Source: Bacteroides sp. 224 (GTDB taxonomy: Bacteria > Bacteroidota > Bacteroidia > Bacteroidales > Bacteroidaceae). From it: a DNA stretch of 64,000 nucleotides. Below the pieces are notes generated by a model, which made no database searches, was not told the origin of the DNA, and worked only from the letters and a program-made list of their open reading frames with translations. Location of the stretch: assembly GCF_010500995.1 (NCBI RefSeq), contig NZ_QVMK01000010.1, positions 1-64,000 on the forward strand, read 5' to 3'. The position numbers were made by a program, and so were the translations under genes. Below, one piece after another: positions 1 to 64,000 of this stretch; positions within the stretch are counted from its first letter, which is position 1, and each line of letters begins with the position of its first letter.

Positions 1-490
1 GATCGGGGAAAAGGAGAGAAAAAGGTGCCGGGAATTACAAAAAGTGATACCGGCAATTGAAGTAAATGCTACTGGAAGGTTGAGAAAGTGATGGTAGCAG
101 CAGGGGATGTTTTCTGTTTTGGTCTATTCATTTTTACATCATTATCATCATCATTATATATATAGCCATTTTTTTGCTATACGGTTTGCTATACTTTTGA
201 TATGCTGTTTTTAAAAGAAGTGTAAGAAGAAGGAATGCGTACGGATTTGAATATAACGGCTTATCAAAAGGAAAGAAAGAGGTTTAATGAGATGGGAATT
301 AACAGCATATTTTATCAAGGAAACTAAAGGGAAAGAAGAGAAATAACGAAACCTGTTTAGAAATTTTAAGAAATACAGAAAAGAACAAGGGAAAAGGAGA
401 AGAAGGGGAGTGAAAAAATAGAAGATTGTGGCGGAGGAAAGAGAACAACAAGAGAGAGAGAAATAAGGATGAAACAGAGGGATTCTCCTA
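1..490. other. Intergenic stretch with no gene recognised
   Basis: No credible coding region is seen here. The plus strand from about 190 to 490 is strongly purine-rich. That leaves the minus strand free of stop codons over a stretch, but the resulting peptide is low-complexity (runs of F, S, L, Y) with no recognisable start context. The upstream neighbour lies outside the window. Confidence 0.6.
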
Positions 491-520
491 TAAATAAAAA
501 AAGGGATCACGCCTGATCCC
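491..520 (-). terminator. Intrinsic terminator of the candidate small RNA
   Basis: A perfect 7-bp stem, GGGATCA / TGATCCC, with a 4-nt loop spans 503-520. On the minus strand it is followed by a run of seven T residues from 502 downwards. Confidence 0.75.
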
Positions 521-557
521 AACCTTTGTTAACCTTAAATCTAATACTATGAAAAAC
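491..557 (-). ncRNA. Candidate small RNA, about 65 nt
   Basis: A minus-strand unit consists of a near-consensus Bacteroidetes promoter (-33 TTTG at 591-594, 19-nt spacer, -7 TACCTTTG at 564-571), a predicted start near 557, and an intrinsic terminator whose T-run ends near 491. The transcript would be about 65 nt and has no meaningful ORF. On the plus strand the same region shows only an 11-codon ATG frame at 550. The unit stands alone 170 nt before miaA and points away from it. Promoter plus terminator around a short non-coding body is the evidence. No family name can be assigned from the sequence alone. An attenuated leader for a gene outside the window is the alternative. Confidence 0.6.
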
Positions 558-563
558 ACAGTA

Positions 564-594
564 CAAAGGTACAGCTATTTTTGATTTTAGCAAA
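564..594 (-). promoter_or_regulatory. Near-consensus Bacteroides promoter for the small RNA
   Basis: Read on the minus strand: TTTG at 594-591, 19 nt, then TACCTTTG at 571-564. This matches the TTTG-N19-TAnnTTTG consensus used by the primary sigma factor of Bacteroides. Confidence 0.75.
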
Positions 595-733
595 CTCCGT
601 GTGCGATAACGCGTGCTTTATAACACACTTTAAGATATGCCATCAGTAATTCTTTCTTTTTGTAAAAGAAAACGGTTTCTCCGGATTCAGTGCTTTTTGC
701 CCAAAAATCAATAAACTTTCATTATCTTTTGCC

Positions 734-741
734 TATCTTTG
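734..741 (+). promoter_or_regulatory. -7 box of the miaA promoter
   Basis: TATCTTTG matches the -7 consensus TAnnTTTG. No good TTTG is seen 19 nt upstream. The predicted start is near 748, 16 nt before the miaA ATG. Confidence 0.55.
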
Positions 742-763
742 TCTTATCTAAACAAGAACAACA

Positions 764-1687
764 ATGTCGGACTATGATCTAATCGCAATATTAGGCCCCA
801 CTGCATCCGGAAAAACAACACTGGCTGCCGCATTAGCATACGAATTAAATGCAGAAATTATTAGTGCAGATTCTCGCCAGTTATATCGTGGCATGGATTT
901 AGGTACAGGAAAAGACCTGGCCGATTACACTGTTCATGGAAAAAAAATCCCTTATCATCTTATTGACATTGTTGACCCCGGATATAAGTATAATGTATTT
1001 GAATATCAACATGATTTCCTGAATGCCTACCATAAAATTAAAGAAGAAAATAAGTTCCCTATTTTATGTGGGGGCACGGGGATGTATCTCGAATCGGTTT
1101 TAAAAGGATATAAACTCGTTCCTGTACCGGAAAACACGGAACTACGAGATAAGTTAGCCGATAAATCGTTGAGCGAATTGACCAACATCCTTAGCAATTA
1201 CAAAACATTACACAACGCTACTGATGTAGACACCGTAAAGCGTGCCATTCGCGCCATCGAGATTGAAGAATATTATAGGGCAAATGATCTTTCCCGCAGG
1301 GAATTTCCCAAGCTAAAGAGCCTGATTATAGGAACTCACATCGACCGCGAATCCCGACGCGAGAAAATATCGACCAGACTAAAGCAACGCCTGGAAGAAG
1401 GAATGATTGATGAAGTGAAAACGCTCCTTAATCAAGGCGTTCATCCGGAAGATCTTATTTACTATGGTTTAGAGTATAAATATCTCACTCTTCATGTAAC
1501 GGGGAAACTCTCTTACGAAGAGATGTACAATCAACTTGAAATAGCTATTCATCAGTTTGCCAAAAGACAGATGACTTGGTTCAGAGGAATGGAGCGGAAA
1601 GGTTTCGATATTCATTGGGTAGAAACAGCCTGGACTTTGGAAGAGAAGATTAGCTATATCAAGGAATTATTAACAAAATCAGCATAA
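764..1687 (+). CDS. miaA: tRNA dimethylallyltransferase MiaA
   Basis: Transfers a dimethylallyl group from DMAPP to N6 of A37 in tRNAs that read codons starting with U, the first step toward ms2i6A. The 307-aa protein has the P-loop GPTASGKT at residues 11-18, the ISADSRQLYRGMD motif near 33-44 (DMAPP/tRNA site), and the C-terminal AKRQMTWFR motif. Length is normal for the family. Start: ATG at 764, 16 nt after the predicted transcription start. A lipid kinase gene follows after 10 nt and kdsA after that, so the three probably form one transcript. Bacteroides genomes often carry two miaA paralogues. I cannot tell which one this is. Confidence 0.95.
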   Translation: MSDYDLIAILGPTASGKTTLAAALAYELNAEIISADSRQLYRGMDLGTGKDLADYTVHGKKIPYHLIDIVDPGYKYNVFEYQHDFLNAYHKIKEENKFPILCGGTGMYLESVLKGYKLVPVPENTELRDKLADKSLSELTNILSNYKTLHNATDVDTVKRAIRAIEIEEYYRANDLSRREFPKLKSLIIGTHIDRESRREKISTRLKQRLEEGMIDEVKTLLNQGVHPEDLIYYGLEYKYLTLHVTGKLSYEEMYNQLEIAIHQFAKRQMTWFRGMERKGFDIHWVETAWTLEEKISYIKELLTKSA

Positions 1688-1697
1688 AGTAACAGGT

Positions 1698-2624
1698 ATG
1701 AGTGTAGAACCCGGAAAATGGGGAGTCATATATAATCCCAAGGCTGGAACCCGCAAAGCGCAAAAGCGCTGGAAAGAGATTAAAGAGTATATGGATAGCA
1801 AAAACATATCATACGATTATGTGCAATCAGAAGGTTTCGGCTCGGTAGAAAGACTGGCCGGCATATTAGCAAACAATGGCTACCGCACCATCGTGGTTGT
1901 GGGAGGAGATGGCGCTATAAATGATGCCCTTAATGGTATTATGCTCTCGAATGCTGAAAACAAGGAGGAAATTGCCATTGGTATAATTCCTAATGGTATT
2001 GGAAATGACTTTGCTAAATATTGGACTCAAAGCCTTGAATACAAAGATGCAGTAGACTGTATTCTGAATAATCGCCAAAAAAAGATTGATATAGGTTTTT
2101 GCCGTTATTACAACGGAAAGAATCATGAACGACGTTTCTTTCTGAATGCTGTAAACATTGGACTTGGTGCACGAATCGTAAAAATCACCGATCAAACCAA
2201 GCGATTCTGGGGGGTAAAATTCCTGTCGTACTTTGCAGCTTTCTTTTTACTCTTCTTCGAAAGAAAATTGTATCGCATGCACCTCACCATTAATGGAGAG
2301 CACATACGCGGACGCATCATGACTATATGTATAGGTAATGCCTCCGGTTATGGGCAAACGCCCAGCGCCGTACCTTACAATGGGTGGCTGGATGTTTCTA
2401 TTATATACCGACCGCAAATTCTACAGATATTTACCGGTTTAGTAATGCTAATCAGACGAAGAATACTGAATCATGAAGTAGTACGCATTTACCGCACCAA
2501 GAAAGTTAAAGTACTTCGGGCGCGAAATGCTTCTGTAGATCTGGATGGCCGCCTACTTCCTAAACATTTTCCAATTGAGGTTGGTATCAAAACCGAAGCT
2601 GTAACACTAATTATTCCCAACTAA
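1698..2624 (+). CDS. Diacylglycerol kinase-family lipid kinase (YegS/DagK-like)
   Basis: A 308-aa soluble lipid kinase of the DAGK catalytic-domain family, expected to phosphorylate a lipid or sphingoid hydroxyl with ATP. Visible motifs are NPKAG at residues 13-17, the nucleotide loop GGDGA at 69-73, and NGIGNDFAKYW from about 99. A C-terminal beta-sandwich part contains the acidic RNASVDLDGR motif near residue 275. The usual GGDGT loop has Ala in place of Thr. It lies 10 nt after miaA and 8 nt before kdsA, which suggests co-transcription. The substrate cannot be read from sequence. Bacteroides make sphingolipids as well as diacylglycerol lipids. Confidence 0.85.
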   Translation: MSVEPGKWGVIYNPKAGTRKAQKRWKEIKEYMDSKNISYDYVQSEGFGSVERLAGILANNGYRTIVVVGGDGAINDALNGIMLSNAENKEEIAIGIIPNGIGNDFAKYWTQSLEYKDAVDCILNNRQKKIDIGFCRYYNGKNHERRFFLNAVNIGLGARIVKITDQTKRFWGVKFLSYFAAFFLLFFERKLYRMHLTINGEHIRGRIMTICIGNASGYGQTPSAVPYNGWLDVSIIYRPQILQIFTGLVMLIRRRILNHEVVRIYRTKKVKVLRARNASVDLDGRLLPKHFPIEVGIKTEAVTLIIPN

Positions 2625-2632
2625 ATATATAT

Positions 2633-3439
2633 ATGGATATAAAGAACCTGAAACATAGCGAAAGTGGAAACTTCTTCCTTCTTGCCGGGCCCTGTGTAAT
2701 TGAAGGCGAAGAGATGGCAATGCGTGTTGCCGAACGAATTGTGAGTATAACCGATAAGCTCAAGATACCTTATGTTTTCAAAGGATCATATCGAAAGGCT
2801 AATCGCTCTCGCTTAGATTCCTTTACCGGCATAGGAGACGAGAAAGCACTGAAAATACTGAGAAAGGTACACAAAACATTCGCCATACCTACCGTTACGG
2901 ACATACACCTACCGCACGAAGCAGCTATGGCAGCCGAATATGTAGATGTACTCCAAATTCCGGCTTTCCTTTGCCGGCAAACAGATATCCTGGTAGCTGC
3001 CGCCCAAACAGGCAAAGCCGTTAACATTAAAAAGGGGCAATTCCTATCTCCTTTATCCATGCAATTTGCAATAGATAAAGTAGTAGAAGCCGGAAACCCT
3101 CATGTTATGGTAACGGAAAGAGGTACTACATTTGGCTATCAGGATTTAGTAGTAGACTATCGCGGAATACCCGAAATGAAAACTTTTGGTTACCCGGTTG
3201 TATTAGATGTAACTCACTCTCTGCAACAGCCCAACCAAACGGCCGGCGTTACAGGAGGTATGCCCCAGCTTATTGAAACCATAGCCAAAGCCGGAATAGC
3301 CGTAGGTGCCGACGGGTTATTTATCGAAACCCACGAAAACCCTGCCGTAGCTAAAAGCGATGGAGCCAACATGCTCAAATTAGATTTATTAGAAGATCTT
3401 CTTATCAAACTGGTTCGAATACGCGAAGCCGTTAGTTAA
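2633..3439 (+). CDS. kdsA: 3-deoxy-8-phosphooctulonate synthase (KDO-8-P synthase)
   Basis: Condenses phosphoenolpyruvate with arabinose 5-phosphate to give KDO 8-phosphate, a precursor of the inner core of lipopolysaccharide. The 268-aa TIM barrel shows AGPCVIEG at residues 18-25, FKGSYRKANRS, VTDIHLPHE, QIPAFLCRQTD, VNIKKGQF and the phosphate-binding TERGTTFGY. Cys21 in AGPC is the metal-ligand position that distinguishes metal-dependent enzymes (for example Aquifex) from the metal-independent E. coli type, which has Asn there. It is the last gene of the miaA-lipid kinase-kdsA run. A 100-nt gap separates it from the following protease. Confidence 0.95.
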   Translation: MDIKNLKHSESGNFFLLAGPCVIEGEEMAMRVAERIVSITDKLKIPYVFKGSYRKANRSRLDSFTGIGDEKALKILRKVHKTFAIPTVTDIHLPHEAAMAAEYVDVLQIPAFLCRQTDILVAAAQTGKAVNIKKGQFLSPLSMQFAIDKVVEAGNPHVMVTERGTTFGYQDLVVDYRGIPEMKTFGYPVVLDVTHSLQQPNQTAGVTGGMPQLIETIAKAGIAVGADGLFIETHENPAVAKSDGANMLKLDLLEDLLIKLVRIREAVS

Positions 3440-3542
3440 CTTGCTCGTTTGTAATCAGTTTATAAAAAAAACAGATGTTTTGTGATTAACTCTATGAAAC
3501 AACGACCAATAAATAAAAACAATTATAATTTTAATCAAAATC

Positions 3543-6377
3543 ATGAAGCAATTCTTTAAAACACTACTCGTTGCTGCTCTGATTATAGGTGGTAATTACA
3601 CTTTGGTTTCAGCACAACCGAGTCAATCCTCTGTTCCTCCTATTCCTGTTGATCCCAATGTGCGCATTGGTAAATTAAGCAATGGCCTTACTTATTATAT
3701 TCGTAAAAACAATCTACCCGAGAACAGAGTCGACTTTTATATTGCACAAAAAGTAGGTTCTATTCAGGAAACTCCCGAACAAAGAGGGTTGGCACATTTC
3801 CTGGAACATATATGCTTTAACGGAACCACTCACTTTCCGGGCGATGCGCTTAAGCAGTATCTCGAATCAATAGGTGTTAAGTTTGGCACAAACCTGAACG
3901 CTTATACTGCTATAGATGAAACAGTATATAATATATCAAACGTTCCTGCCATTCGCGAAGGTATTATAGACTCTTGCCTTCTTATTCTTCACGACTGGTC
4001 GAACGATTTATTACTCGATCCTAAAGAAATTGATAAGGAACGCGGAGTTATTCAGGAAGAATGGCGTACCCGTATGAGCGCTACGCAACGCCTTCAAGAC
4101 AAAGCCCTTCCGCAAATGTTTGCTGGTACTAAATATGCCGATTGCTTACCCATCGGAAGTATGGATGTAGTAACCAAGTTCCCTTACCAAACATTGAGAG
4201 ACTACTACGAAAAATGGTATAGACCGGATTTACAAGGAGTTGTTGTAGTAGGAGATATTGATGTAGATGTAATTGAAAACAAAATAAAATCTTTATTTAG
4301 TGACATCCCGGCTCAGCCCAATGCAGCCGAACGAATTTATTATCCGGTAGATGATAATAAAGAGCCAATCATCGTTATCGAACAAGATAAGGAACAGGTT
4401 AACACTCAGATATTGCTATTCAATAAGCACAATGCTACTCCCGACAGCCAGAAAAGCAGTATGGATTATCTGGCAGAGAACTATGCAAAGAGCCTCATCA
4501 GCAATATGCTATGTGCGCGCTTAAACGAGCTTCGGCAAACTGCTACTCCTCCTTTTATATATGCAGGAGCTTATGACGGAAACTTCTTCGTAACCAAAAC
4601 AAAAGGAGCCTTTACCGGATATGTGGTTTGTAAAGAGGGCGAAATAGAGAGCGGACTATCCAGCATACTACGCGAAATAGAACGCGCCCGCCGCTTTGGC
4701 TTCACCAACTCTGAATATACACGTGCCCGCGCCGACTATTTGCGTCAGTTGGAATCTGCTTATAATGAAAGAGATAAAAGAAAAAATGATAACTACGTAA
4801 ATCAGTATGTGCGCCATTTCCTTGATAATGAACCTATCCCCGGCATAGAAGATTTATATACAATCATGAATCAAGTAGCACCTTCCATTCCGGTTGAAGC
4901 CTTGAACAAGTTCCTTCCTGCCCTTGTTACAGGTACCAATCAGGTAGTAGCCATCTTCGGTCCCGAAAAAGAAGGAATGGTTTATCCCGAAAAAGATGCC
5001 ATTCGCAAGATTCTGGACGACATAAAGACAGAAGAACTTACTGCTTACGAAGACAAAGTATCCGACGAACCGTTAATTGCGCAACTGCCCACTCCCGGTA
5101 AAATCGTATCGGAGAAACAAAACGATATATTCGGTACCACTTCTTATGTATTATCAAACGGAGTGAAGGTTTATATAAAACCTACCGAATTCAAAGCCGA
5201 CGACATACGCATGAAAGGTATCAGCTTCGGAGGAAGCTCTTTGTTCCCCAACGAAGATATCATAAACATTATGACGCTGAACTCTGTAGTAGGCGTAGGC
5301 GGAATGGCCAAATTCTCTCCTACAGAGCTTGAAAAGATGTTGGCAGGTAAAAAAGCATGGGCTTCTTCCAGTGTAGGAGGAGCTACCGAAAGCATCTCCG
5401 GAGGCTGCTCGCCAAAAGATTTCGAAACCATGATGCAAATTACCTACTTGGCGTTCACTGCACCACGCAAAGACGAAGAAGCTTTCCTATCTTATAAAAA
5501 CCGCACCAAAGCAGCTTTACACAACCAGGAGTTAGAGCCAATGGTTGCACTAAGCGATACTATAAATGCTGCTGTGTACATGAATCATCCAAGAGCCAAA
5601 AGATTAAAGGCAGATATGATTGATCTGATCGACTACGACAAAGCAATCGACATGTACATGGATCGTTTTAAAGATGCCAGCGACTTTACATTTTTCTTTG
5701 TTGGTAATATAAATGCCGACGAAGTTAAACCTTTGATTGAGCAATATCTGGGCGCACTTCCCTCTATCAACAGAAAAGAAACATTCAAAGATAATAAAAT
5801 GAACATACGCAAAGGGTTTTATAAGAATGAGTTCATTAAGCAACAAGAAACTGCCAAAGCCACTAACCTGGTGTTATATCATGGCAATTGTGCTTATACC
5901 ATGAAAAATAAAATCTTAATGAGTATGCTCGATCAGATTATGAGTTTGGTTTATACCGAAACCGTTCGCGAAGAAGAAGGAGGTACTTATGGTGTGAGCG
6001 TAGAAGGCGGACTATCTAAATTTCCACGAGAAGTATTCACCTTCCAGGTTTCGTTCGATACCGACCCGGCAAAGAAAGACAAGCTAATGGAAATAGTTTT
6101 TGCCGAACTTGATAAACTAATAAAGAACGGTCCATCCGAAAGCAACCTGAACAAAGTGAAAGAGTATACACTGAAAAGCTTCAACGAAGCTGTGAAGGAG
6201 AATGGATACTGGATGGGAGTTCTCGAAGAGTATATTTTAACCGGTGTAAACAAGAACGAAGATTTCAGCAACCTGGTTAATAGTATTACAGTACAAGATA
6301 TTCGCAAATTTGCTCATAGTTTATTCAAACAAAAGAATCAGATTGAAGTTACTATGATCAGCCCCGAAAAACAATAA
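3543..6377 (+). CDS. M16 family zinc metalloprotease (PqqL/insulinase-like), exported
   Basis: A 944-aa double-length M16 peptidase. A Sec signal peptide (hydrophobic stretch 6-23, AQP after cleavage) sends it to the periplasm. The inverted zinc motif HFLEH is at residues 85-89, with a distal acidic region (ERGVIQEEWR) about 75 residues later that supplies the third ligand. The second half carries the inactive M16 repeat with the substrate-binding EEEGGTYGV motif near 815. Family members degrade unfolded or oligopeptide substrates in the cell envelope. It stands alone and is followed by a long inverted repeat. Confidence 0.9.
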   Translation: MKQFFKTLLVAALIIGGNYTLVSAQPSQSSVPPIPVDPNVRIGKLSNGLTYYIRKNNLPENRVDFYIAQKVGSIQETPEQRGLAHFLEHICFNGTTHFPGDALKQYLESIGVKFGTNLNAYTAIDETVYNISNVPAIREGIIDSCLLILHDWSNDLLLDPKEIDKERGVIQEEWRTRMSATQRLQDKALPQMFAGTKYADCLPIGSMDVVTKFPYQTLRDYYEKWYRPDLQGVVVVGDIDVDVIENKIKSLFSDIPAQPNAAERIYYPVDDNKEPIIVIEQDKEQVNTQILLFNKHNATPDSQKSSMDYLAENYAKSLISNMLCARLNELRQTATPPFIYAGAYDGNFFVTKTKGAFTGYVVCKEGEIESGLSSILREIERARRFGFTNSEYTRARADYLRQLESAYNERDKRKNDNYVNQYVRHFLDNEPIPGIEDLYTIMNQVAPSIPVEALNKFLPALVTGTNQVVAIFGPEKEGMVYPEKDAIRKILDDIKTEELTAYEDKVSDEPLIAQLPTPGKIVSEKQNDIFGTTSYVLSNGVKVYIKPTEFKADDIRMKGISFGGSSLFPNEDIINIMTLNSVVGVGGMAKFSPTELEKMLAGKKAWASSSVGGATESISGGCSPKDFETMMQITYLAFTAPRKDEEAFLSYKNRTKAALHNQELEPMVALSDTINAAVYMNHPRAKRLKADMIDLIDYDKAIDMYMDRFKDASDFTFFFVGNINADEVKPLIEQYLGALPSINRKETFKDNKMNIRKGFYKNEFIKQQETAKATNLVLYHGNCAYTMKNKILMSMLDQIMSLVYTETVREEEGGTYGVSVEGGLSKFPREVFTFQVSFDTDPAKKDKLMEIVFAELDKLIKNGPSESNLNKVKEYTLKSFNEAVKENGYWMGVLEEYILTGVNKNEDFSNLVNSITVQDIRKFAHSLFKQKNQIEVTMISPEKQ

Positions 6378-6379
6378 TG

Positions 6380-6460
6380 TTTGAACACAGAGACACAAAG
6401 GCACAGAGAATTTAACTCACTAAAAATGAGAGACTCTGTGCCTCCGTGTCTGTGTTCAAA
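6380..6460. repeat. Intergenic long inverted repeat 1 (CTCTGTG type)
   Basis: Left arm 6380-6408 and right arm 6434-6460 are near-perfect reverse complements built on ACACAGAGACAC and CTCTGTGCC words, with a 25-nt loop. It follows the M16 protease stop and could act as a terminator hairpin. The same words recur at 8795, 10335, 15081 and 63667. Confidence 0.8.
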
Positions 6461-6545
6461 TCGTATTTTATCATTAATTGGGACTTTTGACACATTTCTC
6501 TTTTTTCTCCCTTCGTAATCTTCCTAACTTATATATCATCATCTT

Positions 6546-8030
6546 ATGCTTTTCTTCGAACTACGTAAACACAGCAAACTTGCTGCCAAAAGGCATCCTA
6601 TGTACGAAAAGAACAAGTTCGGCAAGTTCTTTATGTACATCATGTCCGTGTTCTGGGTTGGATATCTCATGTTTTTTGGAGTTTCCTTTGCATCAATATT
6701 CAGAGAGTCTGTTCCTAATATGGAAGCATATCATATTATTAATAAGGGGATAGGTATATTTCTAATCCTGGATTTCCTATTGCGATTTCCTTTTCAGAAA
6801 ACTCCCACTCAGGAAGTCAAACCCTACCTGTTACTTCCTGTAAAGCGAAACAGGCTGATAGACTTTTTGCTGATTCGTTCCGGGTTAAGCACTTTCAATG
6901 CTATATGGCTGTTCTTTTTTATTCCATTCGCCATACTCACCGTTACCAAATTTTATGGTATATGGGGTGTGATAACTTATGGAATAGGCATCTGCCTGAT
7001 TATGACCTTTAATAATTATTGGTTCTTGTTATGCCGCACACTGCTAAGCGAAAGAATCTGGTGGATTTTGTTCCCCATTGCCCTATATATTATACTGGGC
7101 ATTGTAGAATTTTACTGCAACCACCCCATCAGTACTTTCACCATGAATATGGGAGAAGGCTTTATTGAAGGAAATATTCTCTACTTCCTATTTACTATTG
7201 CAGCCATTGTAATTATGTGGCTAATAAACCGACAGTTAATGTCTAAACTCATGTACTCGGAAATTAATAAGGTAGACGACACCAAAGTAAGAAACATCTC
7301 CGAATACAAGTTCTTAGAGAAATACGGAGAGGTGGGAGAATATTTTCGCCTTGAATTGAAAATGCTTTTCCGAAATAAACGATGCAAAAGCTCACTCCGT
7401 TCCATCGGAGCAATCGTTATTATATTCTCGCTTGCACTTAGCTTTTCGGATGTTTATAATGGAGCTTCCATGAAAAACTTCATTGCCATCTATAATTTTG
7501 CCGTGTTCGGAATGGTTATGCTTATACATATTATGAGTTTCGAAGGCAATTATTTAGATGGATTAATGACTCGTAAAGAATCTCTCATGAGTTTACTGAA
7601 AGCTAAATATTACTTCTACAGTTTATTGGTAGCTGTTCCTTTCATCTTATTAATTCCGGCCATCATAACAGGTAAAATCACTCTGCTTACTTGTTTCTCT
7701 TATGCCTTTTTCACTACCGGTCTTATCTATTTCATATTATTTCAAATGGCTGTTTATAACCACAAAACCACTCCGCTTAACGAAGGAGTTGCCGGCAGAC
7801 AAACATCCGGAACAGGTTTTCAAAGTTTAGTAAGTTTCGCAGCTTTTGGCATTCCCCTTATATTATCGGCCACATTAAGAGCACTATTTTCCGAATCCAT
7901 TGCTTTGTGGATTATGATGATTATTGGAATCGCTTTCACAGCAACTTCTTCTCTATGGATTAAGAATGTCTATCTCCGTTTCATGAAACGAAGATATAAA
8001 AACATGGAAGGCTTCCGGGATACCAGATAA
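6546..8030 (+). CDS. DUF5687 family ABC transporter permease
   Basis: A 494-aa polytopic membrane protein with at least ten hydrophobic segments and short charged loops. The N-terminus (FELRKHSKLAAKRHPMYEKN) and the LLRFPFQKTPTQEVKPYLLLP stretch are typical of DUF5687, a Bacteroidetes permease family. The gene for a lone ABC ATPase starts 55 nt downstream, so the two most likely form one exporter. Start: ATG at 6546. A plus-strand frame beginning at 6478 overlaps the N-terminus but shows no domain. The substrate is unknown. Confidence 0.85.
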   Translation: MLFFELRKHSKLAAKRHPMYEKNKFGKFFMYIMSVFWVGYLMFFGVSFASIFRESVPNMEAYHIINKGIGIFLILDFLLRFPFQKTPTQEVKPYLLLPVKRNRLIDFLLIRSGLSTFNAIWLFFFIPFAILTVTKFYGIWGVITYGIGICLIMTFNNYWFLLCRTLLSERIWWILFPIALYIILGIVEFYCNHPISTFTMNMGEGFIEGNILYFLFTIAAIVIMWLINRQLMSKLMYSEINKVDDTKVRNISEYKFLEKYGEVGEYFRLELKMLFRNKRCKSSLRSIGAIVIIFSLALSFSDVYNGASMKNFIAIYNFAVFGMVMLIHIMSFEGNYLDGLMTRKESLMSLLKAKYYFYSLLVAVPFILLIPAIITGKITLLTCFSYAFFTTGLIYFILFQMAVYNHKTTPLNEGVAGRQTSGTGFQSLVSFAAFGIPLILSATLRALFSESIALWIMMIIGIAFTATSSLWIKNVYLRFMKRRYKNMEGFRDTR

Positions 8031-8085
8031 TACCGACTCTTAAACCGAAAACTCATAAACCCAATAACTTAAAAACAGAAAACCC

Positions 8086-8787
8086 ATGATCACAATAAAT
8101 AATCTGCAGAAACACTTCGGACAGAAACAAGCCGTTGATATAGAGAACTACCAAATAAACGAAGGAGAGATGCTGGGACTGGTTGGCAACAACGGAGCCG
8201 GCAAAACCACTCTTTTTCGCCTGATGCTTGATTTACTGAAAGCCGATCGGGGAAATGTTCTTATCAACGAGATTGATGTGAGCCAAAGCGAAGACTGGAA
8301 AAACATCACAGGTGCTTTTATCGACGAAAGCTTTCTCATCGATTACCTCACTCCCGAAGAGTTTTTCTACTTCACCGGTAAGATGTACGGCATGAAAAAG
8401 GAAGAGATAGATGAACGTCTTATTATTTTCGAAAGATTTATGAATGATGAAGTGATGGGACAAAAGAAATTTATTCGTAACTTTTCAGCGGGAAACAAAC
8501 AAAAGATCGGTATTATCTCTGCTATGTTGCACAAACCTCGCTTGCTGATACTGGATGAACCATTTAATTTTCTGGACCCAAGTTCGCAATCGATCATTAA
8601 GCAACTACTGAAAAGGTACAATGAAGAGACAAATGCCACGATATTGATTTCCAGTCATAACCTGAATCATACAGTTGATGTATGTCCGCGAATTGCCTTA
8701 TTAGAATATGGTACAATTATAAAGGATATTATCAACGAGAATAATTCGGCCGAAGCGGAACTGGAACAATATTTCAATGTAGAATAA
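8086..8787 (+). CDS. ABC transporter ATP-binding protein, partner of the DUF5687 permease
   Basis: A 233-aa nucleotide-binding domain. It has Walker A GNNGAGKTT near residues 34-42, signature-like NFSAGNKQK near 131-139 (the usual LSGGQ is SAGNK here, as in the CcmA/NatA-type class), Walker B LLILDEPFNFLDP near 152-164, and the switch histidine in ISSHNLNH. It is co-directional with and 55 nt from the permease. A type-2 exporter is inferred from this pairing. The cargo cannot be deduced. Confidence 0.9.
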   Translation: MITINNLQKHFGQKQAVDIENYQINEGEMLGLVGNNGAGKTTLFRLMLDLLKADRGNVLINEIDVSQSEDWKNITGAFIDESFLIDYLTPEEFFYFTGKMYGMKKEEIDERLIIFERFMNDEVMGQKKFIRNFSAGNKQKIGIISAMLHKPRLLILDEPFNFLDPSSQSIIKQLLKRYNEETNATILISSHNLNHTVDVCPRIALLEYGTIIKDIINENNSAEAELEQYFNVE

Positions 8788-8794
8788 TATAAAT

Positions 8795-8886
8795 TTTGAA
8801 CACAGAGACACGAAATCACAGAGATTTTAATCAGAGTGAAAGATATAACTTATAAAAACTCCGAGTCTTTGTGCCTCTGTGTTCAG
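8795..8886. repeat. Intergenic long inverted repeat 2 (CTCTGTG type)
   Basis: The left arm starts at about 8795 (TTTGAACACAGAGACAC) and the right arm ends at 8886 (GTGCCTCTGTGTTCA). The arms are imperfect over about 28 nt, with a loop of about 35 nt. It separates the ABC ATPase from the NlpC/P60 gene. Confidence 0.75.
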
Positions 8887-8900
8887 ATTAATTAAATAAT

Positions 8901-9413
8901 ATGAGGAAATACTTTTTATATGCTCTCGTTTTAATCGGCTTTTCAGTCGGCCTAAGCTCTTGCGGAAGTGTAGCTCCGAGTATGGATTACAAAGCATTAG
9001 CAAAAGCCTCCGTAAAACTAAGGTTGGACATAGCTTATGAAGACAACCATAAACTATACATAGAATCTGCCGATTGGATTGGAACTCCTTATCGCCTGGG
9101 AGGCGACAGCAAAAAAGGAGCCGATTGCTCCGGTTTTACACAACAGCTATATAAAAAGGTATATAAAGTGAAACTGCCAAGAACTACAGATACCCAACTA
9201 AAAGCCTCAACAAAGGTAGTAAGGCATCAGCTCAAAGAGGGCGATCTGGTATTTTTCAGCAGTAATCGTTCCGGCAAAAAGGTTGCCCATGTAGGCATTT
9301 ACTTAAAAGCCGGAAAATTTATTCATGCCAGTAGCAGTCAGGGAGTTATTGTCAGCAGTCTAAATGAAACTTATTATCAGAAACACTGGATAAGGGGAGG
9401 AAGAATTAAATAA
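8901..9413 (+). CDS. NlpC/P60 (C40) peptidoglycan hydrolase, lipoprotein
   Basis: A 170-aa cell-wall endopeptidase of the NlpC/P60 family, predicted to cut D-Glu-diaminopimelate bonds in stem peptides. The lipobox LSSC puts the lipidated Cys at 21. The catalytic residues are Cys76 (in ADCSGF), His130 (in AHVGIYL) and His142 (in FIHASS). GDLVFF precedes the first His as usual. The short length means one catalytic domain after a linker and no SH3 domain. A TraB/GumN gene follows after 17 nt. Confidence 0.93.
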   Translation: MRKYFLYALVLIGFSVGLSSCGSVAPSMDYKALAKASVKLRLDIAYEDNHKLYIESADWIGTPYRLGGDSKKGADCSGFTQQLYKKVYKVKLPRTTDTQLKASTKVVRHQLKEGDLVFFSSNRSGKKVAHVGIYLKAGKFIHASSSQGVIVSSLNETYYQKHWIRGGRIK

Positions 9414-9430
9414 CTTAAAAAAACGCAGAT

Positions 9431-10315
9431 ATGAAAAGGCTATTCGGAATTCTATTTCTTGTGAGTATTGTGCTCAACAGTAATGCTCAGTTATTGTGGA
9501 AGGTTTCGGGAAATGGTATAAAGCAACCATCCTATATATTTGGTACACACCATTTGGCTTCTCTATCTATCATCGACAGTATTCAAGGGCTTCGCCCGGC
9601 ATTCAACGAAGCCAACAGAATGATTGGAGAGATGGTATTATCCGAAACCCAAAGTCCTCAGTCCATACAACTCATGCAGGAAATGATGATGATGCCTGCC
9701 GACACCACCCTCAACATGTTGTTTACTACCGACGATTATGAACTGGTAAATAAATACGTAAAAGAGCATCTCAAGTTCGACATGAAAGATATGCCGAATC
9801 TACGTCCGGCTTTTATCAGCAATAACATCATTGTGATGCTATACCTCAAACACCATCCGGAGTTTAACCCCAAATTGCAGATGGATACTTTCTTTCAAAG
9901 CCAGGCAAAACAAAAAGGAAAGAAGATTATCGGACTTGAAACAATGGAATTTCAATGTAAGCTCCTGCTAAGCAGCACTACTCTGCAACGGCAAGCAGAT
10001 TTATTAGTCTGCACACTCAAAGATATCAATAAAGCCGTAGATGTAACTCAAAGGTTAACAACAGCTTATATGAATCAGAAGTTAGATACAATGCTCAAAA
10101 TCTCGGAAGAGAAAGAGCAATCCAAATGCGATCCTCTCCCGGAAGAAATGGAAGCAATGGTAGATAACCGAAATCGGGAATGGGTTAAACAGCTACCTGC
10201 TTTATTTGTGGAAGATTCAAATTTCGTAGCTGTAGGGGCTTTGCACCTGCCCGGAAAGAATGGATTAGTTAATTTATTAAGGAAAGAAGGCTTTTTGGTT
10301 GAAGCGGTTGATTGA
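9431..10315 (+). CDS. TraB/GumN family protein, exported
   Basis: A 294-aa TraB/GumN (PF01963) protein with a signal peptide (residues 1-19, ending SNAQ). The two hallmarks of the family are present: YIFGTHH near residue 37, and the C-terminal FVAVGALHLPGKNGLVNLL motif with a trailing EGF. Some family members are proposed metalloproteases (TIKI-like), but the bacterial role is unsettled. It probably shares a transcript with the NlpC/P60 gene. The perfect inverted repeat downstream could terminate it. Confidence 0.88.
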   Translation: MKRLFGILFLVSIVLNSNAQLLWKVSGNGIKQPSYIFGTHHLASLSIIDSIQGLRPAFNEANRMIGEMVLSETQSPQSIQLMQEMMMMPADTTLNMLFTTDDYELVNKYVKEHLKFDMKDMPNLRPAFISNNIIVMLYLKHHPEFNPKLQMDTFFQSQAKQKGKKIIGLETMEFQCKLLLSSTTLQRQADLLVCTLKDINKAVDVTQRLTTAYMNQKLDTMLKISEEKEQSKCDPLPEEMEAMVDNRNREWVKQLPALFVEDSNFVAVGALHLPGKNGLVNLLRKEGFLVEAVD

Positions 10316-10334
10316 TAGTATATTTCTATATTTT

Positions 10335-10433
10335 TTGAACCACAGATTAACGCAGATTAACACAGAGTTTTTAGTTTCCTGCGGCATCTTAACTTAAAAA
10401 TTCTGTGTTAATCTGCGTTAATCTGTGGTTCAA
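10335..10433. repeat. Intergenic perfect inverted repeat 3 (ACAGATTAA type)
   Basis: Arms 10335-10366 and 10402-10433 are exact reverse complements over 32 bp, separated by 35 nt. The arms contain ACAGATTAACGCAGATTAAC. It lies 20 nt after the TraB/GumN stop. Confidence 0.9.
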
Positions 10434-10487
10434 TATATTATAAGATAAAGAATGCCATGCACTTATCATAATAAAATCGCCTCAACA

Positions 10488-10519
10488 TTTGTCTAAACCA
10501 AATAAAACCCCTAATTTTG
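10488..10519 (+). promoter_or_regulatory. rplU-rpmA promoter
   Basis: TTTG at 10488-10491, a 20-nt spacer, then TAATTTTG at 10512-10519, close to the Bacteroidetes consensus. The predicted start near 10526 leaves a leader of about 80 nt before rplU, long enough for regulation by a ribosomal protein. I see no well-defined structure that I can name. Confidence 0.7.
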
Positions 10520-10605
10520 TGCCCGATTATTCCGCAACGGGTTGATTAAGTGTATTTAAGGAATTAAAAACCACCCGCCGGAGAAACCTGTATAAATAAT
10601 AACAG

Positions 10606-10923
10606 ATGTACGCAATTGTAGAGATCAATGGTCAGCAGTTTAAAGCTGAAGCTGGCAAAAAGTTGTTCGTTCACCACATTCAAGGTGCTGAAAACGGAGC
10701 AACAGTAGAGTTTGACAAAGTTCTTTTGGTAGACAAAGAAGGAGCTATTACAGTAGGAGCACCTACAGTAGACGGCGCAAAAGTTGTTTGCCAAGTTGTA
10801 TCAGAACTGGTTAAAGGTGACAAAGTAATCATATTCCACAAGAAAAGAAGAAAAGGTTACAGAAAACGCAACGGTCACCGTCAACAATTTACAGAGTTAA
10901 CAATTACAGAAGTAGTAGCTTAA
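10606..10923 (+). CDS. rplU: Ribosomal protein bL21
   Basis: A 105-aa large-subunit protein beginning [19 protein letters not shown] and containing [20 protein letters not shown], both typical of bL21. It binds 23S rRNA. The bL27 gene follows 22 nt downstream, which is the standard arrangement. Confidence 0.98.
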
Positions 10924-10945
10924 TCAATTAAAAAAGTAAAAAGAA

Positions 10946-11218
10946 ATGGCACATAAGAAAGGTGTCGGTAGTTCGAAGAACGGCCGCGAATCGCAAAGTA
11001 AAAGATTAGGCGTGAAGATATTTGGTGGCGAAACTTGCAAAGCAGGTAATATCATCATTCGTCAAAGAGGTACTGAATTCCACCCAGGTGACAACATGGG
11101 TATGGGTAAAGACCACACTCTTTTCGCTTTAGTAGATGGAGTAGTTACTTTCAAAAGAGGTAAAAACGACAAGAGATTTGTTTCTATCGTTCCAACAGAA
11201 CAAGAAGCACAAGCGTAA
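10946..11218 (+). CDS. rpmA: Ribosomal protein bL27
   Basis: A 90-aa large-subunit protein with [16 protein letters not shown] at the N-terminus and the [21 protein letters not shown] core. The N-terminus reaches toward the peptidyl transferase centre in the mature form. There is no Firmicutes-type cleavable N-terminal extension. It is the second gene of rplU-rpmA and is followed by a strong terminator. Confidence 0.98.
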
Positions 11219-11247
11219 GGAATACTAAGATTATTTCAACTTTCAAT

Positions 11248-11290
11248 AAAAAGGCATGTAGTTTTCGAACTATATGCCTTTTATTTTTTC
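11248..11290 (+). terminator. Terminator after rpmA
   Basis: AAAAGGCAT...ATGCCTTTT stem with a near-continuous inner helix (TAGTT / AACTA) and a TTATTTTTT tail. It is probably usable from both sides by rpmA and the convergent GH20 gene. Confidence 0.85.
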
Positions 11291-11307
11291 TATAAGAGAA
11301 CAATGAA

Positions 11308-13614
11308 TTAATGGGGTGTATGCCACAATCTATCTCCGGATAATTCAATCTCATTCCCATCACTATCCAATACCTTCAGGCTGATAAACCCACCATTATT
11401 CATATCGAAATAGTACAACGTAATGGGTTGATAGCCGGCAGCCAGTGCTTTTTGCCCGGAAATCGTCACAGGACCATGAGGGCCATCGTTATCAACAACA
11501 ACATCATCTCCTACATACAGCATACTTCCATCATCGGAGCCTAATGTAAATGTATACACTCCATCTTTATCTATTTTGATGTAGCCGGAGTAGATTAATC
11601 CTCTTTTCCGGTTTACATCTTCCGGAACTACAATGCCGTCTACCACATAGTTTTGTTTCAAAGGAAGTTTCTCAATCTCCTCGCATTTCCGCGCAATACC
11701 TTCATGCCATGCCAACGCAAGTCCTTGCTCTACATTTTCCGGTTTGTCTGCCGAACGATATTCTTCTTTCCGATAAGACATTTTTATGATATCGGCTGCT
11801 GTTCCATCCGGACGATAAAAGCGCAAAGTAAAATCGGTAGTTTCATTAATGGTGAAAGGTCCTGTATATAAAGTAGACTCTTTGGTAGGTATACTTCCAT
11901 CAGTAGTATAATAAATAGAAATGTTTGGAAGCGGATTATTCCAAGTCACCTCCGTAGAGCCAATAAACGCGTTATTCAGATACGAGCCTTTCAGATCTAA
12001 CGGACGATAATTGATCTTCATAACATCCCAACGAGAGAAATGCGGGATAAGTCGTTGATAGAATTTATTCCACTCTTCGCGCTTGCTATAATTCCAGGCA
12101 ACTTCGCTCAACGCTGCCATGCGAGGCATTACCATATACTCCAATCGTTGGTAAGAAGGAATATATTCTGCCCAGGAATTGGCTTGTACACCTAAGATAT
12201 ATTTCTTTTGTTCATCAGTTAATCCTTCGGGTACCGGATCAAAATCATACACTCTGAACAAGGTTTGATCATCTTGCTTAAAATCGAAATAGTAATGAGA
12301 ATTAGGTGTTAAAATCACCTCGCTATGTTTAGATGTAGCAACATCTACGGCTGTAGGTGCCCAAGGTCTCCAAAACATTACAACAGCTCCTTCGGGCAAG
12401 CCACCTTCTATAATTTCATCCCAACCAATTAATTTCTTTCCATTGCCATCAAAGAAGGCTTTCATCTCTTTTACGAACCATGATTGCAATTCTTTTTCGT
12501 CTTTCAGCTTTTCTTTTTTAATACGGGCCTTACAATTCGGGCATTTTAACCAATTGTCTTTTTCCACCTCATCGGCTCCCATGTGTATATACGGATAAGG
12601 AAAGAGCTCAAATATTTCGGCATATACATCCTTGCAGAATTGGAGAGTCGCATCTTTACCCGGGCAAATTGGTGCCGAGAAAGTTCTTCCCCAACTTGCC
12701 TGATTGAAACAAGCAAGCTCCGGATATACCTTAATAGCCGCAGAGAAATGTCCCGGCATATCTACCTCGGGAATTACATCAATGCCCCGATCGGCAGCAT
12801 AAGCGATAACTTCGCGTATATCTTCCTGAGTATAGAACCCGCCATATTCTACAATTGTATCATTCTCAACCGGGCGCAATCTTTTTTCCGGAAGCTCATA
12901 ATCAGGGTTGTGTTCGTTCTTTGCATATTTCATGCAAGTCCTATCATGCTTATTGTAAGTACGCCATGCTCCATTTTCTGTCAGCAAAGGATACTTTTTA
13001 ATCTCCACTCTCCACCCTTGATCGTCTGTTAAATGCCAATGGAATTTATTGAATTTGTAGAGGGCCATCATATCCAAGAAGCGTTTCACTTCTTCTTTAT
13101 CAAAAAAATGACGGGCATCATCCATCATCATTCCGCGCCATTCCCATGCCGGTTCGTCTTTTACAATCATGGCTTGCATGCCGATGCTGCTTTTTCCCTC
13201 AGTATTAGATTGCGGCAACAACTGGCGGATGGTTTGAATTCCCAATATCACTCCACGGGGATTAGAACCTTCCAAACATACTCCTTTATCATTAACAGTT
13301 AACGCATATTGGTCTTTCTCCCCCAATTCGGAATTTAAAAGCAAAGAAATGTTCTTTCCGGCATCGGCTCCTTCCACTACCGAAAGTGAAAAGCCGGTCT
13401 GCTTCAATATATGTTCCTGCAAATAGGTTGCTGCTACTGCCAACTCGGGTTGAGCATAGTAAATCTTCGCATCGGCATTTAATACAAACTGTCCGTTGAG
13501 CATGGTAAGTTCTGCCGGAAGCGGAATCAGGTTAACATCTTCTGTTTTTACATTTGTACAGCCTGTTGCAAACAGAAAAACGAACAGAGCCGCCCACAAA
13601 TTTCTCATTGTCAT
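11308..13614 (-). CDS. Beta-N-acetylhexosaminidase, GH20, lipoprotein
   Basis: A 768-aa exo-hexosaminidase that releases terminal GlcNAc/GalNAc, as used by gut Bacteroides on host glycans. The lipobox LFATGC gives lipidated Cys19. Domain order: GH20b N-terminal domain (about 25-150), GH20 TIM barrel (about 155-500) with the catalytic pair Asp348-Glu349 in MGADEVEKDNW, a chitobiase/Fn3-associated segment near 545-600 (YYTTDGSIPTKES), and a C-terminal PA14-like domain near 630-760 (GSDDGSMLYVGDDVVVDNDG). Start: ATG at 13614; a second ATG two codons later is possible. It stands alone and diverges from serS. Confidence 0.93.
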   Translation of the reverse strand: MTMRNLWAALFVFLFATGCTNVKTEDVNLIPLPAELTMLNGQFVLNADAKIYYAQPELAVAATYLQEHILKQTGFSLSVVEGADAGKNISLLLNSELGEKDQYALTVNDKGVCLEGSNPRGVILGIQTIRQLLPQSNTEGKSSIGMQAMIVKDEPAWEWRGMMMDDARHFFDKEEVKRFLDMMALYKFNKFHWHLTDDQGWRVEIKKYPLLTENGAWRTYNKHDRTCMKYAKNEHNPDYELPEKRLRPVENDTIVEYGGFYTQEDIREVIAYAADRGIDVIPEVDMPGHFSAAIKVYPELACFNQASWGRTFSAPICPGKDATLQFCKDVYAEIFELFPYPYIHMGADEVEKDNWLKCPNCKARIKKEKLKDEKELQSWFVKEMKAFFDGNGKKLIGWDEIIEGGLPEGAVVMFWRPWAPTAVDVATSKHSEVILTPNSHYYFDFKQDDQTLFRVYDFDPVPEGLTDEQKKYILGVQANSWAEYIPSYQRLEYMVMPRMAALSEVAWNYSKREEWNKFYQRLIPHFSRWDVMKINYRPLDLKGSYLNNAFIGSTEVTWNNPLPNISIYYTTDGSIPTKESTLYTGPFTINETTDFTLRFYRPDGTAADIIKMSYRKEEYRSADKPENVEQGLALAWHEGIARKCEEIEKLPLKQNYVVDGIVVPEDVNRKRGLIYSGYIKIDKDGVYTFTLGSDDGSMLYVGDDVVVDNDGPHGPVTISGQKALAAGYQPITLYYFDMNNGGFISLKVLDSDGNEIELSGDRLWHTPH

Positions 13615-13741
13615 TAAACTTTGGTTAGTAACTACATAAAACCGAGTGCCAAGTTACAAAAAGATTTTTTCCTCTAAAAGTATAGCTACAAACTTTTTGA
13701 ATAATCTGTTTATTCTGTATGTATCTGCACCTTAAAATATG

Positions 13742-13749
13742 TATCTTTG
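13742..13749 (+). promoter_or_regulatory. -7 box of the serS promoter
   Basis: TATCTTTG, 39 nt before the serS ATG. No clear -33 TTTG is seen at the right distance. Confidence 0.55.
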
Positions 13750-13787
13750 CATAATTTTTAAAGAAGAAATTCATAAATAACAATAAC

Positions 13788-15062
13788 ATGCTTACCATTA
13801 AACAAATTACAGAAAACACGGAGGAGGTGCTTCGTGGTCTGGAGAAAAAGCATCTCAAAAATGCCAAAGAAACCATAGAAAAGGTAATTGAGGTAAATGA
13901 CAAAAGAAAGCAAACTCAAACCTTATTAGATAGTAACCTTGCCGAAGTAAATGCCTTATCCAAAACCATTGGTCAACTCATGAAAGAGGGCAAGAAAGAG
14001 GAAGCCGATAAAGCAAGAACCCGCGTAGGAGAAATGAAGGAGGGCAATAAAGCTTTGGAGATTACTTTAAGTGAAACCGAAAATGAATTGCAAGAACTCC
14101 TTTACACCATTCCCAACATCCCCAACGAAAGTGTACCCGAAGGTTATGGAGCCGAAGACAATTTAGTAGAACGTACCGGAGGAAATGAAGTATCACTTCC
14201 TGCCGATGCTCTTCCACATTGGGACCTTGCTAAGAAATATGATCTGATAGATTTCGAACTCGGCGTGAAAATCGCCGGGGCTGGTTTTCCTGTATATAAA
14301 GGAAGAGGAGCACGCCTCCAACGTGCGCTCATCAACTTCTTTTTAGATGAAGCACGGGATGCCGGATACCTGGAAATAGAACCTCCTTATGTAGTAAATG
14401 AAGCATCCGGATATGGTACCGGACAATTACCGGATAAAGAAGGACAAATGTATCATGCCACTGCCGATAATTTATACCTGATTCCTACAGCAGAAGTTCC
14501 GGTAACCAACATTTACCGGGATGTTATTCTGGACGAAAAAGAATTGCCTATTAAGAACTGTGCTTATTCTGCATGTTTCCGTCGCGAAGCCGGATCTTAT
14601 GGAAAAGACGTACGCGGTTTAAACCGGTTACACCAATTTAATAAGGTGGAAATTGTACGTATCGACAAGCCCGAGCATTCTTATGAATCTTTAAATGAAA
14701 TGATAGAGCATGTAGAAAACCTTGTATCTAAACTGGAATTGCCCTATCGTATCCTTCGTCTTTGCGGTGGTGATATGAGTTTTACTTCTGCTATTACTTT
14801 CGACTTCGAAGTATATTCCGCAGCACAAAAACGCTGGTTGGAAGTTAGCTCTGTTTCTAACTTCGAATCTTATCAGGCCAACCGCTTGAAGTGTCGCTAC
14901 CGTACAGCAGAAAAGAAAACAGAGTTATGCCATACGTTAAATGGTTCTGCGTTGGCGTTACCTCGTATTTTGGCTGCGCTATTGGAAAACAATCAGACAC
15001 CGGAGGGTATTCGTATTCCTAAGGTATTGGTTCCGTATTGCGGGTTTGAGATTATTGATTAA
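13788..15062 (+). CDS. serS: Seryl-tRNA synthetase
   Basis: A 424-aa class II aminoacyl-tRNA synthetase that charges tRNA(Ser). The N-terminal coiled-coil arm (residues about 25-100, rich in K and E) binds the long variable arm. Class II motif 2 is seen as CFRREAGSYGKDVRGL near 262-277, and the C-terminal part has CGGDMSFTSA and LPRILAALLENNQ (motif 3 region). Length is normal. It is monocistronic, with a -7 box at 13742 and inverted repeat 4 downstream. Confidence 0.98.
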   Translation: MLTIKQITENTEEVLRGLEKKHLKNAKETIEKVIEVNDKRKQTQTLLDSNLAEVNALSKTIGQLMKEGKKEEADKARTRVGEMKEGNKALEITLSETENELQELLYTIPNIPNESVPEGYGAEDNLVERTGGNEVSLPADALPHWDLAKKYDLIDFELGVKIAGAGFPVYKGRGARLQRALINFFLDEARDAGYLEIEPPYVVNEASGYGTGQLPDKEGQMYHATADNLYLIPTAEVPVTNIYRDVILDEKELPIKNCAYSACFRREAGSYGKDVRGLNRLHQFNKVEIVRIDKPEHSYESLNEMIEHVENLVSKLELPYRILRLCGGDMSFTSAITFDFEVYSAAQKRWLEVSSVSNFESYQANRLKCRYRTAEKKTELCHTLNGSALALPRILAALLENNQTPEGIRIPKVLVPYCGFEIID

Positions 15063-15080
15063 TACATTATTATGATATAA

Positions 15081-15140
15081 AACACAGAGACACTGAGACA
15101 CTGAGTTTTTAATACTTTGTGGCTTTGTGACTCTGTGTTC
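15081..15140. repeat. Intergenic inverted repeat 4 (CTCTGTG type)
   Basis: Left arm 15081-15105 (AACACAGAGACACTGAG...) and right arm 15116-15140 (...GTGACTCTGTGTTC) are imperfectly complementary with a 10-nt loop. It follows serS. Confidence 0.75.
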
Positions 15141-15176
15141 TTAATAATAACATTTACTTATTCCAAGACCCCTCCC

Positions 15177-15207
15177 TTTCATATTTCATAAAGAACCATT
15201 ATCTTTG
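15177..15207 (+). promoter_or_regulatory. Promoter of the NfnAB-like gene
   Basis: TTTC at 15177-15180, exactly 19 nt of spacer, then TATCTTTG at 15200-15207: a one-mismatch version of the Bacteroidetes consensus. The ATG lies 58 nt further on. Confidence 0.7.
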
Positions 15208-15264
15208 CAAAAGATTATCATATTATCACCGATTACGTAATAAAACCAACATAATTAATAGGTA

Positions 15265-17553
15265 ATGAACAAAATCATTAACAAAGAGCAGTTTTCTGAA
15301 AAAGTTTTCAAATTAGAAATCGAAGCTCCATTAATTGCCAAATCACGCAAGGCAGGACACTTTGTAATTGTACGTGTGGGCGAAAAAGGCGAACGCGTGC
15401 CATTAACCATTGCAGGAGCCGATCTTCAAAAAGGAACCATCACATTGGTTGTGCAGGAAGTCGGACTTTCATCCAAAAGATTAAGCGAACTTAAAGTTGG
15501 CGATTATATTACAGACGTGGTTGGTCCTTTGGGACAAGCTACACACATCGAAAACTTCGGCACAGTAATATGTGCAGGTGGTGGTGTAGGTGTTGCTCCC
15601 ATGCTTCCTATCGTGCAAGCACTTAAAGCTGCCGGCAACAGAGTTATCACTGTATTGGCCGGAAGAACCAAAGAACTTATTATTCTTGAGAAAGAAATGC
15701 GTGAAAGTTCGGACGAAGTTATTATTATGACAGATGATGGTTCGTACGGAAAGAAAGGGCTTGTAACCGAAGGAGTAGAAGAAGTGATAAAACGTGAAAA
15801 AGTAAACAAATGCTTTGCCATTGGCCCCGCCATTATGATGAAGTTTATCTGCTTACTCACTAAAAAATATGAGATTCCTACAGATGTTTCGTTAAATACC
15901 ATCATGGTAGATGGAACAGGTATGTGCGGTGCCTGCCGTATTACAGTGGGAGGAAAAACCAAATTCGTTTGTGTAGATGGTCCGGAGTTTGACGGACACC
16001 AAGTTGATTTCGATGAAATGCTGAAACGTATGCGCGCATTCTCTTCCATCGAACAAGATGAAATGAAAAAACTGCAAGCAAGCTGTGAAGCAACTAAATC
16101 CGAAAACTTAGACGGTAGAGATGCTCCCTGGCGCGAGGAACTTCGCAAAAGCATGAAAGCGAAAGACCGCAGCAGCATTGAGCGCGTTCACATGAACGAG
16201 TTAGAACCTACCTACCGTATTCAGCACCGTATGGAAGAAGTAAACAGAGGCTTGAACAAAGAGCAAGCGCTGATTGAAGCCAAACGCTGTCTGGATTGTG
16301 CCAACCCCGGCTGTGTGGAAGGCTGCCCTGTTGAGATCGACATTCCTCGTTTTATTAAAAACATAGAGCGTGGCGAATTTCTGGAAGCAGCTAAAACGCT
16401 GAAAGAAACCAGTGCACTGCCTGCTGTATGTGGTCGTGTTTGTCCGCAAGAAAAACAGTGTGAATCTAAATGTATTCACCTGAAAATGGGCAAAGAAGCA
16501 GTAGCTATTGGTAACCTGGAAAGATTCGCTGCCGATTATGAACGCGAAAGTGGCCAGATCTATATACCTGAAATCAAAAACAAAAACGGTATTAAAATTG
16601 CTGTTATAGGTTCGGGACCTGCCGGTCTTGCTTTTGCCGGTGATATGATCAAATTTGGCTATGACGTTACAGTCTTTGAAGCTTTACACGAAATTGGCGG
16701 TGTACTTAAATATGGTATTCCGGAATTCCGTTTGCCCAATAAAATTGTAGATGTCGAAATAGAGAGTCTTCGTAAAATGGGCGTTGTTTTTGAGAAAGAC
16801 TGCATTGTAGGCAAAACCATCAGTGTGGAAGATCTTAAAGAAGAAGGCTTTAAAGGATTCTTTGTAGCTTCGGGGGCAGGTTTACCAAACTTCATGAACA
16901 TTCCCGGAGAGAACTCCATCAACATCATGTCATCCAACGAATACCTGACTCGCGTTAACTTGATGGATGCAGCAAGCCCGGAATCGGACACCCCTGTTAC
17001 ATTCGGAAAAAATGTAGCTGTAATCGGAGGAGGTAATACCGCTATGGACTCTGTACGTACTGCCATGCGCTTAGGTGCAGAAAGGGCCATGATCATTTAT
17101 CGCCGTTCTGAAGAAGAAATGCCTGCACGTATCGAAGAAGTTAAACATGCTAAAGAAGAAGGCATTGAGTTTCTCACTTTGCATAACCCCATCGAATATA
17201 TCGCAGATGAAGAAGGACGCGTAAAACAAGTTATTCTTCAAAAAATGGAATTGGGAGAGCCCGATGCTTCCGGACGTCGTCGTCCTGTTGCTATCGAAGG
17301 AGCTACCGAAACCATTGATATTGATTTGGCTATCGTAAGCGTAGGAGTATCTCCTAACCCCATTGTTCCAAGTTCCATTAAAGGACTTGAAATGGGTAAA
17401 TGGGGGACTATCAATGTAGACGATAATATGGAATCATCCATTCCTATGATATTTGCGGGTGGCGACATTGTGCGCGGTGGCGCTACTGTTATCCTTGCAA
17501 TGGGTGATGGAAGAAAGGCTGCGGCTGCTATGAATGAAAAACTGAAGAAGTAA
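15265..17553 (+). CDS. Fused NfnAB-like flavoprotein (DHODH B NAD-binding subunit + glutamate synthase small-subunit-like)
   Basis: A 762-aa fusion. Residues about 1-270 are a PyrK/SudB/NfnA-like FAD-NAD reductase domain ending in a [2Fe-2S] cluster site (Cys221, Cys224, Cys236 visible, in GMCGACRITVGG and KFVCVDG). Residues about 300-762 are GltD/NfnB-like, with two 4Fe-4S clusters formed by Cys342/345/350/354 and Cys389/393/399/403, an FAD loop GSGPAG at 449-454, and a second Rossmann motif IGGGNTAMD for NADPH. Databases usually call it bifunctional dihydroorotate dehydrogenase B/glutamate synthase. The domain pair also matches the electron-bifurcating NADH-dependent ferredoxin:NADP oxidoreductase. 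It stands alone, with no glutamate synthase large subunit nearby, which favours the transhydrogenase role. Confidence 0.88.
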   Translation: MNKIINKEQFSEKVFKLEIEAPLIAKSRKAGHFVIVRVGEKGERVPLTIAGADLQKGTITLVVQEVGLSSKRLSELKVGDYITDVVGPLGQATHIENFGTVICAGGGVGVAPMLPIVQALKAAGNRVITVLAGRTKELIILEKEMRESSDEVIIMTDDGSYGKKGLVTEGVEEVIKREKVNKCFAIGPAIMMKFICLLTKKYEIPTDVSLNTIMVDGTGMCGACRITVGGKTKFVCVDGPEFDGHQVDFDEMLKRMRAFSSIEQDEMKKLQASCEATKSENLDGRDAPWREELRKSMKAKDRSSIERVHMNELEPTYRIQHRMEEVNRGLNKEQALIEAKRCLDCANPGCVEGCPVEIDIPRFIKNIERGEFLEAAKTLKETSALPAVCGRVCPQEKQCESKCIHLKMGKEAVAIGNLERFAADYERESGQIYIPEIKNKNGIKIAVIGSGPAGLAFAGDMIKFGYDVTVFEALHEIGGVLKYGIPEFRLPNKIVDVEIESLRKMGVVFEKDCIVGKTISVEDLKEEGFKGFFVASGAGLPNFMNIPGENSINIMSSNEYLTRVNLMDAASPESDTPVTFGKNVAVIGGGNTAMDSVRTAMRLGAERAMIIYRRSEEEMPARIEEVKHAKEEGIEFLTLHNPIEYIADEEGRVKQVILQKMELGEPDASGRRRPVAIEGATETIDIDLAIVSVGVSPNPIVPSSIKGLEMGKWGTINVDDNMESSIPMIFAGGDIVRGGATVILAMGDGRKAAAAMNEKLKK

Positions 17554-17572
17554 GAGGCTTCTCATGATACAG

Positions 17573-17612
17573 AAACCGCCCGGCATTGCAATTGCAGTAC
17601 CGGGCGGTTTTG
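17573..17612 (+). terminator. Terminator after the NfnAB-like gene
   Basis: An 11-bp GC-rich stem, AAACCGCCCGG / CCGGGCGGTTT, with an 18-nt loop and a TTTTG tail. Confidence 0.85.
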
Positions 17613-17694
17613 TATTTACTTATTTTGATAACTCAATGCTTTCTCTCAATAACACATTAAGTTATTGATTTAATTCAATGCATTCCTTCACTAA

Positions 17695-18045
17695 TCAAAC
17701 CACTTTATTTGTTTCCGGGTCGGGAAATACCACTGTTGGTTTAAATGTCTTGGCTTCTTCAAAGTCCATAAGTGCATACGACATGATAATTACAATATCG
17801 CCCGGTTGTACCTTACGAGCGGCTGCACCATTCAAACAGATTTGTCCGCCCCCTCTTTCTCCTTTAATAATATAAGTTTCAAAGCGCTCCCCATTGTTGT
17901 TATTCACAATGTGTACTTTCTCGCCCGCAATCATATTAGCTGCATCCATTAAATCTTCATCAATGGTAATGCTACCCATATAATTAAGATTTGCCTCCGT
18001 TACCCGAGCACAATGCAACTTTGATTTCAACACTTCAATCATCAT
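17695..18045 (-). CDS. panD: Aspartate 1-decarboxylase, pyruvoyl type
   Basis: Makes beta-alanine from aspartate for pantothenate synthesis. The 116-aa proenzyme has the self-cleavage site Gly24-Ser25 in NYMGSITID, at the same numbering as E. coli PanD. Ser25 becomes the pyruvoyl group. The [19 protein letters not shown] segment is typical. It lies 17 nt downstream of panC on the same strand. The two enzymes supply and use beta-alanine, so a panC-panD operon is clear. Confidence 0.96.
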
Positions 18046-18062
18046 AATAAAGTTCTTTTTAT

Positions 18063-18911
18063 TTAGATTCCTTTATACTTTATGTTATCTATCAGGCGAA
18101 CATCACCACAAAATACAGCTATACAACCAACTATGTAATCCGTCTCCTCCCACTCACTTACCGGTTGCAACGTATACCCGTTGACAATTGAAAAATATTC
18201 CAATTTCAAGCCCGCCGCATTTTCAATAGCTTCCTCTACAAAGTGCTGTGTTTCAGCTATTGTATGAGTCTGTGCAAAGGTAGTACTTTTAAATAATGAT
18301 TGAGAGATTTTTAATGCATTTTCACGCTCCTCCACCGAAAGACGCATATTCCGACTGCTCAAAGCCAAGCCATCTGCTTCGCGAACAATCGGACAACCTA
18401 CAATCTCTATATGGTATTTTAGTTGCTTAGTCATTTCACGAATAATTGCCAACTGCTGAAAGTCTTTCTCTCCAAAATAAGCCCGGTCCGGTTGCACTGC
18501 GTCAAATAATTTGCTTACAATTTGGCATACTCCATTAAAATGTCCCGGACGAAATGCCCCCTCCATAACAGTATCCAAAGGAGAATAATCAAATTGGCGT
18601 GTATCAGGCTCCGGATACATATCTTCTACAGACGGAACAAAAACATACGAAGCGCCTGTTTCTTCCAGTAGTTTACAATCTGACTCTAAGGTACGAGGAT
18701 ATTTAGCTAAATCACTTTTATCATTGAACTGTGTAGGATTCACAAATATACTTACTACTGTGACATCATTACCTTCAACTGACTTTTGAACAAGAGATGC
18801 ATGACCTTCATGAAGCGCGCCCATAGTTGGAACAAATCCTATCTTCTGATTGAGCAATCTGGCTTCAGATAATGTATTCTGCAATTCTTTTATGGTATAA
18901 ATCGTTTTCAT
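18063..18911 (-). CDS. panC: Pantothenate synthetase
   Basis: Joins pantoate and beta-alanine with ATP, through a pantoyl-adenylate. With the ATG at 18911 the protein is 282 aa, matching the family (E. coli 283). A longer frame from 18992 adds 27 residues unlike any PanC, so it was not chosen. The class-I synthetase-like nucleotide motif HEGH is at 34-37 ([10 protein letters not shown]), with [10 protein letters not shown], and SSRNMRLS near 188. It is first in panC-panD. Confidence 0.96.
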
Positions 18912-19120
18912 TCGATTCAAATTACGTTGTCTATTTTCTAAAAAAACGATGCAAAATAAACCATTATTTAGCATATAAAGAAGAAATATCATAAATTAAT
19001 GCTAAAGGGAGAATGTAAGCACATAAAGAAGACCTCCAATTGACACTGATAATCAACCACTTAACAATTCATAAGGAATTATAGAAAGCCCTGTCTTGCT
19101 TTTTAGCCGGTTTTTTTTTA

Positions 19121-19128
19121 TATCTTTG
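19121..19128 (+). promoter_or_regulatory. -7 box of the GT5-like / DUF4270 operon
   Basis: TATCTTTG. Transcription would start near 19135, so the frame that opens at 19096 is upstream of the message. This supports the ATG at 19150. Confidence 0.6.
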
Positions 19129-19149
19129 CAGAATATTTACGAGACTATT

Positions 19150-19977
19150 ATGACAAAGGCGAACAAAATTTTATTTATTACCCAAGAAATTACTCCATAC
19201 GTAGCTGATTCAGAGATGTCTTCCATTGGAAGAAATTTACCACAGTTGATACAGGAAAAAGGAAGAGAAATCAGAACTTTCATGCCCAAATGGGGCACAA
19301 TCAATGAGCGAAGAAATCAACTCCACGAGGTAATACGCCTTTCAGGAATGAATCTAATAATTGATGACACTGACCATCCACTGATTATCAAAGTTGCCTC
19401 TATTCAGGCTGCACGTATGCAGGTTTATTTTATTGATAACGATGATTACTTCCAAAACCGTTTGGAAACGGTTGACGAAAACGGACAGGAATACAATGAT
19501 AATGATGCCAGAGCCATCTTTTATGCAAGAGGGGTATTGGAAACAGTGAAGAAACTACGCTGGTCGCCGGATATTATCCACTGCCATGGTTGGATGACTT
19601 CTTTAGTTCCTCTCTACATTAAAAAAGCATATAACGAAGAGCCATCTTTCCGGAACACGAAAGTTGTTTTCTCGGTTTATGACAATGGTTTTAATAATAC
19701 ATTTGAAGATAATTTCTCTTCTAAGCTCCTTCTGAAAGGTATAGATAAGAATGATGTATCTACATTAAACGGAAGTGCAGTAGACTATGTATCTCTTTCC
19801 AAGCTTGCCGTTGATTATTCAGATGGAATTATTCAAAATAGCGCGCAAGTGAATGAAGAAGTAATAAACTATGCACGCAACAATGGCAAATTAACCCTTG
19901 ATTTCCAGGAACCGGATCTTTATGCGGATGCATGTAACAATTTCTACGATCAGGTTTGGGAATCAACTCATAAATAA
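19150..19977 (+). CDS. Glycogen/starch synthase N-terminal-domain protein (GT5-like, single domain)
   Basis: A 275-aa protein that matches only the N-terminal Rossmann domain of GT5 glycogen synthases: KILFITQEITPYVAD at the start, then IIHCHGWMTSLVPLYIK near 145-161. Full-length GlgA is about 480 aa, so the C-terminal nucleotide-sugar half is missing. The KTGGLADV loop that binds ADP-glucose is also replaced, by a SEMSSIGRNLP sequence. Catalysis alone is therefore doubtful, and a regulatory or scaffold role is possible. Start: ATG at 19150, just after a -7 box at 19121. The DUF4270 gene follows after 25 nt. A glycogen operon lies opposite. Confidence 0.8.
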   Translation: MTKANKILFITQEITPYVADSEMSSIGRNLPQLIQEKGREIRTFMPKWGTINERRNQLHEVIRLSGMNLIIDDTDHPLIIKVASIQAARMQVYFIDNDDYFQNRLETVDENGQEYNDNDARAIFYARGVLETVKKLRWSPDIIHCHGWMTSLVPLYIKKAYNEEPSFRNTKVVFSVYDNGFNNTFEDNFSSKLLLKGIDKNDVSTLNGSAVDYVSLSKLAVDYSDGIIQNSAQVNEEVINYARNNGKLTLDFQEPDLYADACNNFYDQVWESTHK

Positions 19978-20002
19978 ATATTAACCACACTTTAACGGAC
20001 GC

Positions 20003-21442
20003 ATGAAAACGAAATTCGTATGGGTAATGCTACTGGCAATAAGCCTTTTTAGCTGTGATGATAATACCGAAAGTCTTGGATTAGGTGTAATGCCAGATGG
20101 GGATAAACTCTCTGTAGCCACAAAAACTTTTCCAGTAACTACCGAATCAGTTCTTTCGGATGCAGTTTTTGCAAAAACTAACATTGGCTATATTGGTAAA
20201 TATACCGATCCGGAGTTTGGCTATTACGAATCAAGTTTTCTAACCCAACTTAATTGCGTAGATAATCTGAAATTCCCTGCTGTTTATGACAGAGAAACAA
20301 AAACGGGTTTAATGGCAGGAGACTCTATTCATCTCACTGAATTGATAATTTCTTATGATGATTATTTTGGTGATTCTTTAAATGCTTGTCACTTAAACGT
20401 ATACGAATTAAATGACAATTTGGATAAAAATCATTATACCAATATTAACCCATTAGATTATTATAATCCGGAAAAGGATTTTCTTGCTGGTAAAACATAT
20501 AGTGCGGTTGACTTATCAATAAGCGAATCGGTTAGAAATAATTCAAACTTTACCCCATACGTGCGCGTACAATTACCCAAAGAAATTGGAGAACGCATTT
20601 ACAGAGTAAACAGAGAACACCCGGAATATTTCTCAAATGCAGATGCATTTATTAAAAACGTATTTAAAGGAGTATATATTGAGAGCGATTTAGGAGATGG
20701 AACTGTGCTTTATGCCAATAAAGTAGAACTAAATGTGGTATTCCCGGCTTTTGCTTTAGACACTTTGGATAACAGTATCATAAGAACATCGGATGGAAGA
20801 GATTCCATTGAATACTTAGTACGTTCTTTCGTTTCTACCAAAGAAGTTATTCAAGCAAATAAATTCACCAACTCGGATGAACTTGAGGACAAAGTGAAAG
20901 AAGAAGAATGGACGTATGTAAAATCGCCCGCCGGAATCTTTACCAAGGTAACTTTACCTATACAAAAAATAGCCGATGAATTAGGTCAGGACACATTAAA
21001 TGCGGTGAAATTAACCTTCAAAAACTATGCTCAAAAAAGCGATGAGTTATTTAGTATGTCTGCTCCTACATATTTATTATTAATACGTGAAAAAGATTAC
21101 AAATCATTCTTCGAAGAAAATAAGATTATTGATAATACAACTTCTTATTATGCAACCCATGATTCGTCAAATAATCAATATGTATTCTACAATTTAGCCC
21201 GCCTAATTAAAACTTGTATTACCGAGAAAGAAAATGCAAAGAAAGCAGCCGGCACAAATTGGAATGAAGCAGAATGGGATAAAGAAAACGGAAAAGTACT
21301 TTTAGTACCGGTTATCATAAATCTGGATTCCAATAAAAATATCACAAGTATTCAAAATGACATGAAACCGGGATATGTAAAACTTAGAGGAGGTACAGAT
21401 GTCCTGGAAACAAGTGTTACTTACACTTATTTCGCTGAATAA
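20003..21442 (+). CDS. DUF4270 family lipoprotein
   Basis: A 479-aa predicted outer-surface lipoprotein: signal peptide with lipobox ISLFSC (Cys18), then DNTESLGLGVMPDGD and the NIGYIGKYTDPEFGYYESSFL stretch typical of DUF4270. No catalytic motif is visible. The function is unknown. The family occurs in Bacteroidetes and is placed here directly after the GT5-like gene, probably on one transcript. A strong bidirectional terminator follows. Confidence 0.85.
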   Translation: MKTKFVWVMLLAISLFSCDDNTESLGLGVMPDGDKLSVATKTFPVTTESVLSDAVFAKTNIGYIGKYTDPEFGYYESSFLTQLNCVDNLKFPAVYDRETKTGLMAGDSIHLTELIISYDDYFGDSLNACHLNVYELNDNLDKNHYTNINPLDYYNPEKDFLAGKTYSAVDLSISESVRNNSNFTPYVRVQLPKEIGERIYRVNREHPEYFSNADAFIKNVFKGVYIESDLGDGTVLYANKVELNVVFPAFALDTLDNSIIRTSDGRDSIEYLVRSFVSTKEVIQANKFTNSDELEDKVKEEEWTYVKSPAGIFTKVTLPIQKIADELGQDTLNAVKLTFKNYAQKSDELFSMSAPTYLLLIREKDYKSFFEENKIIDNTTSYYATHDSSNNQYVFYNLARLIKTCITEKENAKKAAGTNWNEAEWDKENGKVLLVPVIINLDSNKNITSIQNDMKPGYVKLRGGTDVLETSVTYTYFAE

Positions 21443-21462
21443 GTAATATTTATACTACCATA

Positions 21463-21507
21463 AAAATAAGGGGTGCTCTCATATTGAAAGCACCCCTTAT
21501 TTTTATT
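21463..21507. terminator. Bidirectional terminator between DUF4270 and GH57 genes
   Basis: A 15-bp stem built on AATAAGGGGTGCT / AGCACCCCTTATT, with A-run and T-run flanks on both sides. It separates two convergent genes. Confidence 0.9.
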
Positions 21508-21520
21508 ACTCCCCCAATTA

Positions 21521-22870
21521 TTACTTGGTAGTTTCTTTCTTTGTTGTCTTCTTTGCCTTTGCAGGAGTTTTAGCAGAAGCCTTTTCTAATTTAGCCTTAG
21601 CCTTTTCCAACTCACCTTCTAAACGAGTGATTTCTTCATCCTGATTTTTGATGGTAGTTAACAATGAGTTCAATTCTTCGTTATCCATATCTTCCGGATA
21701 GAGTGAGTTTACCCGTTTAATAAAATCACCCAGAATATTCATATAGTTTGTGAAAGCATCATAGGGAGAATCATAATTCCCACGCCAGATAGCTACTCCC
21801 GTATTTTTAGTAGTCATGAAACGGAAATTATTACTTGCCTGCAGATAGTCCCAATCTTGCTTAATACGTCGATCTGTAGTCAAGAGGACACGTTCTGCTA
21901 CACTATATAACTTATTAAAAGCCTCACGTTGAAGTACATTTCCTAACCATGAACTTACATCTCTTTCTTCGTCTGCCCAAGATACAGGATAAGGAATATC
22001 TATCTGAGATACAGATTTTAATTTAGAGATAACCTCTGTTGGAGTAGAGAATGTAATCCCTCTATCTTTTGCACAAGCAGGCAGCGCTTTCATAAATTCC
22101 AGAATATTCGAAGATAAAGGTTGCACATATCCCAAAGCCGACAATTCCATAAAGATATTAATCACTTGCTCCTCTTGTGGATAAGCTGCAACCCAATCCA
22201 TATATTTATCGGCAAATAGCGGATAACCGCTCCAATCAGAATCAGAGAAGCGCAAGCTTATATCGTCCGAAAGTTTGTAATCTCTTAATAACACCTTCAA
22301 ACTTGGTGCCTGATTACAGTGATATACATAATGAGGGCTCTTCCAGCCCAATACTTGTTTGGCACCCTCTGCCAACATTCCCTTGAATCCTAAAGAAGAT
22401 ACTGTTGCTCCAATATCATCCGAATAAAGCAGATTGGAGTTGCGGAATACTTTGGGGGTTTTACCAAATAGCATTTTCATTTTAGCACTATGGCGCTTCA
22501 CCTCATCTTTAAAACAGTCTTCATTTTCCAAAGACGACAAGCTATGTGAGTAGGTTTCCCCCAGGAATTCGCAACAACCTGTATTATTTAGTTGATGAAG
22601 CAAATCGACTACAGCTGGCGCGTGGATTTCTAATTGCTCCAAAGCGATCCCCGAAACGGAAAGAGCTACTTTAAAAGCACCGCCGGAATTATTTATCATT
22701 TCGAGCAATGTATTCAATGCCGGAATGTACGAACGCTCGGCTATCTGGTTTATTAATGCTTCGCTGGCATAATCATCATTATAATAATGGTCTACTCCTA
22801 TATCAAAGAAACGATAGCGTTTCAGAAGTACACTTTGATGTATTTCGAAATAAAAACAAATGGTTCTCAT
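21521..22870 (-). CDS. GH57 family alpha-glucan-active enzyme
   Basis: A 449-aa cytoplasmic GH57 protein with FEIHQSVLLKRYRFF at the N-terminus (the family HQP motif reads HQS), CEFLGETYSHSL carrying the expected catalytic Glu region near residue 100, and WKSPHYVYHC. GH57 enzymes are alpha-amylases, 4-alpha-glucanotransferases or branching enzymes. Activity cannot be fixed here. The last 45 residues form a coiled coil followed by a Lys/Ala/Thr-rich tail, which is unusual for a soluble hydrolase. It is third in a debranching enzyme-GT4-GH57 operon, 19 nt after the GT4 gene, so glycogen metabolism is the likely role. Confidence 0.85.
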   Translation of the reverse strand: MRTICFYFEIHQSVLLKRYRFFDIGVDHYYNDDYASEALINQIAERSYIPALNTLLEMINNSGGAFKVALSVSGIALEQLEIHAPAVVDLLHQLNNTGCCEFLGETYSHSLSSLENEDCFKDEVKRHSAKMKMLFGKTPKVFRNSNLLYSDDIGATVSSLGFKGMLAEGAKQVLGWKSPHYVYHCNQAPSLKVLLRDYKLSDDISLRFSDSDWSGYPLFADKYMDWVAAYPQEEQVINIFMELSALGYVQPLSSNILEFMKALPACAKDRGITFSTPTEVISKLKSVSQIDIPYPVSWADEERDVSSWLGNVLQREAFNKLYSVAERVLLTTDRRIKQDWDYLQASNNFRFMTTKNTGVAIWRGNYDSPYDAFTNYMNILGDFIKRVNSLYPEDMDNEELNSLLTTIKNQDEEITRLEGELEKAKAKLEKASAKTPAKAKKTTKKETTK

Positions 22871-22889
22871 AACTATATTGGTTTATTTA

Positions 22890-24158
22890 TTATCTATAAT
22901 TTCTCAAAACTTCCTCGTATATTTTGCGGACTTTATATCCTACATTCTCCCATTTAATTTGATCTACCTCTTTTTTACCTTCATCGCGCAGGTATTCATA
23001 CATAGCAGGATAAGAACAAATAGAATAGATAGCATCTGCCATCGCATGAATATCCCAATAGTCTGTCTTGATACATTTTTCAAGAATTTCGGCACAACCG
23101 GATTGCTTCGAAATAATAGTGGGCACACTCACCTGCATGGCTTCCAACGGAGAGATTCCAAAAGGTTCCGAAACCGAAGGCATGATATATACATCACTGG
23201 CTTTCAACACCTCGTATACCTGATTCCCTTTCATAAATCCGGGAAAGTGAAAACGATCGGCAATACCACGTTCGGCTACCAAACGTATCATCTGATCCAT
23301 CATATCTCCACTACCTGCCATCACAAAACGCACATTCTTGGTACGACGCAAAACCATGGCGGCAGCTTCTACAAAATATTCAGGTCCTTTCTGCATGGTG
23401 ATACGTCCTAAAAAGGTCACCACCTTTTCTTTGGGGTTCTTTTGAGGTACAATATCCATTATTTCTTGCGACAATGGAGATACTGCATTATGAACTGTGG
23501 ACACTTTTCTTGGATCCTGGTAATATTTCTGAATCACTGTTTGACGTGTAAGCTCACTTACACACATAATATGATCCGCATTGTCCATTCCATTCTTTTC
23601 GATAGAATATACCGTTGGGTTTACATTTCCGCGACTTCGATCAAAGTCGGTAGCATGCACATGAATAACAAGTGGCTTTCCGGAAACCTGCTTAGCATGT
23701 ATTCCTGCCGGATAGGTAAGCCAGTCATGCGAATGAATTATTTCAAATTGCTGCTGACGAGCAACTACCCCTGCCACTATCGAATAATTATTTATTTCTT
23801 CATGCAGGTTATCCGGATATCGCCCGGAGAACTCTATACATCCTAAATCATTCGTATGCAGGTAGTTGAAATCGGCATAAATATGATCGCGCAAATCATA
23901 GTAAAGTTGAGGGTCCATATAAGCTCCTACCCTACTCTGCACATGATCCCAGTTTACATCTCTCCACACAATCGGGGTACTATTCATCCCAACGATTCTC
24001 AAAAAGCTTTGATCTTCATCTCCCCAAGGCTTAGGAATACAGAATGTAATTTCCATATCTTCCTGAAGCGACATTCCTTTCGTCAGACCATAACTTGCAG
24101 TTCCTAAACCTCCTAAAATATGCGGGGGGAACTCCCATCCAAACATTAAAACTTTCAT
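22890..24158 (-). CDS. GT4 glycosyltransferase, glycogen synthase-like
   Basis: A 422-aa GT-B retaining transferase. N-terminal glycine loop: FGWEFPPHILGGLGTASYGL (residues about 7-26). Middle: IIHSHDWLTYPAG. C-terminal domain: FLGRITMQKGPEYFVEAA and the nucleotide-sugar motif EPFGISPLEAMQ near 345. The N-terminal loop resembles glycogen synthase more than capsule transferases. The gene sits between debranching-enzyme and GH57 genes (gaps of 15 and 19 nt), which points to alpha-glucan chain extension. The donor (ADP- or UDP-glucose) cannot be told. Confidence 0.88.
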   Translation of the reverse strand: MKVLMFGWEFPPHILGGLGTASYGLTKGMSLQEDMEITFCIPKPWGDEDQSFLRIVGMNSTPIVWRDVNWDHVQSRVGAYMDPQLYYDLRDHIYADFNYLHTNDLGCIEFSGRYPDNLHEEINNYSIVAGVVARQQQFEIIHSHDWLTYPAGIHAKQVSGKPLVIHVHATDFDRSRGNVNPTVYSIEKNGMDNADHIMCVSELTRQTVIQKYYQDPRKVSTVHNAVSPLSQEIMDIVPQKNPKEKVVTFLGRITMQKGPEYFVEAAAMVLRRTKNVRFVMAGSGDMMDQMIRLVAERGIADRFHFPGFMKGNQVYEVLKASDVYIMPSVSEPFGISPLEAMQVSVPTIISKQSGCAEILEKCIKTDYWDIHAMADAIYSICSYPAMYEYLRDEGKKEVDQIKWENVGYKVRKIYEEVLRNYR

Positions 24159-24173
24159 ATTGGTTCCTCCTCC

Positions 24174-26114
24174 TTACAGATTATACTTAGATAACAACTT
24201 CAGAATACGTAAGATCTCTGCTACATTCATGGCAAAAGAAATTGCTCCACGCCCTCTAAATGGTGGATTTCCATCAAACAACTCGGAAATAGTACCAATG
24301 CAATGAGAAGTTATCTCTTCTTCAAACCCAATTAATTGGCGTTCTACAAATGAAATTCCACTCATTTTATAAATGCGCAAATAGGCTTCCAGGTAAAAGC
24401 CCATCAGCCAAGGCCACGCGGTACCTTGATGATACGCGTAATCTCGCTCTATTTGTGGGCCTACATAATTCGGATTGTACCCACCGCTTTTAGGACTCAA
24501 TGAGCGTATACCTTTAGGAGTCAATAGCTCTTTGGTTGCTATGTCGAGTATTTGTTTTTTCTGTTCTTTGGTTAAAGGGGAATAATCAAAGGCTACCGTA
24601 AAAATCATATTCGGACGAACACTCCAGTCCATCATATAACCATCTACATAATCCAACAAGTAGCCAAATTCATTGCGAAAAACTTCCACGAAAGATTGCC
24701 CTGTTAATTCAGCCTGTTCATCTAATGAAGCTGCTAATACTTCGTTTCCTCCTTCACGAGACATCTCTGCAATGAACCGTAATGCATTATACCACAATGC
24801 ATTAATTTCCACAATATAACCTGTCCGCGGAATTACCGGTCGACCATTTACTGTAGAATTCATCCAGGTTACAGCTTTCTCCGTTCCATTGGTATAAAGT
24901 AAGCCATTATCATGCAAAAAGAGATTTTCATGCTTACGCTGTCTTAAATATTCCATGATATCTTCCAGCAACTTACCATACTTCGTCCGACATTGTTCGC
25001 GGGTGGTTTCCTTGCCATATTGTTGCAATGCCCATACAGCCCAGAGCAACACATCCGGATGCTCCATTTCATAAATATTCGGATCTAAGGGTTCATCATT
25101 TATAAAAGCATATATGGCTTTTTCTGCGGTTTCCATCACCTTTTCAAAAACATTCTTTTCATCAACGGCAAGTGTTAATCCGGGAAGTGCGATAAACATA
25201 TCTCGCGCCCTACACTTAAACCAGGGATAACCGGCTAAGAAATAATAATTATCTCCTTGCTTATTTAAAAACTGATGAGCCGAATTCTTCAAGCAATGGT
25301 AGAAACTATCACGCGGAGTACGATCTGCTACTGCTTCATCGAACAGTCGCTTCAACTGGCGGGGAGTTTCTTCCGAAATACCGGCGGAAAACACAATACT
25401 TTCGCCTTTCTTTATATCTACTTCAAAATATCCGGGTACATATAAATCTTCCTGAAAATGATATCCTCTTTCCTGTTCTTTAGAGTATTCAATTCCCCGG
25501 TACCAGTCGGGTATAAAATGAAATTCATTTTTCTTGTTCAGTTGCATGAAAAGCTCCGGATATCCCGGATACATACAGGTCTTTATCCCGTTCTCTATTA
25601 ACTGATACTCTCTACTGGCTCTTGGATTCTCATTGGTATATTCCCTTACACTACGAAAAGCAAGGAAAGGACGTAACCGAATCTTTGTAGGCGAATGAGC
25701 ATCCACCAAGGTATATCGAATCAGAATCCGATTCTCATGATGCACAAAGATTTTCTCTTTGGTCAGGACCACCCCTCCTACTCGATAGATTGTCTTTGGA
25801 ATGGTTTCGCTATCAAATTCGCGAATATACTTATGGCCTTTCGGACTGAAATTATTTCCCTGATATTTATGCAATCCGAGATTAAATTCAGCCCCATGCT
25901 GAATAACCGTTTCATCCAGCGAAGAGAGTAACACGTGGTTTTCGTCATCAAGGTTAGGTACCGGTATAACCAGTAAGCCGTGATATTTGCGCGTATTACA
26001 ATCGACAATAGTGGTACAATGATAAGCACCCGACATATTCGTTCGCAAAATCTCTCTGGGAAGAGATTCCTCCAAATTCATCATCAGAGCCTTGTCAAAT
26101 CGTAAATAACTCAT
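24174..26114 (-). CDS. Glycogen debranching enzyme (amylo-alpha-1,6-glucosidase type)
   Basis: A 646-aa protein with the N-terminal GDE_N domain (about 1-230; TRKYHGLLV, HVLLSSLDE) and a C-terminal (alpha/alpha)6 barrel. The barrel includes WFKCRARDMFIALPGL near 300-315 and the family's YHQGTAWPWLMG near 582. It removes alpha-1,6 branches of glycogen. It is first in a three-gene minus-strand operon with the GT4 and GH57 genes. The most likely promoter is in the 188-nt gap before the rhomboid gene, where a -7-like TATTTTTG reads on the minus strand at 26182-26175. Confidence 0.92.
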   Translation of the reverse strand: MSYLRFDKALMMNLEESLPREILRTNMSGAYHCTTIVDCNTRKYHGLLVIPVPNLDDENHVLLSSLDETVIQHGAEFNLGLHKYQGNNFSPKGHKYIREFDSETIPKTIYRVGGVVLTKEKIFVHHENRILIRYTLVDAHSPTKIRLRPFLAFRSVREYTNENPRASREYQLIENGIKTCMYPGYPELFMQLNKKNEFHFIPDWYRGIEYSKEQERGYHFQEDLYVPGYFEVDIKKGESIVFSAGISEETPRQLKRLFDEAVADRTPRDSFYHCLKNSAHQFLNKQGDNYYFLAGYPWFKCRARDMFIALPGLTLAVDEKNVFEKVMETAEKAIYAFINDEPLDPNIYEMEHPDVLLWAVWALQQYGKETTREQCRTKYGKLLEDIMEYLRQRKHENLFLHDNGLLYTNGTEKAVTWMNSTVNGRPVIPRTGYIVEINALWYNALRFIAEMSREGGNEVLAASLDEQAELTGQSFVEVFRNEFGYLLDYVDGYMMDWSVRPNMIFTVAFDYSPLTKEQKKQILDIATKELLTPKGIRSLSPKSGGYNPNYVGPQIERDYAYHQGTAWPWLMGFYLEAYLRIYKMSGISFVERQLIGFEEEITSHCIGTISELFDGNPPFRGRGAISFAMNVAEILRILKLLSKYNL

Positions 26115-26302
26115 GGTCTGTATCTTTAAAGGTTAATCTTATATATTTGTTTAAAATAATGTATACTTGATTCCCAAAAATACAAATTATAGCGAGAAAT
26201 ACATATAAAAATCTACTTTATTTTTCATATTTATAGCAATTATTTGTAGCATTGCAAAAGATTTAAATAAATAACATAGAAACCAAGATAGAAAAGGAAA
26301 AT

Positions 26303-26944
26303 ATGAAGCACGATCTACGAAGAATAATCCTCTCTATGATTGTTCCATTGTTCCTGATTTTTATTCTTTATTTGATAAAAATACTGGAAGTTGGAATGGA
26401 TTGGGATTTTACCAGGTTAGGTGTATATCCTCTTGAGAGAAAGGGTTTTTTTGGAATTTTCGCACATCCTCTTGTGCATGGAAGTTTCAAACACCTTTTA
26501 GCAAACACCTTTCCTCTATTTTTCTTATCCTGGTGCCTATTTTACTTCTACCGAAATATTGCTCCTTATATTTTCTTTATCATCTGGATCGGATGCGGAA
26601 TACTCACCTATTTTATAGGTAAACCCGGATGGCATATCGGGGTCAGTGGCATTATCTACGGACTTGCTTTTTTTCTTTTTTTCAGCGGAGTATTAAGAAA
26701 ACACATCCCACTCATTGCCATCTCATTACTCATCACCTTTATATATGGAGGATTAGTGTGGAATATGCTTCCTTTCTTTGCTAAACCTACCACATCTTGG
26801 GAAGGTCATCTCAGCGGAGCAATTGCAGGGATGATTTGTGCTTTCGCATTCAGGAGTCACGGACCACAGAAGCCCGAGCCTTTTGAGGAAGAGGAAGAGG
26901 AGGAGAAAGAAGAAAAAGAGGAAGAGGAAATAATTGAGAGTTGA
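26303..26944 (+). CDS. Rhomboid intramembrane serine protease with acidic tail
   Basis: A 213-aa membrane protease with six hydrophobic segments. It carries the rhomboid active site: nucleophile Ser115 in HIGVSGIIYG, catalytic His169 in WEGHLSGAIAG, and HPLVHGSFKHLLAN (residues 55-68) for the oxyanion side (Asn68). The C-terminal 25 residues are almost all Glu with some Lys, an unusual cytoplasmic acidic tail. Start: ATG at 26303. The stop codon lies inside a perfect 16-bp inverted repeat. Substrates are unknown. Confidence 0.9.
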   Translation: MKHDLRRIILSMIVPLFLIFILYLIKILEVGMDWDFTRLGVYPLERKGFFGIFAHPLVHGSFKHLLANTFPLFFLSWCLFYFYRNIAPYIFFIIWIGCGILTYFIGKPGWHIGVSGIIYGLAFFLFFSGVLRKHIPLIAISLLITFIYGGLVWNMLPFFAKPTTSWEGHLSGAIAGMICAFAFRSHGPQKPEPFEEEEEEEKEEKEEEEIIES

Positions 26945-26980
26945 AAGTTAACCATACAGCATTATTAACTTTCAACTCTC
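26936..26980 (+). terminator. Perfect inverted repeat overlapping the rhomboid stop codon
   Basis: Arms 26936-26951 and 26965-26980 are exact reverse complements (GAGAGTTGAAAGTTAA and its complement), with a 13-nt loop. The rhomboid TGA at 26942 is inside the left arm. No T-run follows directly, so this may be a 3'-end stabiliser rather than a classical terminator. Confidence 0.7.
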
Positions 26981-27038
26981 AACTTCAACTATTTAACCTG
27001 GATTATTCATACTCAGTCTCATGAAGTGGTTTAGGCAG

Positions 27039-27158
27039 TTGAGACTAAATCTCACCAGGTTGAGTATTTATTCTTAAGCCTTTGAGTATTTATTCTCAAG
27101 GCTTTGAGTATCTATTCTTAAGCCGTTGAGAAAATATTCTTAAGCCCTTGAGAAAAAC
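27039..27158. repeat. 22-bp tandem repeat array, five and a half units
   Basis: Units begin at 27039, 27060, 27082, 27104, 27126 and (partial) 27148, all starting TTGAG. The best-conserved form is TTGAGTATTTATTCTTAAG followed by CC plus one base. Each unit contains an imperfect inverted pair, TTGAG...CTTAA/CTCAA. There is no spacer between units, so it is not a CRISPR. It fills the gap between the rhomboid and marC stop codons. Confidence 0.9.
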
Positions 27159-27184
27159 AAATCCACCTAAGCTGACTCTCAACT

Positions 27185-27781
27185 CTATTTTTGTAGGCTT
27201 TCTATTAATAGTGTTATGTTAGCAGTAAACAGTCTTACAGCAATTGCAATCAATATTACTCCAAAGAATTTTCGTATAATGTAGATTCCGCCCTTTCCAA
27301 GAATTCGTTCTACCTTACCCGTCATACTAATTACAACATATACCCAAATCATATTAAGTATCAGCGCTATAATTATATTGATACTGGCATATTCTGCACG
27401 CAATGAAAGCAAGGTGGTAAAAGAACCTGCACCTGCTAACAAAGGAAAAACCAATGGAACTAAAGTGGCTTCTTTTATAGGTCCCTGATTCTTGAAAATT
27501 TCTATATCCAACAACATTTCCAGAGCCATCAGAAAGATAACAAGAGCACCTGCCACTGCAAACGATTCAATATCTACATGAAATAGTTTCAACATCCAAT
27601 CTCCCACAAAGAAAAAACCGATCAATAGCACAAAAGAAATAACTGTTGCTTTGGTAGCATCGACTTTTTGTCCTCTCTCTTTCAGATTGATAATAATAGG
27701 TATAGCACCTATAATATCAATTACAGCAAATAACACAATAAAAGCACTAACTAATTCTTGAACACTAAATTTTGAAAGCAT
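27185..27781 (-). CDS. MarC family integral membrane protein (UPF0056)
   Basis: A 198-aa protein with six transmembrane helices in two repeated halves. The motifs are FAVIDIIGAIPI near residues 18-29, AGALVIFLMALEMLLD near 77-92, and the second-half PLVFPLLAGAGSFTTLL, all typical of MarC/NAAT proteins. The family is annotated as transporters, but the E. coli member has no proven antibiotic role. A -7 box TATCTTTG reads on the minus strand at 27812-27805, giving a short leader before the ATG at 27781. Confidence 0.9.
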   Translation of the reverse strand: MLSKFSVQELVSAFIVLFAVIDIIGAIPIIINLKERGQKVDATKATVISFVLLIGFFFVGDWMLKLFHVDIESFAVAGALVIFLMALEMLLDIEIFKNQGPIKEATLVPLVFPLLAGAGSFTTLLSLRAEYASINIIIALILNMIWVYVVISMTGKVERILGKGGIYIIRKFFGVILIAIAVRLFTANITLLIESLQK

Positions 27782-27804
27782 ATTTTCTCTTTTTTATTTT
27801 TCCG

Positions 27805-27812
27805 CAAAGATA
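27805..27812 (-). promoter_or_regulatory. -7 box of marC-like gene
   Basis: TATCTTTG on the minus strand, 24 nt upstream of the ATG. No -33 match is seen. Confidence 0.5.
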
Positions 27813-27959
27813 ATACATTTTTATGCAATAAATATAAATCCCCTACAAATTCCCTATTGCAATATAAGATTTAATAAAAAAGGATAAAAAGTACGTTTGC
27901 ATCATCTAAAAGCAATGCGTTTATTGTTACTTTGTATATACAAACGAAATTGAAGTTAT

Positions 27960-28646
27960 ATGGAATCAATGTTCAGCACCATGCTAAGGCTTCCGCTTTT
28001 TCAAGGACTTTGTCAGGAAGATTTTACAAACATATTAGGAAGAGTAAAGCTACATTTCACCAAACATAAACCCGGAGAGTTATTTATTCGGGAAGGTTCT
28101 TTATGCAACGAGCTTGTTTTTTTGCTGAAAGGAAAGATGGCGATGAGTACTACTTCTCCAGATGAGTCTTTCACTTTTATCGAATATATTGACGATACCC
28201 ATCTGATAGAACCTTATTCATTATTTGGACTCAATACCCAATATGTTTCTTCATATATGGCAGAAACTGAAGTACAAATATTAAGAATCAGCAAAGAATT
28301 TGTGGTCAGAGATCTATTCAAGTACGAAATATTTCGTATGAACTTCACCAATTACATTAGTAACCGAGTACAAGCATTAACGAATAAAATCTGGCTGAAT
28401 ACTCCTAACCAGATTGAACAAAAAATCATTCACTTCATCCTTATGCACTCCGAAAAGGTTGAAGGAGAAAAAATCCTGAGAATTAAGATGGATGATTTGG
28501 CACGCCATTTAGACAATACCCGATTAAATGTATCGAAAGGATTGAATGAACTTCAGGAGAGAGGAGTATTGGTATTACACCGGAAAGAGATTGTGGTTCC
28601 GGATGGGGGGAGGTTAATCCGTGCAATCCATATAATCCGAGGCTAA
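27960..28646 (+). CDS. Crp/Fnr family transcriptional regulator
   Basis: A 228-aa regulator with an N-terminal cyclic-nucleotide-binding-type beta-barrel (about 1-120; KPGELFIREGSLCNELVFLLKGKM near 38-60) and a C-terminal winged helix (MDDLARHLDNTRLNVSKGLNELQERGVL near 178-205). No Fnr-type Cys cluster is present, so it is not an iron-sulphur sensor. The effector is unknown. It is divergent from marC and convergent with the polysaccharide operon, with only 5 nt to the rmlC stop. Confidence 0.9.
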   Translation: MESMFSTMLRLPLFQGLCQEDFTNILGRVKLHFTKHKPGELFIREGSLCNELVFLLKGKMAMSTTSPDESFTFIEYIDDTHLIEPYSLFGLNTQYVSSYMAETEVQILRISKEFVVRDLFKYEIFRMNFTNYISNRVQALTNKIWLNTPNQIEQKIIHFILMHSEKVEGEKILRIKMDDLARHLDNTRLNVSKGLNELQERGVLVLHRKEIVVPDGGRLIRAIHIIRG

Positions 28647-28651
28647 AAAAA

Positions 28652-29221
28652 TCAATAAAGCCTTTCCGTATAATCAAAAAGCCATTCTGTATCTTTCAAT
28701 CTTGCATGCTTTCTATCCTTTTCAGATAAGACAGCCTTATCAGCAGGTATTCCCCAATCGATACCCAAATCCGGATCATCCCATGCAATAGCTCCTTCAT
28801 ATTGTGGAGCATAATAGTTATCACATTTATACTGAAAAACCACTTCCTCGCTCAATACACTAAATCCGTGCGCAAAGCCCCGGGGTACAAAAAACTGCCG
28901 ATGATTTTCTGCGGTCAGCTCAACCGCCTCCCATTGTCCGAAAGTAGGAGAACCTTTGCGAATGTCTACTGCTACATCCAGTACTGCTCCCTTTATCACT
29001 CTCACCAATTTACTTTGGCTAAACGGTGGTTTCTGAAAATGTAGCCCTCGAATGACCCCATAACTTGATTTGCTCTCATTATCCTGCATAAACACAGTCT
29101 TACATACTTTCTCTTCAAACAATCGCTGAGAGAAAGATTCAAAAAAATAGCCCCTGTCATCTGTAAAGATACGAGGCTCAATAATTACCACTCCGGGTAG
29201 TTTGGTTTCTATAATAGTCAT
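28652..29221 (-). CDS. rfbC: dTDP-4-dehydrorhamnose 3,5-epimerase
   Basis: A 189-aa cupin-fold epimerase of the dTDP-L-rhamnose pathway. The motifs are DDRGYFFESF near residue 22, GLHFQ near 57 (the catalytic His region), DVRKGSPTFGQW-like DIRKGSPTFGQW near 83, and PRGFAHGFSVL near 113. It is the last gene of the polysaccharide operon, 78 nt after rmlA. The dehydratase RmlB and reductase RmlD that should complete the pathway are not in this window. Confidence 0.95.
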   Translation of the reverse strand: MTIIETKLPGVVIIEPRIFTDDRGYFFESFSQRLFEEKVCKTVFMQDNESKSSYGVIRGLHFQKPPFSQSKLVRVIKGAVLDVAVDIRKGSPTFGQWEAVELTAENHRQFFVPRGFAHGFSVLSEEVVFQYKCDNYYAPQYEGAIAWDDPDLGIDWGIPADKAVLSEKDRKHARLKDTEWLFDYTERLY

Positions 29222-29299
29222 TTTGTAGTAGTTAGGAGTTAGAATTTAGTAGATAAAAATATAAAGTTCATTTAATACCCGCAGGCTCCCCGGCCTAAG

Positions 29300-30181
29300 T
29301 TAAGAAAGTTCTTCCAGAACCTTCAAAAGATACTTCCCATACTGATTCTTCAGCATCGGCTCTGCCAGTTCCCTCATCTTATCAGCCGTGATCCATCCTT
29401 TACGATATGCAATCCCTTCCAAACAAGCCACTTTCAGTCCTTGACGCTTCTCTATCACTTCAATAAATGTACTGGCTTCCGACAGAGAATCATGTGTACC
29501 AGTATCTAACCAAGCAAAGCCACGACCAAGTAATTGTACTTTCAATTCTTTATCATCTAAGAATTGTTGGTTGACAGTAGTAATCTCCAACTCTCCCCGT
29601 GCCGAGGGCTTTATATTTTTTGCTACTTCTACCACTTTATTCGGATAGAAATAAAGACCAACAACCGCATAGTTCGATTTGGGTTTTGCAGGCTTCTCTT
29701 CAATGCTTAATGCATTTCCTTCCTTATCAAAATCAACTACTCCATAACGTTCCGGATCACTTACCCAATATCCAAATACAGTTGCTTTAGCTTCTTCTTC
29801 AGCAGCTTTTACGGCATCAGCAAGCATTTTTGTAAATCCCTGACCATAGAAAATATTATCTCCAAGTACTAAACAGGCAGAATCATTTCCTATAAATTTC
29901 TCGCCGATAATAAAGGCTTGCGCTAAACCATCCGGAGAGGGTTGCTCGGCATATTCAAAACGAACGCCAAAGCTTGACCCATCGCCTAATAAACGTTGAA
30001 AGCCGGGTAGATCATCAGGGGTAGAGATGATTAGTATTTCCCGAATACCTGCAAGCATTAGTACAGAGATGGGGTAATAGATCATAGGTTTATCAAAAAC
30101 CGGTAACATCTGCTTGCTTACTCCTTTAGTTATAGGATATAAACGAGTACCGGAGCCTCCGGCAAGAACAATTCCTTTCAT
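29300..30181 (-). CDS. rfbA: Glucose-1-phosphate thymidylyltransferase
   Basis: Makes dTDP-glucose from dTTP and glucose 1-phosphate. The 293-aa protein starts [18 protein letters not shown], with the nucleotide loop GGSGTRLYP at 8-16, then [25 protein letters not shown] and [21 protein letters not shown]. The ATG at 30181 gives the family length. A frame opening at 30247 would add 22 residues that overlap the upstream fcl gene, so it was rejected. Confidence 0.95.
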
Positions 30182-30228
30182 GGGATTTGAATTTATGGAT
30201 TTATTAGTTTTTAGGTTAGGAGGATGTT

Positions 30229-31299
30229 TTAATCGGTGAGATACCATTCATACATCCTCTCCACTCCTTCTTTAATTTCTATTTTATGCTTCCAACCTAA
30301 TGAATGAAGTTTAGAAGGGTCTGTTAGTTTCTTCATTGTTCCATCCGGTTTGCTACTATCAAATCGGATTTCACCTCGATACCTTACTGTTTGTACAATC
30401 AGCTCTGACAGATCTTTAATACTGATATCTTTACCTGTACCAATATTAATATGACAATTACGTATTTCTTGATCTTTTCCTTTCAAATCATCAAAATTCA
30501 CCTGTTCCATTACAAATACGCAGGCATCTGCCATCTCTTCGCTCCACAGAAACTCACGCATTGGGGTGCCAGTTCCCCATAATGTAACAGAATCTTCTCT
30601 TATGCCATACTTCTTCAATATCCGGTCAATCTCAGTTCCATCTCCTTGTCCGGATACACCTTCTACCGGGCGTCTATCAAAATCTTTTCTGATAGCCCCC
30701 CAATTTCCATTCATCAAACAATGAGCTAAATGTATCTTGCGGATCATGGCAGGTAACACATGGCTGCGCTCCAAATCAAAATTATCATTCGGTCCATAAA
30801 GGTTGGTTGGCATCACTGCTATATAGTTTGTACCATATTGCAGGTTAAAGCTCTCACACATTTTAAGTCCGGCTATTTTAGCAATGGCATAAGGTTCATT
30901 GGTATATTCCAAAGGGGCAGTAAGCAATTCACTTTCAGCCATTGGTTGGTTGGCTTCTTTGGGATAAATACAAGTACTTCCCAGAAATAACAACTTTTTC
31001 ACATCATGCCGAAAGCTCTCACCAATAATATTTTGCTGAATCTGCAAGTTGTTGTAGATAAAATCGGCACGGTATGTATTATTTGCCATAATACCACCTA
31101 CATGGGCAGCAGCCAGAAAAACATACTCAGGTTGCTCTTCATCAAAGAACTGCTTCACAGCCACCACATCCATCAAGTCCAACTCTTTATGTGTCTTTCC
31201 TATCACATTTTTATACCCTTTTTGTTGTAGGGTCTTAAAAATAGCAGAGCCGACCAATCCACGATGGCCGGCTATATATATTTTAGCGCTTTTGTTCAT
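30229..31299 (-). CDS. fcl: GDP-L-fucose synthase
   Basis: A bifunctional 3,5-epimerase/4-reductase that turns GDP-4-keto-6-deoxymannose into GDP-L-fucose. The 356-aa SDR has [11 protein letters not shown] at residues 10-20, FLGSTCIYP near 105-113, and the YAIAK catalytic pair near 137-141. It is about 40 residues longer than the E. coli enzyme because of an insertion near 200-240 ([19 protein letters not shown]), as in Bacteroidetes homologues. It directly follows gmd (21-nt gap), its substrate supplier. Confidence 0.95.
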
Positions 31300-31320
31300 T
31301 CAATTCTCAATTTTCAACTC

Positions 31321-32397
31321 TCAATTTTCAATTTTCGTATGTAGCTTCTTAACAAACTTCATATCATGTGTTACCATGATTTTCACCAACTCTTCAAAAC
31401 TTGTTTTGGTTGGGTTCCAACCTAACAGAGTTCTGGCTTTGGTGGGGTCGCCCAATAGCTCTTCCACCTCTGCCGGACGGAAGAATTTGGGGTCTACCTC
31501 TACCAGCACTTTTCCGGTAGCTGTATCTATCCCTTTCTCTTCTACGCCATTTCCTTCCCAACGCAACTCGATACCTACTTCTTTAAAAGCTAAGGTACAG
31601 AACTCGCGCACAGTATGGTATTCGCCAGTAGCAATTACAAAGTCTTCCGGTGTATCATGCTGCAGAATCAACCACATACACTCCACATAATCTTTGGCAT
31701 ATCCCCAGTCACGCAAAGAATCTAAGTTTCCTAAGTATAGTTTATCTTGATATCCTTGAGCGATACGTGCTGCTGCCAATGTAATCTTACGGGTTACAAA
31801 GGTTTCTCCACGTCTTTCACTTTCATGATTAAATAGGATACCATTTACAGCATACATACCATAGCTTTCACGGTAGTTTTTAGTAATCCAAAAACCATAT
31901 TGTTTAGCCACCCCATAAGGAGAACGAGGATAGAAAGGAGTCGTTTCTTTTTGAGGAACTTCCTGTACTTTTCCATAAAGTTCGGAGGTAGAAGCTTGAT
32001 ATATTTTCGTTTTTTTCTCTAAACCCAGAATACGAATAGCTTCCAGCATGCGTAATGTGCCTACGGCATCTGCTTCTGCTGTATACTCAGGTACATCAAA
32101 TGATACTTTTACGTGGCTTTGTGCGGCCAGGTTATAGATTTCGTCCGGCTGTACTTGTTGAATGATACGAATTAGGGAGCTACTGTCTGTCATATCTCCA
32201 TAATGAAGATTAATCAAACGTTGTTGTTTCATATCGCGTACCCATTCATCTAAGTAGAGATGTTCGATACGAGCGGTGTTGAATGAGGAAGAACGACGGA
32301 TGATACCATGAACTTCATATCCTTTTTCTAATAAAAATTCGGCAAGGAATGAGCCGTCTTGGCCGGTGATACCGGTGATTAGGGCTATTTTTTTCAT
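31321..32397 (-). CDS. gmd: GDP-mannose 4,6-dehydratase
   Basis: Converts GDP-mannose to GDP-4-keto-6-deoxymannose, the first step to GDP-L-fucose. The 358-aa SDR has [16 protein letters not shown] at residues 8-23, [12 protein letters not shown] near 31-42, the QASTSELYG Ser/Thr motif near 136, and YGVAKQYG near 159. Length is normal. It is coupled with fcl downstream. Confidence 0.96.
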
Positions 32398-32421
32398 TTA
32401 TTTATAACATTCTTTGTTAGT

Positions 32422-34347
32422 TTATTTGCTTATATTATCTTGATCCAAACATTCAAAACATGAATTCTTACTAAGAAACTCAGGAACAATTTTTTTCATT
32501 GCTGCTACAATTTGCATTTGATCATACGTGTAACTCAAATCAATCAACCCCTGTAATAGTTCATTAACCTCGTTATAGTCATATTCGCGTACATTAGCAA
32601 TCATTATTTTTTCATGATAGGTTGGTTTTGTTAGTTCCTTATCATTCAGCAATTCCTCATAGAGTTTCTCACCATGACGTAATCCTGTAAATTCAATTTT
32701 CACATCAGAACGTCCAGAAAGACTAATCATTCGTTTAGCCAAATCCACAATTTTCACAGGTTTTCCCATATCGAAAATATAGATTTCTCCACCATTTCCC
32801 ATACTACCAGCTTCAAGCACTAACCTACATGCCTCAGGTATAGTCATAAAATACCGTATAATTTCCGGATGAGTAACAGTTACCGGACCTCCACGTTGTA
32901 TTTGATCCCGGAAACGTGGTATAACTGAACCATTTGATCCAAGTACATTGCCAAATCGGGTAGTAATGAATTTTACAGAAGGTTTTCCTTCTATCTCTAG
33001 TTTCTTAGCTAAAGACTGCACATAAATTTCGGCTAATCTCTTCGAACATCCCATTACATTTGTAGGGTTCACAGCCTTATCTGTTGAAATCATCACAAAT
33101 TTATCAGCTTCATATTTTACAGCCAAATCAGCAAGTATACGAGTACCACCCACATTTACCTGAACGGATTCAGAAACATTATCTTCCATCATTGGTACAT
33201 GTTTATATGCTGCTGCATGAAAAATATATTGAGGTTTGAACTCTTTAAATATTTTTTCCATGCGAGTTTTATTGGTTATATCAGCCACTATGGTCTGTGT
33301 ATTCAAATTACGCCAACGATCCTGTAATTCCAATCGAACATCATGCAATGGGGTTTCAGCCTGATCAATCAATAATAATTTATAAGGATTAAAATTTGCT
33401 ACCTGCCGCATAATTTCACTTCCGATGGACCCCGCAGCCCCTGTTATCAATACACGCTTTCCTTCCAGATGAGATGCAATTTTCCTTAAATCCACCTCAA
33501 TAGGTTTCCTTTGCAATAAATCCTCAATCTGAATTTCTTTTATTTGTGTAGGCTCCAATGTTGTGCTTTTCCATTCACGCAAAGGAGGAGCTGCCAGTAA
33601 ACGTATGTTATGAGCTAATAGTTTATCTGTCATTTCAGATTCTTTCAAAGCATCCATTTTGGCAGGAGAAACTATAATTGTTTTTACCGATTTATTATCC
33701 AAGTGATCAAAAATACTATCATCATTAGGATACACATCTACCCCCATCATTACTTTGTTAATTAATTCAGGTTCATCGGCTATAAAACCACGCAAACGAT
33801 AATGATTTCTAAGATTCACGCGCAAAGACTTTGCGATGTTTACCCCTGTCTCTTTGGCACCATAAATAAATACATTCATACGATGTCCATTATCGAAATT
33901 AAGCATTTCATAAAACATCTTCACCGCCACACGAGAGCAAGCCATCATAGAAAAATTCACAACGAAAGAAATTGCCAACACACTTGATCCTGCAATTTGT
34001 AGGCTTGCAAAGGAGTTCAAAAGAAGACTCACAATTATCAGCACTCCATAAGACACAGTCAACGATATAAATATACGCATTATATCTACAAATGAAGAAA
34101 AGCGTAACACATTGGAATATGTACGAAATACTCTGAAGAATATTAGATTAACAGCAACAGTCCACAATACTGTTTTTTGCACAACAGCTCCATCGGTAAA
34201 CAAAGCTGAAAAATCATATCGCAGCACAAAAGCCAATAAACAAGAAAAAACAATAATAACTACATCAATCAACAAAATAGTCCAGATAGGCAATACATTA
34301 GAAGAAATATATTTCGAAAAAAAATTCAGTCTCATTTTTATCTGCAT
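32422..34347 (-). CDS. Membrane-anchored nucleotide-sugar 4,6-dehydratase (CapD/WbpM/PglF type)
   Basis: A 641-aa protein with four N-terminal transmembrane helices (about 15-135), a first Rossmann-like domain, and a C-terminal SDR domain beginning KRVLITGAAGSIGSEI near residue 300. The catalytic signature STDKAVNPTNVMGCSKR has Met where most SDRs have Tyr, as in the long WbpM/PglF-type UDP-GlcNAc 4,6-dehydratases. It should make UDP-2-acetamido-4-keto-2,6-dideoxyhexose. Together with the reductase-like gene at 35776 and the initiating transferase at 34783, it would supply the first sugar of the repeat unit. Confidence 0.92.
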   Translation of the reverse strand: MQIKMRLNFFSKYISSNVLPIWTILLIDVVIIVFSCLLAFVLRYDFSALFTDGAVVQKTVLWTVAVNLIFFRVFRTYSNVLRFSSFVDIMRIFISLTVSYGVLIIVSLLLNSFASLQIAGSSVLAISFVVNFSMMACSRVAVKMFYEMLNFDNGHRMNVFIYGAKETGVNIAKSLRVNLRNHYRLRGFIADEPELINKVMMGVDVYPNDDSIFDHLDNKSVKTIIVSPAKMDALKESEMTDKLLAHNIRLLAAPPLREWKSTTLEPTQIKEIQIEDLLQRKPIEVDLRKIASHLEGKRVLITGAAGSIGSEIMRQVANFNPYKLLLIDQAETPLHDVRLELQDRWRNLNTQTIVADITNKTRMEKIFKEFKPQYIFHAAAYKHVPMMEDNVSESVQVNVGGTRILADLAVKYEADKFVMISTDKAVNPTNVMGCSKRLAEIYVQSLAKKLEIEGKPSVKFITTRFGNVLGSNGSVIPRFRDQIQRGGPVTVTHPEIIRYFMTIPEACRLVLEAGSMGNGGEIYIFDMGKPVKIVDLAKRMISLSGRSDVKIEFTGLRHGEKLYEELLNDKELTKPTYHEKIMIANVREYDYNEVNELLQGLIDLSYTYDQMQIVAAMKKIVPEFLSKNSCFECLDQDNISK

Positions 34348-34384
34348 TTAACATTTAAGGTTTAGTAATCATTTTTCAGCGACA

Positions 34385-34780
34385 TTATTTCAACACATCA
34401 TCTGCACTAAGTGAAATATAAGGTCCATCTTTTACTTCAAAAATAACAGAATCAGAAGCCAACACTTCAATGGTATGCCATTGGCCTGCCGGGATATGAA
34501 TACCATGATTTCCTTTCAACGGATTCAATATAGCAGTTTCTGTTACCTCCTTATTATCATTATAATAAAGTACTTTCAGTTCTCCCTGAAGCAAAATATA
34601 CGTTTCTGCTGTATGCTGATGTCTATGAATTGGTAAATCTGTTCCTATCTGCAAAGCATTAAGCAAACGTTGAGCTGGTGCATCTAATGCATCATGAAAA
34701 TTATAATTCATGCGCAAACGTTGACTTTCTTGTGCCTGTTGGCTTACTTTTGCCAATAATTGATTATCTATAAGTTGCAT
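34385..34780 (-). CDS. wbuC: WbuC family cupin-fold protein
   Basis: A 131-aa single-domain cupin with PIHRHQHTAETYILLQGE (residues about 50-67; His ligands for a metal) and GIHIPAGQWHTIEVL near 92-106. WbuC proteins occur in O-antigen and capsule loci, often next to CapD-type or epimerase genes. Their reaction is not established. It starts 2 nt after the WecA-like gene stop, so it is translationally coupled to it. Confidence 0.88.
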   Translation of the reverse strand: MQLIDNQLLAKVSQQAQESQRLRMNYNFHDALDAPAQRLLNALQIGTDLPIHRHQHTAETYILLQGELKVLYYNDNKEVTETAILNPLKGNHGIHIPAGQWHTIEVLASDSVIFEVKDGPYISLSADDVLK

Positions 34781-34782
34781 GT

Positions 34783-35757
34783 TTATTTTATTTCTGATTT
34801 ATTCAAGTGTAAATAAAAGTAGCTTTTCATAAATAACACATAGACCAAACTTAATAAAAGAATAGTAGCTAACAGATAATAATATCCATAACCATACGAA
34901 TGCACCATTACAAATCCTGCAATAATTATAGTTTGTATACACATATAAATAGTCGAAACGGCTATATGTGGCATTTTTAATTCATTAGCCAGAATCTGAT
35001 ATAAATGTTTTCTGTGTGGTAAACCAATGTTTTCATGAAGTAATATCCGGTGTACTATAGTTAATATAGAATCTACTCCGTAAACCACCAACAATATGAT
35101 ATAGCTGAAATCGTGTGTTACTAATATTAATTGTCCAATCAAAAAAACAATAGTGAAAGCTATGCTAATTGAACCAACATCACCGGCAAAACATTTTGCC
35201 TTCTTTCTGAAATTAAAGAAATTGAAAACCATTATAGCCAGGATCAATACACCTATAAATCGATTATCAATGAATGATATGATAAATTCATTGATGTATC
35301 CCAGCGCCAATAATACGATTAATGAATATCCACCGGTTATACCATTGATACCATCCATGAAATTATAAGCATTGATAATCCCAATGCAAAAAACTGTAGC
35401 AATAATCATATACCACCATGTCCATTGTGATTCAAGTGCGCCCCATTGATAAAACATGAATCCCATCCCAACAAAGTGAAAAACCAAACGTATTTTCTGA
35501 GATACCGAACGAATATCGTCAATGAAGCTAATAATTGTAATTAGTGTAAGGCCGATCATAAACCAAGGATATGCAAAGTGAGTAGATAGAGAATACGTTA
35601 TTGCACCCAAATAGAAAATAATTCCTCCTCCTCGCAAAGTTATACGGGTATGGGAACTTCGTTCATTGGGTTTATCGATGATGTTATATTTATCTGCGAT
35701 TTTGAAGTAAAGAAGTTCTGCCAAGAAGAGCAGAACAAATAGGATGATAAAGTACAT
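34783..35757 (-). CDS. WecA/WbpL-like polyprenyl-phosphate N-acetylhexosamine-1-phosphate transferase
   Basis: A 324-aa polytopic protein of the MraY/WecA family that starts polysaccharide synthesis by moving a HexNAc-1-phosphate onto undecaprenyl phosphate. Visible are DKPNERSSHTRITLRGGG (residues about 27-44), the catalytic Asp-rich NAYNFMDGINGITGG near 128-142, KCFAGDVGSIS near 188, and the cytoplasmic HRKHLYQIL near 248. About ten hydrophobic helices are present. It is the only initiating transferase in this operon. Confidence 0.92.
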   Translation of the reverse strand: MYFIILFVLLFLAELLYFKIADKYNIIDKPNERSSHTRITLRGGGIIFYLGAITYSLSTHFAYPWFMIGLTLITIISFIDDIRSVSQKIRLVFHFVGMGFMFYQWGALESQWTWWYMIIATVFCIGIINAYNFMDGINGITGGYSLIVLLALGYINEFIISFIDNRFIGVLILAIMVFNFFNFRKKAKCFAGDVGSISIAFTIVFLIGQLILVTHDFSYIILLVVYGVDSILTIVHRILLHENIGLPHRKHLYQILANELKMPHIAVSTIYMCIQTIIIAGFVMVHSYGYGYYYLLATILLLSLVYVLFMKSYFYLHLNKSEIK

Positions 35758-35775
35758 GGCTTTTTACTTCTATTG

Positions 35776-36747
35776 TTATTCTGTGCCTAAATCCGAAAAT
35801 GATTGGATAGTTTTAATCAGTCCGTTTTTCGCTGTAACCGGCATTTTTTCAATCTCTAATGCTTTTTTTATTTTTTCATTGGAAACAACATAATTTTCAG
35901 TTAACTTTTGCAATCTTTCTGTGTTTAAAGGTAAATGCAACCATGTTCCTATTCTTGCACAAGTAGTTATCAAGGAGGTATTTAGCTTCCAAATATGAGA
36001 TTTCTTCCCCATAGCTCTACACATAACATCTATCAATTCATTTGTAGAAAGTGCTTCATCATCTGCTATATGGTATATACCAGAAAGCACATCTTTCAAT
36101 ATTAATGCATCAATGACATGGCATAAATTATCAATTGAAGTAAACGATCGTTTATTCTCAAAAGCACCAAGAGGCCAAGGAATTCCTTTTCGAATAACAC
36201 TATACAATAAATTCAAATTCCCTTTATTACCTGGTCCATGAATCATACAAGGGCGAAGGATATATATTTGTTTTGAATTTATATCTAAATTATTCGAGCG
36301 GGAAAGAATATAGTCTTCTGCGGCTATTTTACTTTCGCCATAAGGTCCCACTGGATTTGGAATAACATCTTCGCTTAGAAGATCATCCAAAACAGTATCT
36401 GCTGCTGCCTTTACTGAACTAAAAAATACAAATTTCTTAGCTGTTGATTCTAGAAATAAATCGAATATTTTTTTAGTAAGTCCTGTATTTATATCAAAAT
36501 ACTCTTCAGCCTTAGATTGGTTCTTTGTATCATGTGCTTTACCTGCTAAATGAATGATTACATCGAATTGAGGTAAATTCTTCAAAGGAAAAGAAGTGGT
36601 TTCTATATCTTTCCAAGAATAAGTTTGCTTTATTTCATCTTTTAAAGGAGTTATGATATCTAATCCATAAAGAGAGTGTTTATTCTTTAAAGAAGAGACT
36701 AAATTTGAGCCCACAAAACCGTGAATACCAGTGATAAGTATATTCAT
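35776..36747 (-). CDS. NAD-dependent epimerase/reductase, WbpV-like (predicted UDP-QuiNAc/FucNAc 4-reductase)
   Basis: A 323-aa extended SDR: ITGIHGFVGSNLV at residues 4-16, FFSSVKAAAD near 107-116, and the YGESK catalytic pair near 134-138. Its immediate partners, a WbpL/WecA-like transferase and a WbpM-like dehydratase, match the gene trio that makes and loads UDP-QuiNAc or UDP-FucNAc in Pseudomonas O-antigen loci. A 4-ketoreductase role is therefore inferred. A plain 4-epimerase cannot be excluded. It overlaps ugd by 4 nt (ATGA). Confidence 0.8.
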   Translation of the reverse strand: MNILITGIHGFVGSNLVSSLKNKHSLYGLDIITPLKDEIKQTYSWKDIETTSFPLKNLPQFDVIIHLAGKAHDTKNQSKAEEYFDINTGLTKKIFDLFLESTAKKFVFFSSVKAAADTVLDDLLSEDVIPNPVGPYGESKIAAEDYILSRSNNLDINSKQIYILRPCMIHGPGNKGNLNLLYSVIRKGIPWPLGAFENKRSFTSIDNLCHVIDALILKDVLSGIYHIADDEALSTNELIDVMCRAMGKKSHIWKLNTSLITTCARIGTWLHLPLNTERLQKLTENYVVSNEKIKKALEIEKMPVTAKNGLIKTIQSFSDLGTE

Positions 36748-38075
36748 AAAATCAAACTCTTATTTTTTCCTATACCACTATATTTAAAACCTAAATCTTT
36801 TAATTCTTTTTCATCATAGATATTACGACCATCTAAGATAAGAGGAGTATTCATTGTTCTTTTTATTACTCCCCAGCTAGGTAAGCGAAACTCCTTCCAT
36901 TCTGTAACCAATATCAATGCATCAGCATCCAAAACTGCATCATACATACATGAAGCATATTCAACAATCTCACCAATTTTACGTTTACATTCATTCATAG
37001 CAATTGGATCATAGACTTTAACAATGGCACCAGCATTTACCATCATATCTATTAAAACTAATGAAGGAGCTTCACGCATATCATCTGTTTCTGGTTTAAA
37101 AGCCAATCCCCATAAAGCAAAACGTTTTCCACGCAAATTACCTTTAAAATATTGCAATAATTTCTGAAAAAGGATTCTTTTCTGCTTTTCATTTACTTCT
37201 TCCACAGCATTTAAAACTTTCATGGAATATCCTTCTCTTTCTGCCGTTTTTATCAACGCTTTCACATCTTTAGGAAAACATGAGCCACCATACCCACAAC
37301 CTGGATAAAGAAACTTATGACCAATTCTAGTATCAGCGCCAATGCCTTTACGAACCATATTCACATCAGCACCTACAAGTTCACATAAATTTGCAATATC
37401 ATTCATAAAACTAATCCGTGTAGCTAACATTGAGTTGGCAGCATATTTAATCATTTCAGCCGAAGGTACATCCGTAAAAATCAGTCGGTAATTATTCATC
37501 ATAAAAGGTTTGTACAATTTCCCCATGAGTTCCTTAGCTTTTTCTGAATCAACCCCAACAACAACTCTATCAGGTTTCATGAAATCATCAATGGCATCTC
37601 CTTCTTTCAGAAATTCCGGATTAGATGCTACATCAAATTTAACACTTACTCCTCTTTTATCTAATTCTTCTTGTATAGTTGCTTTAACCTTCTGCGCAGT
37701 TCCTACAGGAACAGTACTTTTAGTCACCACAAGTATATATTTATTTAGATGCTTACCTATAGAACGTGCGACTTCAAGTACATATTTCAAATCAGCGCTT
37801 CCATCTTCATCTGGTGGGGTACCAACAGCACTAAACACAATTTCGACATCATCCAAACATGAAGTTAAATCTGTTGTAAAGTTCAAACGTCCAGCCTGAT
37901 GATTTCTCATTACCATCTCATCTAAACTTGGTTCATAAATAGGAAGTATACCTTTCTTTAAATTGTTAATTTTTTCTTCAAGTACATCAATACAAGTTAC
38001 ATGAACTCCCATCTCAGAAAAACAAGTACCTGTTACTAATCCAACATAACCAGTGCCAACAATTGCAATATTCAT
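36744..38075 (-). CDS. ugd: UDP-glucose 6-dehydrogenase
   Basis: Oxidises UDP-glucose to UDP-glucuronate with two NAD+. The 443-aa protein has GTGYVGLVTGTCFSEMG at residues 7-23, TKSTVPVGT near 119-127, and the catalytic Cys266 in GYGGSCFPKDV. Length is normal. It is overlapped by 4 nt on both sides (UDP-GlcA epimerase upstream, reductase downstream), so the three are translated together. Its product is the substrate of the upstream epimerase. Confidence 0.96.
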   Translation of the reverse strand: MNIAIVGTGYVGLVTGTCFSEMGVHVTCIDVLEEKINNLKKGILPIYEPSLDEMVMRNHQAGRLNFTTDLTSCLDDVEIVFSAVGTPPDEDGSADLKYVLEVARSIGKHLNKYILVVTKSTVPVGTAQKVKATIQEELDKRGVSVKFDVASNPEFLKEGDAIDDFMKPDRVVVGVDSEKAKELMGKLYKPFMMNNYRLIFTDVPSAEMIKYAANSMLATRISFMNDIANLCELVGADVNMVRKGIGADTRIGHKFLYPGCGYGGSCFPKDVKALIKTAEREGYSMKVLNAVEEVNEKQKRILFQKLLQYFKGNLRGKRFALWGLAFKPETDDMREAPSLVLIDMMVNAGAIVKVYDPIAMNECKRKIGEIVEYASCMYDAVLDADALILVTEWKEFRLPSWGVIKRTMNTPLILDGRNIYDEKELKDLGFKYSGIGKNKSLIL

Positions 38076-39124
38076 AAATTATAATATTTTTTAAACCATT
38101 CTACCGTTTTTTCAATTCCTCTATATAGTGATGTATTGGGTCTAAAACCAATTGCGCTTTCCAATAAAGTTGTATCTGCATTTGTTTGATAAACATCTCC
38201 CGGCTGCATAGGCAAAAATACTTTTTTTGCCTCGAGCCCTACTGTATTTTCTATTATTTGTATATAATCCATAAGCTTTACTGGATGTGAATTCCCTATG
38301 TTGAAAATTTTATATGGAGCACTTGATGAATTAGGCATAGGATAATTTGCATCCCAGCCTATATCTGGAGCAGGAATAGAATCTATCACTCTAATTACAC
38401 CCTCCACAATATCATCAATATATGTAAAATCACGCAACATATCCCCTTTGTTAAATATTTTTATAGACTTACCTCTTAATATCGAATCTATAAAAAGGAA
38501 TGGAGACATATCTGGCCTACCCCAAGGTCCATACACAGTAAAAAAGCGTAATCCTGTTGAAGGTATCTTATACAAATAACTGTATGTATGCGCCATTAAC
38601 TCATTTGACTTTTTTGTAGCAGCATATAAACTTACCGGATGAGCGATACTATCTTTTTCTGAAAATGGAGTTTTTCCATTTAAGCCATAAACACTACTAG
38701 AACTAGCATATACTAAATGATTAACTGGATAATGCCGACAACCTTCTAGTATATTTAAAAAACCATTTATATTACTATCCAAATATGCACAAGGATTTTC
38801 CAATGAGTATCTAACCCCAGCTTGTGCACCTAAATGACAAACTATATCAAATTTTTCATTAGCAAAAAGCATTTGAATAGCCTGCTTATCATTCAGATTT
38901 ATCTGAATAAACCGAAATTTAGAGAATAAATGACTTTGAATAAATTCATACCATCTAATCTTATCTTGATTTATTCCTAAAAAAGATAATCTATCATATT
39001 TAAGTTGAACATCATAATAATCATTCAGATTATCTAATCCAACAACAATATTATTATGTTCAAGCAGTCTTCTACAAACATAGGAACCAATAAAGCCTGC
39101 TGCACCAGTAACCAAAATTTTCAT
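38072..39124 (-). CDS. UDP-glucuronate 4-epimerase (GalA-forming)
   Basis: A 350-aa SDR with TGAAGFIGSYVCRRLLE at residues 6-22, DNLNDYYDVQLKYDRL near 31-46 (typical of UDP-glucuronate epimerases rather than GalE), YASSSSVYG near 139-147 and YAATKK near 168-173. It converts UDP-GlcA to UDP-GalA. It overlaps ugd by 4 nt, which supplies its substrate. Confidence 0.92.
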   Translation of the reverse strand: MKILVTGAAGFIGSYVCRRLLEHNNIVVGLDNLNDYYDVQLKYDRLSFLGINQDKIRWYEFIQSHLFSKFRFIQINLNDKQAIQMLFANEKFDIVCHLGAQAGVRYSLENPCAYLDSNINGFLNILEGCRHYPVNHLVYASSSSVYGLNGKTPFSEKDSIAHPVSLYAATKKSNELMAHTYSYLYKIPSTGLRFFTVYGPWGRPDMSPFLFIDSILRGKSIKIFNKGDMLRDFTYIDDIVEGVIRVIDSIPAPDIGWDANYPMPNSSSAPYKIFNIGNSHPVKLMDYIQIIENTVGLEAKKVFLPMQPGDVYQTNADTTLLESAIGFRPNTSLYRGIEKTVEWFKKYYNL

Positions 39125-39127
39125 ACT

Positions 39128-40249
39128 CTAACTGTTTGATAATGCTTTATATATATCTAAATGTTTCTGAATAACATTCGCAATTGAGAAATCTCTTTCT
39201 GCCAAGGATCTAGAGTTTTGCCCCATTTTCTTTCTTAGCTCTTTATTTTCGAATAAAAGTTTTAATTTCTCTGCTAACAGATCACTGTTTTTCACAGGGA
39301 TAAGATATCCATTAATTCCATCTTCAACAGTCTCTTTACAGCCAATTGATTGGGTTGTTATGATAGGACGCCCAACTGCCGTAGCTTCAATTAATGATTT
39401 CGGCAATCCCTCTTTATAATATGAAGGAAAAGCTACAATATGGGAACTTTGCAATAATTCAAAAATATCAGACCTGTATCCTAACCATTGTATATATTCT
39501 CCATCACAAACAGCTCTCAACTCTTCTTCTTTTATTGCATTAGGGCTATCGTCAATTCCTCCACAAATTATAAATTCAACTTTATTCTGATACTCTTTCT
39601 TCAATTTCTGCGCAGCATCAATTAATACAAAAATCCCTTTCTCAACAAGCATTCTTGCAGTTAATAACACTCTTATTTTCTCTGATACTGGCTCTGAAGT
39701 ATAAAAAAATTTATTTAAATCAACACCTGAACCTTTAATCAGATATGCCTGTTCATTTTTTATTATAGCTTTATTAATGAATAAAGATTTATCCTCATTA
39801 TTTTGAAAAATAACAGCCACTTTTTTACATTGGTGAGAATACTGTAGTATTTTGGGTACCATTTTTGAAATCAATGATCTATTCTCTGTAGAGAAAATTA
39901 TACCCAAACCACTTACAGCATTTACAATTCCAGGCAACTTTGCCAATTTGGCAGCCAATGTTCCCCACAAAATAGTTTTCAACCCTACATGGTGTACGAT
40001 TTGCGGTTTTTCTTTTTTGTATAGTTTGTAAAGAAAACTACAAACATACAACTCTTTCAAGATATTTCGCCCAGAACGACTCATTGGCAAATCAATCACG
40101 GTTAAGCCTAAATGTTGAATTTCGCTCTTCTTTCCTGTATCTTTTGTTACAATAGTAACATCATATCCTTCTTTTTGAGCTTCAAGGGCTATTTCTTTTC
40201 GATGCGAAAGGAAAAACCAATCAACATTAACTACAAGAAAAAGTTTCAT
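39128..40249 (-). CDS. GT4 family glycosyltransferase
   Basis: A 373-aa GT-B transferase with DWFFLSHRKEIALEAQKEGYD at the N-terminus (as in WbnK/PglA-type capsule transferases), VLLTARMLVEKGIFVLIDAA near 193-212, and the C-terminal EGLPKSLIEATAVGRPII near 281-298. It is cytoplasmic or peripheral at the inner membrane and adds one sugar of the repeat unit. Donor and linkage are unknown. It sits 3 nt before the UDP-GlcA epimerase start. Confidence 0.88.
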   Translation of the reverse strand: MKLFLVVNVDWFFLSHRKEIALEAQKEGYDVTIVTKDTGKKSEIQHLGLTVIDLPMSRSGRNILKELYVCSFLYKLYKKEKPQIVHHVGLKTILWGTLAAKLAKLPGIVNAVSGLGIIFSTENRSLISKMVPKILQYSHQCKKVAVIFQNNEDKSLFINKAIIKNEQAYLIKGSGVDLNKFFYTSEPVSEKIRVLLTARMLVEKGIFVLIDAAQKLKKEYQNKVEFIICGGIDDSPNAIKEEELRAVCDGEYIQWLGYRSDIFELLQSSHIVAFPSYYKEGLPKSLIEATAVGRPIITTQSIGCKETVEDGINGYLIPVKNSDLLAEKLKLLFENKELRKKMGQNSRSLAERDFSIANVIQKHLDIYKALSNS

Positions 40250-40268
40250 AAAATCGATCCATTAAACA

Positions 40269-40934
40269 TTACAGCTCCCATGAGACATCTTCTTTTACAC
40301 ATTTCACAGGATTTCCAGCATAAACACAATTCTCAACACTCAATTTTCGAGTTAAAACAACATTTGCTCCAATAACAACATTATTGGGAATTACAGTTCC
40401 TTTCAGGATCAAACATCTACAACCAATCCAGACATGATTACCTATAACAATTGATGAAGGCGTATTTAATATTTGATCATTTGAGTTTATAATCTTATGA
40501 AAATCTGTATCCATAATTAAAATATCCCATGACAACAAACAATCATTTCCAAATTCAATATTAGAGACACAAATTATAGATGATGCTGCCGATATCATAA
40601 AATTCCGTCCAAAAACAAGTACCCCTTTATCTCCAACGGATATTTTCGTTCCATGTCCAATATTAGCTTTACCTCTAAATATTACTGTTCCGCGAACATC
40701 CCAAATACTTCTTGTCTTCTTTTCATCAAATATGCCAACATTACCAAAACCAATTTTTATCATACCAGGAATGATATTACAATCCAAAATAATCTTCCCA
40801 GCAAATCCACGTAAATATACTTTCTTCGAAAGAAGAATAGGCATCTTTATAGCTTGCTTGAATGGCAAATATTTCAGATTAAAATATACCGATCTAGCAC
40901 TTATACTCAATATGTTACATAGACTCTTAATCAT
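40269..40934 (-). CDS. Hexapeptide-repeat acyltransferase (LbH fold) 1
   Basis: A 221-aa left-handed beta-helix acetyltransferase of the LacA/NodL/CysE class. Repeats run from about 80 to 210, ending IGNHVWIGCRCLILKGTVIPNNVVIGANVVLTRKL with the usual conserved WIG turn. It probably O-acetylates the polysaccharide. It overlaps the stop of the upstream GT4 gene by 8 nt. Confidence 0.88.
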   Translation of the reverse strand: MIKSLCNILSISARSVYFNLKYLPFKQAIKMPILLSKKVYLRGFAGKIILDCNIIPGMIKIGFGNVGIFDEKKTRSIWDVRGTVIFRGKANIGHGTKISVGDKGVLVFGRNFMISAASSIICVSNIEFGNDCLLSWDILIMDTDFHKIINSNDQILNTPSSIVIGNHVWIGCRCLILKGTVIPNNVVIGANVVLTRKLSVENCVYAGNPVKCVKEDVSWEL

Positions 40935-42012
40935 GTGAGTTGCAATTCATCAAACTTTCATAAATGTTAATATATTTATCTACCATACTATTAATATTAT
41001 ATTCTTCCGAGCGCTTAATACATCTTTTAGAAATCATTTTATAGTATGATTTATTATTTAAGAGTATGTCTATCTTACAAGCAAGTTCCTTATAATCTCC
41101 AACTTCAAACAAGAGCCCTGCACCTTCTACAACCTGCTTCAACCCATCAACATTTGATGCTATTATTGGCTTCCCTCCAGCCATAAATTCAACCGCAGTC
41201 AGTCCAAAACCTTCCCAAATTGAAGATTGCACTCCAATATATGATTCTGCTATCAATTTGGGTATATCACTTCTATTCCCCAAGAACTTGATCCGGTCAT
41301 AAAGATCACTTTCTTTTGCCATTTTTTTACATTTTTCCAGATTAGGACCTTCCCCAGCAAAAAAGACATATACATCAGGGGTTTTTATATATTCTAAAGC
41401 ACGTATTAATGAAACTTGATCCTTTTGATCAGAAAATCTCGAAACCATTAATATATTTTTTTTCTCTTGATTTTCTTGACCAATGTAGAAAGAGTAATCT
41501 GTCAGATTTACACCATTCTCAATAATAACAAATTGAGAATTCTCATTTTTTATATTTAGCCATTTCAAGAGTTTATCTTGAGTTTGAGTACTTATTGAAA
41601 TTATTCGCTTATATCTACCGTATATAAAACGCTCCACATTTCTTAATTTTTTTCTGTTTCTACGTTTATTATGAGTACTATGTTCTGTGTAGACCAATCT
41701 TAAAGAAGGAAAAAAGAAGCTTAACAATGAAACTATATATAAAGCAGGGAACAAATGAACATGAGCAATATCCCATTTGTTAAGGATTCGCACCAAAGTA
41801 ATAAAGACTTTTATTGAAAATTTCGTCTTTGTATCCAAAGAAATAATTTCTATACCAGCATCTTCTATTTTTCGTTCAAAATCGTTATGTAATCTAAAAA
41901 AAACGAGCACTGAGACATCAAGACCTCTATTCATTGTTAATGGCAATATTTCTGACAATAACCTTTGAGCTCCCCCAATCTCCAATGAATAAATTACATG
42001 CACAACTTTCAC
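40927..42012 (-). CDS. GT4 family glycosyltransferase
   Basis: A 361-aa GT-B transferase: VIYSLEIGGAQRLLSEIL near 6-23, IAHVHLFPALY, ILMVSRFSDQKDQVSLIRALEY near 195-214, and SIWEGFGLTAVEFMAGGKPIIAS near 277. The start is GTG at 42012, which overlaps the TGA of the preceding GT2 gene (GTGA). No in-frame ATG gives a better N-terminus. Donor and acceptor are unknown. Confidence 0.88.
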   Translation of the reverse strand: MKVVHVIYSLEIGGAQRLLSEILPLTMNRGLDVSVLVFFRLHNDFERKIEDAGIEIISLDTKTKFSIKVFITLVRILNKWDIAHVHLFPALYIVSLLSFFFPSLRLVYTEHSTHNKRRNRKKLRNVERFIYGRYKRIISISTQTQDKLLKWLNIKNENSQFVIIENGVNLTDYSFYIGQENQEKKNILMVSRFSDQKDQVSLIRALEYIKTPDVYVFFAGEGPNLEKCKKMAKESDLYDRIKFLGNRSDIPKLIAESYIGVQSSIWEGFGLTAVEFMAGGKPIIASNVDGLKQVVEGAGLLFEVGDYKELACKIDILLNNKSYYKMISKRCIKRSEEYNINSMVDKYINIYESLMNCNSHD

Positions 42013-42806
42013 TTTACTAGAAATCTAAAATTGGATATTTTCAAATATTTAATATTCCTAAGAACAAAATGCCCCCAAGATACCAGAAAAAGCATTTTCC
42101 TATATACGTATGGAATCTTATCATACGAATTTTTTCGTAATACGAAATTTATTTCTTCATTAATCGCACCTGAAGAGGTTATGCTTTCTGAATGTACCCT
42201 AAACCCCATAATATCCACATCTGAGTATTTAAATCTATTTTGGCTAAATAGTCTAAGTACATAATCATAATCAGCGGCAGCTTTAAGATTTACATAATCA
42301 TAATCTCCGGCTTTCAAACAAGCACTTCGTGACACAAATAATGTGCCATGCCCCACAAAAGTTAATTTCTTCGAACAAAGGAGTGTCTTATAGTTGGTCG
42401 GTATACCTTTTTTCTTCTTTATAAATTTATTATCTGCATCATATTTTAATAAATTTCCATATATTCCTGAATAGCTATTCTTCTCCTTCTTCAATTCATC
42501 AACAAGGCGCTCTATTACATGCTCATTTAAATAAAAATCATCTGAATTTAAAATTGCAATATAATCCCCAGTAGCTTTTTTCATTCCCTTATTTATTGCA
42601 TCATACATATTTTTGTCTGGTTCAGAAACAAAATATGATATTCTACTCAAATATTGCTGAATTATATTAATAGTGCTGTCAGTTGAATTTCCATCAATTA
42701 TTATATATTCAATATTATGATACGTCTGATTAAGAACACTTTCAATAGTATTCTTAATATAACGTTCACTGTTATAACAAACTGTAATTACACTAATCTT
42801 CAACAT
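42009..42806 (-). CDS. GT2 family glycosyltransferase
   Basis: A 265-aa GT-A inverting transferase. MLKISVITVCYNSERYIKNT opens at the ATG 42806; a GTG six codons upstream is less likely. SVLNQTYHNIEYIIIDGNSTD and the DxD-like ILNSDDFYL near residue 93 mark the nucleotide-sugar site. It overlaps the wzy stop by 14 nt and the next gene by 4 nt. Confidence 0.88.
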   Translation of the reverse strand: MLKISVITVCYNSERYIKNTIESVLNQTYHNIEYIIIDGNSTDSTINIIQQYLSRISYFVSEPDKNMYDAINKGMKKATGDYIAILNSDDFYLNEHVIERLVDELKKEKNSYSGIYGNLLKYDADNKFIKKKKGIPTNYKTLLCSKKLTFVGHGTLFVSRSACLKAGDYDYVNLKAAADYDYVLRLFSQNRFKYSDVDIMGFRVHSESITSSGAINEEINFVLRKNSYDKIPYVYRKMLFLVSWGHFVLRNIKYLKISNFRFLVK

Positions 42807-43998
42807 TCTTATTATATTTAACACAATAAAGCAATGATAGCAATAGCCAAAACCATGGGTAAATTATCATATCTACAAACATCAAATGGACTACAGAAGT
42901 AACAAAAGAGATAACAAAACAACACCTCCATCTATAGTCTTCTATACTTAAGATAACTGAAAAATGATTAATCAAAAATGTGACAAAAAGTATTAATCCC
43001 AAAATCCCAGTACTCATCAACACTACAAGGTATGAAGATATAAATGAACCTATTCCTAGTGTTTCATGAGCAGCGGGTCCATATCCAATAAACAAATTAA
43101 CCCCTTTCAAATATGGAAGTATCCCTTCAAATCGACTGGTTCTTTCATTCATTGAAGTGCTACCATCCAACTTAATATTTACTACCTCCAAAGCTTGATC
43201 AATAAAGGTAGATAAAAATAGAGACGCTAGTACAATACTAATCAAAATAAAAAATGTTTTTTTAAAAAAAACAGCAGCACTCTCCGAATAAACTATAAAA
43301 TAATAAAAAAAGACTATTAACGACATTAATAATGCAACAAAACCATAAGCACTAAATGTCACAAATAAAGATATTACAACTACTGATACATATATAATTC
43401 TTACCACTTTCTTTTTTTTTGAATTTATAAATATCCAACCTATAGATATAGGAGCAAAACATTCAAGAAAAAAAGAAAATTGCCCAGACTCTTCCATAAA
43501 AGATCTTGCTCTAATAAAAGTTAGAGCTAAAGGTTGATATTCCTCCACGCTACCACGAGGAATATATAAATTTAAATCTATTCCTGAAAAATTAACTGCA
43601 AAAAACTCAAATATGGCAAATACAGATGCAAAGAATACAGTAAAAGACAGAACATTAAAAATCTTATAAAAAAAAACAGAAGATAAACTTATTACATATA
43701 ACAATGTTTTTTTTACCACAAAATAAAAAATAAAAAAAGACCAAGTCCACATCACCCAGTGGTTCAAAGCTTTATTTGCTTCAGAAAATAAAAAGAGAGA
43801 AAAAGTTAGTATAGCCCAAATTATATATAACAAACTTGGCTTTAGTATTATTTTATGCCATTTTACATGACAAAAGAAAACAACACATAATATTAATGAT
43901 ATAAAAGTAGGAATATTCACAAAAGATGAGACAGCAAATGCGTTTGTAAAAACAGAACAAAAAATAAAACACAATATAATATTCTGTGCAATCTGCAT
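42793..43998 (-). CDS. Predicted O-antigen/capsule polymerase Wzy
   Basis: A 401-aa very hydrophobic protein with about ten transmembrane helices and a larger periplasmic loop near residues 125-160 (GSVEEYQPLALTFIRARSFMEES) followed by another near 260-295. Sequence recognition is weak, as usual for Wzy. The call rests on topology, size and position in a Wzx-containing locus that would otherwise lack a polymerase. The gene is very A+T-rich, with homopolymer runs of nine (T9 at 43412-43420 and A9 at 43668-43676 on the plus strand). Confidence 0.7.
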   Translation of the reverse strand: MQIAQNIILCFIFCSVFTNAFAVSSFVNIPTFISLILCVVFFCHVKWHKIILKPSLLYIIWAILTFSLFLFSEANKALNHWVMWTWSFFIFYFVVKKTLLYVISLSSVFFYKIFNVLSFTVFFASVFAIFEFFAVNFSGIDLNLYIPRGSVEEYQPLALTFIRARSFMEESGQFSFFLECFAPISIGWIFINSKKKKVVRIIYVSVVVISLFVTFSAYGFVALLMSLIVFFYYFIVYSESAAVFFKKTFFILISIVLASLFLSTFIDQALEVVNIKLDGSTSMNERTSRFEGILPYLKGVNLFIGYGPAAHETLGIGSFISSYLVVLMSTGILGLILFVTFLINHFSVILSIEDYRWRCCFVISFVTSVVHLMFVDMIIYPWFWLLLSLLYCVKYNKNVED

Positions 43999-44618
43999 TA
44001 ACGCTCATTTTTCTTTATTACTCTACATGGATTTCCTGCTGCTATACAATCATTAGGAATATCTTTTGTCACAACACTACCACTACCAATTACAGCTCGG
44101 TCTCCGATTCTAACCCCCTTTAATATTATGGTTCTTGTTCCTATTAAAACATCATTTCCAATAAATATCGGACTTTTCTTAGTATTCAACAAATCATTAT
44201 TTGTACTATGTCGATCAAGATAATTAAGACTATGAGCGTCACTATCTAAAATAATACAATCACCTCCTATTTTCACATTATCACCAATATTTACATATTC
44301 ATTAACCCACAAACACGCAGAACTTATTCCTACATTATTACCAATAATAAGTTTAGCATTTGGATTTACTCTTATACAACCTCTTATATTTCTTGATAAT
44401 GGATTATAAGCATTTGCACTAGTGAAAAAGAAATCATTACCAATATGTACACTTCCACCTCTTCCTAATTGAAGAAAAATTCGATCATAAATCCGTAAAT
44501 TAGAACCAAAATTCACACCAACAACGTTAAATAGCAAACGATTCCAAATTATATAAAAGTGTGAAGTCAATCTTCTCGGAAATCGAAAAAAACGTCCCAA
44601 ATAGTAATGAATACCCAT
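43998..44618 (-). CDS. Hexapeptide-repeat acyltransferase (LbH fold) 2
   Basis: A 206-aa acetyltransferase of the WcaF/Maa class, with beta-helix repeats from about 50 to 195. It carries ILDSDAHSLNYLDR near 128-141 (the His in DAHS is the usual catalytic position) and PIFIGNDVLIGTRTIILKGVRIGDRAVIGSGSVV. It probably acetylates a sugar of the repeat unit. Its stop shares one base with the wzy start codon. Confidence 0.88.
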   Translation of the reverse strand: MGIHYYLGRFFRFPRRLTSHFYIIWNRLLFNVVGVNFGSNLRIYDRIFLQLGRGGSVHIGNDFFFTSANAYNPLSRNIRGCIRVNPNAKLIIGNNVGISSACLWVNEYVNIGDNVKIGGDCIILDSDAHSLNYLDRHSTNNDLLNTKKSPIFIGNDVLIGTRTIILKGVRIGDRAVIGSGSVVTKDIPNDCIAAGNPCRVIKKNER

Positions 44619-44635
44619 ATTACAAAACTATAAAA

Positions 44636-45724
44636 TTATCTATATTCTTCCATCAAATCGCGCATAACATTCAGAAAGCCATTGCCATATTTTAAATCTG
44701 GTTCCAAATAATTACCTTCCCCCCATTCATTCCATGCTTTAATAAATAATATATTATGGCGACTATCTTTAGTATTTTCTGTCATACGCATTAAAACATT
44801 TCCCAACAGCTCACCCCATTTTTCTGGAGTAGAATTCGTTAAAATGAGTCCATTTTTTTGACTTCTTGGCGAATGATCAAAGTTTGGCAAAACACAAGGA
44901 TAAAGTTGTTTTTTCTTAAAATCCACATGATTTAATAAATATTTGGTGTATTCTTCATATTTATATTTCCGAGGAATACCTAAGATTTTTTTTATCAACT
45001 TCCTAAAGCAAACACTAAAAAAAATACGATCATCAAATATACCTTTTATGCAATCATATGTAACAGCATCAAAACCTAATTTTAAAAATAACTCTATATC
45101 TTCCTCAAAGAAGGTAAAAGCCACAAAATGAATGCCAGATAAACCATTCTTCAATGCTAATTCATTCCATAAACAAATAAATTCTTTAACATTTGGTATA
45201 TCCTTAGGAGCAAATATAGCAAATAAAGGTTTATTATCAACTCTTATATATCTTTCATCTCGAAATGCTGGCAAAAGGGCATAAAAATGATTTATATAAT
45301 CTTCACGCCCTGGATATTCTTGCTTTATCAACAGTTTGTCTGCTATATCTGCTTTCCATGTTTTTGCATACCAAGAATGATTTGCCCAGCATAAGCAGAA
45401 AGGAAAATCAGGCTTACCTGTCTCTAATACTTCTTCAAATACTCTATCCAAAAGTCGATATCCAGAAAACCAATAATGCCAATAACAAAAGCCTTCTATT
45501 CCAGCATCTGCTGCCAACTTTGCTTGTTCAATTCTTACCTCTGGAATTCTCAGATCATAATATCCTAAATCTGTAGGAACTTTGGGTTGATAATGTCCTT
45601 TAAACAATGGCTGAGCCTTACCTACATTTGTCCATTCCGTAAATCCTTTTCCCCACCATTCATCATTTTCAGGAGTAGGATAAAATTGGGGCAAATAGAA
45701 CGATATTAATCTTGGTTTATTCAT
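44636..45724 (-). CDS. WbsX-like / GH99-related glycan-processing protein
   Basis: A 362-aa protein of the WbsX family (related to GH99 glycosidases), found in O-antigen and capsule loci. Typical stretches are ISFYLPQFYPTPENDEWWGKG near 7-27, GFCYWHYWFSG near 97-107, CLCWANHSW near 130-138, and the C-terminal AWNEWGEGNYLEPD near 330-343. The family is often annotated as glycosyltransferase, but its fold is that of a glycoside hydrolase. No signal peptide is seen, so it should act in the cytoplasm. It overlaps the preceding GT2 gene by 4 nt. Confidence 0.85.
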   Translation of the reverse strand: MNKPRLISFYLPQFYPTPENDEWWGKGFTEWTNVGKAQPLFKGHYQPKVPTDLGYYDLRIPEVRIEQAKLAADAGIEGFCYWHYWFSGYRLLDRVFEEVLETGKPDFPFCLCWANHSWYAKTWKADIADKLLIKQEYPGREDYINHFYALLPAFRDERYIRVDNKPLFAIFAPKDIPNVKEFICLWNELALKNGLSGIHFVAFTFFEEDIELFLKLGFDAVTYDCIKGIFDDRIFFSVCFRKLIKKILGIPRKYKYEEYTKYLLNHVDFKKKQLYPCVLPNFDHSPRSQKNGLILTNSTPEKWGELLGNVLMRMTENTKDSRHNILFIKAWNEWGEGNYLEPDLKYGNGFLNVMRDLMEEYR

Positions 45725-46557
45725 AATCTTCTTTCTATACGAGTAAATAATCCTACTAAAAGTCCTTTTAGATAGGATTCAATTTTAACTTTTTTATTCT
45801 TTTCTAACAATAAAATCTTAAATGGCCACTTTAATAAAACTGAATAAAAAAACCACTTCTTTTTATCTTTAGGCATAATATGTGAATATTCTCTCCATAA
45901 AAATATATGATTCCGGATAATATAGTATATTCTAAAAGAAGAATAGTTTGATATATAAATTCCAAACTTAGTTTTACTAGTATCTCCAAACCTCTGAATA
46001 ATTAAACTATCAGAAATCAGTAACGTTTTCACATCATTTATGTGACAACGATAACAAAACTCTGTATCAATAGCATCAATAAAATATTGTTCCTTAAAAA
46101 AACCAACAACGGAGAAAATTCTTAAATCATAAATAGCTCCTGATGTTATCGGATCTAAATAAAAAATATTACCATTTTTAGGGAAACGATTATTCGGATT
46201 CGGAGTATAACACATAGGATTGTTTTGATCAACATTTTGCCCCACAGTATATATATACTTTCTAAAATCATTAAAAAGGCTATCCTGATCCATTGTTAAC
46301 AAATGAGAATAGCCTTTCTCAATTCCCCATTTTGCTATGACATTTAAAGGATATGCAATACCTTCATTTTTCATAGTTCCTTTATACATAATTTTGTTTT
46401 CATAATCTGCAAAATGTATAGAATATTTTTCTCGCTCAAAAACAGGAGTATTTTCCCATATTACTAATTTATCAACAAAATCTATGTATTTTAAAATATT
46501 CTCACGAAGAAGCGCCAGATCCGGATAATAGGTAATAACAACTGCCAACAATTTCAT
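45721..46557 (-). CDS. GT2 family glycosyltransferase, rhamnosyltransferase-like
   Basis: A 278-aa GT-A protein: AVVITYYPDLALLRENILKY at the N-terminus, LTMDQDSLF near residue 90 (the DxD-type metal site, as in rhamnosyltransferases of the RfbF/WbbL type), and FYLDPITSGAIYDL. It has a hydrophobic patch near the C-terminus. Given rmlA/rmlC at the end of the operon, a rhamnose donor is possible but unproven. It overlaps wzx by 4 nt (ATGA). Confidence 0.85.
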   Translation of the reverse strand: MKLLAVVITYYPDLALLRENILKYIDFVDKLVIWENTPVFEREKYSIHFADYENKIMYKGTMKNEGIAYPLNVIAKWGIEKGYSHLLTMDQDSLFNDFRKYIYTVGQNVDQNNPMCYTPNPNNRFPKNGNIFYLDPITSGAIYDLRIFSVVGFFKEQYFIDAIDTEFCYRCHINDVKTLLISDSLIIQRFGDTSKTKFGIYISNYSSFRIYYIIRNHIFLWREYSHIMPKDKKKWFFYSVLLKWPFKILLLEKNKKVKIESYLKGLLVGLFTRIERRL

Positions 46558-47984
46558 AACTTCTTTTTCTTAAAAAAAGAACCTATAGTTCTGAATTCTC
46601 GGATATTAAAAAGATGTCCTATTGAAAAATAAAACATTATTCCTACCATGAAACCAACTATAATTTTCCAAACTTCATTATCAATAACCGATATAGATAT
46701 TTTCATTACTATTCCCATAAGACAGGAAAGAACAAAAATAGGAAGTATTTCTTTGATCTGAGCCACATAACCTGTTGGCACAACACGTTTTACAAAAGCT
46801 ATAATAATAACAATATCCAAAATACTATAAAACAAAATCCCCCAACACAAAACCTCAACACCAAAAGGTAAAGTTAGAAATAAAATAATTATTGCTATTA
46901 TTTTTTTTATTATTTCTGCTTTAAAAAAATAATCACTCCTACCTCTAACATTTAGCATTTGATTATTTATCATCATTATTGGGCTCCACATATAAGCAAT
47001 ACATATAATTGACAATAATTTTGCTGAAGGCAACCATTTATCCGTTAAAATTAACAAAATTAAAGAATCAGAGAGCACTGAAATTCCTATCATCAATGGG
47101 AATATAATAAAACATGAAAATCTTAAATATTTTTTAAAGGACACTAACAATTTCACCATATCATCTTGGAATTCGCATTGAATTGGATAAATAGCTCGAG
47201 TTATCACTTGTACTATATTACTTGATGAGAATAATGCTATTGAGTTTGCTCTATTGTAGAATCCAACATCAGTTGCAGAATACACCTTTCCAATAACTAG
47301 GCTATACAAATTTACATAAATGGTATGAAGCAACCCTGACATCAGTAATTTTGATCCAAAAGCGAAAAGTTTTTTAGCCGATTTTATTGAGAAAATAAAC
47401 TGAGGCAACCATTTAGCAAAAATCCATAACAATATCACACCTAATAAATTATTTAATAATGTTTGTACAACCAAAGCCCAAACTCCATATCCTTGATAAG
47501 CTAAGTATATACCAATTATCCCACTTAAGCTTACAGAAATCAAAGAAGCTTTTGCCTGAGTTTTAAAATCTAACTTTATAACTAATCTTGCTCGCTGCAC
47601 AACTGAGAAAGCTAAAATGACAACGTTCAATCCAATACATCTAGACAATAAGATTAATTGTGGTTCCTCATAAAACGAAGCTATGAAAGGAGAAGCGATC
47701 CATAACAAAAAATATGCTATAACAGAAATAAATATATTTATAAAAAAAACGGTTGAATAATCAATTGCAGTTCTATTTTTTTTTTGTATTAAAGCACTTG
47801 AAAAACCACTATCAACAAAACTTTGCGCGATAGCCAAAAAAACACCTAACATTGCAATTAGCCCAAACTCTGATGGGTAAACAAAACGAGCGATAACAAC
47901 ACCTATTACAAATTGCATTCCTTGTACAGAAAAACGATCAATGGCACTCCACAATAGTCCTTTAACAGATTTACTTTTCAACAT
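46554..47984 (-). CDS. Wzx-type polysaccharide flippase (PST/MOP family)
   Basis: Flips undecaprenyl-linked repeat units across the inner membrane. With the ATG at 47984 the protein has 476 aa; a TTG eight codons upstream was not chosen. SVKGLLWSAIDRFSVQG at the N-terminus and IARFVYPSEFGLIAMLGVF near 31-49 are typical. About twelve to fourteen transmembrane segments are visible. The coding strand contains a run of ten A (47776-47785 on the plus strand is T10) around the QKKN codons near residue 70, a possible slippage site. It is the first biosynthetic gene after upxY, 177 nt downstream. Confidence 0.9.
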   Translation of the reverse strand: MLKSKSVKGLLWSAIDRFSVQGMQFVIGVVIARFVYPSEFGLIAMLGVFLAIAQSFVDSGFSSALIQKKNRTAIDYSTVFFINIFISVIAYFLLWIASPFIASFYEEPQLILLSRCIGLNVVILAFSVVQRARLVIKLDFKTQAKASLISVSLSGIIGIYLAYQGYGVWALVVQTLLNNLLGVILLWIFAKWLPQFIFSIKSAKKLFAFGSKLLMSGLLHTIYVNLYSLVIGKVYSATDVGFYNRANSIALFSSSNIVQVITRAIYPIQCEFQDDMVKLLVSFKKYLRFSCFIIFPLMIGISVLSDSLILLILTDKWLPSAKLLSIICIAYMWSPIMMINNQMLNVRGRSDYFFKAEIIKKIIAIIILFLTLPFGVEVLCWGILFYSILDIVIIIAFVKRVVPTGYVAQIKEILPIFVLSCLMGIVMKISISVIDNEVWKIIVGFMVGIMFYFSIGHLFNIREFRTIGSFFKKKKL

Positions 47985-48161
47985 ATTGAAATATTTACAA
48001 GAAAACAATCACACATTTATGAATGCCTAATACTTTTTGCTTTTCAGTTCTTATCTTATATTTAGACTTCCTACCAATACATTAATTGAGTTCTGTTCAT
48101 TGAAATCCAAAAGCTAATTATTTACATATTGGTTCATTAGTTTATAAATTGAAATTCTCAA

Positions 48162-48683
48162 CTACACAACCTTCACCTTCTCCACAAACCTCTTCGGCAC
48201 CCTCACCGTCACCGCCATCACCTGCGGAATTCTTATCATCACATGCGTTTTATTCGCTATGCTCATCAGTTCTCCTTCAATACCACAGAAATCTCCCTTT
48301 ACCACTCGTACTTTTTCTCCTACTGTAAATGGCTCAGTCTCAACGCTTACGCCATCGGGAGCTATATCCATTACAAACATAAAATCTTTCATCTGTCTGT
48401 CTGGTACAACTAACATAGAATGAGTAGATAAATCTTTCATGTAGAAGAGTTGCACGCCGTAGTCATTGGCTATAGAGCAAGCCCTATCTTTAGTGGCTCT
48501 AACAAATATCACATTCCGGATAACAGGCACTTCCACCATCTTTCGGCGATATTTCAACTCTCTAACTATTTTTCTGGTAGGCAGGAAGTATTCAACATTC
48601 AACTTTTTCAACGCATCACGAACAGCAAACTCCTGATCCCTACGAGTACGGGCAGCAAACCAAAACTCCTGTTGCTCAGCCAT
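48162..48683 (-). CDS. UpxY-type transcription antiterminator (NusG-like)
   Basis: A 173-aa NusG paralogue that, in Bacteroides, lets RNA polymerase read through the leader of its own capsule operon. The NusG N-terminal domain covers about 5-110 (WFAARTRRDQEFAVRDAL; EYFLPTRKIVRELKYRR). The KOW domain is VGEKVRVVKGDFCGIEGEL near 120-138. Start: ATG at 48683 (a TTG two codons earlier is less likely). It is first in the operon, downstream of a near-consensus promoter and of two competing hairpins. The usual partner gene upxZ is missing between it and wzx. Confidence 0.92.
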   Translation of the reverse strand: MAEQQEFWFAARTRRDQEFAVRDALKKLNVEYFLPTRKIVRELKYRRKMVEVPVIRNVIFVRATKDRACSIANDYGVQLFYMKDLSTHSMLVVPDRQMKDFMFVMDIAPDGVSVETEPFTVGEKVRVVKGDFCGIEGELMSIANKTHVMIRIPQVMAVTVRVPKRFVEKVKVV

Positions 48684-48721
48684 TTGCAATTATATTTCGT
48701 GGTTATTTTGATTGTTTTTAG

Positions 48722-48766
48722 AACGCTTCGCGTTTTGGACAAGACATTAAAATCCTGTTCAAAACG
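48722..48766 (-). promoter_or_regulatory. Two mutually exclusive hairpins in the upxY leader
   Basis: On the minus strand the leader first forms a long imperfect hairpin (48766-48731; arms CGTTTTGAACAGGA / TCTTGTCCAAAACG) and then a short one (48734-48722; AACGC-GAA-GCGTT) followed by CTAAAAAC. They share 48731-48734, so only one can form at a time. This is the layout expected of an attenuator that an antiterminator could control. Confidence 0.6.
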
Positions 48767-48844
48767 ACTCATTTTTTACACCAAAACAGAATGATTTGCT
48801 TTCTCAAAAGCACAAAATATCACTCTATTTACTGATTAAAGACA

Positions 48845-48875
48845 CAAAGTTAAAATCTTTTCAATAAAGAACAAA
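48845..48875 (-). promoter_or_regulatory. Promoter of the polysaccharide operon
   Basis: On the minus strand: TTTG at 48875-48872, a 19-nt spacer, and TAACTTTG at 48852-48845, a full match to the Bacteroidetes consensus. The predicted start near 48838 leaves a leader of about 155 nt before upxY. I found no convincing inverted repeats on either side, so there is no sign that this promoter is invertible. Confidence 0.8.
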
Positions 48876-48907
48876 ATTATTCTTAAAGGAATCGAAAATA
48901 TTAACGA

Positions 48908-48954
48908 TAAAAAAAGCAAGCACCCACAGATAGGGGCTATGCTTTAAGTACGAA
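48908..48954 (-). terminator. Probable minus-strand terminator just upstream of the capsule promoter
   Basis: On the minus strand the stem AAAGCA-AGCCCC / GGGTGCT-TGCTTT (one small bulge) is followed by TTTTTTT. It would stop transcription coming from the primase region before the upxY promoter and so insulate the operon. Confidence 0.6.
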
Positions 48955-49112
48955 CACAACAACCTACAGAACCACCTTTTTTTTAGTTAAAACGAGAGGT
49001 TCACACTCCCAAAAAGTGCTTGTTTTCCATCTCCTAATTCTTGCTGCATAATAAGAACGCGCCCGCGCGCCCGTTTCCCTGTTCTTTTAAAACCTTTTTT
49101 TATGCATTAGCG

Positions 49113-49128
49113 GAGGTGGTACCACCTC
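49113..49128. promoter_or_regulatory. Perfect 16-bp palindrome
   Basis: GAGGTGGTACCACCTC is its own reverse complement and suits a dimeric DNA-binding protein. It lies 40 nt after the GC-rich patch and 40 nt before the 32-bp inverted repeat. Confidence 0.65.
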
Positions 49129-49167
49129 TAAACAGGTATGAAAAAAAAGAAAAGATATATATATTTA

Positions 49168-49254
49168 AGTTTATAGTTTTTAGTTTATAGTTTAAAGTTG
49201 AGAGTTAGCATGTAGCTTTATAAACTTTAAACTATAAACTTCAAACTATAAACT
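49168..49254. repeat. 32-bp near-perfect inverted repeat upstream of the primase cassette
   Basis: Arms 49168-49199 and 49223-49254 match at 30 of 32 positions. Each arm holds two AGTTTATAGTTT-like units. The loop is 23 nt. Similar AAACTTTAAACT words occur at 53217-53246 before the small coiled-coil gene. Confidence 0.88.
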
Positions 49255-49263
49255 AAAAAAAAA

Positions 49264-49271
49264 TATTTTTG
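49264..49271 (+). promoter_or_regulatory. -7 box upstream of the small ORF at 49299/49361
   Basis: TATTTTTG matches TAnnTTTG. Transcription would start near 49278, about 20 nt before the ATG at 49299, which heads a frame that stops after eight codons. Confidence 0.55.
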
Positions 49272-49360
49272 CAGCTTTTTTAATTTAAAATTGAATTTAT
49301 GACTAAAAAATCTCTAAAACAGTAAAAACCGTACAGCTGACAGATGCAAATTGCATCATT

Positions 49361-49660
49361 ATGGTAAACAAGAAAACAGAGGAAGTAAACAGAATCCTTC
49401 GTATGGTAGAGTATAACTCACAAAGAATAGTGATAAATGCTGATAGAGAGCAAATTATTGAGTTGTTTCTCCGGCTGGCAGATAATGAGCCAAATCGAGA
49501 AAAGCCCCGCAGTGTACGAGAGATTACACGCATCATAGACCTGGTGTTCGACTTCCGTACACTGAAGAACCCGGAACAGAGTCTTGGTATTCAATCTCTT
49601 GAAACTCTGATACATACTTATATCAAAGAAAAGAACGAAAAAGAGTATGGTATTGAGTAA
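49361..49660 (+). CDS. Small hypothetical protein of the primase cassette, N-terminus uncertain
   Basis: A 99-aa charged, probably helical protein (NADREQIIELFLRLADNEPNREKPRSVREITRIIDL in the middle). I recognise no domain. The frame stays open upstream to 49319 without an ATG, while an ATG at 49299 with good promoter spacing heads another frame that ends after eight codons. Joining the two by one missing base would give an extra 21 residues beginning MTKKSLK and continuing TVKTVQLTDANCIIM. The gene may therefore be frame-broken at its 5' end, or it may start at 49361. A hairpin separates it from the primase gene. Confidence 0.7.
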   Translation: MVNKKTEEVNRILRMVEYNSQRIVINADREQIIELFLRLADNEPNREKPRSVREITRIIDLVFDFRTLKNPEQSLGIQSLETLIHTYIKEKNEKEYGIE

Positions 49661-49679
49661 CAATTAGTTAGAATATTGA

Positions 49680-49729
49680 TGGCAAATATCTCTATTTGAT
49701 CATTCCATTTCAAAGACGGATATTTGCCA
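49680..49729 (+). promoter_or_regulatory. Hairpin between the small ORF and the primase gene
   Basis: Perfect 11-bp arms TGGCAAATATC (49680-49690) and its complement (49719-49729) enclose 28 nt. It has no T-run after it and lies 48 nt before the primase ATG. It is either a weak terminator or a regulatory site. Confidence 0.6.
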
Positions 49730-49777
49730 AATAATAATCAAAACGTATCCACAGGGGATGCATAAAACACAAAACGT

Positions 49778-51949
49778 ATGAAAGAAATTAATGTAACAGC
49801 CTACCAAGGGTTTAGCAAAGTAACCGGTCATATCACCATCGAGCAACTTGTTTTGATGATACAATCCGACAAATACGCCAAATCTATCAGCAAAATTCAA
49901 CGACTGATTTCCTCCGGAAAATTAGAGGAGGCAAACCGGGTAAAGAGGCAACTGGACTTTTTTACGATCACCACACTGTATCACCACGAACGACAACCCC
50001 ACAGCATTGCCGCTTATAACGACCTGATTACAATTGACATTGACGGATTGAGCAATGAAGAGGTCTTCCGCTTGCGTCCGCTCATAGAACAAGATCCGAC
50101 TACTATTTTTTGTTTCCTGACTGTGAAGCAACATGGCTTCAAAATTATCGCTCACCTAAAAACACCCAGTGCTCAAACACTAAGAGATTTATACCTGAAA
50201 GGCACAGAGTTAACTTACAGCAAACTGGAAGATTACCATGAACAGATGTACCGGTTAACTCGACTTCACTATGAGCAAATACCCGGAATTACCGTCGACA
50301 CTTCGGGCAAAGATCTTTCAAGAGGAATATTTGCCTCTTATGACCCATTGGCTTTCTTCTCTCCCGAACGATTAGAGCAAGCCTGCCAGAACAAAATTCC
50401 GCCTATCACACAATTGCCGGAACCTACTGTCAAAAAAAGGATTAAACAAACTACCCGAAGTGTGACTCCCGCCACTACCGACAGCATCGATCCGGGCATC
50501 CGCCTTGCCTACCGCAAGTGTGTAAAAGCCATTGAAAAAGAGTATACTTATACCGAAGGACAGTACAACACGTTTCTTTTTGCCCTGGGCAACAAATGTA
50601 TGAAACGAAAATTATCGATGGAAATCGTACAGCAACTGGCAGCCGAAGAGTTTGGAGAAGGAGGCAGATGGAATACCGATGAACCCATCCGAAATGCGTA
50701 TACCTACACCGATAAAACCGAAAAGGCCGAAAAAGACAAAACACCACCTTCTCAGCGGGCACTGGAATATCTGGACGAACACTTTTTATTCCGGAGAAAT
50801 GTAATCCTGGAACGATTGGAAATGAAAGAGAAAGAAGCAGAAAACACCACTTTCCGAACCATGCGCCTCAAAGACTTTAATACCATCTTCCTCCATATCT
50901 GTCGGGCCGGTATTCCGCTTTCACAGCAAAACCTCAAAGCCATTATCGATTCGGAATACACGCGAGATTATAATCCTATCACCGGATACTTCGCCCAGCT
51001 ACCACCTTGGGACGAAAAGACCGACTATATTGGTCAGCTGGCAACCACCATCGAAACAGACGACTCGGAGTTTTGGAACGATGCCCTGCGCCGCTGGATC
51101 ACCGGAATGACAGCCTGCGCCATGGGATTACAGGAAGCCAACCAGTTGGTACTCTTATTACATGGCGGGCAAGGCAAAGGAAAAAGCACTTGGATACGCC
51201 ACCTGTTGCCTCCCACCCTCAAAGAATATTACCGAAACGGCATGATTGATCCGGGAAACAAAGATGATATGATGATGCTCGCTACGCGTCTGCTCATTAA
51301 TATGGAAGAATTTGAGGGGGTTAAACAAAGCGATATCGCAGAACTGAAACGCATCATCGCCCTCGAAAACATCACGCTCCGTAAACCTTACGACATACAA
51401 GCACATTCCTATCCTCGCAAAGCCTCCTTCATTGGGAGTACAAATAATCTTCAATTCCTGAAAGACAACACCGGTTCCAGGCGTTTCCTGGTAGTTTCGG
51501 TAAAAAAGATCGATTACAAATCTCCCATTAATCACACAGGAATCTTTAGCCAGGCCCGATTCTTGGCAGAGAATGATTTTCAATACTGGTACGAAGGTAA
51601 CGAGGTGGACACAATCAATGCCCGGAATGAAAAACATCGCATCAAAGATCCGTTGGAAGAAAACCTCTACATCTTCTTTCGAAAGGCCACAGAAAGATCA
51701 TTAGACACCAAATGGAAACCTGCTGCCGCCATCCTGGCTTTCTTAAGCATACATGGACGCACACTGGCAAACGCCCAAGCCCAACAGATACTAGTACACA
51801 TACTGGAAAGAGACGGATTCCGGAAAAGAAAAAATGAACTGGGAATCACCGAGTATGGCGTTATCATGTTATCTCCGGAAGAGATAGATATGAATGCGCG
51901 CAAACAGCAAGAAAAACCGATTGAGAAAACAGGGGAGTTGCCGTTTTGA
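49778..51949 (+). CDS. VirE-N / VirE (VapE-type) primase-helicase protein
   Basis: A 723-aa multidomain protein. Residues about 1-200 match the BT4734/VirE-N domain (ITIDIDGLSNEEVFRLRPLIEQD near 87-109; primase-like fold). About 240-320 form a PriCT-like helical domain (YNTFLFALGNKCMKRKLS). About 400-640 are the VirE/VapE AAA+ ATPase: Walker A HGGQGKGKST at 462-471, Walker B-like LLINMEEF near 507, and sensor-like FIGSTNNLQFLKDNTGSRRF. Such proteins start or unwind DNA in phage satellites and islands. In Bacteroides they recur near capsule loci with an HU-like gene and an amidase. The actual role there is unknown. Confidence 0.88.
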   Translation: MKEINVTAYQGFSKVTGHITIEQLVLMIQSDKYAKSISKIQRLISSGKLEEANRVKRQLDFFTITTLYHHERQPHSIAAYNDLITIDIDGLSNEEVFRLRPLIEQDPTTIFCFLTVKQHGFKIIAHLKTPSAQTLRDLYLKGTELTYSKLEDYHEQMYRLTRLHYEQIPGITVDTSGKDLSRGIFASYDPLAFFSPERLEQACQNKIPPITQLPEPTVKKRIKQTTRSVTPATTDSIDPGIRLAYRKCVKAIEKEYTYTEGQYNTFLFALGNKCMKRKLSMEIVQQLAAEEFGEGGRWNTDEPIRNAYTYTDKTEKAEKDKTPPSQRALEYLDEHFLFRRNVILERLEMKEKEAENTTFRTMRLKDFNTIFLHICRAGIPLSQQNLKAIIDSEYTRDYNPITGYFAQLPPWDEKTDYIGQLATTIETDDSEFWNDALRRWITGMTACAMGLQEANQLVLLLHGGQGKGKSTWIRHLLPPTLKEYYRNGMIDPGNKDDMMMLATRLLINMEEFEGVKQSDIAELKRIIALENITLRKPYDIQAHSYPRKASFIGSTNNLQFLKDNTGSRRFLVVSVKKIDYKSPINHTGIFSQARFLAENDFQYWYEGNEVDTINARNEKHRIKDPLEENLYIFFRKATERSLDTKWKPAAAILAFLSIHGRTLANAQAQQILVHILERDGFRKRKNELGITEYGVIMLSPEEIDMNARKQQEKPIEKTGELPF

Positions 51950-51982
51950 GAGGAGAGGTTCACCTGTGTGATGCCCCACCTA

Positions 51983-52018
51983 CCCCCAGTCGCTTCGCTT
52001 CACTGGGGGTTATTCAAA
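51983..52018. repeat. 36-nt dispersed repeat with 8-bp hairpin, copy A
   Basis: CCCCCAGT / ACTGGGGG arms (51983-51990 and 52002-52009) with an 11-nt loop, CGCTTCGCTTC, followed by TTATTCAAA. Positions 51983-52018 are identical, in inverted orientation, to 63778-63813. It lies 33 nt after the primase stop. Confidence 0.9.
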
Positions 52019-52170
52019 TTTTACCCCAAGGGGTAATTGCTAATAATCCAGGTTAGAATTATTTTCCTCTGTGTCCTCAGTGTCCTCTGTGGTGAAACCC
52101 ATTGCCTTATCCCCACAATCCATCACCTTATCCCCCTTAATGCATTGCTTTCTCCTCATAACTCAATGCT

Positions 52171-52410
52171 TTACGGTTCTCCCAAATACTTTACAATAAT
52201 CCCCACTTCCTTTGGAGTAAACGTTCTCCGGTATTTATTATAACGAACGGCTTCCAGTTCCGCCATCAGTAGTTCATTCTCTTTCATCCAGCGGGAAAGG
52301 GTTTTCAAGGCAACCGTAATACAAGACGTAGGATTATATAAAGTGGCTAATTCCGCCTTTGTATAGGCTCTGGGCTGGAAGTTACTTTCTTCAGTTACAA
52401 GCTGTTTCAT
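52171..52410 (-). CDS. DUF4248 domain protein
   Basis: A 79-aa basic protein of the DUF4248 family (FQPRAYTKAELATLYNPTS, TALKTLSRWMKEN-like ALKTLSRWMKEN, FTPKEVGIIVKYLGEP). The pattern of a short helix, turn, helix and a final positioning motif resembles a DNA-binding winged or HTH fold. A regulator for the cassette is plausible but unproven. It is the only minus-strand gene between the primase and HU-like genes, and its promoter would face that of the HU-like gene. Confidence 0.85.
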   Translation of the reverse strand: MKQLVTEESNFQPRAYTKAELATLYNPTSCITVALKTLSRWMKENELLMAELEAVRYNKYRRTFTPKEVGIIVKYLGEP

Positions 52411-52540
52411 TAGGACATATACACATAATTATTCACCCATAAAGATAGTAAAATATCCTTTTAAATCACAGTATTTTCCCCTATTTTTCCAACAACTCTC
52501 CTAAACTCCCGAAACCCGATTTCATAGAAAAGCCACCCAT

Positions 52541-52548
52541 TACTTTTG
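52541..52548 (+). promoter_or_regulatory. -7 box of the HU-like gene
   Basis: TACTTTTG matches TAnnTTTG. A TTTC at 52520-52523, 17 nt upstream, is the best -33 candidate. The leader to the ATG is about 80 nt. Confidence 0.55.
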
Positions 52549-52634
52549 CAAAGAGAAAAGGGATAAGAAACCATCAAAACTTACCTTCTCTCTCATTTTT
52601 AATTCTTAATTATTAATTCTAAATTATTAAAACC

Positions 52635-53138
52635 ATGCCCGTACCCTACAAAAAAATGAAGCGTAAGGATCCTCGAAATGCAGCATCCAACTTCAAGTAC
52701 TATCCACAACTGGTTACCTTGGGTAACAGTGCCGATCTGGATGATGTGGCCTATTTGATGAAAGAAGCCAGCTCCCTCTCTCTGGGAGACATCAAGAGTG
52801 TATTAACCAATTTTTCCGAGTGTATGCGCACGTTGCTCTATGGAGGTCAGTCGGTCAACATCAAAGACTTTGGCGTGTTCAGCCTTGGTGCCCGTACCTT
52901 CGGCTCGGAAAGCGAAAAAGAGTGTGGTGTGAAAAACATCAAAACCGTAAAAATCAATTTCCGTGCGTCCAACAGCGTAAAACCCAACTTAAACTCTACA
53001 CGCGCCGGCGACCGTATTAAATTTTACGATGTGGCAACCGGAGTAACCGAGGAAGTCAAAGATGATAACGGAGACAACACCGGGGGAGGAAATGGCGACA
53101 ATGGCGGAGGTGATGAATTTATTGATCCATCGGCATAA
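52635..53138 (+). CDS. HU-like DNA-binding protein with Gly/Asn/Asp-rich tail
   Basis: A 167-aa member of the Bacteroidetes HU-like family (long HU domain, about residues 1-125). DIKSVLTNFSECMRTLLYGGQSVNIKDFGVFSLGAR near 55-90 is the HU dimer and beta-arm region. The tail from about 140 is a low-complexity DNGDNTGGGNGDNGGG sequence, usual in this family. It binds DNA without strong sequence preference. In Bacteroides genomes these genes are typically followed by a very short protein and an amidase, and the same is seen here. Confidence 0.9.
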   Translation: MPVPYKKMKRKDPRNAASNFKYYPQLVTLGNSADLDDVAYLMKEASSLSLGDIKSVLTNFSECMRTLLYGGQSVNIKDFGVFSLGARTFGSESEKECGVKNIKTVKINFRASNSVKPNLNSTRAGDRIKFYDVATGVTEEVKDDNGDNTGGGNGDNGGGDEFIDPSA

Positions 53139-53248
53139 AGTAGTAAGATATGTATCCGTGTTTTAAAATCCGTGCAATCTGTATCATCCGTGTCTAAAAA
53201 AACATCTTCTACAAACTCAAAACTTTAAACTACAAACTTTAAACTCAA

Positions 53249-53521
53249 ATGAAACCAATTATTCAAAAACTATTAGAATGCCTCCTTGCCATTCTTCCTT
53301 TCCTAAAGAAAAAGAATGCCAAAGAACTAAAAGAGTTCAGCGACTTAGTAATGAGTCAGTACACCTTCCTGATGGAACAGGTGGAAAGAATGTTGAAAGA
53401 CTATTTTCTGCTAAGCAACAAGGTAACAGAGATGCATAGCGAATTATTCCGGCTACGAGAAGAAGTACTGCAAGCCCAACAAGAAAGATGCAGTGTACAC
53501 AATTGCCCTCAACGTTCGTAA
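53249..53521 (+). CDS. Small protein with hydrophobic N-terminus and coiled coil
   Basis: A 90-aa protein. Residues about 4-19 (IIQKLLECLLAILPFL) are hydrophobic and could insert in a membrane. Residues 25-80 are a Leu/Glu-rich coiled coil. The end is CSVHNCPQRS with two Cys. No family is recognised. It occupies the place between the HU-like and amidase genes, and the amidase ATG is 14 nt after its stop. A holin- or spanin-like partner of the amidase is a guess from position and topology only. Confidence 0.75.
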   Translation: MKPIIQKLLECLLAILPFLKKKNAKELKEFSDLVMSQYTFLMEQVERMLKDYFLLSNKVTEMHSELFRLREEVLQAQQERCSVHNCPQRS

Positions 53522-53534
53522 AAAAACAACTATT

Positions 53535-53969
53535 ATGAGACAAATCAATTTAATCGTCATTCACTGTTCTGCTACGCGCGAAGACAGGTGTTATACGGAA
53601 CACGACTTAGATAGAGACCACCGTCGCCGTGGTTTTAACGGTACCGGCTACCACTACTATATCCGCAAAGATGGACAGATAATAAATACACGCCCCATTG
53701 AAAGGATAGGCGCACATGCCAAAGGATATAACCAACACTCCATCGGGATTTGTTATGAGGGAGGCTTAGATAGCCAAGGAAAGCCCAAAGACACTCGTAC
53801 GGAGCTACAAAAGCGCTCTCTTAGAATTGTAACCGGTGGACTACTTGCTGAATTTCCCCACTGCCGGATATGCGGACACCGCGATTTAAGCCCGGATCTG
53901 AATGGCAATGGAGAGATAGAACCGGAGGAGTGGATTAAAGCATGTCCGTGTTTTGAGGTTGAGAGTTGA
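53535..53969 (+). CDS. N-acetylmuramoyl-L-alanine amidase (T7 lysozyme-like, Amidase_2)
   Basis: Cuts the bond between MurNAc and L-alanine in peptidoglycan. With the ATG at 53535 it has 144 aa; a GTG 14 codons upstream would overlap the previous gene. It shows the T7-lysozyme zinc set: His10 (IVIHCSA), His115 (CGHRDLSPD) and Cys137 (IKACPCF), plus Tyr in GYHYYIRKDG (39-48) and Lys135. No signal peptide is present, so export needs another route, as for phage endolysins. It is last in the cassette. Confidence 0.93.
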   Translation: MRQINLIVIHCSATREDRCYTEHDLDRDHRRRGFNGTGYHYYIRKDGQIINTRPIERIGAHAKGYNQHSIGICYEGGLDSQGKPKDTRTELQKRSLRIVTGGLLAEFPHCRICGHRDLSPDLNGNGEIEPEEWIKACPCFEVES

Positions 53970-54601
53970 GAGAAAACCGTAATTATATGCAAAATATATA
54001 CATTGCAATTTCCAAAAGATTCTTTTTCCAAAAATTAGAAGAAAGTAAAATTGTAATTTTCACATCAAAAAGAAACAAAAACAATACATTACAAATCCAT
54101 CACTCATTTACATCTACAGTTTAATTCATAAGAATTTCAGTCCAAGTAAGCCATTCAATTGGCTTACTTTCAATTTATCACTTTACTCGAATAAGACAAC
54201 TATCAACCTCTCTACTTTCTATCAAAATGTAAGATACACCTAACTAAACAGCGATTGAAATTTGCATAAAAAAAGGATGAAAACAGAATAAAAGGCACAA
54301 AAAAGATCTCAAAAAATTCTTATGTTTAAGAACATTCTCCCCTGAAAAAGCACTATATAGTTTTGCTCATCTAAGGTTTTATATCTACTTTCGTTTTTAC
54401 ATTATTTTATTTACGTTTTATTAATTGCACAGTTTTAAAGATTTGTTTTTTGATTTTTATTAACTCACAATGCCTTTAATACAATGTATATATCAGATAA
54501 TTAATCATAGATCAGTTGTATTTTTTAAACTATTATAGCAATTTTAATGTTAAGAGAGTTTATGCTTTTTTTAATCTATTAATTAAATTCATAACGTTCC
54601 T
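53970..54601. other. Intergenic region between amidase and susC genes
   Basis: No gene is seen in these 632 A+T-rich nt. They hold the hairpin at 54144-54169 and a -7-like TAGTTTTG at 54358-54365, with no good -33 match. The susC leader would then be about 230 nt. No ECF sigma or anti-sigma gene is next to the susC gene, so regulation must come from elsewhere. Confidence 0.6.
54144..54169 (+). terminator. Hairpin, probable terminator of the amidase cassette
   Basis: Perfect 10-bp stem AAGTAAGCCA / TGGCTTACTT with a 6-nt loop, followed by TTCAATTT. Confidence 0.7.
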
Positions 54602-57600
54602 ATGGAAAGAAAACGCAAGTGTTCATGCTCCGGAATTTGGAGTATAAAACATTTAAAGAGGATAGCACTGCTATCAGTGGGTACTTTGATTTTTGGGTGT
54701 CCTGCCACGCTTCATGCGTCGGAGCCCGTTTTTGCAGAATCGGTGCAACAAGAAAAAAGACCGGAAACCGTTGTTATCAAGGGTTTCGTGAGAGACCGGC
54801 TAACCAACACTCCGCTTCCCGGGGTGAATATCAGCGACTCCGAAAAAGGAGGGGGAACAATCAGTCATGCCGACGGTTCTTTCTCTCTAAACGTTGCTAA
54901 ACGCGATCGCATTACGTTGCAATTTACATTCATCGGAATGAAAACGCTTAATATAGTGTGGAACGGAAAACCCTCTATCAATGTGTTGATGGAAGAAGAT
55001 TTCCAAAGTATTAGCGAAGTGGTAGTAACCGGTATCTTTGAGCGTAAAGCAGAGAGTTTTACGGGATCGGCGGCAACTTTTAACACGGATCAGTTGAGAA
55101 ACATCGGTTCGCAAAACGTTCTACAAAGTTTAAAATCATTGGATCCTTCTATTACCATTACAGAAAGTGAACTATTTGGTAGCGACCCCAACAGATTGCC
55201 AGATCTTGACATTCAAGGAAAAACCAGTATCAACGACCCGCGAAACAATTATACCACCGACCCTAACCAACCACTATATGTGATAGATGGTTTTGAGGCT
55301 ACTGCCAGAGATGTGGTAAACCTTAACATCAACCGCATTGAGTCGTTAACTGTACTGAAAGATGCTGCATCAACAGCTATCTGGGGTTCGAAGGCCGCTA
55401 ATGGAGTTATTGTTATTGAAACCATTAAGCCACAACCAGGAAAAATAAGGGTAGAATATGGCGGTTCTTTCGGTTTTGACATTCCAGACCTTAGCGATTA
55501 TAATTTGATGAATGCAGCAGAAAAGATTGAATTTGAACGTCTTTCGGGAGCTTACAATAGTAATGATCCTTATTTAGATCATAACTTCAAGGAGCTTTAT
55601 AACCAACGCTTGAGAAATGTACTCAGCGGAGTTGATACTTATTGGTTGAAAGAGCCGATTCGCACAGGTTTCTCGCACAAACACAATGTGTCTGTAAACG
55701 GTGGTGATGATACGTTTATCTATAACTTCGGTCTGAATTATGGTGAGACCCAAGGAGCTATGAAAAAATCGGGCAATGATTTATTGGGGCTAAATGTGGA
55801 TCTTCAATATCGCACCAATAAAATGCGATTCCAAAACAAAACTACAATTGAGTCTTACAATGAATGGAATCCTCCTGTATCATTCTCCGAATATGCCGAG
55901 GCAAACCCTTATTTTGAAAAAGTATCCGGAACCCAACCTCTATATTTGGAAGAATTCGTAGTAGATGGAGGTGGAGTTTCCAAGAATGAACCCTTTCGCA
56001 GCCCCAACCCATTGTATAATGAGGGATTAAATCACATCAATGAGAATAAGAATTTAACTTTCAAAAACAATTTCTTTGCCGAATGGCGCCCTATTGATGG
56101 TTTAAAAATACAAGGGCGCTTAATGGTAGAACTACGTCGCAACAAATCTGAGCTTTTCAAATCGCCCTACCATACCGATTTTGCCACCACAGTGGCCAAC
56201 GAACGTGGAGAGCATAAAAAGACAACCAACGACGGAAACAAATATTCCGGAGACATTACTGCAGCATATTATAAATTATTTAAAGAAAAGCACCAACTTA
56301 ACTTGGTATTGACCGGAAAGCTTTCTTCCGAGAAATATATAACTGACGGATATAAAGCAGTAGGATTTGCTAGTGATGTTATCCCTTATCCTTCATTTTC
56401 TCAGCAAAATGAACCGAATAAAAAACCTGAGTACAATCAAACTGAAATTCGTGCGAACGACTACTTTATCAATGGAGGATATGTGTTTGACCAGCGCTAT
56501 GCATTTGATGCCACCCTACGCTATGATGGGTCGAGCAACTTTGGAAGCAGCAATCTATACACCACCACATGGTCGACTGGTATTGCTTGGAACATTCATC
56601 ATGAAAAGTTTGCCAAGGACCTCTTTGACTTGCTAAAAATTCGCTTCTCTGTAGGAAATCCAGGTAACAATAACTCTAAATATTACACCACCACTACTTA
56701 CCAGTACATGACACAAGCCAACTTATTTGGTAACGGATTGCATATCAATCAATTTGGTAGTACCGGTTTAGATTGGGAGAAAACGCTTAAATATAATCTT
56801 GGATTTGACCTGACCACTCGCAACAGTCGTTTTTCAATGGTGGTTGACCTCTATAAGAAAATTTCCGATCCATTGATCGTCAGATTAGACCTTCCGGCAT
56901 CAACTGGTCGCGAAAATTTGCAAACCAACATGGGTAGAAATACTATTAAGGGTATTGACTTTAAAGCAAATTACAACATCATCAACCGAGGTAGCGAAAG
57001 AATTTTGTGGGGTATCGGTATTAATGGTAGTTCCAAAACCGCCAAATACAGCAAAATGGGCGACTTAAGCAAATTGAATGATTATATGCGCGATGAAGCA
57101 TCTAGCTTAAGACGCTTTGCCAATGGATATAGTCAATACGACCTTTGGGCAGTTCCATCGGCTGGTATTGACCCAGGAACAGGTAAAGAGACTTTCATCA
57201 AGAAGAATGGTGAATACACCTTTACATACGACAAAGCCGACGAAGTGAGAATTGGTAGTTCTGAACCCGATTTAAGTGGACGCATCAGCACCAACCTTGT
57301 ATACAAAGGCTGGAGTGCTTCAATTATCTTACATTATATTATTCGACAAGATAAAATGAATACCTTTCTTCAAAATCGTGTTGAAGGTCTTGACAGAGAC
57401 AAAGTTCTACTAAAGAACCAAGATAAAAGAGCTTTGTATGACCGCTGGATAAAACCGGGAGATCATGCTAAATTCAAAGACATTACTGATATCAAAGGAA
57501 CCACCAGTTATTTGTCAAGCCGTTTTATGCAAACAGAGAATTTGCTTTCAGGAGAATCTATCTCTGTGGGTTATGATTTCGCAGGTCATAATTGGTTGGA

Positions 57601-57736
57601 AAAAGCTCATCTCGAAAACCTATCGGTGCGTGCTATTTTTAATAACATTTTCCATTGCTCTACCATCAAGCAAGAACGTGGTATAGACTATCCGTTTGCT
57701 CGCACAGCACAATTGACTGTTAATGTAACTTTCTAA
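54602..57736 (+). CDS. SusC/RagA family TonB-dependent outer-membrane transporter
   Basis: A 1044-aa transporter. It has a signal peptide (basic 1-20, hydrophobic 21-39, cleavage near 40), a carboxypeptidase-D-like beta domain (about 57-131; GFVRDRLTNTPLPGVNIS), then SEVVVTG at 138-144 opening the plug domain (LKDAASTAIWGSKAANGVIVIET near 253-275), and a beta-barrel to the C-terminal Phe. It pairs with the SusD-like lipoprotein gene 18 nt later. No glycosidase gene is nearby, so the ligand need not be a glycan. Confidence 0.96.
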   Translation: MERKRKCSCSGIWSIKHLKRIALLSVGTLIFGCPATLHASEPVFAESVQQEKRPETVVIKGFVRDRLTNTPLPGVNISDSEKGGGTISHADGSFSLNVAKRDRITLQFTFIGMKTLNIVWNGKPSINVLMEEDFQSISEVVVTGIFERKAESFTGSAATFNTDQLRNIGSQNVLQSLKSLDPSITITESELFGSDPNRLPDLDIQGKTSINDPRNNYTTDPNQPLYVIDGFEATARDVVNLNINRIESLTVLKDAASTAIWGSKAANGVIVIETIKPQPGKIRVEYGGSFGFDIPDLSDYNLMNAAEKIEFERLSGAYNSNDPYLDHNFKELYNQRLRNVLSGVDTYWLKEPIRTGFSHKHNVSVNGGDDTFIYNFGLNYGETQGAMKKSGNDLLGLNVDLQYRTNKMRFQNKTTIESYNEWNPPVSFSEYAEANPYFEKVSGTQPLYLEEFVVDGGGVSKNEPFRSPNPLYNEGLNHINENKNLTFKNNFFAEWRPIDGLKIQGRLMVELRRNKSELFKSPYHTDFATTVANERGEHKKTTNDGNKYSGDITAAYYKLFKEKHQLNLVLTGKLSSEKYITDGYKAVGFASDVIPYPSFSQQNEPNKKPEYNQTEIRANDYFINGGYVFDQRYAFDATLRYDGSSNFGSSNLYTTTWSTGIAWNIHHEKFAKDLFDLLKIRFSVGNPGNNNSKYYTTTTYQYMTQANLFGNGLHINQFGSTGLDWEKTLKYNLGFDLTTRNSRFSMVVDLYKKISDPLIVRLDLPASTGRENLQTNMGRNTIKGIDFKANYNIINRGSERILWGIGINGSSKTAKYSKMGDLSKLNDYMRDEASSLRRFANGYSQYDLWAVPSAGIDPGTGKETFIKKNGEYTFTYDKADEVRIGSSEPDLSGRISTNLVYKGWSASIILHYIIRQDKMNTFLQNRVEGLDRDKVLLKNQDKRALYDRWIKPGDHAKFKDITDIKGTTSYLSSRFMQTENLLSGESISVGYDFAGHNWLEKAHLENLSVRAIFNNIFHCSTIKQERGIDYPFARTAQLTVNVTF

Positions 57737-57754
57737 TTTGAAAAAACAAAAGAC

Positions 57755-59242
57755 ATGAAAAAAATAATATTATCGCTATTGATCTCATTGGCTTTCGCTT
57801 CATGCCAGGACTGGTTAGAGATTACCCCATACGACCGGTTAGAGAAAGAAAAAATATTCCCCAACGAAGTAACCACCAATGAGGCACTTAACGGACTGTA
57901 CGTAAGTTTGGCAAGCAACAATCTCTATGGTTTAAACATGAGTTGTGGTATGCTCGAGGTGATGGCTCAACATTACGTTGTACCCACAGAAGTAGCTTAT
58001 GAGTATTATTATCTAAATAGATTTGATTATACGGCCGATAACTCTAAAACTTTATTTGCTAATTCATTTAAAGATGCGTATAAGTTGATTGCTGGTTGCA
58101 ACGACTTTCTAAGCACTATAAAGCAAGGTCAAGACCAATATGAAACCGAAAAATTCAATATTTATTACGGAGAAGCACTAGCTATTCGTACTTTAGTACA
58201 TTTTGATATGTTACGCTTATTCGGTCCTATGGATGCGGAAAAAGAAAGAAGTTCTGTGCCTTACTATACCGAATCGACCGACAACCCTAAACCTATTCTA
58301 ACCGGAGCGGCTATGGTCGACTCTTTGCTGGTAGATATTGATCAAGCTATAAATTTTCTAAAAAATGACCCAATCATTCAGGATGGAAAAAAATCAAATT
58401 CGGCAAATGATAAAGTTGCTTTTTTTAAAACTTATCGCAACTACCGTATGAACTATTATGCGGCATATTTATTAAAAGCCCGTTTGTGTCTTTACAAAGG
58501 AGATGAAAGCAGTAAGGCAACCGCCTATAATATAGCATCTACTATGCTAAATAATATGGTTCCCGGAAACACTTCGAAGGAAACGAAGTTTACCGAAGAG
58601 TTTCCTTTGGTTAAACAAAAAGGAACAGAAATAATAACAGATTATGTTTTTTTCGACGAACTAATATTTGCTATTCATAACACCAACCGTAATGATGTTT
58701 ACAAGAAATATTTCAGTGCCGATTTGGATGCTTTAAAGATATTGGGTGGTGGACAAAAAGCTTATGACTACTTATATGGCGCAGCTTCGCCGGGTGGACT
58801 CGATCCGGGTCTTCGTTCTAGAATGTGGTCATTTGACGGAGTTAAGAACCATTACTTATTCAACCGTCTTGCAGTTCAGACAGCTACAACATCTAACCCT
58901 TACATTTCAGAAAGACAAAGCATGATGCGTGTGGGCGAGTTATATCTGATTGCTGCGGAAACAGCTCCTACCACTGAAGAAAAAAGAGAATGGATTGATA
59001 AGCTACGTAGTGGTAAAGGTTATGATCCGGGAAATGCCGCCGATTTGGCTGATGTTGAGCTAAATGCACTTATCGACCTTGAGTTTGAGAAAGAAACTTT
59101 TGGTGAAGGCCAATACTTCTTCTATGCAAAACGTAAGGATTTGAAGCTTCATGACAGCAACAACACATCGGTTAATATGGATCGTGGCAAGTTTGTACCA
59201 CCACTTCCAGAAGTAGAAACCGACTATAGAGATAGAGAATAA
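57755..59242 (+). CDS. SusD/RagB family nutrient-binding lipoprotein
   Basis: A 495-aa lid protein for the SusC pore. Lipobox LAFASC gives lipidated Cys17. DWLEITPYDRLEKEKIFPNE is the usual SusD N-terminus. The helical repeats include YYGEALAIRTLVHFDMLRLFG near 140-160 (TPR-like), and VGELYLIAAETAP near 390. The usual C-terminal RRKLWGEGF-type segment is FEKETFGEGQYFFYAKR here. The substrate is unknown. Confidence 0.95.
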   Translation: MKKIILSLLISLAFASCQDWLEITPYDRLEKEKIFPNEVTTNEALNGLYVSLASNNLYGLNMSCGMLEVMAQHYVVPTEVAYEYYYLNRFDYTADNSKTLFANSFKDAYKLIAGCNDFLSTIKQGQDQYETEKFNIYYGEALAIRTLVHFDMLRLFGPMDAEKERSSVPYYTESTDNPKPILTGAAMVDSLLVDIDQAINFLKNDPIIQDGKKSNSANDKVAFFKTYRNYRMNYYAAYLLKARLCLYKGDESSKATAYNIASTMLNNMVPGNTSKETKFTEEFPLVKQKGTEIITDYVFFDELIFAIHNTNRNDVYKKYFSADLDALKILGGGQKAYDYLYGAASPGGLDPGLRSRMWSFDGVKNHYLFNRLAVQTATTSNPYISERQSMMRVGELYLIAAETAPTTEEKREWIDKLRSGKGYDPGNAADLADVELNALIDLEFEKETFGEGQYFFYAKRKDLKLHDSNNTSVNMDRGKFVPPLPEVETDYRDRE

Positions 59243-59270
59243 TAATTATTCATCAATAAGCGAAAATAAC

Positions 59271-60119
59271 ATGAAAAAAATAATACCCTTTTTTATACTC
59301 GCAGCCTCGTTTGCTTTTATAGCTTGTTCTGAAGACGAGATTAAAACATACGATGGAAGAAACTTCATCTATTTCAGTGACGATAAAGTCAACACCGTTG
59401 TAGTTTGGGATACACTGCAAACTTACAACTTCTTTTTCAACCCGGGAGTAGAAGAAACTACATTATACATTAAAGTAAAAGCCGGGGGAATGATTCCCAA
59501 CGAAGATCGTACTTTTATTGTAGATGTAAAATCGGAAAATGCAACATTGGGGGTTGACTACTCCGTTGAACGTGAGCAAATTATGCCAGCCGGAAAAAGT
59601 ACAGCCGAAATTGCAGTAAAGCTTTTCAAAACAGCCGAGTTAGAAGGTAATACATACACCTTAGATTTCACTCTTGAGCCTAATGAAAACTTCACCAACG
59701 ACCTTCCAGTGGTGTATCATAAACAAGATACAATATCTCGCCAACATTTCCGCGTTAAGTTTCTTGCCGAATTAGATACTCCACCACTTTGGAGTATGAG
59801 AGAATTCATAATAGGATATTGGTCTATAGAAAAATTCAACGAGCTAAACCGCATTTGTGGGATAACCATCGAAAATTGGCTAAGTGATAAAACTGACCCT
59901 AAATCTGTGTCTGTAAATTTTAATAATTATTGCATTGTTTTTGCCAATTACTTAAATAGCCGCATAGCAACAGGAAAAGATACTGCGATTAAAGATCTGC
60001 ACAAAGATTCGGACCGAGGATATATGACTATTATAGGTGGGCAAATGGGAATTCCAGCAGTAACTATCCCTACGATTTTCCCAGATGCCGATGGATGGAA
60101 AGGTAATCAAAATAATTAA
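59271..60119 (+). CDS. DUF4843 domain lipoprotein
   Basis: A 282-aa lipoprotein (FIACSEDE, lipidated Cys19). The N-terminal half is a DUF4843 beta-sandwich with a Calx-beta-like pattern (DYSVEREQIMPAGKSTAEIAV near 103-123), and the C-terminal part follows (PLWSMREFIIGYWSIEKF). The family is found right after susD in non-glycan-type SusCD operons and is predicted to be surface exposed. The gap to the next gene is 26 nt. Confidence 0.85.
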   Translation: MKKIIPFFILAASFAFIACSEDEIKTYDGRNFIYFSDDKVNTVVVWDTLQTYNFFFNPGVEETTLYIKVKAGGMIPNEDRTFIVDVKSENATLGVDYSVEREQIMPAGKSTAEIAVKLFKTAELEGNTYTLDFTLEPNENFTNDLPVVYHKQDTISRQHFRVKFLAELDTPPLWSMREFIIGYWSIEKFNELNRICGITIENWLSDKTDPKSVSVNFNNYCIVFANYLNSRIATGKDTAIKDLHKDSDRGYMTIIGGQMGIPAVTIPTIFPDADGWKGNQNN

Positions 60120-60145
60120 ACCGTTTTTTAAATAAAACAAACAGT

Positions 60146-61711
60146 ATGAAATTAGTAAAACAACTATTATTAGCTATATTCTTCGCAGCAGGGGCATTTT
60201 TTTCCTGCACAGAAGACAAAGGAAACTATGACTATGATTGGATTCCCAACATAGGCATCACGTTCGAAAAGGATTCCATTGCCGTAAAACGCTTAAAAGA
60301 ACTGCAAGTGGAACCCATATTCGTTGATAAGAATACTGATACTCCTATTGAAATTAACCACGACGACTATGAATACGTTTGGGAGTACATGCCGGAAAGT
60401 GCTCACTATTTCAGTGACATGATTCATGTAAGCAATAAATACAATATTGACGAGTCTATTTTATTGCCTGTTAGTAGCGGATATGGCACGATGCGAGTAA
60501 GAGCTACCAATAAAAAAGATAATCGGATATTTATTGCAGATTTTAAGCTACAAGTCACAGATACCTATAAACGGACTTATCTACTCCTGACAGAAGACCC
60601 TTCCGGAACTGTTGATTTGGAATTTTATGGTTGGGATGAAAATGATGATGTGCTTTACAATAACATACCCGGATATTTAAGTTCTACAGGTTTTCCATTC
60701 ACAGCAGGGGGTGCAAAAGCTATCGAATACCACGCTAAAGAGAAAAAAATATATATTGCCAGTGGGTCCGGAATGGGATGGTTAACTTCTCCTGGATTTG
60801 ATTTTTCCGAAAAAAGCACACTTGAATATATTCTTTTCCCAAAAACAACGGATACATTTGAGCAAATCGTTCGTTTAGGAGGAACTGGTGTCAGCATCAG
60901 TAGCACCAATTTCTACTGTTTCACTCCAACCGGAGAATTAAATGTGTTAAATGGAGCTACTTTTATTCCGACCAAAAATTATCTGACAGAAACGATGGAG
61001 CAGATAAAACTGGCTCCAATGCTTGGCGCATATTACAATCAAAGATGTGCTCTTTTGTGGGATGATACGAACAATAAACTTTTGTGGGCCAATTTTGAAT
61101 TCACTGGTATGGGGGCTAACTCAAACAAGCTGCTCAATTCTTTATCACCCAATGTTTCGGAAAAATTTGAGAGTGTTCTGTACATGGGAGGTTCTGCCGA
61201 TGCATCGCGTGCGTTAACTGCAATTGTAAAAGATGTCAAAAACACGTATTGGAGACTTGACTATGAAGCTAAGAGAAATTCGTTTTTCGAGCCATACTAC
61301 CCCAATCCGGTTAGAACACCTAAAGTATTGGTTGGTACTAAAGATTTAGGAGAAGTAGATCATTGGTATATTTCTTCCCAAAAAGGTTATTTGTATGCAG
61401 CAGTAGGAAAGACACTACACACATACGTAGAAAGCCAAACCACTACTGTTGCTGATCCGGGCTGGACTCAACCAACCATCAAAGATGCCGACAACAACCC
61501 TGTAACTATTGAAGATCCTATTTCATTTATCTGGGCCGAAAACAACGGATCGGGTGTATTGCAAACCTGTTTCTATGTGGTAACCTACAGTGCTGAAAAA
61601 GGTGGTACGGTTTATATGCTGAATCCGGGCGAAGTAGGTTCTGAATTGAAGTTGATAGATAAATTCTCCGGATTGGGTAATGTTAAAAAGATGTGTTACT
61701 GGTGGGGATAA
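60146..61711 (+). CDS. PKD-like family lipoprotein
   Basis: A 521-aa surface lipoprotein (FFSCTEDK, lipidated Cys21). Residues about 25-145 form PKD-like Ig domains (GNYDYDW; YEYVWEYMPESAH), followed by a repeat-rich C-terminal part that may be a beta-propeller (AIEYHAKEKKIYIASGSG; WYISSQKGYLYAAVG). It is the usual fourth gene of SusC-SusD-DUF4843-PKD operons. The ligand is unknown. Confidence 0.85.
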   Translation: MKLVKQLLLAIFFAAGAFFSCTEDKGNYDYDWIPNIGITFEKDSIAVKRLKELQVEPIFVDKNTDTPIEINHDDYEYVWEYMPESAHYFSDMIHVSNKYNIDESILLPVSSGYGTMRVRATNKKDNRIFIADFKLQVTDTYKRTYLLLTEDPSGTVDLEFYGWDENDDVLYNNIPGYLSSTGFPFTAGGAKAIEYHAKEKKIYIASGSGMGWLTSPGFDFSEKSTLEYILFPKTTDTFEQIVRLGGTGVSISSTNFYCFTPTGELNVLNGATFIPTKNYLTETMEQIKLAPMLGAYYNQRCALLWDDTNNKLLWANFEFTGMGANSNKLLNSLSPNVSEKFESVLYMGGSADASRALTAIVKDVKNTYWRLDYEAKRNSFFEPYYPNPVRTPKVLVGTKDLGEVDHWYISSQKGYLYAAVGKTLHTYVESQTTTVADPGWTQPTIKDADNNPVTIEDPISFIWAENNGSGVLQTCFYVVTYSAEKGGTVYMLNPGEVGSELKLIDKFSGLGNVKKMCYWWG

Positions 61712-61905
61712 TCATAAACTCAAAAATAAAGAAACACCTTTTAACATTTGCAATACTGATAGGCGCTTTGCCTATGAGTATTGCAGCTCAAACGCTTTCT
61801 GTTATTGAAGGAATTTGGGATAGAGGCGAACTGAAAGATATAAAATTGTTCGCTATCAGAAATGGTGAACAAGAAGGATCGGTGCCGTACTGGATAACGC
61901 ATTAA
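61693..61905 (+). pseudogene. Remnant of an exported thioredoxin-like (TlpA-type) gene
   Basis: A 70-codon frame reads through a clear signal peptide (KKHLLTFAILIGALPMSIAAQ) and then LSVIEGIWDRGELKDIKLFAIRNGE, the opening of the N-terminal domain found in exported thioredoxin-like proteins that commonly close SusCD-DUF4843-PKD operons. It then runs into unrelated codons and a stop. The only in-frame ATG (61693) is inside the previous gene. The natural start position before KKHLL reads ATA (61726-61728) instead of ATG. Both ends therefore look damaged. The family call is tentative because only about 25 mature residues remain. Confidence 0.6.
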
Positions 61906-61958
61906 AAAAATAGGTTAGCGAACCGAGCTTTAGATTAAAAACACTGTATTTTTTTAAC

Positions 61959-61995
61959 AAATTAGCCTCAACGTTTTTACGATTGAGGCTAATTT
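61959..61995. terminator. Bidirectional terminator between the SusCD operon and guaA
   Basis: Perfect 13-bp stem AAATTAGCCTCAA / TTGAGGCTAATTT with an 11-nt loop, T-rich on the plus side and with a run of seven plus-strand A or T on each flank. Confidence 0.9.
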
Positions 61996-62022
61996 TATTT
62001 TGTATGAAAGAGGAATATCTCC

Positions 62023-63546
62023 TTATTCCCACTCGATCGTTGCCGGTGGCTTCGAGCTTATATCATAAGTTACGCGGTTTACGCCTTTCACCTTATTAAT
62101 AATATCGTTGGAAATTTTACCCAGGAATTCATAAGGCAGATGCGCCCAGTCGGCAGTCATGGCATCTGTAGAGGTTACAGAGCGTAAGGCTACGGCATTC
62201 TCGTACGTACGTTCATCGCCCATAACGCCTACCGATTGTACGGGAAGGAGAATCACACCGGCTTGCCATACTTTATCGTATAGTCCCCAATCGCGCAGAC
62301 CTTGAATAAAGATATCGTCGGCATCTTGCAGGATACGAACTTTCTCGGGGGTAATATCGCCCAAGATGCGTACTCCCAATCCCGGACCGGGGAATGGATG
62401 GCGAGTAATCAGGTGCTCGGGCATACCCAATTCGCGACCTACACGGCGCACTTCATCTTTAAACAACAGACGTAAAGGTTCGCATAGTTTCAGGTTCATC
62501 TTTTCGGGCAGTCCGCCTACGTTGTGGTGGCTTTTGATAACTGTACCGGTGATAGAGAGCGATTCGATAATATCAGGGTAGATGGTTCCTTGTGCCAACC
62601 ATTTTACGTCTTTCAGTTTATGCGCTTCTTCATCGAATACGTCAATGAATCCTTTGCCTATTATTTTGCGTTTCTTCTCGGGATCGGTTACACCGGCCAG
62701 TTCTTTGTAGAATTTATCGCTGGCATCTACACCAATCACGTTCAGGCCCAAACATTCATAGTCTTTCAGTACATTGCGGAATTCATTTTTGCGCAATAAG
62801 CCATGATCTACAAATACACAGGTCAGGTTCTTGCCAATGGCTTTATTTAACAGTACGCCCACTACGGATGAGTCTACCCCACCGCTTAATGCAAGTACTA
62901 CTTTGTCATTGCCCAATTGTTGTTTCAATTCGGCTACTGTGCTTTCAACAAATGAGGCCGGAGACCAGTTTTGCTTGCAGTGACAGATGTTGACTATAAA
63001 ATTCTCTAACAGCTGTGTGCCGTCTTCGCTATGAAATACTTCCGGGTGAAATTGTACGCCCCATACTTGTTCGTTTTCTACCTGATAAGCGGCAACGGCT
63101 ACTTTATCGGTAGAAGCAATGGTTTTGAAATTGGCAGGAATCGAGGTTATTGTATCGCCATGACTCATCCACACCTGCGAATTATCTTTCACTCCTTTGA
63201 GCAATGCATTCTCTTTGCAGAAAGAAGCCAGATGGGCACGACCATATTCGCGTGTTTCGGCAGGTTCCACTGTTCCGCCATTTGTATAGGCTATATACTG
63301 TGCACCATAGCAAATACCTAAAATAGGGTATTTACCACGTATCTCGCTCAAGTCTACTTTAAAAGCTTTCTCGTCGTAAACAGAGAATGGGCTTCCGGAA
63401 AGAATTACTCCCTTGACTGTTTCATCGCCATAAGGAAACTTGTTATAAGGTACAATCTCGCAATAGGTATTGAGTTCACGCACTCTACGCCCAATCAACT
63501 GTGTGGTTTGTGAACCAAAATCAAGGATTATAATTTTTTCTTGCAT
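62023..63546 (-). CDS. guaA: GMP synthase (glutamine-hydrolysing)
   Basis: Aminates XMP to GMP. With the ATG at 63546 the protein has 507 aa; a frame from 63591 would start upstream of the -7 box and adds 15 atypical residues. The class I glutaminase domain (about 1-190) has the nucleophile Cys in LGICYGAQY near 80 and [10 protein letters not shown] near 170. The ATP-pyrophosphatase domain has LSGGVDSSV near 225. The C-terminal dimerisation domain ends in [18 protein letters not shown]. It convergently faces the SusCD operon, with mscL upstream. Confidence 0.97.
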
Positions 63547-63580
63547 AAGATAAAATAAAGGATGTAATTGAATTTGGGTA

Positions 63581-63588
63581 CAAAAATA
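63581..63588 (-). promoter_or_regulatory. -7 box of the guaA promoter
   Basis: TATTTTTG on the minus strand, 34 nt upstream of the ATG at 63546. No clear -33. Confidence 0.5.
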
Positions 63589-63666
63589 CAATATTAATTA
63601 AGAATTTTGAATTATGGATTAATAATTATCGCTTTTGAAAGTTCGGGAAAGGAGGGTTTGAGGGAA

Positions 63667-63920
63667 TTCACCACAGATTAACACAGATTTCCACAGATTA
63701 ATCGTGGAACTGAAACAAAATTCTAAAGCGCATACTTTATATTAAGTCGCGCATTCACAACGCCTGCGGCGTTGAACTTTGAATAACCCCCAGTGAAGCG
63801 AAGCGACTGGGGGGTGCTAATAAAGTATTCCGAGTATGAATAATCCAGACTAAAAAATGTATTCTTTGATTTTGTCGTGAAATAATTTAATCTGTGAAAA
63901 TCTGTGTTAATCTGCGGTGA
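63667..63920. repeat. Long inverted repeat 5 enclosing 184 bp (MITE-like)
   Basis: Arms 63667-63701 and 63886-63920 are reverse complements at 33 of 35 positions (CACAGATTAACACAGATT words). Unlike repeats 1-4, the arms are 184 bp apart, and the inside contains two smaller palindromes. Size and layout resemble a non-coding miniature element, but no target-site duplication is obvious. Confidence 0.75.
63778..63813. repeat. 36-nt dispersed repeat, copy B (inverted relative to copy A)
   Basis: Identical to the reverse complement of 51983-52018, including the CCCCCAGT / ACTGGGGG stem and the TTTGAATAA flank. It sits inside long inverted repeat 5. Confidence 0.9.
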
Positions 63921-63946
63921 AAAAATCCTCCTTTCCCTAACCATTA

Positions 63947-64000
63947 TTATTTCTCTTTCAGCAAATCTCTGATTTCCGTTAGCAATACCTCTTCTTTTGT
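63947..64000 (-). CDS. mscL: C-terminus of large-conductance mechanosensitive channel MscL (partial)
   Basis: The last 17 codons read TKEEVLLTEIRDLLKEK then TAA, which is the conserved cytoplasmic C-terminal helix of MscL. The rest of the gene is outside the window. MscL next to guaA is the arrangement I recall in Bacteroides chromosomes. Confidence 0.88.
   Translation of the reverse strand, partial: TKEEVLLTEIRDLLKEK

Follow-up and report, generated by a model that had tools for sequence, protein, structure and literature searches.

Satellites of the SaPI/PICI type carry a VapE-type helicase with their own origin (the SaPI ori layout), and their primase-helicases, of the SaPI Rep type, are self-loading. 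HU-HIG proteins are reportedly covered by Burroughs et al. in 2017, and capsule loci by Xu et al. in 2007. Passages of one account describe the BT4734-like archaeo-eukaryotic primases as a family lying outside the clades, and show that such primases occur in mobile elements as fusions to VirE or DUF3987 helicases (PMC5862659). Passages of another label the amidase of P. distasonis capsule loci a 'phage insertion' and place it in CPS loci 1 and 13 in all 26 genomes (PMC9409006). Here we describe a Bacteroides cassette. No description of the whole was found in the open-access literature, which was the literature searched (subscription papers fall outside it); there the cassette is apparently undescribed and merely fragments bear names.

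The cassette lies in the window, by which we mean the 64-kb stretch of DNA analysed, where no tRNA was found. An earlier note had proposed a set of five genes, primase-helicase, DUF4248, HU, a 90-aa protein and an amidase. Open reading frames together with Pfam, PHROG and structure matches confirm all five, and a sixth small gene lies upstream; the family-library searches covered seven proteins of the region. The upstream gene, orf99 (49361..49660, plus strand), encodes 99 aa, stands in front of the PrimPol-VapE gene and has no family in Pfam, PHROG or NCBIfam. Its homologues precede a primase of the window type in loci L072, L073, L074, L075 and L094, and also occur in several of the 60 inspected loci. 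The 723-residue product of the next gene (49778..51949, plus) is a PrimPol domain (BT4734-like_N) fused to a VapE-type AAA+ helicase. The DUF4248 gene (52171..52410, minus; 79 aa; PF14053, 2.3e-25) is divergent from that of the HU-HIG DNA-binding protein (52635..53138, plus; 167 aa; PF18291, 2.8e-19), which has a Gly/Asp-rich tail and a TIGR01201 match just above the cut-off. There follow p90 (53249..53521, plus; 90 aa) and a T7-lysozyme-like N-acetylmuramoyl-L-alanine amidase (53535..53969, plus; PF01510, 4.6e-17; PHROG 822, 7.4e-50), the ATG start of which sits within a longer GTG open reading frame. Outside the cassette, a UpxY antiterminator (48162..48689, minus; NF033644, 1.1e-49) is the first gene of the adjoining capsule locus. 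The open reading frames between 45 and 58 kb, read by eye, include no integrase or structural gene, as the note had said.

The cassette is a family of Bacteroides and the window holds one of many chromosomal copies. Among 81 DUF4248 genes in 13 genomes, 47 have a PHROG-822 amidase no more than 5 kb away, where 0.9 would be expected by chance; the largest value in 2000 random placements was 5 and in 2000 circular shifts 10. This count omits the genome to which the window belongs, matches scoring under the cut-offs (two for DUF4248, and those for UpxY) and a single fragmentary amidase. Such linkage upholds the idea of a recurrent set of replication and lysis genes; it is above chance, and the components are not independent in most genomes. 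DUF4248 itself was found in 40 of 40 genomes at 1 to 12 copies each. Gene content was compared in 60 loci, the best-ranked DUF4248 matches listed, drawn from 13 genomes in few contigs; one row of G017 and genomes G039 and G049 lie outside this set. HU is near DUF4248 in 55 of the 60, and its strand carries the small protein in 41 of 41 loci and the amidase in 36 of 36. The cassettes occupy chromosomal sites that species have in common.

That such sets recur beside capsule loci was also proposed, and this holds in part. UpxY lies within 10 kb of 15 of the 81 DUF4248 genes (13 genomes) against 1.5 expected, a tenfold over-representation, with 6 the largest value from random placements and 8 from circular shifts. 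The description is too narrow, however, as 66 of the 81 are farther than 10 kb from UpxY. The 118 nearest flanking open reading frames of the 60 loci (up to the first 330 aa) were compared with 119 from 40 regions at round-number positions, counting per family and not per locus. NusG/UpxY (6), GT1 (6), GT2 (5) and Bac_transf (3) are among the neighbour families, and none of these is in the best 25 of the 163 control families, all families of at least two members included.

The primase-helicase matches VapE (PF05272, 2.5e-35) and BT4734-like_N (PF08800, 4.7e-28), and the aspartate pair 87/89 together with Gly468 and Lys469 is invariant in 12 homologues. The sole solved structure matched by its profile is 7pds (3.5e-27), entitled 'Similar to D. 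nodosus vapE', which we take to be a staphylococcal satellite protein. Of the 60 listed loci 45 have a replicative primase or helicase, of about five types, and unrelated types fill one slot: PrimPol-VapE in 14, a split primase plus DUF3987 helicase in 10, a fused DUF3987 type in 5, Toprim-DnaB in 11 and DnaB in 6. These types are our own grouping, with Pfam run on representatives. The remaining 15 loci have no replicase in reach, and broken primase copies are seen in L070/L097, L071, L093 and L094. Six other VapE-type genes of the window's own genome were considered as sister cassettes and rejected, phmmer having found HU plus primase or primase alone; the three of these loci that were read (L009, L011 and L013) lie among core genes.

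Hairpins were found 3' of the gene in two primase lineages, neither of them that of the window, and each lineage has its own. For the first, 10 of 18 pairs still pair despite changes on both sides in an alignment of 12 loci, which include near relatives and were chosen after the element was noticed. Its 21-base core occurs five times in 14 genomes, always 3' of a PrimPol-VapE gene, with 0 occurrences of the reversed pattern; of the 60 listed loci, 14 are PrimPol-VapE loci and 5 of these have the exact core. The second hairpin, with a different loop, is found in four of five members of a separate primase clade. Where two genes converge, such a hairpin could serve as a bidirectional terminator. 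The window copy has neither hairpin. In their stead, 3' of the primase, are weak 21-22 bp direct repeats (52096..52157), candidate iterons that are not secure: the copies of this family, D2, stand at 100, 84 and 74% and are absent from the TRF listing, and the D2 score was matched in 1 of 200 shuffles, that of the same place in L073 in 0 of 200, with 15 stretches tried. The hairpins of the sister lineages, with the weak repeats of the window, suggest at most a candidate replication origin.

In an AlphaFold2 model (mean pLDDT 79) p90 is predicted to consist of a short hydrophobic N-terminal helix, residues 2-21, and a long coiled helix, residues 24-83. It has no convincing family, the sole virion PHROG match (E 0.28) being noise, and it occupies the slot that smalltalk fills at other loci. 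Compared with smalltalk, NF033879, it gave no match reaching the model cut-off. Among the 60 listed loci 27 have smalltalk, 14 have p90 and none has both of these tiny hydrophobic proteins. The nearest solved structure to the amidase is T7 lysozyme (1lba, 1.3e-29). With its Amidase_2 domain (PF01510) and with His10, Tyr42, His115, Lys135 and Cys137 invariant in 11 homologues, the conserved His/Tyr/His/Lys/Cys site of T7-lysozyme-type zinc amidases, it belongs by sequence to that type; no signal peptide is seen by eye. The amidase belongs to the cassette in 37 of the 60 listed loci and is not obligatory: 23 have no phage-type amidase, and only 4 of the 11 UpxY-adjacent loci have one. The wall-enzyme slot holds Amidase_2, a glucosaminidase in P. 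distasonis L052 or an M15 peptidase in L025 of the window's own genome. In 12 loci the small protein occurs without amidase and in 8 the amidase without small protein, which weakens the case for a fixed holin-like pairing.

The suggestion that DUF4248 is a regulator gains no support, and a role as DNA-binding regulator was rejected: the AlphaFold2 model has a confident fold (pLDDT 89), and a search with it gave no PDB match at E <= 0.001. HU lineages go with the type of replicase, with 7 changes on the HU tree against a mean of 24.9 when types are shuffled and 0 of 200 shuffles as low. Where dS is measurable dN/dS is 0.03-0.21 (one measurable pair each for p90 and the amidase; smalltalk was outside the measurement), low values rather than the relaxed selection that would speak against a functional set, and the genes appear to be maintained by selection. 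One shared site seems to have had just its primase, or just its DUF4248-HU pair, swapped. Sharp drops in identity are consistent with segmental exchange between species, and cassette genes look to have been partly exchanged in this way.

The same note had likened the set to a phage satellite. By the usual definition it is neither satellite nor prophage, since no integrase, structural or packaging gene was seen and its diagnostic proteins are nearly absent from viral contigs. Repeats sought across 48400-54700 included no convincing att-like pair at the flanks. Among PHROG matches of the cassette proteins there was no packaging or capsid-redirection gene and no structural match below E 0.2. In a pattern-based scan of 2.9 million viral contigs the best primase match was 36%, over the helicase part alone, p90 was in one contig and DUF4248 in none; relatives of the amidase alone are in 1710 phage records. 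Nine phage records match HU and nine DUF4248, all entitled 'Bacteriophage sp.' from human faecal samples, and 11 such contigs are 'UNVERIFIED' clones from Mexico. Several hold ordinary chromosomal genes by eye (e.g. efflux pump, polymerase), no exact terminal repeat was found in the 11, and ABC-F and GMP synthase genes turn up in further records of this kind. Packaging is not inferred, because the cassette contigs carry chromosomal-type neighbours and their sister records hold chromosomal genes. Paralogous cassettes L026-L029 adjoin a tyrosine-recombinase-like gene, identified in the L028 copy by NCBIfam.

The reading that we favour, at somewhat short of an even chance, is a resident, integrase-less, replicon-like cassette for replication and wall opening. 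The PrimPol-VapE protein would act like the self-loading satellite primase-helicases of the SaPI Rep type, recognising a cognate element beside its own gene, then opening the DNA and priming local replication. HU, expressed from a promoter region common with the divergent DUF4248 gene, may shape or condense the replicated DNA. Either p90 or smalltalk, with the peptidoglycan hydrolase, would form an envelope-opening arm in which the small protein may help the amidase. Replication, lysis and the beneficiary of the cassette are matters that we infer.

It is unlikely, though worth serious thought, that the cassette is instead a host anti-phage device of the abortive infection kind, in which a phage signal activates the replicase/HU arm, the amidase lyses the cell and alleles diversify under phage pressure. 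Alleles that seem to have been swapped at a fixed site fit this, as does a B. xylanisolvens three-gene cluster of UpxY, export and amidase genes described, in passages of one study, as down-regulated in a phage experiment (PMC12118408). PADLOC families matched at 1e-10 number 29 for the 118 neighbour frames against 12 for the 119 controls, and many of them are models that overlap on a single protein. Within the cassette, however, PADLOC matches the primase-helicase alone, over its N-terminal part (CRISPR-associated PrimPol and DRT VirE-PriCT2 models), and gives no match for orf99, HU, DUF4248, p90 or the amidase; a known defence system, one of the options raised before, was rejected as nothing beyond the shared primase domain is matched. 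Many loci have no amidase, and a replicase that brings its own cis-element is, to our knowledge, an unusual layout for defence; both count against the idea.

Rather doubtful is an elaboration in which these are trapped replicons: each Bacteroides cassette would pair a replicase with its own origin-like element, incompatibility or phage pressure would keep the alleles different, and local replication near surface loci would be followed by opening of the wall. A decaying prophage or satellite remnant is improbable. The phage-like amidase with a VapE helicase, the cassettes that lack parts, the broken primases and the 'phage insertion' label in passages on P. distasonis (PMC9409006) all point that way, but conserved order, low dN/dS (which disfavours decay), the presence of DUF4248 in all 40 genomes and the scarcity of the diagnostic proteins in viral contigs do not. 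We give still less credence to a device for DNA release or exchange, which would replicate the neighbouring surface locus and spread its DNA by lysis. The frequent siting at variable surface loci (UpxY enrichment, glycosyltransferase families among neighbours) and apparent segmental exchange between species are in keeping with it, yet the cassettes in faecal phage contigs sit amid chromosomal-type neighbours. That independent genes gather at recombination hot spots without joint function would account for components missing or seemingly swapped singly, but is very improbable given the DUF4248-amidase linkage, the HU lineages that track replicase type and the constant strand of small protein and amidase.

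DUF4248 cassettes often adjoin loci that decide how gut Bacteroides look to phages and host. If trapped replicons, they would form a new class of domesticated element, one for replication and release, through which surface genes diversify or spread; if a defence device, they would explain phage-type lysis genes in prophage-free chromosomes. Under either reading, calling them a 'phage insertion in a capsule locus' would be an oversimplification. The P. distasonis insertions share the T7-lysozyme-like amidase in UpxY capsule loci, whereas the passages concerned name the amidase alone and not a cassette with replicase, HU, DUF4248 and small protein (PMC9409006). The BT4734-like primases resemble the cassette protein in their N-terminal primase family and in being fused to helicases, and the relevant passages treat no linkage to HU or amidase (PMC5862659). 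Annotation gives names to parts, NF033879 smalltalk and 'BT4734/BF3469 family protein', with no stated function and without naming the unit. With SaPI/PICI Rep or Pri-Rep proteins the cassette has in common a VapE-type AAA+ helicase, 7pds being the sole solved match, together with a PrimPol fusion and, in sister lineages, a candidate cognate cis-element beside the gene. The differences from those satellites are that neither an integrase nor an att pair nor a gene for packaging interference was seen, that HU, DUF4248 and a wall hydrolase are present in addition, and that the chromosomal sites are common to species.

Six ORFs constitute the cassette in the window, as judged by ORF calling and family searches. 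On the plus strand orf99 (49361-49660) is followed by the gene for PrimPol-VapE (49778-51949), a primase-helicase of 723 residues in which a BT4734-like_N primase is fused to a VapE-type AAA+ helicase. A DUF4248 gene occupies the minus strand (52171-52410), then on the plus strand come HU-HIG, an HU-type DNA-binding protein (52635-53138), p90, a 90-residue protein with a hydrophobic N-terminus (53249-53521), and a T7-lysozyme-like amidase (53535-53969). To the left a capsule locus begins with the antiterminator gene UpxY (48162-48689, minus strand); on the right a SusC/SusD-like pair was read by eye and, farther on, a GMP synthase gene 91% identical to that of locus L073. An AT-rich inverted repeat upstream of orf99 (49164-49258) has 36-nt arms that are 92% complementary, and a related stretch precedes p90 (53214-53245). 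The primase-DUF4248 gap carries the 9-base unit TCCTCTGTG three times (52065-52091).

The composition was compared over 60 DUF4248 loci from 13 other genomes. HU is present in 55, a replicase in 45 (by a distance and length rule), a small protein in 41 and the amidase in 37, with all four together in 25; the small protein occurs without the amidase in 12 loci and the amidase without the small protein in eight. DUF4248 and HU are divergent in 41 cases, on the same strand in 12 and convergent in two, and the small protein (41/41) and amidase (36/36) always share the strand of HU. The replicases, in our own grouping that totals 46 as opposed to the 45 of the rule and with representatives typed by Pfam, are PrimPol-VapE (14), split primase plus PriCT-2/DUF3987 helicase (10, one broken), fused DUF3987 (5), Toprim-DnaB (11) and DnaB (6). 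The small-protein position holds either smalltalk (NF033879, 27 loci) or p90 (14), never both, and that of the wall enzyme holds the amidase, replaced by a glucosaminidase in P. distasonis L052 and by an M15 peptidase in L025 of the window's own genome. Such exchange of unrelated parts points to joint functions: starting replication, acting at the membrane and cutting the wall. The HU lineage tracks replicase type: a tree built from 44 HU proteins needs seven changes, shuffling gives 24.9 on average and none of 200 shuffles is that low, a result inflated in part by near copies. A fold search and model of DUF4248 gave no assignable role.

In the 13 genomes 15 of 81 DUF4248 genes lie within 10 kb of UpxY, against 1.5 expected. 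Glycosyltransferase and UpxY head the nearest-neighbour families of the cassettes and are absent among the control families shown. In P. distasonis the amidase has already been reported, under the name 'phage insertion', from capsule loci 1 and 13 in each of 26 genomes (PMC9409006). AAA-ATPase-like and AbiD-like genes, read by eye, separate primase from DUF4248 in one UpxY-adjacent cassette (L055, 10923-16910 / L286) and are possibly defence genes inserted there; AbiD gave one match among cassette-neighbour ORFs. An AAA-ATPase_like/PDDEXK_9 gene occurs near cassettes in seven of the 60 loci; copies are seen at L258 (1829-3397, PF09820/PF08011) and, by eye, at L009 (6863-8422) and L333 (4616-6175), in the last between HU and DUF4248.

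The genome of Bacteroides sp. 224 has eight DUF4248 genes and seven primase genes of family PF08800; HU-HIG has 28 matches there, 26 above cut-off. Three further loci (L027-L029) combine DUF4248, HU, p90 and amidase; in a fourth, L026, the contig end truncates HU. The L028 and L029 cassettes are almost identical (p90 98%, amidase 95%) and adjoin tyrosine-recombinase-like genes and genes that by eye resemble fimbrial operons; the entire surface locus was probably duplicated recently. Six more PrimPol-VapE genes (L008-L013, contigs C35, C40, C41, C46 and C56) are present, four of them (L008, L009, L011, L012) directly preceded by an HU gene of 127-132 codons; the three that were read (L009, L011, L013) sit amid core genes without DUF4248 or amidase. 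All 40 genomes sampled across the genus carry DUF4248. The primase is matched at E ≤ 1e-90 in 19 of 60 same-genus genomes, that of the window counted, and in none of 40 others, and among the matches listed near-full-length relatives of at least 39% identity are all from Bacteroides (L072-L095). Outside the genus, L052 (P. distasonis), L109 (an uncultured Mediterranea), L111 (a goat Bacteroidaceae) and L112 (Segatella copri) hold cassette-like sets with more distant primases.

Wherever synonymous change was measurable dN/dS is 0.03-0.21, with dS above 1 in many of those pairs and one pair each (L028/L029) for p90 and amidase. Comparisons that involve the window are frequently saturated for synonymous change and give pN of 0.09-0.31. 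Four records (L080, L089, L090, L092) share one site. Between L080 and L092 the DUF4248, HU, smalltalk, amidase and ABC-F products are 89-100% alike and the primases 54%; at the DNA level identity drops from 94% to 43-68% over the primase (79% at its end), then returns to 89-98%. L090 and L092 agree at 54-57% over the DUF4248-HU block, as against 72% for primase, 79% for amidase and 99% for ABC-F, which points to a swap of that block rather than of the primase. Segments thus seem to be exchanged while the chromosomal site stays fixed. That the primase was replaced, rather than changing fast, we infer only, since the four fall into two groups on a primase tree whose order is not firm. The window's primase clade (window, L072-L075) occupies two sites.

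The cassette is not a present-day virus gene set. In pattern-based scans of 2.9 million viral contigs DUF4248 was found in none, the best primase match reached 36% over the helicase part only, and p90 occurred in one contig, L292, where by eye phage-like genes appear to stop before a glycosyltransferase-like gene. Low-identity primase relatives occur in 570 phage records. One unverified faecal contig carries a full-length relative (41%) and a single further large ORF, which is similar to the AAA-ATPase family found near cassettes. Relatives of the amidase are frequent in phages (1710 records), so this component is phage-like in kind.

Immediately 3' of the PrimPol-VapE gene lies an element whose 9-mers are shared by as many as 13 of 40 loci, near relatives included, against 0/40 for upstream and 0/40 for coding stretches. 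Twelve copies, picked after the element had been seen, fold as a hairpin of 18 pairs, at 10 of which both partners have changed and still match; a nearly invariant arm follows. The plain alternative, a terminator lying between convergent genes, would account for the hairpin, but less well for the arm. The 21-base core of the arm, a pattern derived from the same loci, occurs five times in 14 whole genomes, exactly at L235, L237, L253, L255 and L282, and its reversed-pattern control not at all; the exact core is in five of the 14 loci of PrimPol-VapE type in the set of 60 and in six of 26 named loci. A separate hairpin with a different loop is present in a second primase clade (L076, L079, L081 and L083, not L087); this loop pattern has one further match in the 60 loci and two in controls. 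Neither hairpin was found 3' of the primase in the window lineage, where the same place has weak 21-bp direct repeats, stronger in L073; the window score of 1/200 is weak, from 15 stretches and simple base shuffles. We read the element as a candidate origin, primase lineages perhaps carrying their own recognition elements as a replicase would its origin.

The most likely overall reading, to which we give slightly less than even weight, is of a resident replicon-like unit with a putative envelope-opening arm, its replication and lysis being predicted. The arm would complement a replication module in which the replicase, with its candidate ori, may start replication in the manner of the Rep and ori of the SaPI/PICI phage satellites.
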